This document shows, piece by piece, positions 1 to 41,819 of a stretch of 41,819 nt of DNA (within the stretch, counting starts at the first letter, position 1; the number at the start of each line of letters is the position of its first letter). The stretch covers positions 1-41,819 of the forward strand of contig JACWAF010000009.1 in NCBI GenBank assembly GCA_014874185.1, read 5' to 3'. Below the pieces are notes generated by a model. The model saw only the letters and a list, made by a program, of their open reading frames with translations. It was not told the DNA's origin and searched no databases. A program made the position numbers and the translations under genes. This DNA comes from Nitrospirota bacterium (GTDB taxonomy: Bacteria; Nitrospirota; Thermodesulfovibrionia; Thermodesulfovibrionales; JdFR-88).

Positions 1-40
1 CTGGATTCCCGCTGGAGTCTACCCCGTACCTGATACGGGG

Positions 41-199
41 CGGGAATGACAAGGTCTGGCGTCTTTTGGACAGCATCTGGGGCCTGATTTCAGAGCGAGA
101 GCAAAACCTGTCCAAAAGCCTGAGATTTCAGGAGGTTATTTCTCTTAAATGAGGCTTTTTAGAATATCTTGGACAGCAATGGTTACAAACCTGAACCAG
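41..199 (+). repeat. Dispersed repeat, left copy
   Basis: Non-coding. Three blocks (41-86, about 106-145 and 146-199) match, in inverted orientation, blocks at the right end of the window (41439-41484, 41377-41419 and 41161-41214). By hand, 146-199 matches 41161-41214 at 44 of 54 positions and 41-86 matches 41439-41484 at 35 of 46, both without gaps. The motif TTTTGGACAG recurs. Just left of it (5-50) lies a palindromic stretch ending GCGGGAATGAC, which also occurs at the right copy. No coding potential is seen here. Confidence 0.75.
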
Positions 200-210
200 C
201 AGGGAAGGAG

Positions 211-234
211 GCATGAGGGGCTTGCCCCTCATGC
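211..234. other. Hairpin upstream of treZ
   Basis: A perfect 10-bp inverted repeat (GCATGAGGGG, loop CTTG, CCCCTCATGC). It has no T tract on either side, so it is not a convincing intrinsic terminator. It sits about 85 nt before treZ and could be a regulatory or repeat-borne structure. The rest of 200-317 shows no gene. Confidence 0.5.
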
Positions 235-317
235 AGAAAAGGGGCGGCCATTGAAATTCAAATTCGTCTAACCGCCGCTTTTATGAGATACTTTAATAAA
301 AGCCTTTCCGTCCTGCT

Positions 318-2129
318 ATGAGCACATCCCGATTGGAAAAGAAAAATATGGTCTGGCGGGCCCCGCTTGGCGCAAACTACTCGCCCGGCGAGGGGGGCAC
401 TGATTTCCTTGTCTGGGCGCCGGTCAGGAACGAGGTCGCTGTAAAGATAGTTCAACCGGAAGAACGTATTGTCCTGATGGAGCCGGGCCGCTTCGGGTAT
501 TACCAGGCATTTGCCGGCGGCGTAAAACCAGGGACAAGGTATTTCTATCTTCTGGATGGAAAGGTTGCAAGGCCGGACCCGGCCTCGCGCTTCCAGCCCG
601 AAGGCGTGCACGGCCCCTCCGAAGTGGTGGACCCGGACGGGTTCAAGTGGAATGACGCGGCCTGGGAGAACATCCCCTTGAGAGATTATATAATCCATGA
701 ACTGCACACAGGCACGTTCACGCGGGAAGGCACGTTTGAGGCCATAACAGGGCAAATCCCATATTTAAAGGACCTGGGTGTAACGGCTGTGGAACTGATG
801 CCCGTTGCGCAGTTTCCGGGCGGGCGCAACTGGGGCTACGACGGCGCGTACCCTTATGCCCCGCAGAACACCTACGGGGGCCCGCGGGGGCTGAAAAAGC
901 TGGTGGACGCCCTCCATCAAAACGGCCTTGCCGCAATCCTGGACGTGGTCTATAACCATCTGGGGCCTGAAGGAAATTATCTGCACGATTATGGCTTCTA
1001 TTTCACAAACAAATACAGTACGCCCTGGGGCGACGCGATAAATTACGACGATGCCTGGTCGGACGAGGTGAGGAGGTTCTTTATCGAGAATGCGCTGTAC
1101 TGGATTGCCGAATACCATTTTGACGGCCTCAGACTTGACGCCGTCCACGGCATCTGCGACCTGAGCCCGAGGCATTTCCTTGATGAGCTTACGGACAGGA
1201 TACGCCAGTTTAAGGCGAAGGGCCTCCTGCAGAAGCCCGTATATGTATTCGTGGAATCCGACCGCAACGACTCGCGCGTGATAAGGCCCAGGCCATGGGG
1301 CGGGTACGGGGTGGATTGCCATTGGGATGATGACTTCCACCATGCGATTCATGCCGTGCTCACGGGCGAGCGGGACGGCTACTACGAGGACTTTGGAAGC
1401 GTTGCGCAGATAGAAAAATCCTTTCGCGAGGGGTTCGTGTACACGGGGCAGTATTCCTCTTACCGGAGGCGAAGCCACGGGAGCCCTTCCGAGGACCTGG
1501 AACCGGAGAGGTTCGCCGCCTTCAGCCAGAACCACGACCAGGTCGGCAACAGGCCCCTTGGCGAGCGGCTCTCAATGAAACTGCCCCCCGAAAAGCTGAA
1601 GCTTGCCGCGGCGGCCGTGCTCCTTGGCCCATATGTGCCGCTCCTCTTCATGGGCGAGGAATACGGTGAGACGGCCCCGTTCCTCTATTTCGTAAGCCAT
1701 TCGGACCCGGCGCTGGTGCAGGCCGTGAGGGAGGGCAGGAAGCGGGAGTTCGCCGGTTTCTCCCGGGTGGCCGATCCCCCGGACCCGCAGAGCGAAAAGA
1801 CCTTTGAGGACTCCAGGCTCAACCGGACGGCCCTTCTCAATGAAGCGCCGCATAAAGAAATCCTTGAATTCTATAAAAAGCTCATCTCGCTCAGGAAGGG
1901 ACTTTCACCCGCTCTGAGGAGGGATATTCTGGTCTGGCGTGAAAAAGACGTTATAATGTTGTTTAGAAAGGCCGAAGGGGCCGTTCTTTGCGCGTTCAAC
2001 TTCTCAGCCGAACCGGTCCGGGTCGAAATCCCGGAAGGCCCATGGGAGGCCCTCCTCGGGTCCCATGAGCCCGGAAAAAATTTTCTCCATCTCACGCCCT
2101 GGGATGCTATTCTTTTAAGGAAATCATGA
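318..2129 (+). CDS. treZ: Malto-oligosyltrehalose trehalohydrolase
   Basis: This GH13 enzyme releases trehalose from maltooligosyl-trehalose made by TreY, in the cytoplasm. The 603 aa length is usual. An N-terminal CBM48-like beta domain (about 15-110) precedes the (beta/alpha)8 barrel. The four GH13 regions are visible: DVVYNH at 209-214, LRLDAVH with nucleophile D274, FVESD with acid/base E313, and QNHDQVGNR with D407. The ATG at 318 has no Shine-Dalgarno. An alternative ATG at 348 is preceded by GGAAAAG and still keeps the start of the conserved domain. The stop overlaps the next ATG by 4 nt (ATGA), so it is the first gene of a translationally coupled glucan/trehalose operon. Family assignment is firm; only the start is uncertain. 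Confidence 0.96.
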   Translation: MSTSRLEKKNMVWRAPLGANYSPGEGGTDFLVWAPVRNEVAVKIVQPEERIVLMEPGRFGYYQAFAGGVKPGTRYFYLLDGKVARPDPASRFQPEGVHGPSEVVDPDGFKWNDAAWENIPLRDYIIHELHTGTFTREGTFEAITGQIPYLKDLGVTAVELMPVAQFPGGRNWGYDGAYPYAPQNTYGGPRGLKKLVDALHQNGLAAILDVVYNHLGPEGNYLHDYGFYFTNKYSTPWGDAINYDDAWSDEVRRFFIENALYWIAEYHFDGLRLDAVHGICDLSPRHFLDELTDRIRQFKAKGLLQKPVYVFVESDRNDSRVIRPRPWGGYGVDCHWDDDFHHAIHAVLTGERDGYYEDFGSVAQIEKSFREGFVYTGQYSSYRRRSHGSPSEDLEPERFAAFSQNHDQVGNRPLGERLSMKLPPEKLKLAAAAVLLGPYVPLLFMGEEYGETAPFLYFVSHSDPALVQAVREGRKREFAGFSRVADPPDPQSEKTFEDSRLNRTALLNEAPHKEILEFYKKLISLRKGLSPALRRDILVWREKDVIMLFRKAEGAVLCAFNFSAEPVRVEIPEGPWEALLGSHEPGKNFLHLTPWDAILLRKS

Positions 2130-4561
2130 ACGGCAGGAATATCGTAATCCATGCGCATTTCTATCAGCCGCCGCGCGAGAACGCCTGGCTTGAGGCCATC
2201 GAGATACAGGACGGCGCCTACCCCTATCACGACTGGAACCAGAGGATAAACGCCGAGTGCTATGCCGCGAACGCCTTCTCCCGCATATTGGGGAATGAGG
2301 CCCGCATAGACCGGATCGTGAGCAATTACAAAAAGATAAGCTTCAATTTCGGCCCCACGCTCCTGAGCTGGATGAAGGAGTTGGCCCCCCACGTCCACGA
2401 CGCCATAGTGGAGGCGGACAGGCAGAGCCTGGAAGAGCGCTCCGGCCACGGGAACGCGATCGCCCAGTGCTACAACCACCTCATAATGCCGCTTGCCTCG
2501 AGGCGCGAGAAGGAGACCCAGGTGGTATGGGGGATCGAGGACTTCAAAAGCCGCTTCGGGCGGCCCCCGGAAGGGATGTGGCTGCCGGAGACGGCCGTGG
2601 ACACGGAGAGCCTTGAAGTGCTGGCGGCCAATGGCATCAAATTCACCATACTGGCGCCCTCACAGGCGCACAGGGTGCGAAGGGTCGGCGCACGGGACTG
2701 GACGCATGTGGACCAGGACTCGCTGGATATCAGGAAACCATATCTTGTAAGGCTCCCCTCCCGAAGATCGATAACCGTGTTCTTCTATAACGGGCCGGTC
2801 TCCAGGGCGATAGCCTTTGAGAACCTGCTTTCAAGCGGCGAGAACTTCGCGGGCAGGCTTGTGGGCATATTCGGCACAGAGGACAGGCCGCAGATTGCAC
2901 ATATCGCCACGGACGGCGAATCCTACGGCCATCATAGCAAGTTCGGCGACATGGCGCTTTCCTACTGCATACATTACGTGGAAGAAAAGAAGCTTGCCAA
3001 TGTGACGAATTACGGGGAGTACCTTGCGGAGCACCCGCCCGAGTGGGAGGCCGAGATACAGGAGAACACATCATGGAGCTGTTTCCACGGGGTGGAGCGC
3101 TGGCGGGCCAACTGCGGCTGCAACACGGGCGCGCACCCGGACTGGAACCAGGAATGGAGAAAGCCCCTCAGGGAATCGATGGACTGGCTGAACGCGGAAC
3201 TGGCCGGGACATTCGAGACGATGGGCGGGGACTATTTCCGCGACCCCTGGGGGGCCAGGAACGGATACATTCAGGTGATACTGGACCGGGGGCCGGAGAG
3301 CGTGGAGAATTTCTTCAGCCTGCACGCGGTGAAAAAATTAAATCCTGCCGAGACCGTCAAGGCCCTGAAGCTTCTTGAGATGCAGAGGCATTCCATGCTC
3401 ATGTTCACAAGCTGCGGATGGTTCTTCGACGACCTTTCGGGCATAGAGACCGTACAGGTCGTCCAGTATGCCGGGCGCGCCATCCAGCTTCATGAGGAAC
3501 TCGCCGGGGACAGCCTCCAGGAACGGTATCTGGAGCGGCTCTCCATGGCGAAAAGCAATCTCCCCGGGCAGGGCACGGGCAGGGAGATATATGACCGGTA
3601 TGTCAAAGGCAAGATGGTGGATTTGAAGAAAGTGGCCGTCCACTACGCCATAAGCTCCCTGTTCGAGGAATATAAGGAGGAAGAGGCCCTCTACTGCTAC
3701 GATGTCGAAAAAAAGGACTACGAGCGCTACAGTGTGGCCAGCAACGAGCTTGCCGCGGGCAGGGTGAAGGTGCGCTCCAGGATAATCCGGGAGGAGAACG
3801 AAGAGGACTTCGCCGTAATAAAAATAGGCAGCTCGGACATCAACTGCGGGCTCTGCCTCTGCAAGACGAAGGGCGATTTCGAGGAGATGAAAGGGAACCT
3901 CAGGGAGAATTTCCTGAAGGGGTATTTCTCCGAGACGCTGCGCCTGATGGACAAGTACCTGGGGACGCATACCTATTCACTGAAAGACCTCTTCACCGAC
4001 GAGCAGAGGAAGATACTGAACCTGGCCGTGAAGGAATCCTACGAGGACTTCGACCGGCTTTACAAGGAACTCTTCGAGCGGAACAGGTTTCTGATGGGGC
4101 TGCTGAAAGATTTCGGCGCGCCCATACCGGACTCTTTTCTCTATGCCGCCGAGCATGTCCTGGCCATGGAACTGAAGCGCGCCATAGAGGAAGACCCCTT
4201 CAATGCGGACAGGGCCAAAGGCATCTATCAGGAGATCACCAGATGGGGGGTGAAGCTCGATCCCCTGAAGATGGAGTTCATAATAAGAAAAAGGTTCCAC
4301 GTCCTCTTCAACGCCCTGGCGGAAAACCCCGTGGTGGATTCCATAAAAAACATAAGGGCGCTCCTCCGGTTCGCGTTCACATTGCCCTTCCAGATAAACC
4401 TCTGGGAGGCACAGAACACATGGTACGGCATGGCGCAGGGCATCTATAAGGAATTCGCGAAGAGGAGAGACGAAGGGGCGAATACGTGGATTAAAGAATT
4501 CATGGAGCTTGGGAAGGCGCTCTTCTTCAATACGGAGGAAGTGCTGCGTGCCGAAAAATGA
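2126..4561 (+). CDS. GH57 family glycoside hydrolase with DUF3536
   Basis: An 811 aa GH57-type alpha-glucan-active enzyme. The N-terminal (beta/alpha)7 half has the GH57 histidine motif HAHFYQPP (9-16), GMWLPETA (150-157; E155 is the likely nucleophile by family analogy) and ATDGESYGHH (261-270; D263 is the likely acid/base). The C-terminal half (roughly 450-800) is the helical DUF3536-type extension. The family includes amylases, 4-alpha-glucanotransferases and branching enzymes, and the exact activity cannot be read here. Position between treZ and treY, with overlaps on both sides (ATGA at the start, 14 nt at the end), implies it prepares or remodels the glucan that TreY and TreZ consume. 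No signal peptide, so cytoplasmic. Confidence 0.88.
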   Translation: MNGRNIVIHAHFYQPPRENAWLEAIEIQDGAYPYHDWNQRINAECYAANAFSRILGNEARIDRIVSNYKKISFNFGPTLLSWMKELAPHVHDAIVEADRQSLEERSGHGNAIAQCYNHLIMPLASRREKETQVVWGIEDFKSRFGRPPEGMWLPETAVDTESLEVLAANGIKFTILAPSQAHRVRRVGARDWTHVDQDSLDIRKPYLVRLPSRRSITVFFYNGPVSRAIAFENLLSSGENFAGRLVGIFGTEDRPQIAHIATDGESYGHHSKFGDMALSYCIHYVEEKKLANVTNYGEYLAEHPPEWEAEIQENTSWSCFHGVERWRANCGCNTGAHPDWNQEWRKPLRESMDWLNAELAGTFETMGGDYFRDPWGARNGYIQVILDRGPESVENFFSLHAVKKLNPAETVKALKLLEMQRHSMLMFTSCGWFFDDLSGIETVQVVQYAGRAIQLHEELAGDSLQERYLERLSMAKSNLPGQGTGREIYDRYVKGKMVDLKKVAVHYAISSLFEEYKEEEALYCYDVEKKDYERYSVASNELAAGRVKVRSRIIREENEEDFAVIKIGSSDINCGLCLCKTKGDFEEMKGNLRENFLKGYFSETLRLMDKYLGTHTYSLKDLFTDEQRKILNLAVKESYEDFDRLYKELFERNRFLMGLLKDFGAPIPDSFLYAAEHVLAMELKRAIEEDPFNADRAKGIYQEITRWGVKLDPLKMEFIIRKRFHVLFNALAENPVVDSIKNIRALLRFAFTLPFQINLWEAQNTWYGMAQGIYKEFAKRRDEGANTWIKEFMELGKALFFNTEEVLRAEK

Positions 4562-7487
4562 CAAGGTCCTTCGCATCCCGGTCTCCACATACAGGCTTCA
4601 GTTAAACAGGTTCTTCACCTTCAAGGACGCAAGGAAGATCGCCGCCTACCTGAACGGGCTTGGCATAACTGACATCTACTCGTCTCCCTATAAGATGGCG
4701 CGTCCGGGCAGCATGCACGGCTACGACATAGTGAGGCCTGACGAGTTGAACCCGGAGATAGGGACCGAGGCCGATTACGACGGGCTTGCCGGTGAGCTGA
4801 AGGAATTCGACATGGGCCATGTGCTGGACATCGTCCCCAACCACATGTGCATCCTGGGAGGCAACAGGTGGTGGAAAGACGTGCTCGAAAACGGCATGAG
4901 CTCGCCCTATTCCAGCTATTTCGATATCGATTGGGACCCCGTTAAAGAGCCCCTGAACGGCAAGGTGCTGCTGCCGATACTGGGCGAGCAGTACGGGAAG
5001 GCGCTCGAAAACGGCGAGTTCACGCTGGGTTTCACGGACGGCTCGTTCTTCATCTCCTATTACGACCATACGCTCCCGGTGGAGCCCGGCTCCTACGAGT
5101 TCATCCTGAGACAGAGGCTGGAGGGGTTGGAGCAGAAGATGGCCGGCTCAGAAGATATTGAGGAGCTGATGAGCATTCTCACGGCGATAAGCCATCTGCC
5201 CCCGCCAGCCGAGCGCGACCAGGAAAAGATGCGCGAGAGGCAGCGGGAGAAGGAAGTGATAAAGAGGAGGCTCGCCGCCCTGTATGAAACATCCGGCGCG
5301 GTAAAAAAGTTCATTGACGAAAACCTGGAGCTGTTCAACCCCCCCAGGGGCTCGGACCCCGGAAAGTTCGACCTTCTGGACGCCCTGCTTTCAAGACAGC
5401 CATACAGGCTGGCCCTCTGGCGTGTCGCCACGGAAGAGATAAACTACCGCCGGTTCTTCGACATAAACGAGCTTGCCGCCATACGTGTTGAGCAGCCGGA
5501 CGTCTTCAGGGACAGCCATGTCCTTGTGTTCAAATACATCAAAGAGGGGAAAATCACGGGCCTCCGGGTAGACCACGTGGACGGGCTTTATAACCCCGGC
5601 GATTATCTCAGGAAGCTCCAGGAAGAGGCGGTCTTTGCGGCAACCCCTTCCACCAAGCCCGAACAGATCGCCATGCGGGAGCTTATAAAAGGCGAGCTGC
5701 AGAAGGCCCGTCCAGCCATGCCGTTCTACGTAATCGGCGAGAAGATACTTTTGAAGGGCGAGAAGCTCCCCGAGGACTGGCCGGTCTACGGCACCACCGG
5801 CTATGACTTCCTTAACCTTCTGAACGGGATATTCATAAAGACCGAAAACTCCGGGCAGATGGACGAGATATACGCCAAGTTCATAAAGGAGAAAAAAAGG
5901 GGTTTCCCCGAGATCCTTTACCAGAAGAAAAAGCTCATAATGGAAGCGTCAATGTCTGGCGAGATAAACGTGCTGGGGCACAAGCTGAGCGTTATAGCCG
6001 AGAAATCCAGGACGACAAGGGATTTCACGCTGCTCAGTCTCACCAGGGCGATCATAGAGGTCATCGCCACGCTTCCCGTCTACCGCACGTACATAACCGG
6101 CGCGGGCTCAAACGAGCGCGACCGCCGCTATATAGAGCAGTCCGTCCGGAAGGCGCAGAAGATGAACCCCTCCATGAGCGCCTCGGTATTCGAATTCCTG
6201 AAGGGGGTCCTCTCCCTCGACTATCCCGCCGGCTATTCCGACGAGGACAAGGCCCTCTGGCTGGATTTCGTGATGCGTTTTCAGCAGAACTCCGGCCCGG
6301 TGATGGCGAAAGGCCTGGAGGACACGGCCTTCTACACCTATAACAAGCTGCTTTCGCTGAACGAGGTGGGCGGCTCTCCGGACAGGTTCGGCTGCACCCT
6401 CGAGACCTTTCACGGCCAGAACATAGAGCGGCACAAGGGCTGGCCCTATTCCATGCTGGCCACGTCCACGCACGACACGAAAAGGGGCGAGGACATGCGG
6501 GCAAGGCTGAACGTCATCACGGAGATGCCGCGGGCCTGGCGCGAGCAGGTCTTCAAATGGCGCAGGCTCACCAAAGCCAAAAAATGCCTGCTGGACGGCA
6601 AGGCCGCGCCCGAACCGGACGAGGAATACCATCTGTTCCAGAGCCTGCTTGGGGCCTGGCCGCTTCTGCCCGCGCAGGGCCCGCCGGAAGCCGGATTCAT
6701 CGAACGGATAAAGCAGTACATGATAAAGGCCCTCAGGGAGGCAAAGAAGAACTCCAGCTGGATAAACCCGGATACGGAGTACGAGGACGCTGTAATGTGC
6801 TTCATGGACGAGATGCTGAAGCCGGAGGGCCAGTTCCTCAAGGAATTCAGACACTTCGCGGATTCCATCTCCTTTTACGGGATGTTCAATTCCCTGAGCC
6901 AGGTGTTTCTGAAGATAACCTGCCCCGGAGTGCCGGACTTCTACCAGGGCACGGAGTTATGGTATTTTTCACTTGTGGATCCGGACAATAGAAAGCCCGT
7001 TGACTACGATGCGAGGGTGAAGACACTGACGGAGCTTAAGGACAGGGAGGGCCTGCTTGGCCCGGATGGGCTCTGCCGCCATCTCCTGGAGAACCTCCGG
7101 GACGGGATGATAAAATTTTACGTCATCTGGAAGGCCCTAAATTTCAGAAAGGCCAACCCGGGACTTTTTCTGGAAGGCGAGTACATTCCCTTGGATGCGG
7201 ACGGCGTATTCAGAGAGCACATCTGCTCTTTCGTGAGGAAGAGCGAGGGCCTGCGGGCCGTTGCCGCCGCGCCAAGGTTCTTTGCCGGCCTCATCCAGCC
7301 CGGGGAGTTCCCCATCGGAGGCAAGGTCTGGCAGGACACGAGGCTGGTACTCCCCGGCCCCGGACGGTTCAGGGACGTTTTTACCCTGAAAGAGACAGGG
7401 ACGGTTGAGGAAGATGGCAGGCATGTGCTTTACCTGAGGGACGCACTTGGCGATTTCCCTCTGTTTCTGGGGCAGGAGATTGAATGA
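4548..7487 (+). CDS. treY: Malto-oligosyltrehalose synthase
   Basis: A GH13 enzyme that isomerises the reducing-end alpha-1,4 bond of maltodextrins into an alpha,alpha-1,1 bond, giving the TreZ substrate. The GTG at 4548 is chosen because GGAGG lies 9 nt upstream (4534-4538) and the protein then opens with PVSTYRLQL, as the family does. This gives 979 aa, a usual-to-long length. Visible motifs are SSPY, HGYD, DIVPNHM, the nucleophile segment GLRVDHVDGL, the acid/base segment VIGEKIL and STHDTKRGED. The gene starts inside the 3' end of the GH57 gene and ends with an ATGA overlap to malQ. Together with TreZ it forms the TreYZ trehalose route. Confidence 0.96.
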   Translation: MPKNDKVLRIPVSTYRLQLNRFFTFKDARKIAAYLNGLGITDIYSSPYKMARPGSMHGYDIVRPDELNPEIGTEADYDGLAGELKEFDMGHVLDIVPNHMCILGGNRWWKDVLENGMSSPYSSYFDIDWDPVKEPLNGKVLLPILGEQYGKALENGEFTLGFTDGSFFISYYDHTLPVEPGSYEFILRQRLEGLEQKMAGSEDIEELMSILTAISHLPPPAERDQEKMRERQREKEVIKRRLAALYETSGAVKKFIDENLELFNPPRGSDPGKFDLLDALLSRQPYRLALWRVATEEINYRRFFDINELAAIRVEQPDVFRDSHVLVFKYIKEGKITGLRVDHVDGLYNPGDYLRKLQEEAVFAATPSTKPEQIAMRELIKGELQKARPAMPFYVIGEKILLKGEKLPEDWPVYGTTGYDFLNLLNGIFIKTENSGQMDEIYAKFIKEKKRGFPEILYQKKKLIMEASMSGEINVLGHKLSVIAEKSRTTRDFTLLSLTRAIIEVIATLPVYRTYITGAGSNERDRRYIEQSVRKAQKMNPSMSASVFEFLKGVLSLDYPAGYSDEDKALWLDFVMRFQQNSGPVMAKGLEDTAFYTYNKLLSLNEVGGSPDRFGCTLETFHGQNIERHKGWPYSMLATSTHDTKRGEDMRARLNVITEMPRAWREQVFKWRRLTKAKKCLLDGKAAPEPDEEYHLFQSLLGAWPLLPAQGPPEAGFIERIKQYMIKALREAKKNSSWINPDTEYEDAVMCFMDEMLKPEGQFLKEFRHFADSISFYGMFNSLSQVFLKITCPGVPDFYQGTELWYFSLVDPDNRKPVDYDARVKTLTELKDREGLLGPDGLCRHLLENLRDGMIKFYVIWKALNFRKANPGLFLEGEYIPLDADGVFREHICSFVRKSEGLRAVAAAPRFFAGLIQPGEFPIGGKVWQDTRLVLPGPGRFRDVFTLKETGTVEEDGRHVLYLRDALGDFPLFLGQEIE

Positions 7488-9607
7488 AACCGGAAATGGA
7501 AAGGCTTATAAACGCGCTCTCTGATATGGCTGGCATAGTCCCCTTCTATTACGACATCTGGGGAGAGAGGCACGAGACCTCCCTGGAAACCAAGGGGAAA
7601 ATACTTTTTTCCATGGGCTATGACGCGGAGAACGAAGAGGCCCTGAGAGAAGCGGTCATTAAAAAGAGAACGCCGTCTTTTCTGGAGCCGGTATACGTAA
7701 TCAGGACGGAAGAGAAAAAAAATATAACCTTTCATCTGCCTTATTTGGGGGAGGCCGGCTTCAGAGTCGGCCTGAAAGACGAAGCGGGCGGTTCAGAGGG
7801 CTTCGAATCGTCCCTTCGGCCGGAAGGACAGGTGGAAAGAGGCGGCCAGACCTATGGCAGATACCTTTTTGAGATCGGCCATGAGCTTGCGCCGGGCTAC
7901 TACGGGCTCTCAGCGGAGGTCCGGTATAAAGGGGAAAAGCTCTCTGGCACGGCCAGGCTGATAATCACGCCTGGGGCCTGCTATATACCTGAAGATTACG
8001 ATAAGACCTGGGGCATGGTGCTTGCGCTTTACAGTCTCCGTTCCGGCAGGAACTGGGGGATCGGGGACCTTACCGACCTTGAAAACGCGGCCAAATGGAT
8101 AGGCGGGCTTGGCGGGGACTTCGCCGGCGTGCTGCCCCTTCACGCCCTGCCCCTTCCGGGGGGCATCAGCCCCTATTCGCCCGTGAGCAGGCTTTACTCG
8201 AATTTCATCTACATCGATATCGAGGCCGTGCCTGAGTTCCAGGCGATAAAGGGCAGGACGGACTGGAAGCGGATATCCGCGCTCAGGAATACGGAATTCG
8301 TGGATTATCCGGGGGTTTACGCCGTTAAAGAGGATGCGCTCAGGGGGATGTTCTCGCATTTTTACGAGGAGCATTATAAAAAGGGCTCCGGGCGGGTAAG
8401 GGAATTCGAGGCATGGCTTGGGAGGGAGGGACAGAGCCTCCTTGATTACGCCACATTCACGGCCCTTTCGGAGATTTATAAAACGGGCTGGATGGACTGG
8501 CCCGAAGGGTATAAAAATCCTCACGGCAAGGCGGTGGAGGAGTTCAGGGAGAAGAACCCCGAACGGGTCCTTTTGTATGCTTATGCCCAGTGGCTTTTTG
8601 AAAGCCAGCTGGAGAAGGCCGATATGGCCGCCGGAAAAAGCGGCATGAGGCTGGGGCTTTATTTCGATCTGGCCATAGGCTCGCTTGGGGGCGGCGCGGA
8701 CGCCTGGGGCTTCAGGGACCAGTTCGCAATCGGCTCGGACGCCGGGGCCCCGCCCGACAACTTCAGCCTGGCCGGGCAGAACTGGGGCTTCCCGCCCCTC
8801 GTCCCTGACAGGCTGCGTGAATCGGGTTACGAGCTTTTTATAAAGACCATCAGAAAAAACCTGGAGCACGGGGGGATGCTGCGCATCGACCACGCGCTTT
8901 CCCTGTTCAGGCTTTTCTGGATCCCGGAGGGCTCGAAACCAGCCGATGGGACATACGTGAATTACCCTTCGGAAGACCTTTTGGGCATCGTGGCGCTTGA
9001 GAGCCAGAGACGGAAGGCCGTCATAGTGGCCGAGGACCTGGGCACCATTCCGCCTGAGGTGCGCCGCGCCCTTGCCGGGTACAGGATGCTCTCTTACCGC
9101 CTCTTCTATTACGAGCGGAAATATCCCGCGCCGGACCTGGTTGCGCCTGAAGACTACCCGCATTCCGCCTTCTGCGCCATAACCACTCACGACCTGCCCA
9201 CGATATGCGGATTCTGGGAGGGAAGGGACATCGCGGAGAAAAAATCCCTGTCTCTATATCCATCCGAAGAGAGTTATAATAAAGAAATTGAGGCAAGGGA
9301 AAGAGACAGGCGGTTGATAATGGAGACGCTTAAAAAAGAGGGCCTTCTTCCGGCGGATTACCTGAAGCCGGAGCGGATGGACCGGGAACTGATGCTTGCC
9401 ATATACGGCTATCTGGCCAGGACCCCCGCCCTGACGGTTGGCGTAAGCCTGGATGACTGGCTTGGGGTGGCCGGACAGCAGAATATGCCCGGGACGGCCG
9501 GGGGCCATCCGAACTGGAGGCGCAAGTCACCTCAATTGGTGGAAGAGTTCACCCGGGGCGGCCAAGCCCTTTCCGCATTGTTCCGCAGATACCAGAGGGG
9601 CCGTTGA
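7484..9607 (+). CDS. malQ: 4-alpha-glucanotransferase (amylomaltase)
   Basis: A GH77 disproportionating enzyme that moves maltosyl or longer units between alpha-1,4-glucans. At 707 aa it is the long form with an N-terminal extension (about 1-160), similar in length to the E. coli enzyme. Catalytic segments are LRIDHALSLFRLFW (nucleophile D), VAEDLGTIPPEVR (acid/base E) and TTHDLPT (third carboxylate). The motif GISPYSPVS lies in the barrel's donor-site region. The ATG overlaps the treY stop. It probably recycles short maltodextrins left by TreY/TreZ back into longer chains. It ends with TTGA, shared with the next gene. Confidence 0.95.
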   Translation: MKPEMERLINALSDMAGIVPFYYDIWGERHETSLETKGKILFSMGYDAENEEALREAVIKKRTPSFLEPVYVIRTEEKKNITFHLPYLGEAGFRVGLKDEAGGSEGFESSLRPEGQVERGGQTYGRYLFEIGHELAPGYYGLSAEVRYKGEKLSGTARLIITPGACYIPEDYDKTWGMVLALYSLRSGRNWGIGDLTDLENAAKWIGGLGGDFAGVLPLHALPLPGGISPYSPVSRLYSNFIYIDIEAVPEFQAIKGRTDWKRISALRNTEFVDYPGVYAVKEDALRGMFSHFYEEHYKKGSGRVREFEAWLGREGQSLLDYATFTALSEIYKTGWMDWPEGYKNPHGKAVEEFREKNPERVLLYAYAQWLFESQLEKADMAAGKSGMRLGLYFDLAIGSLGGGADAWGFRDQFAIGSDAGAPPDNFSLAGQNWGFPPLVPDRLRESGYELFIKTIRKNLEHGGMLRIDHALSLFRLFWIPEGSKPADGTYVNYPSEDLLGIVALESQRRKAVIVAEDLGTIPPEVRRALAGYRMLSYRLFYYERKYPAPDLVAPEDYPHSAFCAITTHDLPTICGFWEGRDIAEKKSLSLYPSEESYNKEIEARERDRRLIMETLKKEGLLPADYLKPERMDRELMLAIYGYLARTPALTVGVSLDDWLGVAGQQNMPGTAGGHPNWRRKSPQLVEEFTRGGQALSALFRRYQRGR

Positions 9608-10413
9608 TCCCTTATCCGCATTTCAAGCCCTATATAGTAAAGATAGGCCCTCTGGAGTTCCGCTGGTACGGGCTCATGTACGTGCTGGGGTTCGTGACCT
9701 CCTATCTCCTGTTCCAGTACCAGGTAAAGCATGGCAAAAGGAAGATTGAAAACCTCACCCATCAGGTGGTTGAGAACCTGTATTTCTGGGCGATACTGGC
9801 CCTTGTGCTTGGGGCAAGGATAGGGTATGTAATATTCTATAATCTGCCATACTACCTCCAGAACCCGCTGAAGATATTTGCCGTCTGGGAGGGCGGCATG
9901 TCGTTTCACGGCGGGCTGATAGGCGTGGTAATCGCCGGGGTCCTCTTCTGCCGCAAGTACAAACTTGATTTCTGGCGCATAACGGACATGTTCGTGCCGA
10001 CGGCCCCTCCGGGACTCTTCTTCGGGAGGATGGGGAATTTCATAAATGGAGAGCTGTTCGGACGGCCTTCGAACCTGCCCTGGGCGATGGTCTTTCCGGA
10101 GGGCGGCAATGTGCCCCGCCACCCATCGGAGCTTTACGAGGGATTTCTTGAAGGCATAGTGCTGTTTACGGTCCTCTGGATAATAAAAGACAGGATAAAA
10201 ACAAGGGGGCTTGTGCTGGCCATCTTCCTGGTGCTGTATGGATTATTCAGGTTCCTGGTTGAATTCACGCGCCAGCCGGACCCGCAGCTTGGCTACGTGC
10301 TTGGCCCCTTCACGATGGGGCAGATACTGAGCTCGGTCATGATGCTGGCAGGCGTCCTGCTGGGCCTGTGGAGGCTTGCCGCGGAGAGAAAGGCGGTGCG
10401 CGCCGGCGCTTAA
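9604..10413 (+). CDS. lgt: Prolipoprotein diacylglyceryl transferase
   Basis: An inner-membrane enzyme that transfers diacylglycerol from phosphatidylglycerol to the lipobox cysteine of prolipoproteins. The 269 aa protein has about seven hydrophobic segments and the Lgt signature GRMGNFINGELFGR in the middle, preceded by MSFHGGLIG. The start is a TTG overlapping the malQ stop, and the N-terminus IPYPHFKPYIVKIGPLEFRW matches the family start. Being last in a sugar operon is unusual but may reflect simple read-through. Its stop overlaps the ispF stop from the opposite strand (TTAA at 10410-10413), so no intrinsic terminator fits between them. Lipoprotein substrates in this window include Pal, CpoB and the protein at 29050. 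Confidence 0.95.
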   Translation: MIPYPHFKPYIVKIGPLEFRWYGLMYVLGFVTSYLLFQYQVKHGKRKIENLTHQVVENLYFWAILALVLGARIGYVIFYNLPYYLQNPLKIFAVWEGGMSFHGGLIGVVIAGVLFCRKYKLDFWRITDMFVPTAPPGLFFGRMGNFINGELFGRPSNLPWAMVFPEGGNVPRHPSELYEGFLEGIVLFTVLWIIKDRIKTRGLVLAIFLVLYGLFRFLVEFTRQPDPQLGYVLGPFTMGQILSSVMMLAGVLLGLWRLAAERKAVRAGA

Positions 10414-10910
10414 GGCTCCACAGGCCTCTGAACGACCTGTTTTCCGGTCTTTCTGATAAGGCAGGCGGCCATTGCGGCAATCCCCTCGCCCCGGCCCAAA
10501 AACCCCATCTTCTCATTGGACTTGGCCTTGACGGCGATATTTTCAGTCCCCAGTACTGCGGAGAGGTTTTTTTTCATGCCTGGGATATGGGGGGCCATCT
10601 TCGGAGACTCCGCGATTATCGTGGAATCGATGTTCGCAATCTCAAACCCGTTCTCATCCAGCAGTTTCTTCACGTGTTCCAGAAGCCTGATGCTGGAAAT
10701 CCCTTTATATTGCAGGTCCGTATCCGGGAAATGTGCGCCTATGTCGGCCCTGCCCATTGCGCCAAGGAGGGCGTCTATTATGGCGTGGACCAGCGCGTCC
10801 CCGTCCGAGTGGCCCAGGAGACCTTTATCATGCGGTATCTCCACGCCCCCAAGGACAAGTTTTCTGCCCTCCACCAGCCGGTGGCTGTCGTACCCTGTCC
10901 CTATTCGCAT
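10410..10910 (-). CDS. ispF: 2-C-methyl-D-erythritol 2,4-cyclodiphosphate synthase
   Basis: The fifth step of the MEP isoprenoid pathway: it cyclises CDP-methylerythritol 2-phosphate and releases CMP. The 166 aa length is slightly above the usual 157-160. Zinc ligands D8 and H10 (GYDSHR) and H42 (SDGDALVH, 35-42) are at the same positions as in E. coli, and H34 is present. The start overlaps the ispD stop by 10 nt, so the two are coupled. It is the last gene of the degP-PIN-ispD-ispF group and converges on lgt. Confidence 0.96.
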   Translation of the reverse strand: MRIGTGYDSHRLVEGRKLVLGGVEIPHDKGLLGHSDGDALVHAIIDALLGAMGRADIGAHFPDTDLQYKGISSIRLLEHVKKLLDENGFEIANIDSTIIAESPKMAPHIPGMKKNLSAVLGTENIAVKAKSNEKMGFLGRGEGIAAMAACLIRKTGKQVVQRPVEP

Positions 10911-11566
10911 TTCAGCATCCTTTCCGCATAGGCCACGTCTTCCCTGGTGGTTATTTTAATATTGCAGGGGTCACCGGGCGCAATCTTTATTTTTCCGCCC
11001 GCGGCCTCCACGAGCATGGCGTCATCGGTGCCGTAAAAGCCGGAGTGCATGGCCCGCCGGTATGCATTTATAAGCACACTGTAACGGAATACCTGCGGCG
11101 TCTGGATGGAGGAGAGCCTCTCCCTTTGAAGCGTCCGCATAACGATGCCCTCCGGAGAGACCTCTTTTATCGTCTCCTTCGGCGTGAGACCGGGCGCCAC
11201 GCCGTCAAAGCCCGGGAGGGCGTGAATAAGCCCGGTCACGAAGGATGCGTCTATCAGGGGGCGCGCGCCGTCGTGGACCAGCACGATAGCGGCATCGGGG
11301 GGGAGCATTTTGAGGGCGTTATAGACCGAATCCTGCCGCTCGACCCCGCCGGGGGCTATGCGGCGCACCCTGGGAAGGGTTTTGTCTTCCAGCAGCCTAA
11401 GTGCGAGCCCGGTATCCTCTTCCCGGATGATGGGGATTATCTCGGTGAGCCCGGGCACTTTCTCCAGGGCCTGAAGCGTCCAGAGGAGCAGGGGCTGTTC
11501 CCTGATATGGAAGAAGCTCTTCCCGGCTGGCGCGCCCAGACGCCTGCCGGAGCCGGCGGCTGGCAC
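10901..11566 (-). CDS. ispD: 2-C-methyl-D-erythritol 4-phosphate cytidylyltransferase
   Basis: Third MEP-pathway step: MEP + CTP gives CDP-ME + PPi. The nucleotide-binding motif PAAGSGRRLG is at the very N-terminus of the GTG start (221 aa), followed by VERQDSVYNAL and LVHDGARPL. The GTG at 11566 would remove part of the first beta strand. The in-frame upstream codons read LQTGIYALVPAAGSG, as the family expects, so a non-canonical start such as the CTG at 11590 (229 aa) is possible. No clear Shine-Dalgarno supports either. The preceding PIN gene stops at 11602. The PIN-TRAM, ispD, ispF order matches the yacL-ispD-ispF neighbourhood known from Bacillus. Confidence 0.93.
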   Translation of the reverse strand: MPAAGSGRRLGAPAGKSFFHIREQPLLLWTLQALEKVPGLTEIIPIIREEDTGLALRLLEDKTLPRVRRIAPGGVERQDSVYNALKMLPPDAAIVLVHDGARPLIDASFVTGLIHALPGFDGVAPGLTPKETIKEVSPEGIVMRTLQRERLSSIQTPQVFRYSVLINAYRRAMHSGFYGTDDAMLVEAAGGKIKIAPGDPCNIKITTREDVAYAERMLKCE

Positions 11567-11601
11567 AAGGGCATAAATGCCGGTTTGCAGCTGTTCTTTT
11601 T

Positions 11602-12609
11602 CTATCTGGCCGCCCTCGCTTCTTCGTGCTCGTAGTCTTCCTTGGTCTTCGTGAATATCATGCGCCCCGCCGTGGTCTGCAGGACGCTGGTCACGGCCAC
11701 GTCCACGGTCTTTCCGATGAGCTTCCGGCCGTTGTCCACCACCACCATCGTGCCGTCGTCAAGATAGCCTATGCCCTGGTTGGATTCCTTGCCTTCCTTG
11801 ATGATAAAGACGTTCATCGTCTCGCCGGGCAGGACCACGGGCTTCAGGACATTTGCCAGTTCGTTTATATTCAGCACGGAGATGCCGTGCAGCTCCGCCA
11901 CCTTGTTCAGGTTGAAGTCGTTGGTGATTATCTTCGCGTTCATCGCCTTCGCCAGGGCCACCAGCTTCGAGTCCACCTCTTTTATCTTCGGGAAGTCCTC
12001 CTCCACGATGCGCACGTCTATCTGGCTCATCTTCTGCATCCTGTGCAGTATGTCCAGGCCGCGCCTGCCGCGCGCCCTTTTGAGGGAATCCGGGGAGTCC
12101 GCGATGTGCTGAAGCTCCTGCAGTATGAACTGGGGGACAAGGAAGGTGCCCTCAAGGAAACCCGAGTCCGATATCTCCGCAATCCTGCCGTCTATTACCA
12201 CGCTCGTGTCCAGGAGCTTTATGGACTCCGGCTGGGCCTCGCCCCTGAATATGCGGAACAGGCCGGGTATGGTCAGGTTCTGTCCCTTTTTCAGCCCTAT
12301 CAGAAGGCCGCCCCATCCAAGGATGCCTGAAACTATAAAGAATGCAAGCTCCTTGTACACCCCCGGTATCACTACCTCAACAGGCAGCAATATCAGGAAC
12401 GCAAACAACAGGCCTATCCCAAGCCCTATCAGGCCGCCGACAACGGTCCCCAGGCTTACCTTGCGCAGAAGCCTTTCCAATATGAGGGCGCAGATGCCGC
12501 CCACCGCGCCAAGAATTGCCCCGGCAATGGCGGCCCCATCGGCCCGCCCTATCAAAATGCCCGCCACAAGAAAAGCGGCGAATATGATTGCCCTTATGAA
12601 TATAAGCAT
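11602..12609 (-). CDS. PIN-TRAM domain membrane protein (YacL-like)
   Basis: A 335 aa protein with about four membrane-spanning segments (roughly 1-20, 25-45, 55-80 and 86-106), then a PIN nuclease-like domain (about 130-245) and a C-terminal TRAM beta-barrel (about 260-325). PIN acidic residues include D134 ([11 protein letters not shown]), E165 and the D of TNDFN. The ATG has GAGGTGG a few nt upstream. The family is membrane-anchored and predicted to act on RNA, but the exact substrate is not established. Its place just upstream of ispD/ispF matches the Firmicutes yacL context. A 38-nt gap separates it from degP. Confidence 0.92.
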
Positions 12610-12647
12610 TATCCACCTCTATTTATTTTTAAAATTTAAGTTCCAGC

Positions 12648-14096
12648 CTAATACTGTTTCAGGGAGATGTAAAACCGTTTGCCCATCCTGTTGGCCAGGA
12701 TGAGGACCGCGTCCTCAGAGCTTGCCCGCGAGGCGCGGGAGAGGAAGTCATTTACGCCCCTTATCTCTTTCCTGTTTATCTCCTCGATGATATCGCCCCG
12801 CTTGAGGCCCGCTTCAAGGGCCGGGCTGGGGTCGTCCATATCCACCACGACCACTCCCTTCTCGCTTGCGGGAAGCCCAAGCTGCCGTTTTATGTCCCGG
12901 CCCAGTTCGGCAACTTTCAGCCCGTCCAGCGGGGCCATGTGCATGCTTTCGACCCTTGGGACGAAGGCGGGCCGCTTCTGCGGGGGCTGGTCGCCAGGGT
13001 TCTCCCTGACCTCCGCCGCCAGGTTGATGCGCCTGGAGTCCCTTACTATTGTAAGGGTCACTTTTGCGCCCGGCTTGGCCTCGGCCACCAGGTTCTTGAG
13101 CATCGAGGGGTCTTCGATCTCCTTGCCGTTTACGGCCGTTATCACGTCCCCGCGCCTCACGCCCGCGTCCAGGGCCGGGCCGCCCTTCGCGAGATCGCTC
13201 ACCAGCGCCCCTACGGGCTTGTCCAGCCCGAATATCTTGCCCATCTCGGGCGTAAGCTCCTGAATGTTCACCCCCAGCCAGCCCCTCACGACCCTTCCCG
13301 TTTCCTCCAGCTGCCCCATGATGAGCCGGGCCATGTTGGAGGGCACGGCGAACCCTATCCCCTGGTAGCCGCCGCTCCTGGAGAAGATGGCCGTGTTTAT
13401 GCCTATTATCTCGCCTTTTACATTTACGAGCGGGCCGCCGGAATTGCCCGGGTTTATGGCCGCGTCCGTCTGTATGAAGTCTTCGTAGTCCGCTATCCCC
13501 ACGTTTGCCCTTCCCACGGCGCTGATGATGCCCATGGTAACGGTGTGGCTCAGGCTGTAAGGGTTGCCGATAGCCAGCACGAACTCGCCAACTTCCAGCG
13601 CGTCCGAATCGCCCCACCGGGCGGCCGGCAACCCCTTCTCGTCTATCTTCAGCACGGCAAGGTCGCTCTTGGGGTCTGTGCCCACGACCCTGCCCCTGAA
13701 GCTCCGCTTGTCAAAGAGCGTGACCCTGATGTCGTCGGAGTTCTCGACCACGTGATTGTTCGTAATTATATAGCCGTCGGGTGAGACGATCACTCCGGAG
13801 CCAAGGTTCTGCTCGCTCCGCCCGCCCCCTTCCTGGTCGTCGAAAGGCCCGGAAAAATCGAAAAGATCGCCTGAACCGCCTGCCTGCCGCTTCCTGGTTG
13901 CCGCGATGTTCACGACCGTTGGGGAGACGGATTTAACTATATCAGAAAAGGCGCGCGCCGTCTCCCTTATCCGCACCGGGGTAGAGATGAACGGGCGCCT
14001 GCGGGACTCTAAATGTCCCTCGTAAGCGTAAAAAGCAACCCCCCCCAGGACAAATCCCAACAGGACGAGCGCGAGCCCGATTGTGAACTTCTTCAC
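12648..14096 (-). CDS. degP: DegP/HtrA-type periplasmic serine protease
   Basis: An envelope protease/chaperone with one trypsin-like domain and two PDZ domains. The GTG at 14096 gives 482 aa: signal anchor VKKFTIGLALVLLGFVLGG (1-19), catalytic triad H115 (ITNNHVV), D145 (KSDLAVL) and S219 (NPGNSGGPL), PDZ1 about 265-360 and PDZ2 about 390-480. Upstream in-frame ATGs at 14126 and 14141 exist but lack a Shine-Dalgarno. The GTG lies 6 nt after a TATAAT box on the minus strand, which suggests a leaderless message. It is transcribed divergently from kdsB, linking envelope stress and LPS-sugar synthesis by position. It is the first gene of the degP-PIN-ispD-ispF run. Confidence 0.93.
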   Translation of the reverse strand: MKKFTIGLALVLLGFVLGGVAFYAYEGHLESRRRPFISTPVRIRETARAFSDIVKSVSPTVVNIAATRKRQAGGSGDLFDFSGPFDDQEGGGRSEQNLGSGVIVSPDGYIITNNHVVENSDDIRVTLFDKRSFRGRVVGTDPKSDLAVLKIDEKGLPAARWGDSDALEVGEFVLAIGNPYSLSHTVTMGIISAVGRANVGIADYEDFIQTDAAINPGNSGGPLVNVKGEIIGINTAIFSRSGGYQGIGFAVPSNMARLIMGQLEETGRVVRGWLGVNIQELTPEMGKIFGLDKPVGALVSDLAKGGPALDAGVRRGDVITAVNGKEIEDPSMLKNLVAEAKPGAKVTLTIVRDSRRINLAAEVRENPGDQPPQKRPAFVPRVESMHMAPLDGLKVAELGRDIKRQLGLPASEKGVVVVDMDDPSPALEAGLKRGDIIEEINRKEIRGVNDFLSRASRASSEDAVLILANRMGKRFYISLKQY

Positions 14097-14102
14097 AAAT
14101 TT

Positions 14103-14132
14103 ATTATAATCACATTTTAAGGCCATAGGCAA
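14103..14132 (-). promoter_or_regulatory. Sigma-70-type promoter of degP
   Basis: On the minus strand TTGCCT (14127-14132), an 18-nt spacer and a perfect TATAAT (14103-14108). The -10 box ends 6 nt before the GTG at 14096, which predicts transcription starting at or next to the start codon. Confidence 0.6.
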
Positions 14133-14140
14133 TTTATGCA

Positions 14141-14149
14141 TGTTATAAT
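14141..14149 (+). promoter_or_regulatory. Extended -10 promoter of kdsB
   Basis: TGTTATAAT, an extended -10 motif (TGnTATAAT), with no good -35 box. It ends 8 nt before the kdsB ATG at 14158. No Shine-Dalgarno lies between, so the kdsB message is probably leaderless. The motif lies back to back with the degP promoter. Confidence 0.6.
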
Positions 14150-14157
14150 AACTGGTT

Positions 14158-16564
<2,407 letters not shown>

Positions 16565-16565
<1 letters not shown>

Positions 16566-17380
16566 TGGGCCGGATAGTGGAAATCAGGAGCGCCCGGATT
16601 GGGGGCGGGGGGCCGCTCGCGGTGATAGCCGGCCCCTGCGTGATAGAGTCCGAAGAGGTGGTCTTCGGCACGGCGGAGGCCCTCAGGGACATCTGCCAAA
16701 GACTCTCCCTGCCCCTGGTCTTCAAAAGCTCTTATGATAAAGCCAACCGCAGTTCCATTAATTCCTTCCGCGGGCCAGGCCTCGCCAGGGGGCTTGCCAT
16801 ACTTGGAGAGGTAAAGGAGAAATTCGGGGTTCCGGTGATCTCCGATGTGCATTCCCCTTTCGAAGTCGGCCCGGCATCCGATGTGCTTGACGCCCTGCAG
16901 ATACCGGCATTCCTGTCTCGCCAGACCGATTTGATCGTGGCCGCCGGGAAGACGGGCAAGCCCGTGAACATAAAAAAAGGCCAGTTCCTCTCCCCGTGGG
17001 AGATGGGGAACGCGGTAGAGAAGTTCATCTCCACGGGGAACAAAAACCTCCTCCTTACGGAAAGAGGGAGTTCCTTTGGTTATAATAACCTGGTCGTGGA
17101 CATGAGGGCGATTCCCGTGATGAAGTCCTTCGGCTGCCCGGTAATCTTTGACATGACCCACAGCGTGCAGCTTCCGGGCGGCATGGGGACGGCATCCGGG
17201 GGGCAGAGGGAGTTCGCCCCCGTGCTTGCCAGGGCGGCGGTTGCGGCCGGTGCGGACGGGGTTTTTCTTGAGACGCACCCGGACCCCGGAAAGGCCCTCT
17301 GCGACGGCCCGAATATGATACCGCTTGGCGAAGTGGAAGGGCTTTTGACCGCGCTTAAAAAAATACACGAGGCCCTATGA
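16565..17380 (+). CDS. kdsA: 3-deoxy-8-phosphooctulonate synthase
   Basis: Condenses phosphoenolpyruvate with arabinose 5-phosphate to KDO 8-phosphate. 271 aa. The segment IAGPCVIES near the N-terminus has a cysteine (C25) where metal-independent enzymes such as E. coli KdsA have asparagine, so this looks like the metal-dependent class known from Aquifex. KSSYDKANRSS and DMTHSVQLPGG (with a candidate metal-binding H) are also visible. It overlaps pyrG by one base and kdsD by ATGA. Confidence 0.96.
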
Positions 17381-18342
17381 GTTCGATACTGGACGAGGCG
17401 AAAAGGGTTCTAAATATAGAGGCCGGGGCGCTGGCCGCCCTGGTTGCCGCTCTGGACGCCTCCTTCGAGCGCGCGGTGGATGTCTTCGAGGCCTGCAAGG
17501 GGCGGGTGATAGTGACCGGGATGGGCAAAAGCGGCCTGATAGGGAAAAAAATAGCCGCCACCTTTTCATCCGTTGGCGTGCCGTCCGGTTTTCTGCATCC
17601 GGCGGAGGCCATTCACGGCGACCTGGGGATGGTCACATCCACAGACGCAGTGCTTGCCATATCCAACAGCGGCGAGACCGATGAGCTTGTCTCCCTTGTA
17701 CCCCACCTTAAAAGGTTCAATGTGCCCCTGATAGTCATGAGCGGCAACCCCGGCTCCACGCTGGCCAGGTGCGCCGACGCGCATATAAACGTGGCCGTGA
17801 AGGAAGAGGCCTGCCCCTTTGGAGTGGTGCCCACGGCCTCATCGACGGCGGCGCTGGCGATGGGGGACGCCCTGGCCGTCTGCCTTATAAAAAAGCGCGG
17901 TTTCAAGGCCGAGGACTTCGCCTTCTTCCATCCCGGAGGAAGCCTGGGGAAGAAACTTCTTATTACGGTGGGCGATCTCATGCACACGGGGGATGATCTG
18001 CCCGTAGTGGCCCCGGCCACATCCATGATAAAGGCCGTTATGGCAATATCATCGAAAAGGCTTGGGATAACCCTGGTGGTGGAGGACGGCAAGGTTAAAG
18101 GCGTGATAACGGATGGCGACCTCCGGCGGGGACTTGAACGGCACGGGAAGGACTTCTTCGAGAAGGCGGCGGGCGAGGTAATGACGAAAAGCCCGAAGTC
18201 CGTCTCCGCCCGCGAGCTTGCCGCGAAGGCCCTGGCAATAATGGAGAAGCACTCCATAACCGCCCTCCCCGTGGTGGACGCGCGGGGTGCCCCCCAGGGC
18301 GTGATCCACATCCACGACATACTTAAAAAAGGGATAGCGTGA
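17377..18342 (+). CDS. kdsD: Arabinose-5-phosphate isomerase (KpsF/GutQ family)
   Basis: Interconverts ribulose 5-phosphate and arabinose 5-phosphate, the first committed step toward KDO. 321 aa. A SIS sugar-isomerase domain (about 30-180; VTGMGKSGLIGKKIAATF, and SNSGETDEL) is followed by two CBS domains (about 205-320). Its position between kdsA and kdsC supports the biosynthetic KdsD role rather than GutQ. The ATG overlaps the kdsA stop and its own stop overlaps the next GTG. Confidence 0.95.
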   Translation: MSSILDEAKRVLNIEAGALAALVAALDASFERAVDVFEACKGRVIVTGMGKSGLIGKKIAATFSSVGVPSGFLHPAEAIHGDLGMVTSTDAVLAISNSGETDELVSLVPHLKRFNVPLIVMSGNPGSTLARCADAHINVAVKEEACPFGVVPTASSTAALAMGDALAVCLIKKRGFKAEDFAFFHPGGSLGKKLLITVGDLMHTGDDLPVVAPATSMIKAVMAISSKRLGITLVVEDGKVKGVITDGDLRRGLERHGKDFFEKAAGEVMTKSPKSVSARELAAKALAIMEKHSITALPVVDARGAPQGVIHIHDILKKGIA

Positions 18343-18887
18343 GGGCAAAAAAACTCACCCCCGCGGAACTTAAAAAACGCGCGCGCACGGTAAAGCTGCT
18401 CATATTGGACGTGGACGGCGTGCTCACCGACGGCGGCATCATCATGGACGGCGGGGACAAGGAATATAAAAAATTCAACGTGCGCGACGGGCACGGGATA
18501 AAACTCCTTGCCAAGGCGGGCATCCAGGTGGCGATCATAACCGGAAGGGACTCGGCCGTGGTGGCCCGCAGGGCGCGCGAGCTTGGCATCACGGAGGTCC
18601 ACCAGCGCTGCCATGACAAGGTGAGCGTGTACAAAGGGCTTCTGGAAAGACTGGGTGTCACTGAAAATGAAGCCGCCTATATCGGGGACGATATAGTGGA
18701 CATACCGGTCTTCGTGCGCACGGCCCTGCCAATTGCGGTAAGCGATGCGCACGAGGACGCGAAGAGATACGCCCTTTACGTAACCAAATCCGCCGGGGGC
18801 AGGGGGGCGGTGCGCGAGGCGGCCGAAATTATCTTGAAGGCAAAGGGCCTGTGGGATGCAATCATCGGAGCCTATAGTCAGGTTTAA
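18339..18887 (+). CDS. kdsC: 3-deoxy-manno-octulosonate-8-phosphatase
   Basis: A HAD-superfamily phosphatase that dephosphorylates KDO 8-phosphate. 182 aa with no cap domain, as expected. The catalytic loop LILDVDGVLTDG places D24 as nucleophile and D26 as acid/base; further segments are ITGRDS (motif II) and YIGDDIVDIPV (motif IV acidic residues). The start is GTG in the GTGA overlap with kdsD. It overlaps pgsA by 32 nt. Confidence 0.95.
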   Translation: MRAKKLTPAELKKRARTVKLLILDVDGVLTDGGIIMDGGDKEYKKFNVRDGHGIKLLAKAGIQVAIITGRDSAVVARRARELGITEVHQRCHDKVSVYKGLLERLGVTENEAAYIGDDIVDIPVFVRTALPIAVSDAHEDAKRYALYVTKSAGGRGAVREAAEIILKAKGLWDAIIGAYSQV

Positions 18888-19401
18888 CCTGCCAACCATA
18901 CTCACGCTGAGCCGGATCGTCCTGATCCCGTTCTTCATATTCGTTACGCCCGATGATCCCGTTTTGGGTGCGGCGATCTTCACCCTGGCCTCCCTGACCG
19001 ATCTGCTGGACGGCTATCTGGCCAGGAAGCTGGGCGCCATAACCAAGTTCGGCATCATCGTGGACCCGATAGCGGACAAATTCCTGGTCATCTCGGCCCT
19101 GCTCCTTCTGGTGGACATGGGCAGGCTCTCGGTCTGGATAGCCACGGCGCTCATCATAAGAGAATTCCTCGTGACCGCCCTCCGGGTGGTTGCCCTCTCG
19201 AAGGGCATCCTGATACCGGCCGAGATGGGGGGCAAGCTGAAGGTCACGGCGCAGTTCATGGGGATAGTGAGCCTTGTCCTGGGGGGCGAGATGATGGGCA
19301 TTGACTTCTATATGCTTGGGCAGATATTCATCTTCGTTGCCCTCATACTGGCGCTGGTTTCGGGTTTCAGGTACACGGTCTCTTTCTGGAAGGCGATATG
19401 A
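18856..19401 (+). CDS. pgsA: CDP-diacylglycerol-glycerol-3-phosphate 3-phosphatidyltransferase
   Basis: Inner-membrane enzyme of phosphatidylglycerol synthesis. 181 aa with several transmembrane helices. The CDP-alcohol phosphotransferase motif is complete: DLLDGYLAR followed by GIIVDPIAD. The N-terminal FNLPTILTLSRI is typical. AAGGG precedes the ATG, inside the end of kdsC. Its product is the lipid donor used by Lgt. Its stop overlaps plsY by ATGA. PgsA and its close relative phosphatidylserine synthase share the motif, but the length and N-terminus favour PgsA. Confidence 0.93.
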   Translation: MQSSEPIVRFNLPTILTLSRIVLIPFFIFVTPDDPVLGAAIFTLASLTDLLDGYLARKLGAITKFGIIVDPIADKFLVISALLLLVDMGRLSVWIATALIIREFLVTALRVVALSKGILIPAEMGGKLKVTAQFMGIVSLVLGGEMMGIDFYMLGQIFIFVALILALVSGFRYTVSFWKAI

Positions 19402-19985
19402 GGCTCCTGGCCGGCATTATCATCGGTTATCTCATGGGCTCCGTGCCCTTCGGCCTCCTTATCGCCCGGTTGAAGGGCGTGGACCTGAGGAGCGTGGGAA
19501 GCGGGAATATAGGGGCAACGAACGTCCTGCGCGGAGTCGGGAAATGGCCGGCCATTTTTACTCTTCTGGGAGACATCCTGAAGGGGGCCGCTGCCGTGGC
19601 GCTTGGAAAACTCATGGGACTTGATGTGCTGGGGCAGGGCCTTATGGGGCTGGCCGCGGTGATAGGGCACGACTTTTCCGTAGTGCTCGGGTTCAAGGGG
19701 GGCAAAGGGGTGGCGACAAGCCTTGGCCTGGCGCTGGCCTATTCGCCGGAGGCCGGGCTTTCCACCATTGCATTCTGGCTGATTACCGCTGTGGCCAAAA
19801 GATACTCGTCGCTTGCGGCGGTGGTCTCTTTCGCCCTGTTCCCGGCTGCCGTGTTCATCTTCGAGCGGGACCCGGCAAAGACCGCTGTCGCCTGTGCGGC
19901 GGCCGTGCTCATAATGATAAGGCACTCCGGGAACATCAAAAGGCTTTTAGAGGGACGGGAGCGCAAGATAGGTGAAAAAGCTTAG
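19398..19985 (+). CDS. plsY: Acyl-phosphate:glycerol-3-phosphate acyltransferase
   Basis: Inner-membrane enzyme that transfers an acyl group from acyl-phosphate to the sn-1 position of glycerol 3-phosphate. 195 aa, multi-span. Three family motifs are visible: GSVPFG near the N-terminus, the SGNIGATN segment, and GHDFSVVLGFKGGKGVAT. Together with pgsA it supplies phospholipids in the same operon that makes KDO. The next gene begins 14 nt before its stop. Confidence 0.95.
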   Translation: MRLLAGIIIGYLMGSVPFGLLIARLKGVDLRSVGSGNIGATNVLRGVGKWPAIFTLLGDILKGAAAVALGKLMGLDVLGQGLMGLAAVIGHDFSVVLGFKGGKGVATSLGLALAYSPEAGLSTIAFWLITAVAKRYSSLAAVVSFALFPAAVFIFERDPAKTAVACAAAVLIMIRHSGNIKRLLEGRERKIGEKA

Positions 19986-21627
19986 CCGCGCGTTTCTTGC
20001 AGCATGCCTGTTCACGGCGATAGCCGCGTGGGCCGCAAGCCCTCCCCCGGACAGGGCCGGGCTTGGAAGCAACCAGGCCGAGACTGTAAGCCTGATGCAG
20101 AGGGCCGCCCACAACCCGGGTAATGCCGGAACGCTGCTGGAAGAGGCCCTCAGAAAATCGCCCGATTTTCCGCCGGTCTATTTCAGGCTGGCCGGCTATA
20201 ATCTTCTCAAAAACCCGCTCTCTTTCTATGACTGGTCCTATTATTTTGTGGAAGGTTTCCGCGCTTACGGGCGGAGCTGGTGGTGGTGGCTGGACCTCTC
20301 GGGGCTCTGCTCCTATTGCCTGCTGGTCTCTTTCGTGCTCGCGCTTTTGGTTACCGTGCTCATACGGCTCCCGAAGGAGTTCCCGTTATTGAAGCACGAT
20401 ATAAATGAGGACAGGTCGCTCCTTTTCCTCCCCGGGGTGCTTCTGGCCGCGGCCTTCATGGGGCCGGTATTGTTCCTGGGGACCGCGCTCCTCCTGCTTG
20501 GCTTCTATTTCAGCAAAAAAAACAGGCTGCTCGTCTATTTCGTCCTTATCCTGATTGCCGTCCTCCCCTATCTTGAAAACTGGGTGAACACGGTTTATTC
20601 GTCGTCGAATCCGGAGTTGAGGGCCATAGTGGCCGTGAACGAGGGTTCGGACAATTCGCTTGCCCTGGATGCGCTCTCGGGCAGGAAGGATTTCGAGAGT
20701 CTCTTCTCGCGCGGGCTTGCGCTGGAGAGGGAAGGCAGGCTGGATGAGGCGATAGCCTCGTATGGGGCGGCCATGGAGCTAAGAAAAGACCCGCGCATTT
20801 TCGTGAACCTGGGCAATTGCTATGTCCTCGAGGGCAATACAGACAAGGCCAGGGGGCTGTATGAAAATGCCCTGGAAATAAGGCCGGGCGCCCCCGCTTA
20901 TTACAATCTTTCCACGCTGTACAGGGACTCCCTGGACTATACCAGGGGGGACGAGCTTTACGCCAGGGCCGCAAACATCAACCCGGCCGGGCTCTCGGCC
21001 TTCCTGAAGTCGGACGAGCAAAGCGGAGGGAAGCTCCTCATGGACGAGCGGCTTGGCGTGGGCGATTTCATGCGCGTTCTGGAGAAGGGCCATGAACGGA
21101 AACTCACATCTTCCGGCATCCCGAGCGGGGTCTCTTCATTGGCCGCCATCCTGCTCCTTGTGTTCTTCTTCATATACAACCGCAGGCGCAGGGCCAGGGC
21201 ATACAGGTGCTCCCGGTGCTCAAAGATACTCTGCCCCATATGCGAGCGCGAGCCCAAGTGGGGGCAGATGTGCAAGGAGTGCTACTCCAGCTTCGTGAAG
21301 CTGGAGGTGGTGGACCCCAAAGAGCGTGTCTCCCGCCTTCTCATGATACACGGCTACCAGCTTAAGCGGGAGGCCCTCATCCGGGCGCTGGGGTTCGCTC
21401 CGCCAGGCATTGCCCACATATACGCGGGCGAGGTCATGTTGGGGATGTTCCTCCTCTGGGGCTTCGTCTTCAGCCTGCTCCTTTACCGGCTTAACCCGTA
21501 TTTCACCACGGGGCTTTCCGGAATGGGCCATGGCTGGCTCGGCGTCCTGGGCGCTTCGGGGGCGGTATTCTTTTATCTGGTGTCTTTTTTCAGCATAAGA
21601 AAGGGGGTCGGGCAGAGATGGCTCTAG
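19972..21627 (+). CDS. Unrecognised membrane protein with TPR and six-cysteine zinc-ribbon-like domain
   Basis: 551 aa; I do not recognise a named family. The GTG start has GGAG about 10 nt upstream and gives a signal-like N-terminus (1-21). Hydrophobic segments: about 108-132, 150-178, 186-203, 386-402, 482-505 and 522-541. TPR-like helices fill about 242-340. After the fourth segment and an arginine stretch (404-409) comes a CxxC-x4-CxxC-x9-CxxC cluster (C413, C416, C421, C424, C434, C437), which could bind zinc on the cytoplasmic side. It overlaps plsY by 14 nt and the next gene by 10 nt, so it is co-translated with the DUF4388 chimera. A scaffold linking a membrane complex to a soluble sensor is possible but is inference. 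Confidence 0.8.
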   Translation: MKKLSRAFLAACLFTAIAAWAASPPPDRAGLGSNQAETVSLMQRAAHNPGNAGTLLEEALRKSPDFPPVYFRLAGYNLLKNPLSFYDWSYYFVEGFRAYGRSWWWWLDLSGLCSYCLLVSFVLALLVTVLIRLPKEFPLLKHDINEDRSLLFLPGVLLAAAFMGPVLFLGTALLLLGFYFSKKNRLLVYFVLILIAVLPYLENWVNTVYSSSNPELRAIVAVNEGSDNSLALDALSGRKDFESLFSRGLALEREGRLDEAIASYGAAMELRKDPRIFVNLGNCYVLEGNTDKARGLYENALEIRPGAPAYYNLSTLYRDSLDYTRGDELYARAANINPAGLSAFLKSDEQSGGKLLMDERLGVGDFMRVLEKGHERKLTSSGIPSGVSSLAAILLLVFFFIYNRRRRARAYRCSRCSKILCPICEREPKWGQMCKECYSSFVKLEVVDPKERVSRLLMIHGYQLKREALIRALGFAPPGIAHIYAGEVMLGMFLLWGFVFSLLLYRLNPYFTTGLSGMGHGWLGVLGASGAVFFYLVSFFSIRKGVGQRWL

Positions 21628-22658
21628 AAGGCTCTCTCAAGGAATTCGGCCTGGCCGATATACTGCAGCTCATCTATTACCAGCGCAAGACGGGCGTGCT
21701 TACCGTGGAGTCCACCTTCGACCGCGTGCGGCTCCTCTTCTATGAAGGCAATATTGTATTCGCCGAAAGCGGCAAGCACGGCGAAACCCGCATCGGACGG
21801 ATACTGGTCAAAAAAGGCCTGGTCACCGAAAAGGAGCTTGGAGAGGCCCTTGAAGAGCAGAAGAAGACTGGCGCCAGGCTGGGAAGCGTCCTTCTCAAAA
21901 ACAATTGCATCTCCAGGGACGAACTTAAAGAGACGCTCACCTCCCAGTTCACCGAGCTTGTAAGCTATCTCTTCACCTGGCGGCAGGGTCATTACGAGTT
22001 CAGGCCCCAGGGCGTCCCCATAGACAAGGATGTCCCCATATCCCTTGACACCCAGCAGATACTCATGGAGGGTCTCCGCATCCTGGACGAATGGTCCCTG
22101 GTGGAAGGGAAAATAACCCTTGAAAGCGTCTTCTGCCGGACTCAGGTGGCGGCTGAGGGGCTTTCGCCAGAGGAGCAGGAAGTTATCAGGCGCATCGACG
22201 GCGAGTGCGACGTGAGCGAGATAGCAAGCCTCACCGGGCTGGACAATTTCCAGACATCCAAGGCGCTTTTGAGCCTCTTCGAAAAGGGCGCCATAGAAAA
22301 GAAAAAGGCCCCCGAAGAGACCAAATCCAGTTCCAAAGCGGGACGTAAACTCCCCGCCCTGTTTCTGGAAGGGGTGTTCGCCTTCACGTTCGTGGTGGCC
22401 CTGGTGGTCGCGCTGTCAGGCAATTACCCGCGCAAATCCAAGGCCTTCCAGGCCTCGGAAGAGCTTGACCGCCTGCGCTCCATGATAGAAGTCTACAAGA
22501 CCGAGAACGGCCAATATCCGGACAAGCTGGAGAAGATCGCGAACATGACGGACCCGTGGGGCAATTACTATTATTATTCGGCGGCCTCGCAAACCGGATT
22601 TACGCTCTTCAGCTTTGGCCCGGACGGGACACCAAACAGCGGGGATGAGGTATATTAG
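21618..22658 (+). CDS. DUF4388 (PATAN) protein with transmembrane segment and GspG-like pseudopilin domain
   Basis: 346 aa chimera. Residues 1-165 are DUF4388/PATAN-like (EGSLKEFGLADILQLIYYQ; FYEGNIVFAES; WRQGHYEFRP), with an inserted helical segment (about 57-115) of the kind that often begins RIGRILVKKGLVTEKEL. A winged-helix-like part follows (about 183-228), then a single transmembrane helix (about 248-267). The C-terminal 75 residues resemble the periplasmic core of type II secretion major pseudopilins: YKTENGQYPDKL, DPWGNYYYY, and FSFGPDGTPNSGDE. It lacks the N-terminal prepilin peptidase site, so it is not a classical pseudopilin. The start overlaps the previous gene by 10 nt. Its function is unknown; a motility or secretion-linked signalling role would fit the domains. 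Confidence 0.82.
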   Translation: MALEGSLKEFGLADILQLIYYQRKTGVLTVESTFDRVRLLFYEGNIVFAESGKHGETRIGRILVKKGLVTEKELGEALEEQKKTGARLGSVLLKNNCISRDELKETLTSQFTELVSYLFTWRQGHYEFRPQGVPIDKDVPISLDTQQILMEGLRILDEWSLVEGKITLESVFCRTQVAAEGLSPEEQEVIRRIDGECDVSEIASLTGLDNFQTSKALLSLFEKGAIEKKKAPEETKSSSKAGRKLPALFLEGVFAFTFVVALVVALSGNYPRKSKAFQASEELDRLRSMIEVYKTENGQYPDKLEKIANMTDPWGNYYYYSAASQTGFTLFSFGPDGTPNSGDEVY

Positions 22659-22661
22659 AAG

Positions 22662-23345
22662 ATGAAAAAGGCCGTTGTGCTCCTTAGCGGCGGGGTCGAT
22701 TCCGCCACCACTGCCGCGATCGCCCGCTCCGAAGGGTACTCAATCTTCGCCCTCAGCTTCAACTACGGCCAGCGGCACGCCCGCGAACTGGAATCGGCAA
22801 AGAAAATCGCCCGCTCCCTGAACGCGAAAGAGCACCTGGTAATAAGCTTCAACCTGGGCAGCATCGGCGGCTCCGCCCTCACATCCCCCGAACTGGAAGT
22901 CCCCAAGAACGAGGCCCTGCCCCCGCCGGGCGGCATCCCCATAACCTATGTCCCCGCAAGGAACACCATATTCCTCTCATTCGCCCTCTCCTGGGCCGAA
23001 AAGCTCGAAGCCCCGGACATATTCATCGGCGCAAACGCCGTGGACTACAGCGGCTACCCGGACTGCCGGCCCGAATACCTGCAGGCATTCGAAAAAATGG
23101 CCAACCTAGCCACCAAAATCTCCATTGAAGGGAAGCTCCGGTTCCGCGTTATGGCCCCCCTTCTGTACATGGCCAAGTCCGAGATCATAAAAAAAGGCAC
23201 GGAGCTTGGCCTTGATTACGCCCTCACCTGGAGCTGCTACGACCCCCTGCCGGACGGCACCCCCTGCATGCGCTGCGATAGCTGCCTCTTCCGCGCTAAA
23301 GGCTTCCGCGAAACGGGTCTGAAAGACCCGCTGATAAAAGACTAA
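22662..23345 (+). CDS. queC: 7-cyano-7-deazaguanine synthase
   Basis: Makes preQ0 from 7-carboxy-7-deazaguanine, ammonia and ATP for queuosine tRNA modification. 227 aa, standard. The PP-loop LSGGVDS is at 8-14 and the C-terminal zinc site is C192, C202, C205 and C208. Only 3 nt separate it from the DUF4388 gene, and no queuosine partners (queD, queE, queF) are nearby, so its place at the end of this operon looks opportunistic. No preQ1 riboswitch can fit in the gap. Confidence 0.96.
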
Positions 23346-23350
23346 AGATC

Positions 23351-23599
23351 CTACTTTTTCTTGTAAGAAAAAGTAGCAAAAAGAACTTTTACTTTTTCCC
23401 TTGTCTACATTTTTTGCCTTGCCAGGAAACCCGGTTCCGTTTCGGGAGCGCAAACCCTGAGGAGCGTTTTTAATTGAGCGAGCCGGGGAATGACCCCGAA
23501 GGGGCCTGTCAGTCTGTAAGGAATCAGCCTTATCCGGCGGAGCGGATAAATAGTCTTATCTCCCTGCGACGAATGTTTGCGCCCTGAAACGGAACCGGG
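23351..23599. other. Structured intergenic element (possible ncRNA or repeat-borne element)
   Basis: The 333 nt between convergent queC and nrdR hold no gene but several nested inverted repeats. 23351-23376 is a perfect 12-bp hairpin with a GT loop. Arms at 23430-23455 and 23575-23599 pair almost completely (14 bp perfect, then 8 bp perfect across a small bulge), enclosing about 120 nt. Inside are CGGGG/CCCCG (23484-23498) and TTATCCG/CGGATAA (23530-23549). The first hairpin and the flanking GCAAAARGAA sequence recur at 29462-29505. It could be a structured RNA, a bidirectional terminator region or a MITE-like element. Confidence 0.5.
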
Positions 23600-23678
23600 A
23601 AAAAAGCGGCAGCAAAAAGTTATCTAAGCCGAGAGGATTCGGGCCTTGGGCCTGTCCGCAATAGGAGAAGCGGCGGTT

Positions 23679-24140
<462 letters not shown>

Positions 24141-24237
24141 GGAATTAAGATACCTCCGTTTAAAGATATTAAATATTAACATCCTGTCTGTTTTTTTTCT
24201 TTGGGAGGATTGGTGGAGAGCATTATTTTTATCTGTA

Positions 24238-24343
24238 ATCTCCCCTCGCCCCTCTTTAGAAAAGAGGGGGACAACCCACCCCTGCACCCCTCCAAGGAGG
24301 GGACTTGAAATCCCCCTTTCCTAAAGGGGGATTTAGGGGGATT
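24238..24343. repeat. Palindromic repeat cluster in the glyA-nrdR gap
   Basis: Two palindromic units: CCTCTTT-AGA-AAAGAGG-like (about 24250-24270) and CCCCCTTT-CCT-AAAGGGGG-like (about 24312-24330), bordered by AATC and GGATT. Related sequence occurs near 28778-28837, 39223-39330, 39526-39560 and 41250-41340. It resembles a REP-type family and is not an intrinsic terminator. Confidence 0.7.
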
Positions 24344-24384
24344 ACTGATTAATCCTTAATTTGCCTTTTAAAATATTTATGGAT

Positions 24385-25629
24385 CTAGTCCTGGTAGATG
24401 GGGAAGAGGGAAGTAAGGCCTTTTACCTCGTTCTTGATGGACTCGAGTTTGGAGATGTCTGAGGTGTTCTTCAGGGCCTCGTCTATGAAATGGGCGATGC
24501 GGTCCATCTCGGCCTCCTTCATTCCGCGGGTGGTTACGCACGGGGTGCCAAGCCGCATGCCGCTTGTGACCGAGGGCGGAAGCGGGTCGAAGGGGATGGC
24601 GTTCTTGTTCACGGTGATGCCCGCCTTGTCCAGGGCGCACTCGGCATCCTGGCCGGTGATTTTTTTATTGGCCAGGTTCACTAGCATCAAATGGTTGTCA
24701 GTGCCGCCTGAGACCAATTGGAATCCGCGCTTTACAAGCCCTTCGGCCAGGGCACTGGCATTCATGACCACCTGCGCCTGGTAGGTCTTGAAGTCGTCCG
24801 TGAGCGCCTCCTTGAGGGCCACGGCCTTTGCCGCGATTACGTGCATGAGGGGGCCGCCCTGCATCCCCGGGAATACCATCTTGTCTATGGCCTTCGCGTA
24901 TTGTCCCTTGCACATGATGAGCCCGCCGCGCGGCCCGCGAAGGGTTTTATGGGTGGTGGATGTCACAAAATCCGAGTGCGGGAATGGCGAAGGGTGGATG
25001 CCCGCCGCGACAAGCCCGGCTATATGTGCGATATCGGAAAGGAGGTAGGCGCCTACCGACTGGGCAATCCTGTAAAAAGCCTCGAAGTCTATGGTCCTTG
25101 GATAGGCGCTGGCCCCTACGAGAATGAGCCTCGGCCTGTGCTCTTTGGCAAGCCTTTCAACCTCGTCGTAATCGATATAACCGGTGTCCGGTTTTACCCC
25201 GTAGGAGACCGTCTTGTAAAAAATCCCCGAGAAGTTGGCCCGCGCGCCGTGCGAGAGGTGGCCTCCATGCCGCAGGTTCATCCCCATAATGGTCTCGCCG
25301 GGCTTAACGAACGCGAAGTACACGGCCATGTTGGCCTGCGTGCCCGAATGGGGCTGCACGTTCACGTGCTCGGCCCCGAACAGTTCTTTGGCCCGCTCTA
25401 TGGCAAGGCTTTCCGCCACGTCCGCGAACTGGCAGCCGCCGTAATACCTTCTGCCTGGGTAGCCTTCGGCGTATTTGTTGGTGAATATGGAACCCTGGGC
25501 CTCCATGATGGCGGGGCTGGCGTAGTTCTCGCTTGCTATGAGGAGGAGCTTTTCGTTCTCGCGGGCGATCTCGTTCTGTATCGCCTGGTAGACCTGCGGG
25601 TCCTCTTCCCTAAGACTTTTTGATTTCAT
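24385..25629 (-). CDS. glyA: Serine hydroxymethyltransferase
   Basis: PLP enzyme that interconverts serine and glycine and supplies methylene-THF. The ATG at 25629 gives 414 aa, close to E. coli GlyA. The PLP-lysine segment [13 protein letters not shown] and the motifs IASENYASP and HSGTQAN are visible. An upstream TTG at 25647 would add six residues; an AGGGAAG stretch lies 17 nt before it, and neither start has a strong Shine-Dalgarno. Its 5' end overlaps the rpiB 3' end by 20 nt, so the two are coupled. Confidence 0.96.
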
Positions 25630-26074
25630 TTGAATACTTGTTTTCAATTACCGTTATCTTCCCTAATCGTATCTCATGCCTGCCGCCCTCGAAAGGTGTG
25701 GCAAGCCAGGTTTTCACTATCTCCTGCGCCATGACGGCCCCGATCATCCTGCCCCCCATGACCAGTATATTGGCGTTGTTATGGAGTCTGCTCATCCGGG
25801 CGCTAACGGGCTCGCTGCAGAGGGCCGCGCGCACGCCGGGGAGCTTGTTGGCCACTATGGACATGCCAATGCCCGTGCCGCAGATGAGGACGCCGCGCTC
25901 CACATCTCCGCGGGAGACCATCTCCGCCACCTTGAGGCCGTAATCGGGATAATCGACCGAGGAACTGCCCTCAGGGCCCAGGTCCCTGCAATCCACTCCC
26001 TGGGATATCAGGAACTCTTTAATTTCGGCCTTTAATTGGACCCCAGCGTGATCGGAGGCTATAGCTATAATCAT
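25610..26074 (-). CDS. rpiB: Ribose-5-phosphate isomerase B
   Basis: Interconverts ribose 5-phosphate and ribulose 5-phosphate, the precursor of the KdsD substrate. 154 aa. Visible features: [13 protein letters not shown] at the N-terminus, catalytic C65 in [10 protein letters not shown], and [10 protein letters not shown]. There is no Shine-Dalgarno; the ATG lies 8 nt after a TATGAT box with a good -35, so it looks leaderless. It is first in the rpiB-glyA-nrdR run. Confidence 0.96.
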
Positions 26075-26082
26075 AGAGTGTT

Positions 26083-26112
26083 ATCATAAATGAGCGCCGG
26101 AGGGTTAGTCAA
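26083..26112 (-). promoter_or_regulatory. Sigma-70-type promoter of rpiB
   Basis: Minus strand TTGACT (26107-26112), 18-nt spacer, TATGAT (26083-26088). The -10 ends 8 nt before the rpiB ATG, leaving no room for a ribosome binding site. Confidence 0.65.
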
Positions 26113-26163
26113 GAAAAGCAGCGGTTTTTCGTGCTGAGGGCCTTTTCGGATGAGTAAGAATGG

Positions 26164-27954
26164 CTATTTCTCCTCTTCCGCTACCACGTCCAGCTTTATA
26201 TGAAGCTCCCTAAGCTGCTTCTGCTCCACATTGGACGGGGCCCCGCTCATCATGTCAAATGCCTTGGCCGTCTTCGGGAAGGCTATCACGTCCCTTATGC
26301 TCTCCGCCCCGGCAAGGAGCATTACCAATCTATCAAGCCCCAGTGCAAGCCCCCCGTGCGGGGGCGCGCCGAACTTGAGCGCGTCCAGAAGGAAGCCGAA
26401 CTTCTTCTGCGCGTCCTCCTGGGTTATGCCAAGTATCCGGAACATCTTCTCCTGCACGTCTTCACGGTGGATACGGATAGAGCCGCCGCCGATCTCATAG
26501 CCGTTAAGCACTATGTCGTAGGCCTTCGCGTGCAGGGATGAGAGGAGTTTTTTATCCGTGACGTCCCCGGTGAGTATCCTTTCCGCATCCTCGTCCACCG
26601 GAGATGTGAACGGGTGGTGGACGGCCGCGAAGCGGCCCTCCTCCTCATCCCACTCAAGAAGCGGATAATCCGTCACCCACAGAAAGTTCCAGCCCTCTTT
26701 TATAAGGCCCAGCCTTTTGCCAAACTCAAGGCGCAGGCGGCCCAAGGTGTTCCAGACGACTGTTTCCGAATCGGCAACAAACAGCATCATATCGCCCTCT
26801 TCGGCCTGGAGGATGGACTTCATCTCGTTTAAGGCCTCTTCGGGGAAGAACTTGGCAATGGGAGAATCGAAGAAGCCGTTCTTTATTTTTATCCAGGCGA
26901 GACCCTTCGCGCCGAATGCCCTGGCCTCTTCGGTGAGGTTATCCACCTCTTTCCTCGAAAGCCCGGCCATGCCCTTGCCGCAAATGGCCATGACCCTTCC
27001 GCCGGAGTTGAGGGCGTCCAGGAAGACCTTGAAACTCCCCTTCCTCGCTGGCCCGGCCATGTCCTGGAGTTCCATATCGAAGCGTGTATCGGGCTTGTCG
27101 GAGCCGAACCTGTTCATTGCCTCCATGTATGAGAGCCTGATAAACGGCGGATTAAGCTCTATGCCCAGGCTGTCTTTAAAGACCGCCTTTATCAGCCCTT
27201 CCGTTATTCCGATAACGTCATCAATATCGACAAATGACATCTCCAGGTCTACCTGGGTGAATTCGGGCTGGCGGTCCGCGCGGAGGTCTTCGTCGCGGAA
27301 GCAGCGGGCCACCTGGAAGTACCTCTCCATGCCGGCCACCATGAGTATCTGCTTGAAGAGCTGAGGGGACTGGGGAAGGGCGTAAAAATGGCCGGGGTTC
27401 ACGCGGCTTGGCACAAGGTAATCCCTGGCGCCCTCGGGCGTGCTCTTGGTGAGCATGGGGGTCTCTATCTCCATGAAGCCCTTCTCGTCCAGATAGTCGC
27501 GCATGGATTTTACGGCACGGTAGCGGAGGAACAGGTTTCGCTGCATCTCCGGCCGCCTCAGGTCCAGATACCTGTACTTCAGACGCAGGGCCTCGGATGT
27601 GTCCTCGTCCTCAAGCATGAAGGGGAGCGGGGCGGACTCGTTAAGGATCTCCAGATAATCCGCATACACTTCCACTTTTCCGGTTGGAAGGGAGGGGTTT
27701 TCGGTGCCCTCCGGTCTCGGCCTTACTTTTCCCTTCACTTTTATCACGTATTCCGCGCGGAGGCCGTGGGCAAGCTCATGAGCGGCGGTGGAGACCTCCG
27801 GGCTGAAGACGACCTGCAGGAGGCCGCTCCGGTCACGCTGGTCCACAAAGATAAGCCCGCCGTGGTCCCTTCTTCTGTAGACCCACCCGGCCACGGTGAC
27901 CTCATGGCCGATGCGGGTTTCATTCACCTCGCCGCAGTATGAATTCCGGATCAT
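26164..27954 (-). CDS. aspS: Aspartyl-tRNA synthetase
   Basis: Class II synthetase, 596 aa, the bacterial length with a GAD insertion domain (about 290-420). The N-terminal OB-fold anticodon-binding domain (1-110; [21 protein letters not shown]) is followed by motif 2 ([19 protein letters not shown]) and motif 3 ([12 protein letters not shown]). Whether it is discriminating or also charges Asn-tRNA cannot be settled here; no gatCAB genes lie in the window. The ATG overlaps the rluB stop by ATGA. Confidence 0.97.
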
Positions 27955-28694
27955 CTCTTTGCCGCCTCCTTCTTTTCCCTGCCTCCAGCGCGCTTTATTG
28001 ACTCTATCTCCGCCACGGTAAGGGGCCGCATATGTCCCGGCGGAAGATTGCCAAGCTTGATGCCGTCTATCTGAACCCTTTGCAGTTTCATTACGGGGTG
28101 CCCCAGGCTCTCCATCATCCGGCGTATCTGCCTCTTTTTGCCTTCAGTTATGATGACCTCCAGCCAGGAGTTGGCCTCGGTCTTGCCGATGGGCTTTATC
28201 TTCGCGGGCTGGGTCATGCCGTCCGCCAGCTTTATGCCGCTTCTAAACCTCTCCATCTCCTCCTCTTCGAGGACGCCTTTTACCTTCACATGATAGGTCT
28301 TGGGGATCTTCCTGGAGGGGTGTAGGACCATGTTGGTGAACTCGCCGTCATTGGTGAGGAGCAGGAGCCCTTCGGAGTGGTAGTCCAGCCTGCCAACGGG
28401 ATAGAGGCGGAATCTTATTTTTTTCAAATAGTCTTTAACAGTCGGCCTTTCCTGGGGGTCCTCCAGCGTGCTCACCACATTTTTTGGCTTATGGAAGGCG
28501 AGGTAAATCTTCGCCTCGCGCTTTTTAACGGGTTTTCCGTCTACTTTTATGTGATCGATATCCGGGTCCGCCTTCATGCCTAGGACGGCGGTCTTGCCGT
28601 TCACGGTGACGCGGCCCTCTTCTATCATCTCCTCGGCCTTGCGGCGTGAGGCCATGCCCAAGTCGGAGAGTATCTTCTGCAAGCGAGCTTCCAT
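27951..28694 (-). CDS. rluB: Ribosomal large subunit pseudouridine synthase B family
   Basis: 247 aa. An S4 RNA-binding domain (1-60; [21 protein letters not shown]) is followed by the RsuA/RluB/E/F catalytic domain with the aspartate of [18 protein letters not shown]. The Lys-rich C-terminus is typical. RluB is the likeliest member (23S rRNA), but RsuA-like or RluE/F specificity is not excluded. It begins the rluB-aspS pair. The ATG lies 9 nt after a TGGTATAAT box and has no Shine-Dalgarno. Confidence 0.93.
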
Positions 28695-28703
28695 GGAAAG
28701 GAT

Positions 28704-28712
28704 ATTATACCA
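28704..28712 (-). promoter_or_regulatory. Extended -10 promoter of rluB
   Basis: Minus strand TGGTATAAT, an extended -10 with perfect TATAAT (28704-28709). It ends 9 nt before the rluB ATG at 28694. No convincing -35 box. Confidence 0.6.
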
Positions 28713-28777
28713 GAGGGGGCGGGAATGGAGTTTTTTAAAGCTGTTTTAATTATTGCAGAATAGGTAAAAATAAAATT

Positions 28778-28962
28778 ATCCAAAAATCCCTCCTAACCTC
28801 CCTTTTTCAAAGGGAGGGATTACCCCTCTTTGGAACGGGGTCCCCGAAAAGTCGCAGACTTTTTGGGGTGCAGGTTGAGGGGTGAGGGGGCATATATGCA
28901 CGCCTCGGCCAGGGTGAGCCATTGTCGCAGACTTTTTGGGGTGCAGGTTGAGGGGCGAGGGG
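28778..28962. repeat. Palindromic repeat plus 39-nt tandem duplication
   Basis: 28778-28837 carries the CCCTCC...GGGAGGG and CCCCTCTTTGG palindromic family. Next to it a 39-nt sequence starting GTCGCAGACTTTTTGGGGTG occurs at 28851-28889 and again at 28924-28962 with one mismatch, a 73-nt period. No gene is seen in 28695-29049. Confidence 0.75.
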
Positions 28963-28986
28963 AGATTTTTAGTCGTGAGTGTAATA

Positions 28987-29028
28987 CGGCAAGGCCGCGT
29001 TTTCCTTTACAAAAACGCGGCCTTGCCG
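28987..29028. other. Perfect 17-bp hairpin
   Basis: A 17-bp perfect stem (28987-29003 and 29012-29028) with an 8-nt loop. It lies 22 nt past the stop of the small lipoprotein gene. Neither strand has a T tract after it, so it is better described as an mRNA-end stabiliser or rho-assisted structure than a classical terminator. Confidence 0.6.
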
Positions 29029-29049
29029 CGATCAGGAGGAGAATAAATT

Positions 29050-29340
29050 TTATCTTCGCATCCAGCGGCCGGGACGCCAGCGCCAGCGGCCTTCCCGTTC
29101 ATGCCAACGCCCAGGCGCCCAGACCGCGCCGGGATATGGCCTTCTGGCCCAGTGACCGGGTCTCCAGAGCCATCTGCCGTCCCAGGCCCAAAAGCCGCCG
29201 ATCCACACGGCGCCATAATACGGAGCAGGCCCCACGTACTCGTATCTTCCCGGGGGAGGGGGATAGGCAACTTCTGCCACACAGCCCGCAAGCTGAATGA
29301 ATACAAGAACTCCGGCGAGGAAAAGACCTAACTTTCTCAT
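29050..29340 (-). CDS. Small Trp/Arg/Pro-rich lipoprotein (YXWGQ-type repeat)
   Basis: 96 aa. Signal peptide with lipobox LAGC (C20), then a tail rich in W, R, P and G with repeated GRWxWRPGxW-like units (about 54-62 and 83-93). This resembles short YXWGQ-repeat envelope proteins; their role is unknown. GGAGGTG lies a few nt before the ATG. It would be a substrate for the Lgt in this window. It is flanked by hairpins and no partner gene is adjacent. Confidence 0.8.
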   Translation of the reverse strand: MRKLGLFLAGVLVFIQLAGCVAEVAYPPPPGRYEYVGPAPYYGAVWIGGFWAWDGRWLWRPGHWARRPYPGAVWAPGRWHEREGRWRWRPGRWMRR

Positions 29341-29461
29341 ATAGCACCTCCGCTCTGCTGGAGAGCTGTCTTCCTGATTAGATTCTACCGCAGCTCTTTG
29401 AAAATCCTATGAACAAGTTTTGAAGAGATTATGAAAGAAAAAGGCCCGGCGAGGATAAGGA

Positions 29462-29584
29462 CTACTTTTCTTTCTTGCAAGAAGAAAAGTAGCAAAAGAA
29501 AGAACTCTTACTCTTTTCTGCGGTGCAAAGCACGCAGAAAAGGTAAAAATTCTCTTTGCTTCTTTCTCTTATAAGAGAAAGAAG
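29462..29584. repeat. Three consecutive hairpins after the glutamate synthase genes
   Basis: 29462-29492 is a hairpin related to 23351-23376 and followed by the same GCAAAARGAA-type tail. 29514-29541 pairs TTTTCTGCG with CGCAGAAAA. 29559-29584 is a perfect 26-nt palindrome. They follow the gltD-like stop at 29594 on the minus strand and may end or stabilise that transcript. No gene is seen in 29341-29593. Confidence 0.6.
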
Positions 29585-29593
29585 TTCTTGTCT

Positions 29594-32059
29594 TTAAATA
29601 TTTTCCGTCATCTCCCAGATGCCGCAGGGGCAGACGGCGGCGCAGAAGCCGCAGCCGATGCACTTTTCGCCGTCGACGGCGTACTCGAACCCGCCATCGG
29701 GTTTTTCTTCCCTGGAGATAGCGCCCCAGTAGCAGACGTTCTCGCACATGCCGCAATCGCGGCATGTGGCGCAGGAGAGACAGCGGTTCGCCTCGGAGAG
29801 GGCGGTCTTGGTGCCCGCCTCGCCGCGGCAGGCCTCGTAGTATGTGGTTTTTATGCGCTTGTAGGGTATCTGCTGTTTCACTTCCGGCATGTAGTCGTAG
29901 TGCATGAGTTCGGAGTTGATCTTGAGGGCCGTTTCGCGCCCATGGCCGATAGCGTTTGTCACCAGGCCGGGCCTTGTGGCGTCGCCTATGGCATAGACCT
30001 TGGGGTCTGATGTGCGGCCGATGGGGTCAACCTCGATCCAGCCGTTCTTGTCGCGGTGTATCTCTTCGGTGAGGAAGTCCACGACGGGGGTCTCGCCTAC
30101 CGCAACAACGACCAGGTCGGCGGGTAGTGAGGAGCCATCTTTGAAGTAGATGGTCTTTGCGCCTTTGTCGTATTTTTCCGTGAATTTGGGCCAGAGGATC
30201 TTTGTGCCTTTTGCCGTGGCCACATCCATCTCCTTGCCGAAGGCGGCGGGCTTCTGGATATCCACGGCGGTCACGCTTTGCGCGCCGCAGTTATATGCCT
30301 GCGAGGCCACGTCCATGCCCACGTTCCCGGCGCCTATTATGACCACGTTTTTGCCTGTAAGCTCGGAGGCCATGCCGGTGTTTATCCCGCGCAGGAACTC
30401 GTAGGCGGTAACGGTGCCCTCGTGGCCCGGGAAGGGGATTTTTCTTGGGCTGTGCGCTCCGCAGGCAACTATCACCACCTCGTGTCCTTTATGTATCTCT
30501 TCGAATTTCTGCCTGTTTACTTTGGTTTTGAGGTGTACTTTTACGCCCACCTCTTTGAAGCGCTCCAGCTCGCCACGAAGGATATTTTGGGGGAGCCTTT
30601 CGCGCGGGATGCAAAGCTCCAGCTTTCCGCCAAGCTTCTCCTCGGCCTCGTAGAGGTCTACGGAGTGGCCTTTGAGGGCCAGTTGCCACGCTGCGGAAAG
30701 GCCGCCGGGGCCGCCGCCTATCACGGCGATCGTGTGCCCGGTGGATGGGGCCGGCTTCGGAGCCTTAAGCTCCAGCGAGAGCCTGCCCATCTCTTTTATG
30801 TCTATGGGCTTGTCCACATAGAGCCCCCTGGTGCAGGACTGCATGCAGAGGTTCGGGCATATCTCGCCGCAGACGGTGGCCGGAAGCGGGCTGTATTCAA
30901 GCACCAGGTTCAGGGCCTCCGTGAGCTTGCCCGCCCTGATGAGTGCCGTCCTCTTGTGCGTGGGTATGTGCGTGGGGCAGTTGTAGGCGCATGGGGGCGC
31001 GTATTTTTCGTTGTTCCAGACGGGCTTGTTGCGCCTGTTTTCGCCTGTTGTTATGTATGGAAGAAGCGTGCGGTCGTGCGAGAGATACTCGGCGAATATG
31101 CCGCCAGCGCCCACTTCCTTCTCCCAGCCCGTGAGCCTGAAATCGGCCATTGAGCGGGGCATCTTCCTTCTTGCCGCGCGCTCGGCCGGGGTGTAGGCGA
31201 TGAGTTTTTTCCAGTCGTTTATATCCTTTGTGAGTTCTTTATAATACTTTTCGCGGTCGATTGCCTTTAAGAACGGCTTCATGTTGGCGGTAAGCCACTG
31301 CCAGTCCTCGGGGGTGAGGTCCACCAGTTTCACGTCGCCCTCGCTATAGCCCTGGATGGGGCCCCGGAAGTATATTGCGCCTCCCACCATGCCCACACAC
31401 GGCCTGTAGCCAAGGATGTTATGCGGGTTCCTGGGGTTTACGCCGCAGACCACGGAGTAGCCCCCGGCCTTGAACTCCGCGAAGGAATCGCCTACGTCCC
31501 TGAAATACCAGCTCTGGGGCGGGTCGAAACGCGGGTTCCTCTTGGTGAGCGTGTCCGAGCGCGCACCGGCGCTCCCCTGCACGTAAAGCGTGCCCTGGGC
31601 CGCCGCGTTGAACGCGCCGTTGGTCACATCGCCAAGCACGGTTATCTTCGCCCCGCAGTTTATCCAGCCGATGTCGTCCGAGGCGCTGCCTTTTACGATG
31701 ATCTCCGTGCCATTCATGCCCATGCTCCCGCACCGCTGGCCGACAGGACCTTCAACTGTGACGCGCACGGGTCCGGGATTATCAGGTGAACCCTGGGGCC
31801 AGATGCGCCCGCCGATGCCGTGCTGGCCGTCGGCCAGGACGGTGAGTTCGCGCGCGCCGTCTTTTACGGCTTTCTGAATACGCTCTTCAAGGACGCGCGA
31901 GGAGACGCGCTCGCCGCCTATATTGCCGCTTATGAGCACCTTCTTACCGTCTGTTTTCACGGCCGGCTCCACTGGAACGGTTTTGATACTGCCGTTCTTC
32001 CGGGCGCTCGCGGCCTTCACCTTTTTTATGTTGCTCTCTATTTTCTTTTTAGCAGGCAT
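29594..32059 (-). CDS. Archaeal-type glutamate synthase: GXGXG domain fused to GltD-like flavoprotein with ferredoxin tail
   Basis: 821 aa fusion. A lysine-rich start leads to a GXGXG beta-helix domain (about 40-285, repeats such as GQRCGSMGMNG and GSASDDIGW) as in the C-terminal part of GltB. Next is a GltD-like part: N-terminal Fe-S cysteines (CAYNCP; CGEICPNLCMQSC), an FAD motif (VIGGGPGGLSAA) and an NAD(P) motif (IIGAGNVGMD). Two ferredoxin-type 4Fe-4S motifs close the protein (CATCRDCGMCENVC and CIGCGFCAAVCP). It likely passes electrons from NADPH or ferredoxin to the synthase subunit. It overlaps that gene by 11 nt. The GXGXG-GltD fusion is noteworthy. Confidence 0.88.
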   Translation of the reverse strand: MPAKKKIESNIKKVKAASARKNGSIKTVPVEPAVKTDGKKVLISGNIGGERVSSRVLEERIQKAVKDGARELTVLADGQHGIGGRIWPQGSPDNPGPVRVTVEGPVGQRCGSMGMNGTEIIVKGSASDDIGWINCGAKITVLGDVTNGAFNAAAQGTLYVQGSAGARSDTLTKRNPRFDPPQSWYFRDVGDSFAEFKAGGYSVVCGVNPRNPHNILGYRPCVGMVGGAIYFRGPIQGYSEGDVKLVDLTPEDWQWLTANMKPFLKAIDREKYYKELTKDINDWKKLIAYTPAERAARRKMPRSMADFRLTGWEKEVGAGGIFAEYLSHDRTLLPYITTGENRRNKPVWNNEKYAPPCAYNCPTHIPTHKRTALIRAGKLTEALNLVLEYSPLPATVCGEICPNLCMQSCTRGLYVDKPIDIKEMGRLSLELKAPKPAPSTGHTIAVIGGGPGGLSAAWQLALKGHSVDLYEAEEKLGGKLELCIPRERLPQNILRGELERFKEVGVKVHLKTKVNRQKFEEIHKGHEVVIVACGAHSPRKIPFPGHEGTVTAYEFLRGINTGMASELTGKNVVIIGAGNVGMDVASQAYNCGAQSVTAVDIQKPAAFGKEMDVATAKGTKILWPKFTEKYDKGAKTIYFKDGSSLPADLVVVAVGETPVVDFLTEEIHRDKNGWIEVDPIGRTSDPKVYAIGDATRPGLVTNAIGHGRETALKINSELMHYDYMPEVKQQIPYKRIKTTYYEACRGEAGTKTALSEANRCLSCATCRDCGMCENVCYWGAISREEKPDGGFEYAVDGEKCIGCGFCAAVCPCGIWEMTENI

Positions 32060-33710
32060 AAGATATACCCAGCCTCTCCGCCATGGCCTTGTCGTCTATC
32101 GAAAGCCCGTCGGACATGCCTATGGGAAGCTCGGTGGAGCGGCCCATCGGGGCGAAAATTTTCCTAAGCTCCGTATCGGCGGCCTTGAATACCTCAACCA
32201 GCCTCTCCGCGACCTTCTCCGGATCCAGCCTCCTGTAGAGCTTCGGGTCCTGCGTGGTGATGCCCCTGGGGCAGCGGCCCGTGTTGCAAAGATTGCAACG
32301 ATTGTTCTCATCTCCCAAACAATCTGCCGTGGACTGCATCAGGTACTTGCCCACCGAGACCACCGAGGCCCCAAGCATTATGAGGGCCGCGGCGTTTGCC
32401 GCCAGGTTGCCGCGCTTTCCGACGCCGCCCGCCGCAATAAGCGGAAGCTCGTTCTGTCTGCCCTGCTTCACCAGGTCCAGGTAGCACTCCCTCAGGTTGG
32501 AGGCTATCGGGTGGCCCATCTTGTCCATCGAGACATTATATGCCGCGCCCGTCCCGCCGTCCTCGCCGTCTATGGAGAGCGCGGAGGCATAAGGGTTCCT
32601 TGCCAGGTTGTTCAAGACCGCGCGGGCCGTCTTCGTGCCCGAAATCTTCGGGTAGACCGGCACGCGGAAACCCCAGGCCATGGACATGGACTGTATCATC
32701 TTGGCCACGGCCTCTTCTATCGAATACTTTGTCTGGTGCGTGGGCGGGGACGCGAGGTCCACCCCCATCGGCACGCCGCGGATTTGCGATATGAGCTTCA
32801 AGACCTTATAGGACATGAGGAGCCCGCCGTCACCGGGCTTCGCCCCCTGGCCGTACTTTATCTCTATCGCGGCCGGGTCCGTCTGCATCCGGGGCAGTGA
32901 GCGCACGATCTCGTCCCAGCCGAAATAGCCTGAGGCTATCTGCAGGATGTAGTACTTCAGATATTTCGATTTCAGCAGGCGCGGAGGCATGCCTCCCTCG
33001 CCCGACGCCATGACGACCGGCATCTTCAATTCTTCATTCAGATAGGCTACGCCCATCGCAAGCCCTTCCCACATGGTCGGGGAGAGGGCGCCAATAGACA
33101 TGCTGCCTATCATTATCGGGTAGACCTCCCGCACGGGTGGAACGAACGTATCCTTTTTGGCAACAATCAGCCTGCCGTTTTCCGCCTTGATGGGGAGTCC
33201 TTCCGGCGGGAGTATCCGCCCCAAAAAGCTCCTTATATGGAACTCGTGCCGCCCGGCGTCCAGGGCCGGGTCGGTGAGCATCGATATCCTTGTGAATTTG
33301 ATCCTGTCCAGCGTGGATACGCCGGGGTCGTTGCGCCTTCCGCCGCGCTTGTAGGCGTCGCCCCCCCTGTTCTTGAAGTGGAGGAGCTTGTGGCTGGGGT
33401 TGAACTCCGGCTCGATGGCCTCATTGGGGCATACCAGCGAGCACATGGCGCACCCCACGCAATAGCGGTCCATATCGCGCACCTGGCGCACTATCTCTTT
33501 CGTGCGCCTTGCAACCCTGGGGGTGGGGACCGGCCCTTCCGAGGTCACAACCCTTTCGGTCACCACATCGGGCACAATGGCCTTGACCGGGCAGACCGCA
33601 GTGCACTGGCCGCAGCGCGTGCACCGGTCGTCCCTCCAGCGCACTATATATGGGAACTCCTTCAGAGTGAGTTCGTGGTTGTGGTCTATATCCCTTCCAG
33701 TTGGTCCCAT
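32049..33710 (-). CDS. Glutamate synthase FMN/ferredoxin subunit (GltB domain 2 type)
   Basis: 553 aa from the ATG at 33710, with AAGAGG upstream. Two 4Fe-4S clusters lie N-terminal (C30, C33, C36, C40 and C84, C87, C90, C94). The glutamate synthase FMN-binding barrel follows (about 150-530), with GEGGMPPRLL, KYGQGAKPGDGG and DGEDGGTGAA, and a C-terminal cysteine cluster (CNLCNTGRCPRGI) for the 3Fe-4S centre. It catalyses the 2-oxoglutarate amination step. It overlaps the glutaminase gene by 25 nt and the next by 11 nt. Confidence 0.92.
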   Translation of the reverse strand: MGPTGRDIDHNHELTLKEFPYIVRWRDDRCTRCGQCTAVCPVKAIVPDVVTERVVTSEGPVPTPRVARRTKEIVRQVRDMDRYCVGCAMCSLVCPNEAIEPEFNPSHKLLHFKNRGGDAYKRGGRRNDPGVSTLDRIKFTRISMLTDPALDAGRHEFHIRSFLGRILPPEGLPIKAENGRLIVAKKDTFVPPVREVYPIMIGSMSIGALSPTMWEGLAMGVAYLNEELKMPVVMASGEGGMPPRLLKSKYLKYYILQIASGYFGWDEIVRSLPRMQTDPAAIEIKYGQGAKPGDGGLLMSYKVLKLISQIRGVPMGVDLASPPTHQTKYSIEEAVAKMIQSMSMAWGFRVPVYPKISGTKTARAVLNNLARNPYASALSIDGEDGGTGAAYNVSMDKMGHPIASNLRECYLDLVKQGRQNELPLIAAGGVGKRGNLAANAAALIMLGASVVSVGKYLMQSTADCLGDENNRCNLCNTGRCPRGITTQDPKLYRRLDPEKVAERLVEVFKAADTELRKIFAPMGRSTELPIGMSDGLSIDDKAMAERLGISYAC

Positions 33711-34819
33711 ACCCTTGCCTCTTCCGCCCCCGGCGGGATCACGACCATGTCGTACTTCATCGGGAAGATGTCCTTGGCCTTGTCCCTTTCGGGAATGGCC
33801 TTGTCCACGCCGCATTCTTCCGACATGAGGGCGTACTTGCCCTTTGCGCCGCCAACCGCCCCGGGGCGAAGCTTCTTTGAGTCCTGCACCATGAAGGTGG
33901 TGCCATCGGGGGTGAACCCGATTACGCAATTGGGGCCGTCGATGATCAGCATCCTCAGGGACTGCCTCATCAGAAAGAGCGCGTCCCTGTCCGGCCGCTT
34001 CTCCATGTCCGCTTTTTTGAGGGGAGTTATCACGTCCTTGTAATAAGTGAGCGGATAGCCCAGGTGCTTGTGCACGTAATGGAGTATGTGCGTGAAGACC
34101 TCGCTGTCCGATTGATAGCCTATGTAGCCCGGAAACCCCCGGCTTGTGAGGTATTCCCTTATCGGCACGAATGCCGTGTTCTCGCCGTTGGTCATGGAGC
34201 CGTAGCCCTGTATGAAGAACGGGTGGCAGGCGTAGAGGTTTATGCCGTAATTGGTGTTCTGCCTGCCCTGGGCCAGGATGATCCTGGCCCTCAGTTCCTC
34301 GCCCTTGTCCAGGCCGAAATATTCGGCCAGAGTGAGCGGGTCGCCCACTTCTTTAAGGGTGATAACGTCGGGGTAGAACGAGAAGACAACTATCGATTCG
34401 TCTATATCCCCGTTCTGCGGCGGATTTACCATATTCCGCAGGGCAAGCCTGGTATTGAGGAGCAGCATCTCCTTCTCTTCCCAGGGCTTGTTCCTGTACT
34501 TTGAGGGGTAGTCGTAGAAATTGGCGAAGTAGACGTCCCTGTGGGTTATCCCCGGGACGGGCTTTATCTTCGGGCGCCAGGAGTGGACTTCCTTGAACCC
34601 CTGCGCGGCCATATGGTCCTTTACTTTCTTATATCCGTCCCTGGTGCAGATGCCGGAGAGGACGGGGTATTTCTTAAGGGGTTTTGCCCAGCCCCCCAGG
34701 TCTTTCAGCATCAGACCCATGCCGGAGCCGTCGTGCCCCTCTTTCATGGTTTCCAGGGCGTGGATGTTCTCGAGAGGTGAAAAATATTCCGCCGAGGTTA
34801 TGGCCGCCAGCCTGCACAT
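33686..34819 (-). CDS. Glutamate synthase glutaminase subunit (class II GATase)
   Basis: 377 aa. Begins M-C, with C2 as the Ntn nucleophile after methionine removal, followed by RLAAITSAEYF. It supplies ammonia to the FMN subunit. The fold continues through segments such as HDGSGMG and NGENTAFVP. This stand-alone GATase with separate FMN and GXGXG subunits is the archaeal-type arrangement of GltB domain 1. It is the first gene of the three, behind a strong promoter at 34890-34919. Confidence 0.92.
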   Translation of the reverse strand: MCRLAAITSAEYFSPLENIHALETMKEGHDGSGMGLMLKDLGGWAKPLKKYPVLSGICTRDGYKKVKDHMAAQGFKEVHSWRPKIKPVPGITHRDVYFANFYDYPSKYRNKPWEEKEMLLLNTRLALRNMVNPPQNGDIDESIVVFSFYPDVITLKEVGDPLTLAEYFGLDKGEELRARIILAQGRQNTNYGINLYACHPFFIQGYGSMTNGENTAFVPIREYLTSRGFPGYIGYQSDSEVFTHILHYVHKHLGYPLTYYKDVITPLKKADMEKRPDRDALFLMRQSLRMLIIDGPNCVIGFTPDGTTFMVQDSKKLRPGAVGGAKGKYALMSEECGVDKAIPERDKAKDIFPMKYDMVVIPPGAEEARVWDQLEGI

Positions 34820-34889
34820 TTATACCTGTTTGAAACCTCTCCGTATTGATTGGCATACGATTGCTGATAGCAAGTCTTTGCCGTTTTTT

Positions 34890-34919
34890 ACTATAAAATT
34901 TACATATCTTTTTTGTCAA
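34890..34919 (-). promoter_or_regulatory. Sigma-70-type promoter of the glutamate synthase operon
   Basis: Minus strand TTGACA (34914-34919), 18-nt spacer, TATAGT (34890-34895). A transcription start near 34883 leaves a leader of about 64 nt, unlike the leaderless genes elsewhere. A short palindrome TTGCT-ATC-AGCAA lies near 34860. Confidence 0.65.
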
Positions 34920-35208
34920 ACCAGTTAATGGGGGGCGAAGGGGGCGGAAAAAGGCGGATAAACAAGGAGTTTTTGATTAATTCAAGCGGGGCGGTGAAGG
35001 AAATACAGTACCTGGGAAAGCCCTGACTTTCCGTGCCGGATTGCCGCTTTCGCGGGAATGAAAATGAAAAAACCCTATTGGGAGCACGGGGGCGGGGAGG
35101 GCCCTTTCACTGCCTGTTTGGCGCCTTTATTTTCAAGGCCTGTATCTGCTATTATTCATAAATTCTTCAAATCTCTGGTCTATATTGGTACTCTTGTAAT
35201 AGTGCGCA
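34920..35208. other. Intergenic stretch without a supported gene
   Basis: Divergent gap between the glutamate synthase operon and tolB. It contains a degenerate GCGGGAATGA repeat fragment near 35052 and a TGTAAT box at 35195-35200 that lies 8 nt before the tolB ATG. Nothing else was recognised. Confidence 0.5.
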
Positions 35209-36471
35209 ATGAGAACTCTTATCCTGATATCGGCGGCATTTCTCATGCTTACAGGCCTGCTCCTTCCTGCGCCAGCCGGGGCGAAAATCTACATAGACAT
35301 AAGCTCTCCGGAGCGGAAATTGCCCATTGCCATAAGCCCGCTGAACGGGCCTATGGGGGCGGAGATAGCGAAAGTGGTCTCCTCTGACCTCGATTATACC
35401 GGGCTTTTCGTCCTGCTTGGCGAAAAGGGGTTTTCCGAGCGCCCATACGAGCCCTTCAACCGCGACAACTGGCTTGCCACTTCCGTCATCTGCGTCATGA
35501 AGGGCAATGTCAGTCTGAACGGAGAGGGCCGGCTCGATGCCCGGGTGAGCCTTTACGATGTGCAGAGCGGAAAAGAGCTCTACCGGAAGCGCTACCAGGC
35601 CCCTGAGGCCCTGATACGGCCGATAGGACATGCCATAGCGGATGACGTTTATAGAGAGTTGACCGGCACGAAGAGCGCATTCCGCGCGCGGCTTGCCTTC
35701 GTAACGCAGAAACACGGGATAAGGGACATAAACCTGGCTGACTGGGACGGGCAGAGGGCCAGGCCCATCGGGCTCATGGACAGGCTGGTGATGACCCCGC
35801 GCTGGAGCAGGGACGGCAACTCGCTGCTCTATTCATCAGAGAGGCGGGGGCGCTGGTCGGTGTACCTCCTGGACCTTAAAACCCTCAGGGAGAAGCTGAT
35901 ATACACGGGGCGGGGGACGAACCTGGCCGGAGACATAGACGCCCAGGGCGACATAGTATTCTCCTCCTCGGCCGGCGGGAACCAGGACATTTACCTCTAC
36001 AGGGCGTCAGACGGGAAAGTGGAAAGGCTCACCAGGACCTCGGGCATCGACGTCTCCCCCTCGTTTTCGCCCGACGGGAAAAAAATCGTTTTCATTTCAG
36101 ACCGGAGCGGCAGTCCTCAGATTTACTTGATGGACCTGAATGGCTATAATACCGTCAGACTGTCTTTCAAAGGGAGCTATAACACTTGTCCCTCATGGTC
36201 TCCGCAGGGCGACAGGCTTGTGTTTGCGGGCAGGTATCAGGGCCGGAACCAGATCTTCACGATGAAGCCGGACGGTTCGGACACTGTCATGCTCACGGAC
36301 ACGGGCAGCAACGAAGACCCGGCCTTTTCCCCGGACGGAAGATTCATTGTATTCACTTCCTACAGGGACGGCTACAGCGCGGTATATGTCATGAGGGCCA
36401 ACGGTGAAGGGCAGAAGAGGATCAGTCCGCCTGGCGTAAGGGCTTTCGGGGGCAGATGGTCTCCGAACTGA
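35209..36471 (+). CDS. tolB: Tol-Pal system protein TolB
   Basis: Periplasmic beta-propeller of the Tol-Pal envelope-division system. 420 aa. Signal peptide 1-25 (cleavage near AGA), an N-terminal domain to about 160, then a six-bladed propeller with repeated FSPDGKKIVF-type strands (for example FSPDGRFIVF). No Shine-Dalgarno; a weak -10-like TGTAAT lies 8 nt upstream, so it may be leaderless. tolQ, tolR and tolA are not in the window. Pal follows after 25 nt. Confidence 0.94.
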   Translation: MRTLILISAAFLMLTGLLLPAPAGAKIYIDISSPERKLPIAISPLNGPMGAEIAKVVSSDLDYTGLFVLLGEKGFSERPYEPFNRDNWLATSVICVMKGNVSLNGEGRLDARVSLYDVQSGKELYRKRYQAPEALIRPIGHAIADDVYRELTGTKSAFRARLAFVTQKHGIRDINLADWDGQRARPIGLMDRLVMTPRWSRDGNSLLYSSERRGRWSVYLLDLKTLREKLIYTGRGTNLAGDIDAQGDIVFSSSAGGNQDIYLYRASDGKVERLTRTSGIDVSPSFSPDGKKIVFISDRSGSPQIYLMDLNGYNTVRLSFKGSYNTCPSWSPQGDRLVFAGRYQGRNQIFTMKPDGSDTVMLTDTGSNEDPAFSPDGRFIVFTSYRDGYSAVYVMRANGEGQKRISPPGVRAFGGRWSPN

Positions 36472-36496
36472 TTAACAATTTTATATGGAGGTAATA

Positions 36497-37075
36497 ATGA
36501 GGAAGTACTTTCTGATCTTCGCGGTCGCCATTGCGCTTGTCTCAGTGGGATGCGCGAAGAAAAAAGTGGTAACCGAGCCCGCCGTAAAGCAGCCTGAACA
36601 GGCGAAGACGCAGACGCAGCCCGCGCCCGCGCCAAAGGCCCCCGCCTCTGAAGAGGGCGTGAAGACGCAGCCCGAGAACACCAGCCAGGTGGCAAAGGCC
36701 ACCCCCCCCTCCACCGAGGAGACGGAGATTAAAAACGCCAGGTTCCAGGATGTGCACTTCGACTTTGACAGGTACGATGTGAAGGAAAACGACAAGCCCG
36801 GGCTTAAGAACGTTGCCGACTGGCTCGGCAAACATCCTGATGCCAAACTCATGATAGAAGGCAACTGTGACGAAAGGGGCACGGCCGAATACAACCTGGC
36901 CCTGGGCGAGAAAAGGGCGAACTCCGTGAAGGAATATCTTGTCGCGCTGGGCATTCCGGCGGACAGGCTTGAGACCATAAGCTACGGAAAAGAGAAGCCC
37001 ATCTGCACCGAGCACAACGAGTCCTGCTGGTACAAAAACAGGCGGGCACACATGATTGCCGTGAAGAAGGGCTAG
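36497..37075 (+). CDS. pal: Peptidoglycan-associated lipoprotein
   Basis: Outer-membrane lipoprotein that binds peptidoglycan and TolB. 192 aa from the ATG at 36497, preceded by GGAGGTAATA. A signal peptide with C19 (SVGC), an Ala/Pro/Lys-rich linker (about 25-80), and an OmpA-like domain (about 85-190) with VHFDFDRYDV and LGEKRANSVKEYL. An upstream in-frame ATG at 36485 has no Shine-Dalgarno. cpoB follows immediately. Confidence 0.95.
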   Translation: MRKYFLIFAVAIALVSVGCAKKKVVTEPAVKQPEQAKTQTQPAPAPKAPASEEGVKTQPENTSQVAKATPPSTEETEIKNARFQDVHFDFDRYDVKENDKPGLKNVADWLGKHPDAKLMIEGNCDERGTAEYNLALGEKRANSVKEYLVALGIPADRLETISYGKEKPICTEHNESCWYKNRRAHMIAVKKG

Positions 37076-37963
37076 ATGAAAGCCAGGCTGTTTTTGGCTG
37101 CGGTCCCCATCCTGCTCCTGGCGGCCTGCGCGTCGCAGGGCGATGCTGTGAAGACCGACCTCAACGACGTGAAGAGCTACGCGTTCGAGATGCGCGGGGA
37201 GCTGAACGGCGTCAAGACGGATGTCGCCAGGCTCAAACGGGACGACTCCGTCCGGGACGATGCCCTTAACGCCCTGAAGACATCGCAGGCCGACCTCCTG
37301 GGGCGGGTCCAGTCGCTGGACAGCGACGTGAAGGACCTGCGCGGCTCGGTCGAGGAAGAAAAGCACTTCAGCGAGAAGGCCATAAACGACCAGTCCGGCG
37401 CCAGTCTCGGCCTTAAACAGCAGATGGGTTCGATGGAGCAGACCCTGAAGGCCCAGGAAGAGGCGCTCATAAACCAGGCCAACAGGATCGGTCAGCTTGA
37501 GCAGGAAATAAAGACGCTGACGGCCGCGCCGAAGCCGGCGGCATCCCAGTCGGCGCAGGAGCAGTACGACCAGGCATATTCGCTCTTCGAGGGCGGGAAA
37601 TATCCCGACGCCAGGGCGGCGTTCCAGGGATTCCTTAAAAACAACCCCGATAACGACCTGGCCGGCAACGCCCAGTTCTGGCTTGCCGAAACCTACTTCA
37701 AACAGAAGGACTACGAGACGGCCGTCCTGGCATATGACGAGGTCATAAAGAAATACCCGCAGAACAGGAAGGTGCCCTCCGCCCTTTTGAAGCAGGGCCT
37801 CTCCTTCGTGGAGATGAAAGACCCCAAGGTGGCCTCGGCCCTGTTCAAGGAGCTTATAGACAAGTACCCCGGCAGCGACGAGGCGCAGACCGCCAGGGAG
37901 AAACTTGCCGGTCTGGGGCCGCACGCAAAAAGTGCGAAGAAAGCTAAGTCACATAGACGCTAG
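37076..37963 (+). CDS. cpoB: Tol-Pal-associated TPR protein CpoB/YbgF
   Basis: 295 aa. A signal peptide with lipobox-like LAAC (C18), so this copy may be a lipoprotein, unlike soluble E. coli CpoB. A coiled-coil region (about 30-150) precedes TPR repeats (about 160-280; [16 protein letters not shown], and [15 protein letters not shown]). CpoB coordinates peptidoglycan synthesis with Tol-driven constriction in E. coli. The start follows the pal stop directly. The 3' end overlaps moaC by 32 nt. Confidence 0.92.
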
Positions 37964-38411
37964 CGGCCATGCCCGCATGGTGGATGTCGGGCGGAAACCC
38001 AAAACACAGAGACGGGCGCTTGCAAGGGCGTCCGTCCGCCTCAAGAAGGAAACCATAAGCCTCATAATGGAAGGGCGCGTCCCCAAGGGCGACGTCCTGG
38101 CCGCGGCCCGCATCGCGGGCATCATGGCCGCAAAAAAAACCCCCGAGCTTGTCCCCCTGTGCCACCCTGTAATGATAACCTCCGTCCAGGTCGATATGGA
38201 AATAAACGCGGGCGAAGGCCGCCTGGACATCACCGCGCAGGTAAAGTGCACCGGCCCTACCGGCGTGGAGATGGAGGCCCTCACCGCCGTCTCGGTAGCC
38301 GCCCTCACCGTCTACGACATGTGCAAGGCCGTGGACAGGGAAGCGGTCATCTCCGATGTCATGCTCCTCGAAAAGGAAGGCGGCAAGAGCGGGAAGTTTA
38401 AAAGGAGATAA
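37932..38411 (+). CDS. moaC: Cyclic pyranopterin monophosphate synthase MoaC
   Basis: Second half of the first molybdenum-cofactor step (with MoaA), making cyclic pyranopterin monophosphate. The GTG at 37932 gives 159 aa starting [18 protein letters not shown], which is the usual MoaC beginning. LCHPVMIT and [18 protein letters not shown] are the conserved core segments. No other molybdopterin gene is in the window. It begins inside cpoB, probably by translational coupling. Confidence 0.95.
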
Positions 38412-38440
38412 TAATGGGGTTTAGTAATGACCTCACAATT

Positions 38441-38484
38441 GTCATTCCCGTAAACAAAGAAAGATTCCGGACAGCCGGAATGAC
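38441..38484. repeat. GTCATTCC palindromic repeat unit
   Basis: Bounded by GTCATTCC and GGAATGAC inverted ends, the same family as 5-50 and 41475-41505. It lies in the moaC-thioredoxin gap; nothing else is recognised there except the promoter at 38584-38613. Confidence 0.7.
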
Positions 38485-38583
38485 AGAACAAGGACTGGAT
38501 ATCGCTTTGCTAACGACCGTCCTGGTAAGAGTTGTTTTTTCTCCGTGGCGTGGGGAAATCCTGAATGCGGGCCCCTTTCGCCC

Positions 38584-38613
38584 TTGATTAAACTTTTCCC
38601 AATCTGCTAAATT
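38584..38613 (+). promoter_or_regulatory. Sigma-70-type promoter of the thioredoxin-like gene
   Basis: TTGATT (38584-38589), 18-nt spacer, TAAATT (38608-38613), ending 10 nt before the ATG at 38624. No Shine-Dalgarno is present. Confidence 0.55.
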
Positions 38614-38623
38614 AATTGCGCCC

Positions 38624-39169
38624 ATGAAGAAGAGGTTTTTCGCAGAGATCGCGCTGATACTGGTGCTCGCCGTTTCAAACCTGGGCCTTGCCATATACGT
38701 CCAAAGATACGTTCAGAAGGAAAACATCGCCCAGTTGCAGCTGTTCTTTTTCTACAGCCCCGAGTGCCCCAACTGCAAGGCCTCAAAACCGATAATGGTG
38801 GAATTGATGAAAGAGCTTGTGAAAAAGCATGTCACTGTCCGCCCGTTGAATGTGCTGGAAGAGGTCACCTGGGATTTGCCGTCCAGGCTGGTGGCCCAGA
38901 AGGTCCAAAGGGCGTTGGGCGTGGATTTCATTCCCCTGCCCACGGCGGTCGTCTGGAAGCCGGGCCGGTTTTTATATACCTTCGTTGGAAGAGACAGCAT
39001 CCCCAAGCTTGCCGATTTCTTTGTGAAGAACGCGGGGATTGGAAATATCACCGCCAAGCTGGATATTCAGAATATGCCCAAAGAGGAATGCCTCGCCTGC
39101 CATAAAGAAAGAAAACTGCCCCCGCCGTCCACCTACAACTGCACGTATTGCTGCCATAAGACCAAATAA
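38624..39169 (+). CDS. Membrane-anchored thioredoxin-like protein with C-terminal haem-type cysteine motifs
   Basis: 181 aa. An uncleaved-looking N-terminal helix (about 7-25) suggests a periplasmic anchor. A thioredoxin-like fold follows, with the active-site motif C48-P-N-C51 (SPECPNCKAS) and the cis-proline segment IPLPTAVVWKP. The C-terminal 30 residues carry C156-L-A-C-H160, a haem c attachment motif, then C173-T-Y-C-C-H178, which reads as CX3CH. These could bind one or two c-type haems or instead hold metal. The combination is unusual. No cytochrome maturation gene is nearby. Function is unknown. Confidence 0.8.
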   Translation: MKKRFFAEIALILVLAVSNLGLAIYVQRYVQKENIAQLQLFFFYSPECPNCKASKPIMVELMKELVKKHVTVRPLNVLEEVTWDLPSRLVAQKVQRALGVDFIPLPTAVVWKPGRFLYTFVGRDSIPKLADFFVKNAGIGNITAKLDIQNMPKEECLACHKERKLPPPSTYNCTYCCHKTK

Positions 39170-39222
39170 GAACTCCAAAGCGATCCCTATTTCAGAATTT
39201 GGCTCTTCCGGGCATCGTGTGA

Positions 39223-39330
39223 TTACCCCCCCTTTTGGAAAAGAGGGGGAACTCTAAAAAAGTCCAAAAGCTCAAAAAAACCGTATAATCCTGTTTATCC
39301 CCCTTTGGAAAAGGGGGATGGAGGGGGATT
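39223..39330. repeat. Palindromic repeat cluster upstream of the DUF559 remnant
   Basis: Two units, about 39225-39250 (CCCCCTTTTGG-AAAAGAGGGGG type) and 39299-39317 (CCCCCTTTGGAAAAGGGGG), of the same family as 24238-24343. Confidence 0.7.
39283..39297 (+). repeat. 15-bp direct repeat, copy 1 (copy 2 at 39597-39611)
   Basis: GTATAATCCTGTTTA occurs perfectly at 39283-39297 and 39597-39611, on either side of the DUF559 remnant. Confidence 0.8.
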
Positions 39331-39341
39331 TTTAAGGGCAA

Positions 39342-39575
39342 ATGCTTCCTTATGATAAACAATTGAAAGTGCTATCGCAGCACCTCAGAATAAACATGAC
39401 GGATGCGGAAAAACTAATATGGTCAAGACTGAGACGAAAGCAATTGAAGGGGCACCAGTTTTATCGGCAAAAGATTATCGGCCGGAGTTATGGAAAGGAT
39501 ATGGAGTTGCTTATGATTTATAAAATCTCCCCTCACCCCTCTTTTCCAAAGAAGGGAATTATACAAAAATCTTAA
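39342..39575 (+). pseudogene. Truncated DUF559 endonuclease-like gene
   Basis: 77-codon frame. The first about 47 residues match the start of DUF559 (restriction-endonuclease-like/Vsr-fold) proteins: LSQHLRINMTDAEKLIWSRL, then RKQLKGHQFYRQKIIG. The expected DFYCP and EVDGGQH catalytic part is missing; instead the frame runs into low-similarity sequence and a palindromic repeat of the CCCCTCTTTTCC type. AAGGG precedes the ATG. It is best read as a degraded remnant. Confidence 0.65.
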
Positions 39576-39642
39576 AGAGCCAGAGCGAAAATCCGGGTAT
39601 AATCCTGTTTAGCGCCCTCTCTTTCAGGGGAAGCGGGTGACC

Positions 39643-40119
39643 TCACCAGCTCTTCTGGTTATTGTTGTTTATCCATTCCGTGAGTCCTTCGGTTACCCTG
39701 CCGGGCTTCCCGGTGGCTGTTATGGTGAAGCCGTTTGTGATCGCCGGGTTTTGCGTGGTATCCACGGTATAGTCTATCTCGTAATTGAAGTTCAGGCCCT
39801 GAGGGTCGCCGGGCTGGAACTGAGGAAGCCCGCCAAGGGCGGGGGTCTGGGAAGGGTAGCCGTCGCGGATGGAGGCGTCCGTGGCGTTATAGAAAAAGGA
39901 GCCGTTCGCGGTGGCCTCCTGTGGGGCATACTCCCCGTTTTCGGCATAATACTGCTCTTCCAGAAGCCTCAGGTTCTGCAAATTGGCGTAGGCCTCGCTC
40001 TCGGCCGCCTTCCTCCTCTGGCCGATATAGAGAGGATACGAGATACCGGCCAGTATGGCCAGAATCGATATGGTGATAAGAAGCTCTATTAACGTGAAGC
40101 CTTCTTCCTTTCTCCTCAT
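39643..40119 (-). CDS. Type IV pilin-like protein
   Basis: 158 aa from the ATG at 40119, with AAGGAG upstream. Prepilin leader MRRKEEG with cleavage before F8, E12 at the +5 position, and the hydrophobic helix FTLIELLITISILAILAGI. The globular part begins about residue 45 (YYAENGEYAPQ). It resembles PilE-type minor or alternate pilins. It lies 60 nt downstream of pilA on the same strand, with a strong terminator between, so it may be expressed at a lower level by read-through or from its own promoter, which was not identified. Confidence 0.9.
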   Translation of the reverse strand: MRRKEEGFTLIELLITISILAILAGISYPLYIGQRRKAAESEAYANLQNLRLLEEQYYAENGEYAPQEATANGSFFYNATDASIRDGYPSQTPALGGLPQFQPGDPQGLNFNYEIDYTVDTTQNPAITNGFTITATGKPGRVTEGLTEWINNNNQKSW

Positions 40120-40135
40120 CCCTTTTATCTCCTTC

Positions 40136-40170
40136 AAAAAAAAAGGGCAGGGTCTCCCCTGCCCTTTTTT
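40136..40170 (-). terminator. Intrinsic terminator between the two pilin genes
   Basis: 8-bp stem GGGCAGGG/CCCTGCCC (40145-40152 and 40157-40164) with a 4-nt loop, followed on the minus strand by a run of nine to ten T (complement of 40136-40144). The plus side also has six T (40165-40170). Confidence 0.85.
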
Positions 40171-40178
40171 CAGGTGTT

Positions 40179-40829
40179 TTATTCGCCCGTTGCAACGTAG
40201 GATGTAATTTCGCCTATTTTGCCAGCGCCATTGTCCTCGAGGGCGTCCACGGTTATCGTGTTCCCAGTGGCGTTTACTATCATATAGCACTGGCCGACAC
40301 CGGTGGTATCACCAGTAGCTGGAGCTACCCCTGTCGTAGAAACAGCAAAGAGGCAGTTTGCGCTGTTATACGGGCTGGCCTTCTTAAGACCACCATCAGG
40401 GTTTACACTAGCAGTCCCAGGAATTGCTGTTGCACCGCAGCCCTCGTCAGCAACGATATTTGCCAGGTCTCCAATACTTGAGTAGTCATTACCACTAATT
40501 TGAGAACCCGTCATATTAAATTTAGCCGTGCAGATGTCGTTAGTACCGTCAGTTGTCGTCTTGTTGGTATTCTCAATGCATAATTGGGCAGTCGCGTCTT
40601 TCTGTATAAGAATTGGGTCCAGATTGGTCAGGTCGTTCATCATGGTCATTAATTCTCTCTGGGCGCCGCCGCAGGACTCGTTGAGGGCGCGCCACTTGGC
40701 CTTCTTCTGCTGGCCCAGGTAGGCCGGGATGGCTATGGCGGCCAGGATGCCCAGGATCGCGATAACAATCAGAAGCTCGATGAGGGTGAAGCCTTTTCTT
40801 TCCCTCAGGTTAACCATTGCCTTGTACAT
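40179..40829 (-). CDS. pilA: Major type IV pilin (PilA-like)
   Basis: 216 aa from the second of two adjacent ATGs (40829), which has AAGGAGG at ideal spacing; the first is at 40832. Leader to G13, mature F14, E18 at +5, helix FTLIELLIVIAILGILAAIA. The C-terminal globular part (about 60-216) has cysteines and many T, N and G residues, suited to a surface-exposed subunit. Its central DNA (about 40290-40640) looks less GC-rich than the neighbours. A sigma-54-type promoter lies upstream and a terminator follows. Confidence 0.9.
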   Translation of the reverse strand: MYKAMVNLRERKGFTLIELLIVIAILGILAAIAIPAYLGQQKKAKWRALNESCGGAQRELMTMMNDLTNLDPILIQKDATAQLCIENTNKTTTDGTNDICTAKFNMTGSQISGNDYSSIGDLANIVADEGCGATAIPGTASVNPDGGLKKASPYNSANCLFAVSTTGVAPATGDTTGVGQCYMIVNATGNTITVDALEDNGAGKIGEITSYVATGE

Positions 40830-40936
40830 CATTGCCTCCTTCTTGAGTATTGATATGAATTTATACCCCAACTAACCGCTTGAACCCTAAACCTGTCTGC
40901 TCCCACCTCCTTCTAACAAGCTCTGCGGGAATATAT

Positions 40937-40952
40937 TGCAGAAACCGTGCCA
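40937..40952 (-). promoter_or_regulatory. Sigma-54-type promoter upstream of pilA
   Basis: Minus strand TGGCACGGTTTCTGCA matches the -24/-12 consensus (TGGCACGNNNNTTGCA) at all fixed positions except one. A start near 40925 gives a leader of about 95 nt to pilA. Sigma-54 with PilR is the known control of pilA in several proteobacteria. Confidence 0.7.
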
Positions 40953-41160
40953 GCCAAAAGTGCCGGTTTTTAAATAAAACGGGCCGGGCACGGGGCTTGA
41001 GCGTGACAAAATTTGTCAATAGAGTGTATTTTTTTCGTCAGGCAGGGGGGGAATTTCCCTGCCCGCAACCCTTCTGCCGGTTCCGCTCTCTTTTCTTCAC
41101 ATACTCCCTCACCCTCACCCTCCCCCCTCCAGGGGGAGGGGATATTAAGGGACCATTCGG

Positions 41161-41505
41161 CTGGTTCAGGTTACAAACCACAGCTGTCCAAGATAATTCA
41201 AAAAGACCCATTTATTAACAGTCTCATAACAGGATGCACTTAATTATTAGAAAATCCCTCCTGACCTACCCTTTGTCAAAAGGCCTTTGCCAAAGGGAGG
41301 GATTGCCCCTCTTTGGAAAAGAGGGGGAAGGGGAGATTTTCCGGCCAAAATATCTGTTCAATTATGAGACCCTTAGTAAGAGAAATGACTTGCTGAAATT
41401 GCAGTTTTTTAGACAGATTCAATCTACCCCTCCAAAACCAGGCCCCAAGTACTGTCCAAAACAGCTGAGGTCTCGTCATTCCCGCTTACTACCTGCGGGA
41501 ATGAC
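41161..41505 (-). repeat. Dispersed repeat, right copy, with nested insertion and palindrome
   Basis: Blocks 41161-41214, 41377-41419 and 41439-41484 match 146-199, about 106-145 and 41-86 in opposite orientation. The last two blocks keep the same 19-nt spacing in both copies; the first is displaced by about 160 nt by an insertion at 41221-41370. A palindrome GTCATTCCCGC...GCGGGAATGAC (41475-41505, 11-bp stem) borders it. The rest of 40953-41620 shows no gene; a C/G-rich palindrome of the 24238 family lies near 41106-41142. Confidence 0.75.
41221..41370. mobile_element. Mini-element with 9-bp terminal inverted repeats
   Basis: Begins GTCTCATAA (41221-41229) and ends TTATGAGAC (41362-41370), a perfect inverted repeat. 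Its interior holds a REP-like cluster (about 41250-41340; CCCTCC, GGGAGGG, CCCTCTTTGG). It lies inside the right copy of the dispersed repeat, where the left copy has no such sequence. It has no coding capacity, so it would be a non-autonomous MITE-type element. Confidence 0.55.
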
Positions 41506-41572
41506 AAACTATCTTGAACCCGCCTGTTGCGTCAGTAATCGCCGAGCAGGGAGGGGCATGGGGAGGGTGAGC

Positions 41573-41602
41573 TTGACGGTTCCGTGGTTCAGGAATTAAT
41601 AT
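41573..41602 (+). promoter_or_regulatory. Candidate promoter of the tRNA gene
   Basis: TTGACG (41573-41578), 18-nt spacer, TAATAT (41597-41602), about 18 nt before the tRNA 5' end. Confidence 0.5.
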
Positions 41603-41620
41603 AGTATTTCAGGTTCCACA

Positions 41621-41696
41621 GGGCCCATAGCTCAGCTGGTAGAGCTACCGGCTCATAACCGGTTGGTCCCAGGTTCGAGTCCTGGTGGGCCCACCA
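41621..41696 (+). tRNA. tRNA with CAU anticodon (elongator Met likely)
   Basis: 76 nt with encoded CCA. Acceptor GGGCCCA pairs with TGGGCCC; D stem GCTC/GAGC; anticodon stem ACCGG/CCGGT with loop CTCATAA (CAT at 41654-41656); T stem CCAGG/CCTGG with TTCGAGT loop. The fully paired acceptor end argues against initiator tRNA. A lysidine-modified tRNA-Ile(CAU) cannot be excluded from sequence alone. Confidence 0.9.
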
Positions 41697-41721
41697 TCAT
41701 TCTCATGGAGGTTTAGGCGTA

Positions 41722-41819
41722 TTGAATGCCCAGTTGGAACTGCTCGTTTCCCTTCAGGACCTTGACACATCCATTCTCGAAAAAGCCTCGCTGGTGGAAG
41801 AAATGCCCAGGCGGCTTTC
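41722..41819 (+). CDS. Zinc-ribbon coiled-coil protein (DUF164/CdsZ-like), 5' part
   Basis: Runs off the window. TTG start with GGAGG at 41707-41711. The 32 visible residues (NAQLELLVSLQDLDTSILEK) show the heptad-rich start typical of the zf-RING_7/DUF164 coiled-coil proteins. The zinc ribbon itself lies beyond the edge, so the call is moderate. The alternative ATG at 41726 is in a different frame. Confidence 0.6.
   Translation, partial: MNAQLELLVSLQDLDTSILEKASLVEEMPRRL

Follow-up and report, generated by a model that had tools for sequence, protein, structure and literature searches.

Gene and protein at the locus

The window, by which the whole analysed stretch of 41,819 nucleotides is meant, carries on its forward strand (38624–39169) a gene with an ATG start that encodes a thioredoxin-fold protein of 181 aa with a Cys- and His-bearing tail, as delimited by the list of open reading frames and by homologues. 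A search of its own 2.43-Mb genome returned no second copy of this protein at E ≤ 0.001. The N-terminus forms a hydrophobic helix, residues 6–24 (38639–38695, +), which hydropathy (best 19-residue mean 2.25) and column counts mark as a membrane anchor, and the N-terminal helix of the AlphaFold2 model takes in residues 2–31. The thioredoxin-fold domain follows at about residues 33–138 (38720–39037, +), as placed by Pfam, AlphaFold2, Foldseek and VIA, and contains the CPNC active-site motif at residues 48–51 (38765–38776, +) and Pro106 (38939–38941, +), which occupies the place of the thioredoxin cis-proline and by analogy with the family would be in the cis state. A short linker joins this domain to the C-terminal tail, in which 5 Cys and 2 His fall within 23 residues. 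The tail consists of CLACH, residues 156–160 (39089–39103, +), a CxxCH motif of the haem-c type, and CTYCCH, residues 173–178 (39140–39157, +), which is a CX3CH motif with an extra Cys inside; since the CX3CH overlaps a CxxC, CxxCCH is the fuller description, and both readings are valid.

The upstream neighbour is moaC (37950–38411, +; Pfam MoaC, 199.1 bits). Downstream lie a truncated DUF559 gene (39342–39575, +) of 77 aa, which covers profile positions 2–43 of 109 (36.2 bits) and has short CCCCCTTTGGAAAAGGGGG-like runs on its flanks, as judged by eye, and a side-by-side pair of type IV pilin-like genes that have N-methylation motifs (39643–40871, −). At 29594–34819 (−), glutamate synthase-like functions are apparently split across three neighbouring open reading frames, two of which carry ferredoxin-like Cys motifs, both observations being made by eye.

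Predicted fold

The closest Pfam match of the protein is TraF (PF13728; residues 36–114, 24.0 bits with the cut-off at 23), followed by Thioredoxin (PF00085) at 20.6 bits, under its cut-off of 23.5. All Pfam matches are confined to the thioredoxin part, and no NCBIfam model comes close to its cut-off. AlphaFold2, run on a 23-row alignment of the family, gave a mean pLDDT of 85.5, falling to 77, 72, 54, and 39 in the four C-terminal blocks, where the tail lies; the models place a helix across the first CxxCH and have low confidence across the second CxxC. Foldseek and VIA matched the model to thioredoxin-type chains, mostly over residues about 33–138, with VIA Z scores of 8.0–9.1 among the 50 matches listed. 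The CPxC that starts helix 1 of the predicted structure and the proline opposite it, Pro106, are both kept in all 23 aligned members, as is typical of the thioredoxin fold. Together, these predictions and motifs lead us to read the protein as a thiol-disulfide oxidoreductase of thioredoxin fold located outside the cytoplasm. The sequence-only reading had already suggested a redox protein built on a membrane-anchored CPNC thioredoxin fold, and knew of no named family of this kind. Fold and motif support a putative redox role, and in the profile searches neither a Pfam nor an NCBIfam model spans the whole protein.

Conservation and distribution of the tailed family

A scan of genome contigs identified three Archaeoglobales homologues that align with the window protein from residue 9, 10 or 12 to residue 178. 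Within the bacterial phylum of the window, a profile search of 395 genomes recovered one tailed homologue, in G295, a genome from the window's class (E 3.6e-41), with no further open-frame homologue carrying the whole tail among the matches listed, and a search of 176 genomes from the window's own order yielded no other tailed protein. The archaeal searches covered a phylum sample of 392 genomes and then 59 genomes of the class to which the Archaeoglobales belong, 20 of which hold tailed genes, 23 in total; at least one cultured species, Geoglobus ahangari, has a member. The alignment used throughout (A4) comprises 2 bacterial and 21 archaeal rows, two genes having been left out, namely that of G675, which is interrupted by an in-frame TAG, and the second copy of G584. 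A related thioredoxin domain also occurs in G443 (locus L071), where it lies C-terminal to the long N-terminal part of a 439-aa lipoprotein-like protein.

All 23 rows share CPxC, Pro56, Pro106, Gly122, C156, C159, H160, Pro168, C173, C176, C177, and H178, so that a loss of Cys or His residues from either tail motif, which would have told against the sequence-only reading, is not seen in any homologue of the alignment. The CLACH and CTYCCH motifs that the sequence-only reading had picked out in the 181-aa frame are accordingly no accident, the invariance of all seven tail Cys and His residues arguing that the tail is not a product of chance. The mean pairwise identity of the tail (0.59) exceeds that of the thioredoxin domain (0.37), as it does in 247 of the 253 individual pairs; without the seven Cys and His columns, the tail mean is 0.42. 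Two further Cys of the thioredoxin domain, present in 22 and 19 of the 23 members, are missing from the window protein. The mode of anchoring differs as well: a Cys stands at the lipobox place in 21 of the 23 members and the two bacterial proteins carry a plain helix instead, which suggests that the archaeal members are anchored mostly in the manner of lipoproteins.

The tail was also followed at the DNA level through the pattern CxxCH-x12-CxxCCH, which occurs in 2 of 230 genomes of the window's class (G000, the window's own, and G295) and at 22 places in 19 of 384 genomes of the archaeal phylum sample, compared with no match in the 230 and three matches in 2 of the 384 for the reversed control. 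All 22 archaeal places are tailed thioredoxin genes, and a tail without a thioredoxin domain was found nowhere in these 230 and 384 genomes; the member in G660, whose spacer is 11 residues long, escapes the pattern. A much larger viral collection yielded 54 matching stretches; in 15 of them an open stop-to-stop frame contains the motif, and most of these frames are short or very rich in Cys. None of these 15 frames has C[PGAS]xC upstream of the motif, and the viral matches look like chance. An origin in a virus, plasmid or mobile element was considered and set aside, as no protein match was found in plasmids, phages, viral contigs, or PHROGs. Taken as a whole, the tailed thioredoxins are, by their shared sequence features, a small, sharply defined and mainly archaeal family without a name.

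Gene neighbourhood and origin

Both bacterial tailed genes adjoin moaC where a tolB-pal-ybgF-like locus ends, in differing orientations: the G295 homologue is convergent with moaC, the opposite of the relative orientation in the window. A functional link with moaC was rejected on account of these opposed orientations and of 18 other moaC loci from the window's class in which, over at most about 1.5 kb per side, the pattern finds no tailed gene; the two genes are probably functionally unlinked. The neighbours of the archaeal tailed genes differ between lineages among the loci listed of the 24 collected, and a reading of the neighbours as operon partners was dropped on that ground. No PF01578 (cytochrome c assembly) match lies within 20 kb on the same contig of any of 25 tailed genes, several of the contigs being short (down to 6.9 kb), so that, judged by PF01578 and CcmE, the assembly genes whose positions were searched, the tailed genes do not appear to sit among assembly genes. 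Because no PF01578 match is near and the neighbours vary, the tailed protein seems to act on its own, which would make sense if its redox partner were the tail itself.

Phylogenetically, the bacterial pair is placed within the archaeal part of the tailed family, where it shares an open group of middling support (87/84) with the members from G482 (Geoglobus ahangari), G597, G753, G655, and G645, and the window branch is very long. On this tree, the simplest account is that the gene likely came by transfer from archaea and was then lost or stayed rare.

Tail-less relatives

Loci of six tail-less relatives (L158 to L163) were fetched from the same archaeal class, of which L158 and L159, chosen because PF01578 matches were already known nearby, contain ccm genes, L159, L161, and L163 contain VKOR-like genes, and L160 and L162 contain neither. 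The CcmH-type genes of L158 and L159, one or two in each, score 71.2, 65.7, and 29.2 bits against Pfam CcmH. These two loci have ccmF-type and CcmH-type genes side by side even though CcmH has been described as rare in archaea (PMC4429474). Small membrane proteins of 112–118 aa adjoin the tail-less thioredoxins at L161:4455–4790, L163:3752–4105, and L159:3844–4197; they are VKOR-like by eye, which would make them candidates for a partner that the tail replaces, and have no Pfam name, and a VKOR search gave matches in 5 of 61 genomes, one of them over the cut-off. From the ccm and VKOR-like neighbours of the tail-less relatives, part of the wider group looks as if it takes part in disulfide handling outside the cytoplasm.

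Evidence bearing on haem

Among the features expected of a c-type cytochrome, a conserved CxxCH is present in 23 of 23 members, and an export anchor, either a helix or a Cys at the lipobox place, is combined with a host assembly system, every one of the 22 tailed hosts, of which 20 are archaeal and 2 bacterial, carrying PF01578 genes. The presence of assembly genes in tailed hosts says little, given that almost all of these archaea possess them: PF01578 is found in 20 of 20 tailed vs 35 of 39 tail-less archaeal genomes, too common to serve as a discriminator of tailed hosts, for which purpose it was discarded. CcmE is found in 18 of 20 vs 28 of 39, two tailed genomes thus showing none.

A tail profile produced 12 weak matches in the PDB, none significant (E 0.021–6.8), of which 9 are, judged by name, c-type cytochromes or cytochrome subunits, a share that the CxxCH alone could cause; the best of them (E 0.021) covers the first motif only. 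With a limit as loose as E 10, none of the Pfam cytochrome profiles recognises any of 20 tails, the best Foldseek match of the tail model has E 6.2, and beyond the tail motifs the 23-member alignment conserves neither His nor Met. Distal ligands for two haems are consequently lacking among the other conserved residues. H178 could be the distal ligand if only the first site holds haem, and C176, the third invariant Cys beside C173 and C177 in the second motif, for which an ordinary haem site offers no place, might act as a thiolate ligand if both sites do.

One member has probably already been listed as a putative c-type cytochrome. The genome of G. ahangari (1,770,093 bases) encodes GAH_01534, a hypothetical protein listed in Table 6 of its description among the putative c-type cytochromes. 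It is given there a single haem motif, a single membrane helix and a mass of 18.5 kDa, and its predicted mass matches that of a haem-containing outer-surface protein (PMC4600277). The tailed gene of G. ahangari lies at 1,314,344. Interpolation of gene numbers between the duplicate CcmF GAH_01093 (917,811) and CcmE GAH_01977 (1,689,129), both matched to results of the PF01578 and CcmE searches, places GAH_01534 near 1.303 Mb, about 12 kb away. Of the stop-to-stop frames of 80 or more codons in the 73.9 kb around the expected place, none but the tailed gene contains a CxxCH, and the product of this gene has one CxxCH and one hydrophobic N-terminal stretch, as described for GAH_01534. With one haem and cleavage at residues 15–22, its estimated mass would be 19.3–20.0 kDa, in fair but not exact agreement with 18.5 kDa. 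The G. ahangari member is thus probably GAH_01534, an identification that goes by interpolated place, motif count and helix and not by annotation. In the passages on GAH_01534, a thioredoxin fold and a CxxCCH motif both go unmentioned (PMC4600277).

Proposed mechanism and alternatives

The sequence-only reading had suggested that the protein may carry covalent haem. This stays plausible in the light of the host assembly genes, of the probable identity with GAH_01534 and of the archaeal CXXXCH site of MmcA, which carries haem c as judged by a mass shift of 615.17 Da (PMC11024163); the lack of a match to a cytochrome profile and of a conserved distal ligand counts against it. We tentatively favour, as a quite possible reading, a thiol-disulfide oxidoreductase with a miniature c-type cytochrome as its tail, the haem being coupled to CPNC. 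The predicted fold, the motifs with their invariance, the anchoring signals and the assembly genes of the hosts support this mechanism. We infer that the C-terminal ~25 residues would form the cytochrome module, to which the cytochrome c assembly system of the host would attach haem at C156/C159 with H160 as the proximal ligand, and that a second haem would probably be held at C173/C177, the CX3CH site, with H178, the number of haems being as much a part of the model as their attachment. Electrons would then be exchanged between the haem or haems and the CPNC dithiol, in a direction and with substrates that are likewise part of the model, and the disulfide state of exported proteins would thereby be coupled to the cytochrome pool.

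A rather unlikely alternative is that the protein resembles CcmG in acting as an apocytochrome reductase, in which case the thioredoxin domain would reduce the CxxCH of apocytochromes and the apocytochrome-shaped tail would be a haem-free thiol relay or a regulator that mimics the substrate, C156/C159 and C173/C176/C177 swapping disulfides with CPNC. The extra invariant Cys176 suits such a relay, and the invariant His after each Cys pair would not be needed for it. Two of the six fetched tail-less loci (L158 and L159) directly adjoin ccmF-type and ccmH-type genes, yet the tailed genes have no PF01578 match nearby, and the window protein reaches 10.5 bits against the NCBIfam ResA model (NF002854), far below the cut-off of 170. 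The literature bears on both sides of this question, as CcmH is absent from the archaeal Ccm system in most species (PMC9084895, PMC4429474), which would favour such a role, but ccmG and ccdA were dispensable for holo-MmcA in Methanosarcina acetivorans under the growth conditions used (PMC9084895).

Other readings assign the tail to metal without haem. The spacing of the two CxxC pairs (C156, C159, C173, and C176; CxxC-x13-CxxC) fits a zinc ribbon, and the tail could be a structural or redox Zn or Fe site of the zinc-ribbon or rubredoxin-knuckle kind, which we consider clearly unlikely. Zinc-type profiles do touch single tails among the 20 (A2L_zn_ribbon at E 0.0027 and Cas12f1-like TNB at E 0.054, one tail each), compared with none for the cytochrome profiles, but most of the 20 touch no zinc-type profile, and the invariance of H160, H178, and C177 would be left unexplained. 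The helix that AlphaFold2 predicts over the first CxxCH is taken as speaking against a zinc knuckle, as do the low confidence over the second CxxC and the apparently outward-facing position of the protein. A membrane thioredoxin whose tail captures soft metals (Cu, Hg, or As) or sulfur species, either to deliver or to detoxify them, is highly improbable. Soft-metal binding would not call for a strict CxxCH order; it would suit the density of 5 Cys and 2 His in 23 C-terminal residues. The heavy-metal P-type ATPase-like and CbiMNQO-like transporter genes seen by eye just upstream of the G295 gene (L103) also point that way, but they form no cluster common to other loci among the loci listed of the 24, in which the CbiO-like ATPase alone fell in a cluster, of two loci.

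Overall, the unusual and strictly conserved tail may well hold haem iron and would in that case connect disulfide chemistry directly with electron transfer. The fullest form of the haem-bearing model is quite improbable. It would be a redox lipoprotein in which a two-haem mini-cytochrome is fused to a thioredoxin, with the second haem at CxxCCH and Cys176 as a thiolate distal ligand or redox thiol; respiratory electrons would directly set the disulfides of proteins on the surface of Archaeoglobales-type archaea, and of a few bacteria that received the gene by transfer, in place of VKOR/DsbB or CcdA/DsbD membrane partners. A haem-thioredoxin, if proven, would directly connect cytochromes with protein disulfides, and CxxCCH would join the haem sites. 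To our knowledge, how archaea that lack the usual membrane partners recharge their extracytoplasmic thioredoxins is a largely open question.

Comparison with known systems

Among the papers listed by a literature search that took in few subscription journals, no title or abstract opening describes a thioredoxin with a CxxCH/CxxCCH tail. In a survey of archaeal cytochromes c, proteins of the thioredoxin family were excluded because they often gave false CxxCH positives (PMC4429474), a criterion under which the tailed family could go unnoticed.

Among named groups, the TraF/TrbB type (PF13728, TIGR02738) gives the best Pfam match of the window protein without overlapping the tail, and the TrbB equivalog TIGR02738 scores 18.3 bits vs a cut-off of 132. 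The CcmG/ResA/TlpA proteins share with the window protein an extracytoplasmic, membrane-anchored thioredoxin fold with a CxxC; we know of none with such a Cys/His tail. Multihaem cytochromes c differ in that the tail has only two sites, an extra Cys and a fusion to thioredoxin. The nonahaem cytochrome 1duw ends in a stretch that aligns with the complete tail, not significantly (E 0.24), and reads CxxCH-x12-CxxCH, with one residue fewer in its last motif than the CxxCCH of the tail. MmcA of M. acetivorans differs in being a multihaem protein, with seven haems, and the likeness between it and the window protein, drawn from motifs and not from a comparison of their sequences, is the CXXXCH site (PMC11024163).
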